Assembly (NCBI GenBank): GCA_024275095.1
Contig: JAJRZV010000120.1
Span: forward strand, 1-7,184
DNA: 7,184 nucleotides
From: a bacterium
GTDB lineage: Bacteria; JAJRZV01
Direction of reading: 5' to 3'
The notes under the pieces are model-generated. The model did no database searches and was not told where the DNA came from. It saw only the letters and a program-made list of their open reading frames with translations. The position numbers and the translations under genes were made by a program. Positions 1 to 7,184 of this stretch are shown here, in pieces (the stretch's first letter is position 1; every line of letters starts with the position of its first letter).

Positions 1-1497
1 TTTATTATTGGACGATTGAACTTTATCTCTGCATTTCTCTTCGCCATACTGCTGGGGCTGGGGGTGGATTTCGGGATCCACATCTTCTCAAGGTACTTAG
101 AGGAAAGGCACAGGGGCATACAGGAAGGACTTGTCGAAGCGCTCTACAGAACTTTACCCTCGTGTCTCGCTGCTGCATTTACAACCGCAGCGGCCATGTA
201 TGTTCTGGTGCTTTTTCGGTTCAAAGGTTTTTCAGAATTCGGCATCATTGCGGGCACAGGAGTACTTATCAGTTATTTCTGGTACATATTCTTCTTGCCA
301 CCTCTTATTGCCGTTCTGGAAAAGTTAGGGTTCGTAAAAGACAAGCGGGCCAGCATTTCTTACACAATCGGCAAGTGGATCGCCGGCAAAGAAAGATTGA
401 TTACTGTTGCAGGAGCATTACTCCTTCTTACATCCGTCTCGTTCCTACCGCGTCTGCACCTGGAAACGGACTTTTCATCGCTCAGAGCAAACCTCCCTTC
501 CACGACCCTGATAAAGAAGAAAATAGGACGCGTTTTTTCACTCTCAGCCTCACCCGCCATTGTGTTGACATCTTCGTTAAAAGAAATGAGAGATGTAGAG
601 AAAGCAATTCATTTAAAAATGAAAAATGACCGCACACCCACCATCGACGGATTTCTCTCACTGGCCACGTTGCTGCCCGAGAACCAGGAAGAAAAACTCC
701 GTATTATTCGGAAAATGGATTCGCTTTTCAGCACTGAAATCATCAACGAACTCTCCGGCAAAAACCGGGACGATGCGCTCCGATTGAAGAAACTTCTTTC
801 GGTACGCAAGCCTGTAACCATAAACGACATCCCTCAAACCATTCTGCAACGGTTCACCGACCGTGACGGAAACGTGGGCACCGTTGGGTACATATATCCT
901 TCCGTGCCTCTTGTTCGTCACGACAAGGCATTACAATTCAAAGAAGACGTGCTCGACATACATGCACCTTCGGGTAAAACTTACCACGCAGCCAACGACA
1001 ACATCGTTCTGGCTGACCTTTACAGGCTGGTAATCCTTGAAGGTCGCTATACCTCCATAATAGTACTTCTGGCCATTTTCTTTATCACCGTCATCACCTT
1101 CAAGAGTCTAAAAACAGCGGTCCTGGTCAACCTTCCTCTATGGGCAGGACTTGCCGGGGCACTTGGAATTCACACGGCCCTCGGGGGAAAACTTAATCTC
1201 TTCAACCTTATCGTGATCCCCGTACTTCTGGGAATAGGTATTGATAATTCCATTCACCTGACCAAACGAATCCTAAACACCGGTGACCTTGCAAAGGCGC
1301 TATCGACCACAGGAGCCGCTTCGTTTTATACCACCGTAACCACGGCTGTGGGATTCGGCAGTCTTGCCACTGCTTACCACCAGGCCCTTAAATCCATCGG
1401 CGTTCTGGCTCTTGAAGGGCTCTTTGTGATGCTACTGTTTACACTTATTATCTTCCCACCCTTTACGTACCGCCTTTTAAAAAACAAGATGGATTGA
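1..1497 (+). CDS. RND superfamily exporter, MMPL type (5'-truncated by window edge)
   Basis: Inner-membrane, proton-driven RND-type exporter; relatives move lipids, glycolipids or hydrophobic molecules. The frame is open at base 1, so the first part of the gene lies outside; 498 residues are visible and full-length relatives are usually about 750-900. Both halves of the internally duplicated RND fold can be seen. The first has GLGVDFGIH at about residues 19-27 followed by SRYLEER, then a TTAA-rich helix and further helices to about residue 105. A helix at about 130-147 leads into a soluble, presumably periplasmic domain (about 150-340). The second half repeats the motif as GIGIDNSIH at about 411-419, with helices near 350-365, 372-388, 400-415, 440-458 and 463-485. 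The paired Asp residues (about 23 and 415) sit where RND proteins carry conserved membrane acids. The gene is followed after 4 nt by a glycosyltransferase, suggesting one operon. The family is firm; the substrate is unknown. Confidence 0.9.
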   Translation, partial: FIIGRLNFISAFLFAILLGLGVDFGIHIFSRYLEERHRGIQEGLVEALYRTLPSCLAAAFTTAAAMYVLVLFRFKGFSEFGIIAGTGVLISYFWYIFFLPPLIAVLEKLGFVKDKRASISYTIGKWIAGKERLITVAGALLLLTSVSFLPRLHLETDFSSLRANLPSTTLIKKKIGRVFSLSASPAIVLTSSLKEMRDVEKAIHLKMKNDRTPTIDGFLSLATLLPENQEEKLRIIRKMDSLFSTEIINELSGKNRDDALRLKKLLSVRKPVTINDIPQTILQRFTDRDGNVGTVGYIYPSVPLVRHDKALQFKEDVLDIHAPSGKTYHAANDNIVLADLYRLVILEGRYTSIIVLLAIFFITVITFKSLKTAVLVNLPLWAGLAGALGIHTALGGKLNLFNLIVIPVLLGIGIDNSIHLTKRILNTGDLAKALSTTGAASFYTTVTTAVGFGSLATAYHQALKSIGVLALEGLFVMLLFTLIIFPPFTYRLLKNKMD

Positions 1498-1503
1498 ATC
1501 CAT
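1489..1503. repeat. 15-bp perfect palindrome across the exporter stop and glycosyltransferase start
   Basis: ATGGATT-G-AATCCAT is a perfect inverted repeat with 7-bp arms and one central base. It contains the exporter's TGA stop (1495-1497) and the first two bases of the next gene's ATG (1502-1504). In RNA it could form a small 6-bp hairpin with a 3-nt loop covering the start codon. No clear Shine-Dalgarno sequence precedes ATG 1502, so translation by ribosomes arriving from the upstream gene is plausible. The function is inferred; a chance palindrome is possible. Confidence 0.45.
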
Positions 1504-2623
1504 GGCAATTCTCGCTATCGAAGCAAGGCGCCTCGGAAGTGAACAAACAGGCATAGGGCATTATCTCCGGTGGTGCCTCAGTGACCTGCTTGCGCATACA
1601 CCACCTGGAGATAGGGTGGTGCTTTACGCGTTCAGGAAAGTGAAGTTCTCTACTCCAAATCACGCAATTATGCGCACAGGCAGATTTACATTTTTACCAA
1701 ATACTGTATGGATTCATACAGAGATTCCTTTATGGTCGCGCCTTGACAGGATTGATTCACTCTGGTGCCCTGCCCAAATCGCGCCCTTTTTTATGCCCGA
1801 GCGTGTAAAGATCATTCTTACAGTCCACGACCTCATCCCCATAATCGCACCACATCTCTCGTCGCGTTTATACCGGTGGTATATGGGTCACCTGATCCCT
1901 TCCTCGGTGCGCAAAGCACAACACGTCTTCACCATAAGCCACGCTTCCAAAAGGGATCTTGTCGAACACATGGGGGTAAAAGAAGAAAACATCACGGTCG
2001 TGTATCCTCCAATACCCCCTCATTTCAAGCCGCATAACATGGAGGAAAGTCGGCATTATGTAAAACGAAAATTGGGAGTTTCTAAGCCTTTTTTCCTGTT
2101 TGTCGGCAGGTTCGAACCGCGCAAGAACCTGACAGGTATCATTGAGGCAATGAAGCTCATACGAGACCGCAGAGGCGAACTCCCGTTTTCACTCATAGCA
2201 GTAGGGAATAAGGGCTGGCGTACTGAAGAAATTTTAAAAGAAGCAAACGTTCTTGGAAATGACTTCATCCCCGCCTTCAACGTGAAAAGTGAACTGCTGC
2301 TCGCACTGTACTCCTCGTGTGTCGCGTTAGTACTTCCTTCATTTTACGAGGGTTTCGGATTGCCTCTCGCTGAAGCAATGGCCTGTGGCTCACCGGTAAT
2401 CACGTCCAACATTAGTGCCTGCCCGGAGGTGGCAGGAGAAGCAGGGATCATTATCAACCCCCGAGAGCCCGAAGAAATAGCAGGTGCAATGGAAACGCTG
2501 ATTGATAACAAACACCTGCGTGATTCCCTTGCATCCAAAGCTCTCCACCGCATTGCTGAAATCAGGCAGTCCGCCAAGGGCTTTGGGAGGCGACTCTGGG
2601 AGGTGGTACATGAAAAAGCCTGA
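1502..2623 (+). CDS. GT4-family (GT-B fold) glycosyltransferase
   Basis: Predicted cytoplasmic retaining glycosyltransferase that moves a sugar from a nucleotide-sugar donor onto a lipid-linked or other glycan acceptor. The 373 residues are a normal length for GT4. The N-terminal acceptor half starts with EARRLG and TGIGHY (about 7-21) and includes TVHDLIPI (107-114) and FTISHASKRDL (143-153), seen in many O-antigen mannosyltransferase-like members. The C-terminal donor half opens with FLFVGRFEPRKNL (198-210), carrying the conserved Arg and Lys of the GT4 phosphate-binding site. The E-x7-E signature is intact at E283 and E291 within YEGFGLPLAEAMACGSPV. The start is the ATG 4 nt after the exporter stop, chosen because MAILAIEARRLG matches the usual family beginning; the ribosome site is weak and coupling is likely. 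The gene overlaps the following methyltransferase by 14 nt. The family is firm; the mannosyl assignment is only suggestive. Confidence 0.92.
   Translation: MAILAIEARRLGSEQTGIGHYLRWCLSDLLAHTPPGDRVVLYAFRKVKFSTPNHAIMRTGRFTFLPNTVWIHTEIPLWSRLDRIDSLWCPAQIAPFFMPERVKIILTVHDLIPIIAPHLSSRLYRWYMGHLIPSSVRKAQHVFTISHASKRDLVEHMGVKEENITVVYPPIPPHFKPHNMEESRHYVKRKLGVSKPFFLFVGRFEPRKNLTGIIEAMKLIRDRRGELPFSLIAVGNKGWRTEEILKEANVLGNDFIPAFNVKSELLLALYSSCVALVLPSFYEGFGLPLAEAMACGSPVITSNISACPEVAGEAGIIINPREPEEIAGAMETLIDNKHLRDSLASKALHRIAEIRQSAKGFGRRLWEVVHEKA
2598..2606 (+). promoter_or_regulatory. Shine-Dalgarno sequence for the methyltransferase
   Basis: GGGAGGTGG lies inside the last codons of the glycosyltransferase, with GGGAGG ending 6 nt before ATG 2610. 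This decides the methyltransferase start: the same frame is open back to 2502, but that longer version would lie deep inside the upstream gene and is not needed. Confidence 0.75.
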
Positions 2624-3296
2624 GAACTCATCCGTCCAAAAAAACAAAAAAGCTCTCATTAAACACGAAAGCATCGAACACTACCTGACTGACAAGTACA
2701 TGAGTCCCCAGCGGTTTCAGGTGTATTGGGAACAGATCAAACTTATCCACTCGCTCAAACCTTCTCGTGTGCTTGAAATTGGTATAGGCAACAGCTTTGT
2801 GTTCGAATTTCTGAGGCAAGGCGGCATCCAGTGCACGGGAATAGATATTGACATCCGGACAAAGCCCCCTGTAGTAGGAGATGTTCTGCACCTGCCCTTT
2901 AAAAACGAATCATTTGATGTGGTGGCGTGTTTCGAGGTGCTCGAACACATTCCGTTTGAGCATTTTTCCGCTGCACTACGAGAATTAAGACGGGTATCAC
3001 AGAAAACCGTGCTCATTTCCATACCACACCATATCATCTGTCACATTCGATGGTTTCAGTTCACGCGGTGGTTTTCCCTTGGCGTGTGTCTGTCCGTTCC
3101 CAAACTCCGCAATGTAAAATACGACGAGAAGTCACCTCACTTCTGGGAAATCGGTAAATATTCTGTACCTTTAAAATTGGTCCTTAAATCAATGCACTCG
3201 TCAGGATTCAAAATCATTCGTCATTACATTCTCAAATTCTGGCCTTACCATCGTTTTTTCATCCTGGGAAAAACACCCGATATTCAGGAACATTAG
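2610..3296 (+). CDS. Class I SAM-dependent methyltransferase (Methyltransf_11-like)
   Basis: Predicted cytoplasmic methyltransferase of 228 residues. The Rossmann-fold SAM-binding motif I is VLEIGIGNSF at 54-63, the acidic ribose-binding end of strand 2 is GIDID at 77-81, an acidic GD follows at 90-91, and the motif SFDVVACFEVLEH is at 101-113. The C-terminal part carries SPHFWEIGK (175-183), a block often seen in methyltransferases of sugar and glycan clusters. The N-terminal 45 residues are charged and show no signal peptide. The start at ATG 2610 rests on the strong Shine-Dalgarno at 2598-2606 and gives a 14-nt overlap with the glycosyltransferase, so the two are very likely co-translated. 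The acceptor is unknown; O-methylation of a sugar in the glycan made here is a reasonable inference. The stop codon overlaps the stop of the opposing gene. Confidence 0.88.
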   Translation: MKKPENSSVQKNKKALIKHESIEHYLTDKYMSPQRFQVYWEQIKLIHSLKPSRVLEIGIGNSFVFEFLRQGGIQCTGIDIDIRTKPPVVGDVLHLPFKNESFDVVACFEVLEHIPFEHFSAALRELRRVSQKTVLISIPHHIICHIRWFQFTRWFSLGVCLSVPKLRNVKYDEKSPHFWEIGKYSVPLKLVLKSMHSSGFKIIRHYILKFWPYHRFFILGKTPDIQEH

Positions 3297-4381
3297 AAAC
3301 CTCCTCTTACCTCTCTAAACACATTCAAAAGATGGTCAACGTGTCTGTCCCAGGTAAACTTCTCACACGTGACCTCTCTACCGCGAAAAGCCATTGCAGC
3401 TGCTTTATCTCTGTCACTCAAAATTTCTTCAATAACCCGTGCAATACTTTCTGCATTTCCAGGAGGCACCATTCTCAGGTGTACCCCATCGCTGTAAAGT
3501 TCACGAATGTTCGGAGAATCCGTGGTTATCACCGCCTTTCCCATTCCCAGATACTCAAAAACCTTGAGCGGGTCAAAGAGGAGCCTGCCTGTCTTTTTCA
3601 TTTCAGGATGGCCTGAAGGGTCATACACGGCGAAGCAGATATCACAGGCTGCAATATACTCCGGGACCCTCTCGTAAGGCACACGGCCGGTGAACACAAA
3701 AGAATCCTCCAGGCCCCGGTGTCTTACTTCCTCTTCCAGTTTTTTCCTGACCTTTCCATCTCCAACCAGCAAAAACTTTACATCGTGACGTTTCAAGATT
3801 TCTGCCACATCGGGCAGTACCTCAAGCCCGTGCCATGGATAAAAACCTCCTGCGTATCCCACGATGTAATGCCCTTCCAGTTTGTATGCCTTCAGGATGT
3901 GATCACCTTTTACTTCGGGATGAAAACGTGCGGGATTGAATCCCCAGAACACACGTTCTGTTTTATATTGGTAACGTGACGGAATCAATTCCGGCCTTGT
4001 GGTCACAATTTTATCAGCCAGCTGCAGAGAGAGTGGGTGCATGTCCTGATCAAGGACCATCGTGACCAGAGGTTTTCTCAACACCGTTTTAAGCATGGCC
4101 CCGAGACCGTAAGCTGAGAACCTCTCATATATAACGTCCGGCCCAAAACGCTTTGCCGCTCTTATTACAAGCGGCAAATAAAAAGCGGGTAACACCCACT
4201 TGACCACAGGGGGAGAGCCGATACCAACAGGAACAACACCCTTACCAGCAGAACCCCTCCGGGCAATAAGCATCACGTCTTCGCACTTTTTCCTTAAATG
4301 CGAAAACACCTCCAGCACGTGAGTACTTCCCCCGTGAGTTCCCGGGACACGAATGTTCGGGGCGAGGAAAAGAACCTTCAC
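3293..4381 (-). CDS. GT4-family (GT-B fold) glycosyltransferase, second copy of the class
   Basis: Predicted cytoplasmic glycosyltransferase of 362 residues. The N-terminus MKVLFLAPN is followed by a glycine-rich acceptor loop, GTHGGSTHVLEVFSHL (14-29). The donor-binding half shows YIVGYAGGFYPWHGLEVL (172-189), FLLVGDG (203-209), VFTGRVPYERVPEYIAACD (229-247) and DPLKVFEYLGMGKAVI (270-285). In the E-x7-E region the second Glu is kept (E276), but the position eight residues before it is Leu 268. This fits the SPLKLFEY-type GT4 subgroup, and the enzyme is probably still active. The start is set at GTG 4381, with AGGAGG four bases upstream and a GTGA overlap with the flippase stop. An in-frame ATG at 4408 adds nine residues but has no ribosome site. 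It shares little with the glycosyltransferase at 1502 beyond family motifs, so the two probably add different linkages. Confidence 0.9.
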   Translation of the reverse strand: MKVLFLAPNIRVPGTHGGSTHVLEVFSHLRKKCEDVMLIARRGSAGKGVVPVGIGSPPVVKWVLPAFYLPLVIRAAKRFGPDVIYERFSAYGLGAMLKTVLRKPLVTMVLDQDMHPLSLQLADKIVTTRPELIPSRYQYKTERVFWGFNPARFHPEVKGDHILKAYKLEGHYIVGYAGGFYPWHGLEVLPDVAEILKRHDVKFLLVGDGKVRKKLEEEVRHRGLEDSFVFTGRVPYERVPEYIAACDICFAVYDPSGHPEMKKTGRLLFDPLKVFEYLGMGKAVITTDSPNIRELYSDGVHLRMVPPGNAESIARVIEEILSDRDKAAAMAFRGREVTCEKFTWDRHVDHLLNVFREVRGGF

Positions 4382-5841
4382 CAGTCCTCCTCGTGTCTCA
4401 AAGTCCATCTGTAAATGAGGAAAAAGTAAATTCCTATAAATGGTACAAGAAAAACGATCAATTCCACTACGTAGTTTAATTCAATCGGTAAAAGAGAGAT
4501 ACTCCATTCAATCACCAGCGCCAGTACAGCCGCCAGCACAAGTGTAACCCACTGAACTTTTATGAACGGCCACACTCGAAAGCGTTTTCGGAGATAATAT
4601 ACCAGGGGAATCTTGGAAAGTGCTGTCCCCGCGGAAGTAGAAAGCGCTGCCCCCATAATTCCCCAGGCAGGAATAAACAAAAAACCACATATACTTCTCA
4701 CCACAAGGTCAAACGTTGCTGCACCGAGGGAATAGGCTGGTTTTCCAACAATCGCTGTAACCTGAAACGCCTGGCCGAGCGAATTACTGATAAAATGAGC
4801 GATCGAAAGCACCACCAGGGCTCCGTAAGCCCCACCGTAGGCGCTGCCAAAAAGAAAGAGCACATTCTTTCCGTAGATTAAAAAAGTCAAAAGCACCGGA
4901 GTACTGAAGAGAAAAATGAGAAACGAAGAATGACGGTAACTCTTGCCAAGTTTTTCGAATTCTCCATTGTAGTGAAGTTCTGAAATTACAGGCGAAAGAA
5001 TGGGATTGAAAGCTGTTCGTATTTTGCCAAACATATAAGCGATCTCCACAGCGAGTGCATAAACACCCACTTCTTTTGCTTTGAGAAAATATCCAGCGAT
5101 AAGAAGATCTATTTTTCTCAGTCCACCCGCCAATACATTCATCCCTCCCAGGTAAAGAGAATAACGAACCACCCTCGTGTCAAAAGAAAGAGCTTCAAAC
5201 AATGCTCCCCACGATACGGGAAATTTCGTTGTGAAAAAGTAGGTGGCGAGAACAAGGCTCACGGCAGATGCCGCAGGATAAGCGATAAAAGGACCAATCT
5301 TATGCGTAAGCGGAATAAAATAAAAAATCACCAGAAAAAGAACCATGTTGATAGGTTCCAGAAAATCCAGAGTGAGCACATGGTATTCCATTCTTTTTAA
5401 CGCCCGGGTATGAGCAAGAAGAATTCTGGAAAGGCTGACCGTAGCCACAAGGGGGAGCATCAGCGGCAATGCTGGCCAGATGTTTCCCGAACGAAAGTAA
5501 TGCTTCTGTATCAGCGGCGCAAGAGCATACATGCCAATGACAAATCCGACCGAAGTGATGAACACAAATCCAACAACAGTCCTGATGGTCGTGTGCAATT
5601 TTTCCCTGTCGCGAATGCGTCCCGGTACATATTTAAAACACGCGTCTTCCATTCCAAAAAGTGCCAGCGATTGCAAGAACTCAACAATCGCCAGCGACAC
5701 AGAAAAAGCAGCAAACACTTCCACGCTGTAAAATTTCGTCATCAGGAAAATAAACGCTGGCCTGAGTATGCGGGATATATTCCCTGAAATGTTAATGAGA
5801 AAACCTTTTAGAAGCACCTGACGTTCGCCACTACCTGACAC
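4378..5841 (-). CDS. Wzx-like polysaccharide/oligosaccharide flippase (MOP superfamily)
   Basis: Integral inner-membrane protein, predicted to flip a lipid-linked oligosaccharide from the cytoplasmic to the periplasmic face. The 487 residues and roughly 12-14 hydrophobic helices match the usual polysaccharide-biosynthesis flippase length. The N-terminal block LKGFLINISGNISRILRP (11-28) leading into the first helix, and the central LRKIDLLIAGYFLKAKEVGVYALA (241-264), are typical: in this family the centre has an Asp after a Lys/Arg, followed by VGxYxxA. The start is set at GTG 5841 because AAAGAGG lies 6 nt upstream. A longer version from TTG 5871 would begin inside the likely -10 box. The gene overlaps the glycosyltransferase by 4 nt, which supports a joint role in making and exporting one glycan. 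No polymerase or ligase is visible in the window. The family is firm; the glycan is not known. Confidence 0.9.
   Translation of the reverse strand: MSGSGERQVLLKGFLINISGNISRILRPAFIFLMTKFYSVEVFAAFSVSLAIVEFLQSLALFGMEDACFKYVPGRIRDREKLHTTIRTVVGFVFITSVGFVIGMYALAPLIQKHYFRSGNIWPALPLMLPLVATVSLSRILLAHTRALKRMEYHVLTLDFLEPINMVLFLVIFYFIPLTHKIGPFIAYPAASAVSLVLATYFFTTKFPVSWGALFEALSFDTRVVRYSLYLGGMNVLAGGLRKIDLLIAGYFLKAKEVGVYALAVEIAYMFGKIRTAFNPILSPVISELHYNGEFEKLGKSYRHSSFLIFLFSTPVLLTFLIYGKNVLFLFGSAYGGAYGALVVLSIAHFISNSLGQAFQVTAIVGKPAYSLGAATFDLVVRSICGFLFIPAWGIMGAALSTSAGTALSKIPLVYYLRKRFRVWPFIKVQWVTLVLAAVLALVIEWSISLLPIELNYVVELIVFLVPFIGIYFFLIYRWTLRHEEDW
4386..4391 (-). promoter_or_regulatory. Shine-Dalgarno AGGAGG for the second glycosyltransferase
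   Basis: On the minus strand AGGAGG ends 4 nt before GTG 4381 and lies within the last codons of the flippase (the Glu-Glu pair near its C-terminus). It decides the GTG start over ATG 4408, and it indicates translational coupling through the GTGA overlap at 4378-4381. Confidence 0.75.
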
Positions 5842-5847
5842 CTGCAA

Positions 5848-5854
5848 CCTCTTT
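5848..5854 (-). promoter_or_regulatory. Shine-Dalgarno AAAGAGG for the flippase
   Basis: Minus-strand AAAGAGG followed by six bases (TTGCAG) and then GTG 5841. It is the best ribosome site near the flippase N-terminus and the reason for trimming ten residues from the longest open frame. Confidence 0.65.
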
Positions 5855-5870
5855 CTGCCGTGTTGACGCA

Positions 5871-5876
5871 ATTATA
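5871..5876 (-). promoter_or_regulatory. Possible -10 box (TATAAT) for the flippase-glycosyltransferase operon
   Basis: A perfect TATAAT on the minus strand, 29 nt before the chosen GTG 5841, would give a short leader containing the AAAGAGG ribosome site. The -35 position is poor (GTTCGT at 5894-5899 with a 17-bp spacer) and there is no extended -10 TG. The promoter is therefore supported only by the -10 box and its position. Confidence 0.5.
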
Positions 5877-5996
5877 AGAGAAAACGGCAGACAACGAACA
5901 CTTAATAGTCACTTGACAGGCTGGAAATTTATCCTGAATTTGAGATTAAATTTAAAATCCTGCTTCATTAAGTTTTTTGTTTTATTTTCCAAAAGA

Positions 5997-6077
5997 TGTC
6001 CGAGAGGACAAGGTGGGAGCACCCTTATAAAAAGGATCGATCAAGCGGGGGGATCGGTCCTGTGGCGGGTGCTCCCA
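5997..6077 (+). ncRNA. Candidate structured RNA element, family not recognised
   Basis: Two consecutive stem-loops lie within 81 nt. The first is TGTCC-GAGA-GGACA (5997-6010), a 5-bp stem closed by a GNRA-type tetraloop. The second has an outer 11-bp perfect stem (6014-6024 with 6067-6077, core GGGAGCACCC/GGGTGCTCCC). An asymmetric internal loop follows (6025-6032, UUAUAAAA, opposite 6062-6066, GUGGC). The inner 10-bp stem (6033-6042 with 6052-6061) has one U-G wobble and a G-rich loop (AAGCGGGGG). The block is about 59% GC inside a 24% GC flank. The GNRA loop and the wobble pair work only on the plus strand (the wobble becomes an A-C mismatch on the other), which favours a rightward RNA: either a leader of the LptF/G-like gene, whose start is 175 nt downstream, or a free small RNA. 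I could not match it to any riboswitch, SRP, 6S or ribozyme consensus I know. A DNA-level repeat remains possible. Confidence 0.5.
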
Positions 6078-6163
6078 AATAACACTTTCGTTCTATCGCA
6101 ACTTTTTATCAACACAAAACCGTTAATCTTCTTGCCAAAATGAATGAGGGTTGGTAAATGTTG

Positions 6164-6174
6164 GCCATAATGGC
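6164..6174. repeat. Short palindrome GCCAT-A-ATGGC
   Basis: Perfect 5-bp arms around one central A, about 80 bp upstream of the LptF/G-like start. The right arm also forms TGGCAA (6171-6176), which is inverted relative to TTGCCA at 6132-6137. It could be a regulator binding site in the permease's promoter region; this is a weak call because short palindromes are common in AT-rich DNA. Confidence 0.25.
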
Positions 6175-6183
6175 AATATTTTG

Positions 6184-6196
6184 TGAATGCAATTCA
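6184..6196. repeat. Short palindrome TGAAT-GCA-ATTCA
   Basis: Perfect 5-bp arms around GCA, ten bases after the GCCATAATGGC palindrome. The 9-mer GTGAATGCA within it (6183-6191) recurs at 6249-6257, over the start codon of the LptF/G-like gene. A paired operator is possible but unproven. Confidence 0.25.
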
Positions 6197-6230
6197 TTTT
6201 TATTCGCACAACTGTATTAAAAATCGCTGG

Positions 6231-6253
6231 AACCCTGGTGAAAACCCGGTGAA
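6231..6253 (+). repeat. Tandem near-repeat with duplicated GGTGAA just before the permease start
   Basis: AACCCTGGTGAA (6231-6242) is followed directly by AACCCGGTGAA (6243-6253), a one-base-shorter copy whose last base is the A of ATG 6253. Each copy holds a GGTGA that resembles a Shine-Dalgarno core, but the first is 11 nt from the ATG and the second touches it, so neither is ideally spaced. The arrangement could tune initiation or could be a small duplication without effect. Confidence 0.4.
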
Positions 6254-7184
6254 TGCACATAATCTCAAAGAAACAAAAAAACAGATATGTTAAACTTCAT
6301 ACCGTGCTGGGAAGATACATCAATGTCCGTCAAACATTAATCTTTTTGGGCCTTTTTCTCCCGGTAAACATCCTCCTTTCCATTGTCCAGGCATCCAAAA
6401 TCTCGGGTGATTTGTATCTTGAAAACATTCCCTGGAGCACCTTTTTCACACTTGCCGGGAATGCATTCTTTATATCCGCTCGCTTCTCATTACCTCTCAC
6501 AGCCTTTCTCGCAGCTTTCATAACAGCAGGCTTGATGGCCGAAAACCGTGAAATCCAGGCCCTGCTTTCCCTCGGTGTATCCAAGAAAAGGTTTATGGCC
6601 TGGTTTCTGTTTTTCCCTGCTGTTGCTTCCGTTACGGGAATAATCAACGATTTCTACATAGCCCCCAAACAATTCACCGCTCTCAAGTACAAGCTGGCAG
6701 ATATGGTTGCCGTTAACATCGAGGACATTTTGAAAAACGCTGGTAATTTCCAGGTAGGGCCTTCTATTCTGCTGGCTTACGAACAAAACTCTAACAATTT
6801 TCTCCTTGCGCTTTCAGAAAAAGGTACATGGGCGGTACTCGCAGGTCGTAAAATCCATGCTCAGTTTCGCAAAGACGAATTTAGCGTCCAAATGGAAAAC
6901 GTAAATGGTTACTTTGTATCCCGAAAAAGTCCCAACGAGATTTTTCGCATTAAATCTGACTCATATTCAGTAAAAATTAACGCCAAAAGAGCTTTTCCTC
7001 GAGTATTTGAACTTTATCTGAACGAAATTACTTTAAAAGGATTACTCAAAAAACACCGAACCAAAACACCGCCTTATATTCCGACTGAATTCTGGAAAAG
7101 GTGTGCGATGTCCATCATGCCCTTTCTTTTCGCTTTGCCGGCTCTGTGGTGCGCCGTCTTTTTTGGGGAAAGCTGGAAGGAAAA
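6253..7184 (+). CDS. LptF/LptG (YjgP/YjgQ) family permease, 3'-truncated by window edge
   Basis: Predicted inner-membrane permease of the lipopolysaccharide-export ABC transporter type, which with LptB extracts LPS from the inner membrane. 310 residues are visible with no stop; the family is usually about 350-400, so the last helices are missing. Order: basic N-terminus, VLGRYINVRQT (18-28), first helix (about 28-47), and a hydrophobic pair ending in the family block RFSLPLTAFLAAFITAGLMA then ENREIQALLSLGVSKKRF (77-114). A third helix leads to INDFYIAPK (131-139). A periplasmic, probably beta-jellyroll, domain spans about 140-245. LYLNEITLKGLLKKH (254-268) then leads into a helix at about 285-303. 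ATG 6253 directly follows an in-frame TGA and is the first possible ATG; the ribosome site is atypical. I cannot tell LptF from LptG, and a paralogue exporting another glycolipid is possible. The gene reads away from the flippase operon. Confidence 0.87.
   Translation, partial: MHIISKKQKNRYVKLHTVLGRYINVRQTLIFLGLFLPVNILLSIVQASKISGDLYLENIPWSTFFTLAGNAFFISARFSLPLTAFLAAFITAGLMAENREIQALLSLGVSKKRFMAWFLFFPAVASVTGIINDFYIAPKQFTALKYKLADMVAVNIEDILKNAGNFQVGPSILLAYEQNSNNFLLALSEKGTWAVLAGRKIHAQFRKDEFSVQMENVNGYFVSRKSPNEIFRIKSDSYSVKINAKRAFPRVFELYLNEITLKGLLKKHRTKTPPYIPTEFWKRCAMSIMPFLFALPALWCAVFFGESWKE

Follow-up and report, generated by a model that had tools for sequence, protein, structure and literature searches.

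A stably folding GC-rich element between divergent envelope genes of an uncultured bacterium, a candidate lineage-restricted structured RNA

The spacer between two divergent envelope genes of an uncultured bacterium without close sequenced relatives contains an 81-nt element (positions 5997-6077) whose fold is genuine and unusually stable. The window, by which we mean the whole stretch of 7,184 nucleotides that was analyzed, holds a polysaccharide flippase-like gene (Polysacc_synt, 4378..5871, minus strand) and an LptF/LptG-family permease gene (6253..7184, plus strand), which runs off the end of the contig; the spacer between them is 381 nt long. The reading that we put first, with a confidence that stays somewhat short of even, is that the element is a structured RNA restricted to its lineage, with the plus strand slightly favored as the one transcribed; it would be either a free small RNA or part of the leader of the lptF-like gene.

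Fold of the element and its stability

The element consists of a GAGA-capped 5-bp hairpin and, after three unpaired bases, a long two-part hairpin. The small hairpin, P1 (5997-6001/6006-6010, plus strand), reads TGTCC-GAGA-GGACA, with GAGA as the tetraloop. In the long hairpin, P2 is made of 11 perfect pairs between 6014-6024 (TGGGAGCACCC) and 6067-6077 (GGGTGCTCCCA); its 5′ arm, besides being the perfect complement of the 3′ arm, is itself near-palindromic (GGGAGCACCC). An asymmetric internal loop, with TTATAAAA on the 5′ side (6025-6032) and GTGGC on the 3′ side (6062-6066), separates P2 from P3 (6033-6042/6052-6061), whose 10 pairs include one U-G (6037-6057) and whose 9-nt loop (6043-6051) is AAGCGGGGG. 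Altogether the element has 26 pairs (16 GC, 9 AU, and 1 GU). Folding confirms the architecture given in the initial annotation, a GNRA hairpin beside a two-part hairpin of 11 bp, an internal loop, and 10 bp with one U-G. The computed plus-strand minimum goes beyond that drawing in partly closing the internal loop, where UUAU pairs with GUGG, mostly through wobbles and with pair probabilities of about 0.6-0.8, leaving an AAAA bulge at 6029-6032.

The plus strand folds with an MFE of −44.8 kcal/mol (z −6.2) and the minus strand with −38.0 kcal/mol (z −6.9); for each, 0 of 200 shuffles (dinucleotide shuffles for the plus strand) were as stable. Markov sequences with the element's own composition reached −44.8 in 21 of 20,000 cases, and Markov replicas of the whole spacer in 0 of 2,000, the best of them at −36.5. 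By itself, a perfect inverted repeat of 10 bp is not as rare, occurring in 98 of 4,000 shuffled spacers. The shuffles and the spacer replicas bear out the earlier proposal that so much pairing is unlikely by chance.

The element also stands out against its own genome. The background sample covered 1.05 Mb, or about 43%, of an assembly that totals 2.45 Mb in 136 contigs. Ranked by refined energy, the element comes about fifth among the 6,526 intergenic folds of 85 nt in this sample; tRNAs and terminator-like hairpins are among the other strong folds, and 6S RNA and tmRNA rank lower. Its GC content is 59%, against 33% in the spacer without it, in line with the GC-rich block in AT-rich surroundings that had been described before. 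By local GC excess, its spacer ranks ninth among the 92 spacers that are at least 200 bp long. Five of the eight higher-ranked spacers contain genes for tRNA or tmRNA, so this sign is informative, yet it is not specific for RNA genes.

Other structured sites were seen in this genome. Close to the end of a contig, an intergenic stretch (locus L022, 2821-2905, in G000:C10; MFE −47.0) is also strongly structured; it matches nothing in Rfam at E ≤ 1, and its only second match in the genome is short and partial. Two similar GC-rich intergenic hairpins of the form GGCGCGC...GCGCGCC, at about 16114 in L046 and about 3248 in L051, possibly belong to a small repeat family, and an intergenic stretch in L036 (7902-7986) resembles the 3′ end of a tRNA opposite a partial, inverted repeat of its own sequence. 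Three loci (L043, L045, and L059, on contigs C31, C33, and C47) are all N, which inflates the raw genome count of the 11-bp arms (403,538); that count was set aside, and for the arm pattern the intergenic list, with 8 entries, can be used.

Identity and distribution

None of the covariance models of Rfam 15 (4227 families) matches at the gathering threshold, and even at E ≤ 10 nothing falls inside the element, the only match lying outside it at 6262-6295. This supports the statement in the initial annotation that the element fits no known family. ARAGORN finds no tRNA or tmRNA in the window. The element resembles 6S RNA (RF00013) in having a long hairpin broken by an internal loop, but it differs in length (81 nt versus about 187) and in having no Rfam match; we rejected this identity, the genome's RF00013 match being at positions 267-448 of contig C60. 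Many copies elsewhere in the genome had been named beforehand as an observation that would point to a repeat. Blastn, a pattern search allowing 3 mismatches, and a covariance model each found a single copy. This speaks against a repeat or a miniature mobile element, and a dispersed repeat, REP, or MITE was rejected accordingly.

We found no homologue of the element in 289 other genomes, viral contigs, phages, or plasmids, and the genomes compared include no other member of the host's phylum. The covariance model (R1) was built from one sequence entered twice and thus mainly detects close relatives of the element. Structure-pattern scans of the viral contigs gave four chance matches to one pattern, none of them with the structure; the best covariance score among these was 12.7 bits (E 0.59). 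A search of the viral contigs for the flippase gave no match. LptF searches returned only remote LptF/G matches across 59 genomes and no match in further genome contigs. In those further contigs, a ProRS fragment had two matches at 47-50% identity, neither from a close relative, and the genomes of these two matches contain no convincing LptF match.

The LptF-like gene itself is cut by the end of the contig, and positions 7044-7184 of the window are also the first 141 bases of another contig, C112. There (locus L012, 1-420) the lptF frame soon stops, and the membrane part expected at the C terminus is carried on in a different frame; the break at this joint is probably a frameshift or an assembly fault.

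GC-rich intergenic regions have been used as a source of candidate structured noncoding RNAs, in the DIMPL pipeline (PMC8723152) and in genome-wide discovery studies (e.g., PMC6429828). The element is like those candidates in being a locally GC-rich, structured part of a long intergenic region, and unlike them, since they rest on comparative sequence analysis, in being known from one sequence.

Strand and transcription signals

Promoters were scored with a matrix trained on the host genome. The plus strand scores 7.3 at best and offers lptF no convincing site on either side of the element; when the better strand of each is taken, random spacers of equal composition average 9.4. The strongest promoter-like site of the spacer is on the minus strand (TTTTCA-17-TTTAAT, 6244-6216), and its score of 11.1 is not significant, being matched by 168 of 1,000 random spacers. 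No promoter beats chance on either strand, so both an lptF leader and a small RNA are without promoter support. The true start of the flippase gene is likely a GTG near 5841, after AGAGG, and its −10 box is likely the TATAAT at about 5877-5871, which scores only 6.8 with the matrix. The position of this putative −10 box between the element and the gene makes a minus-strand leader role less likely.

The terminator scan of the plus strand found no GC-rich stem with a U tract after the element. On the minus strand, it gave one weak match at P1 (TGTCCTCTCGGACA-TCTTTT, 6010-5997), where 0.5 is expected by chance; here the loop becomes UCUC and is followed by UCUUUU, a weak terminator-like pattern. 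With no U tract on the plus strand and only this weak 5-bp match on the minus strand, we rejected an intrinsic terminator. The element shares with such terminators a GC-rich hairpin in a spacer, and terminator-like hairpins account for several of the strongest elsewhere in the genome; it differs in lying between divergent genes and in that its large hairpin has no U tract on the plus strand.

The element ends 175 nt upstream of the lptF start codon. Its G-rich loop (AAGCGGGGG) pairs with the start region of lptF only at chance level, 346 of 1,000 random regions doing equally well. In a literature search on lptF and riboswitches, no title or abstract was relevant. Beyond the fold itself, nothing speaks in favor of a riboswitch, given the distance to the start codon, the lack of a terminator, and the chance-level loop pairing. 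A switch mechanism working by a terminator or a masked ribosome site is likewise not supported.

The initial annotation had taken the U-G pair and the GAGA loop as favoring a plus-strand RNA. On that strand, all 26 positions do pair, with possible wobble pairs in the internal loop besides. The argument for the strand is nevertheless weak: relative to shuffles both strands fold about equally well, so that the z-scores give the plus strand no preference, and the minus strand retains all of the helices but for a single A-C mismatch.

Weighing the explanations

The fold far beyond shuffles, the single copy, the rank of the spacer as a GC island, and the place of the element near fifth among the most stable folds count for a structured RNA; the lack of a plus-strand promoter or terminator, the chance-level loop pairing, and the z-scores without plus-strand preference count against one from the plus strand. 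The main rival, which we consider less probable than an RNA and on the unlikely side, is a DNA-level element, whose inverted repeats would be operator or architectural protein sites or cruciform DNA common to both divergent envelope genes, with an incidental RNA fold. Such a site would suit the position upstream of two divergent genes and the equal folding of both strands relative to shuffles, and the element folds well as DNA too (−22.5, z −5.5). Its pieces are near-palindromic (GGGAGCACCC, GATCGATC, GGATCGGTCC, and GGGTGCTCCC) and about 16-19 bp apart, but they have no common consensus, and the arms fit inverted repeats better than direct repeats. A regulon-like spread is also absent, since the intergenic DNA of the 1.05 Mb holds no second GGGWGCWCCC pair and only one other lone match.

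Two further explanations seem to us improbable, to a similar degree. A minus-strand leader or small RNA would start near 6213, contain the big hairpin, and end at the U-rich tail of the small one. It would draw on the promoter-like site at 6244-6216, the terminator-like hairpin, and a z of −6.9; the promoter score is nevertheless within the range of random spacers, the terminator stem is only 5 bp long, has 3 GC pairs, and is followed by an interrupted U tract, and the A-C mismatch falls in the upper stem. The other explanation is a mobile-element remnant or some other neutral, young, functionless inverted repeat, with which a GC-rich island in AT-rich DNA and the lack of homologues in anything searched are consistent. 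The single genomic copy disfavors a remnant; moreover, the sequence reads as having no target-site duplication beside the arms, and the window has no transposase gene.

For the structured RNA that we prefer, the simplest form is a free RNA or a stabilizing leader domain. The element would be transcribed, either as a small RNA whose 5′ end lies shortly before 5997 or within the lptF-like gene's long 5′ leader, and its two rigid hairpins may form a folded domain that stabilizes the RNA. Alternatively, a protein or a second RNA may contact this domain through its A-rich bulge (AAAA, 6029-6032) and its G-rich loop.

The broadest claim is that the element, as a small RNA or an lptF leader, represents a new structured-RNA class that is restricted to one deeply branching bacterial lineage and links RNA control to the export of outer-membrane lipid or polysaccharide; we regard it as unlikely, though well short of dismissing it. 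At present the element is an orphan, one candidate of a kind that is common. Should it prove to be a transcribed regulatory RNA, an RNA element would lie beside an LptF/LptG-family transporter gene in a lineage almost without sampled relatives.
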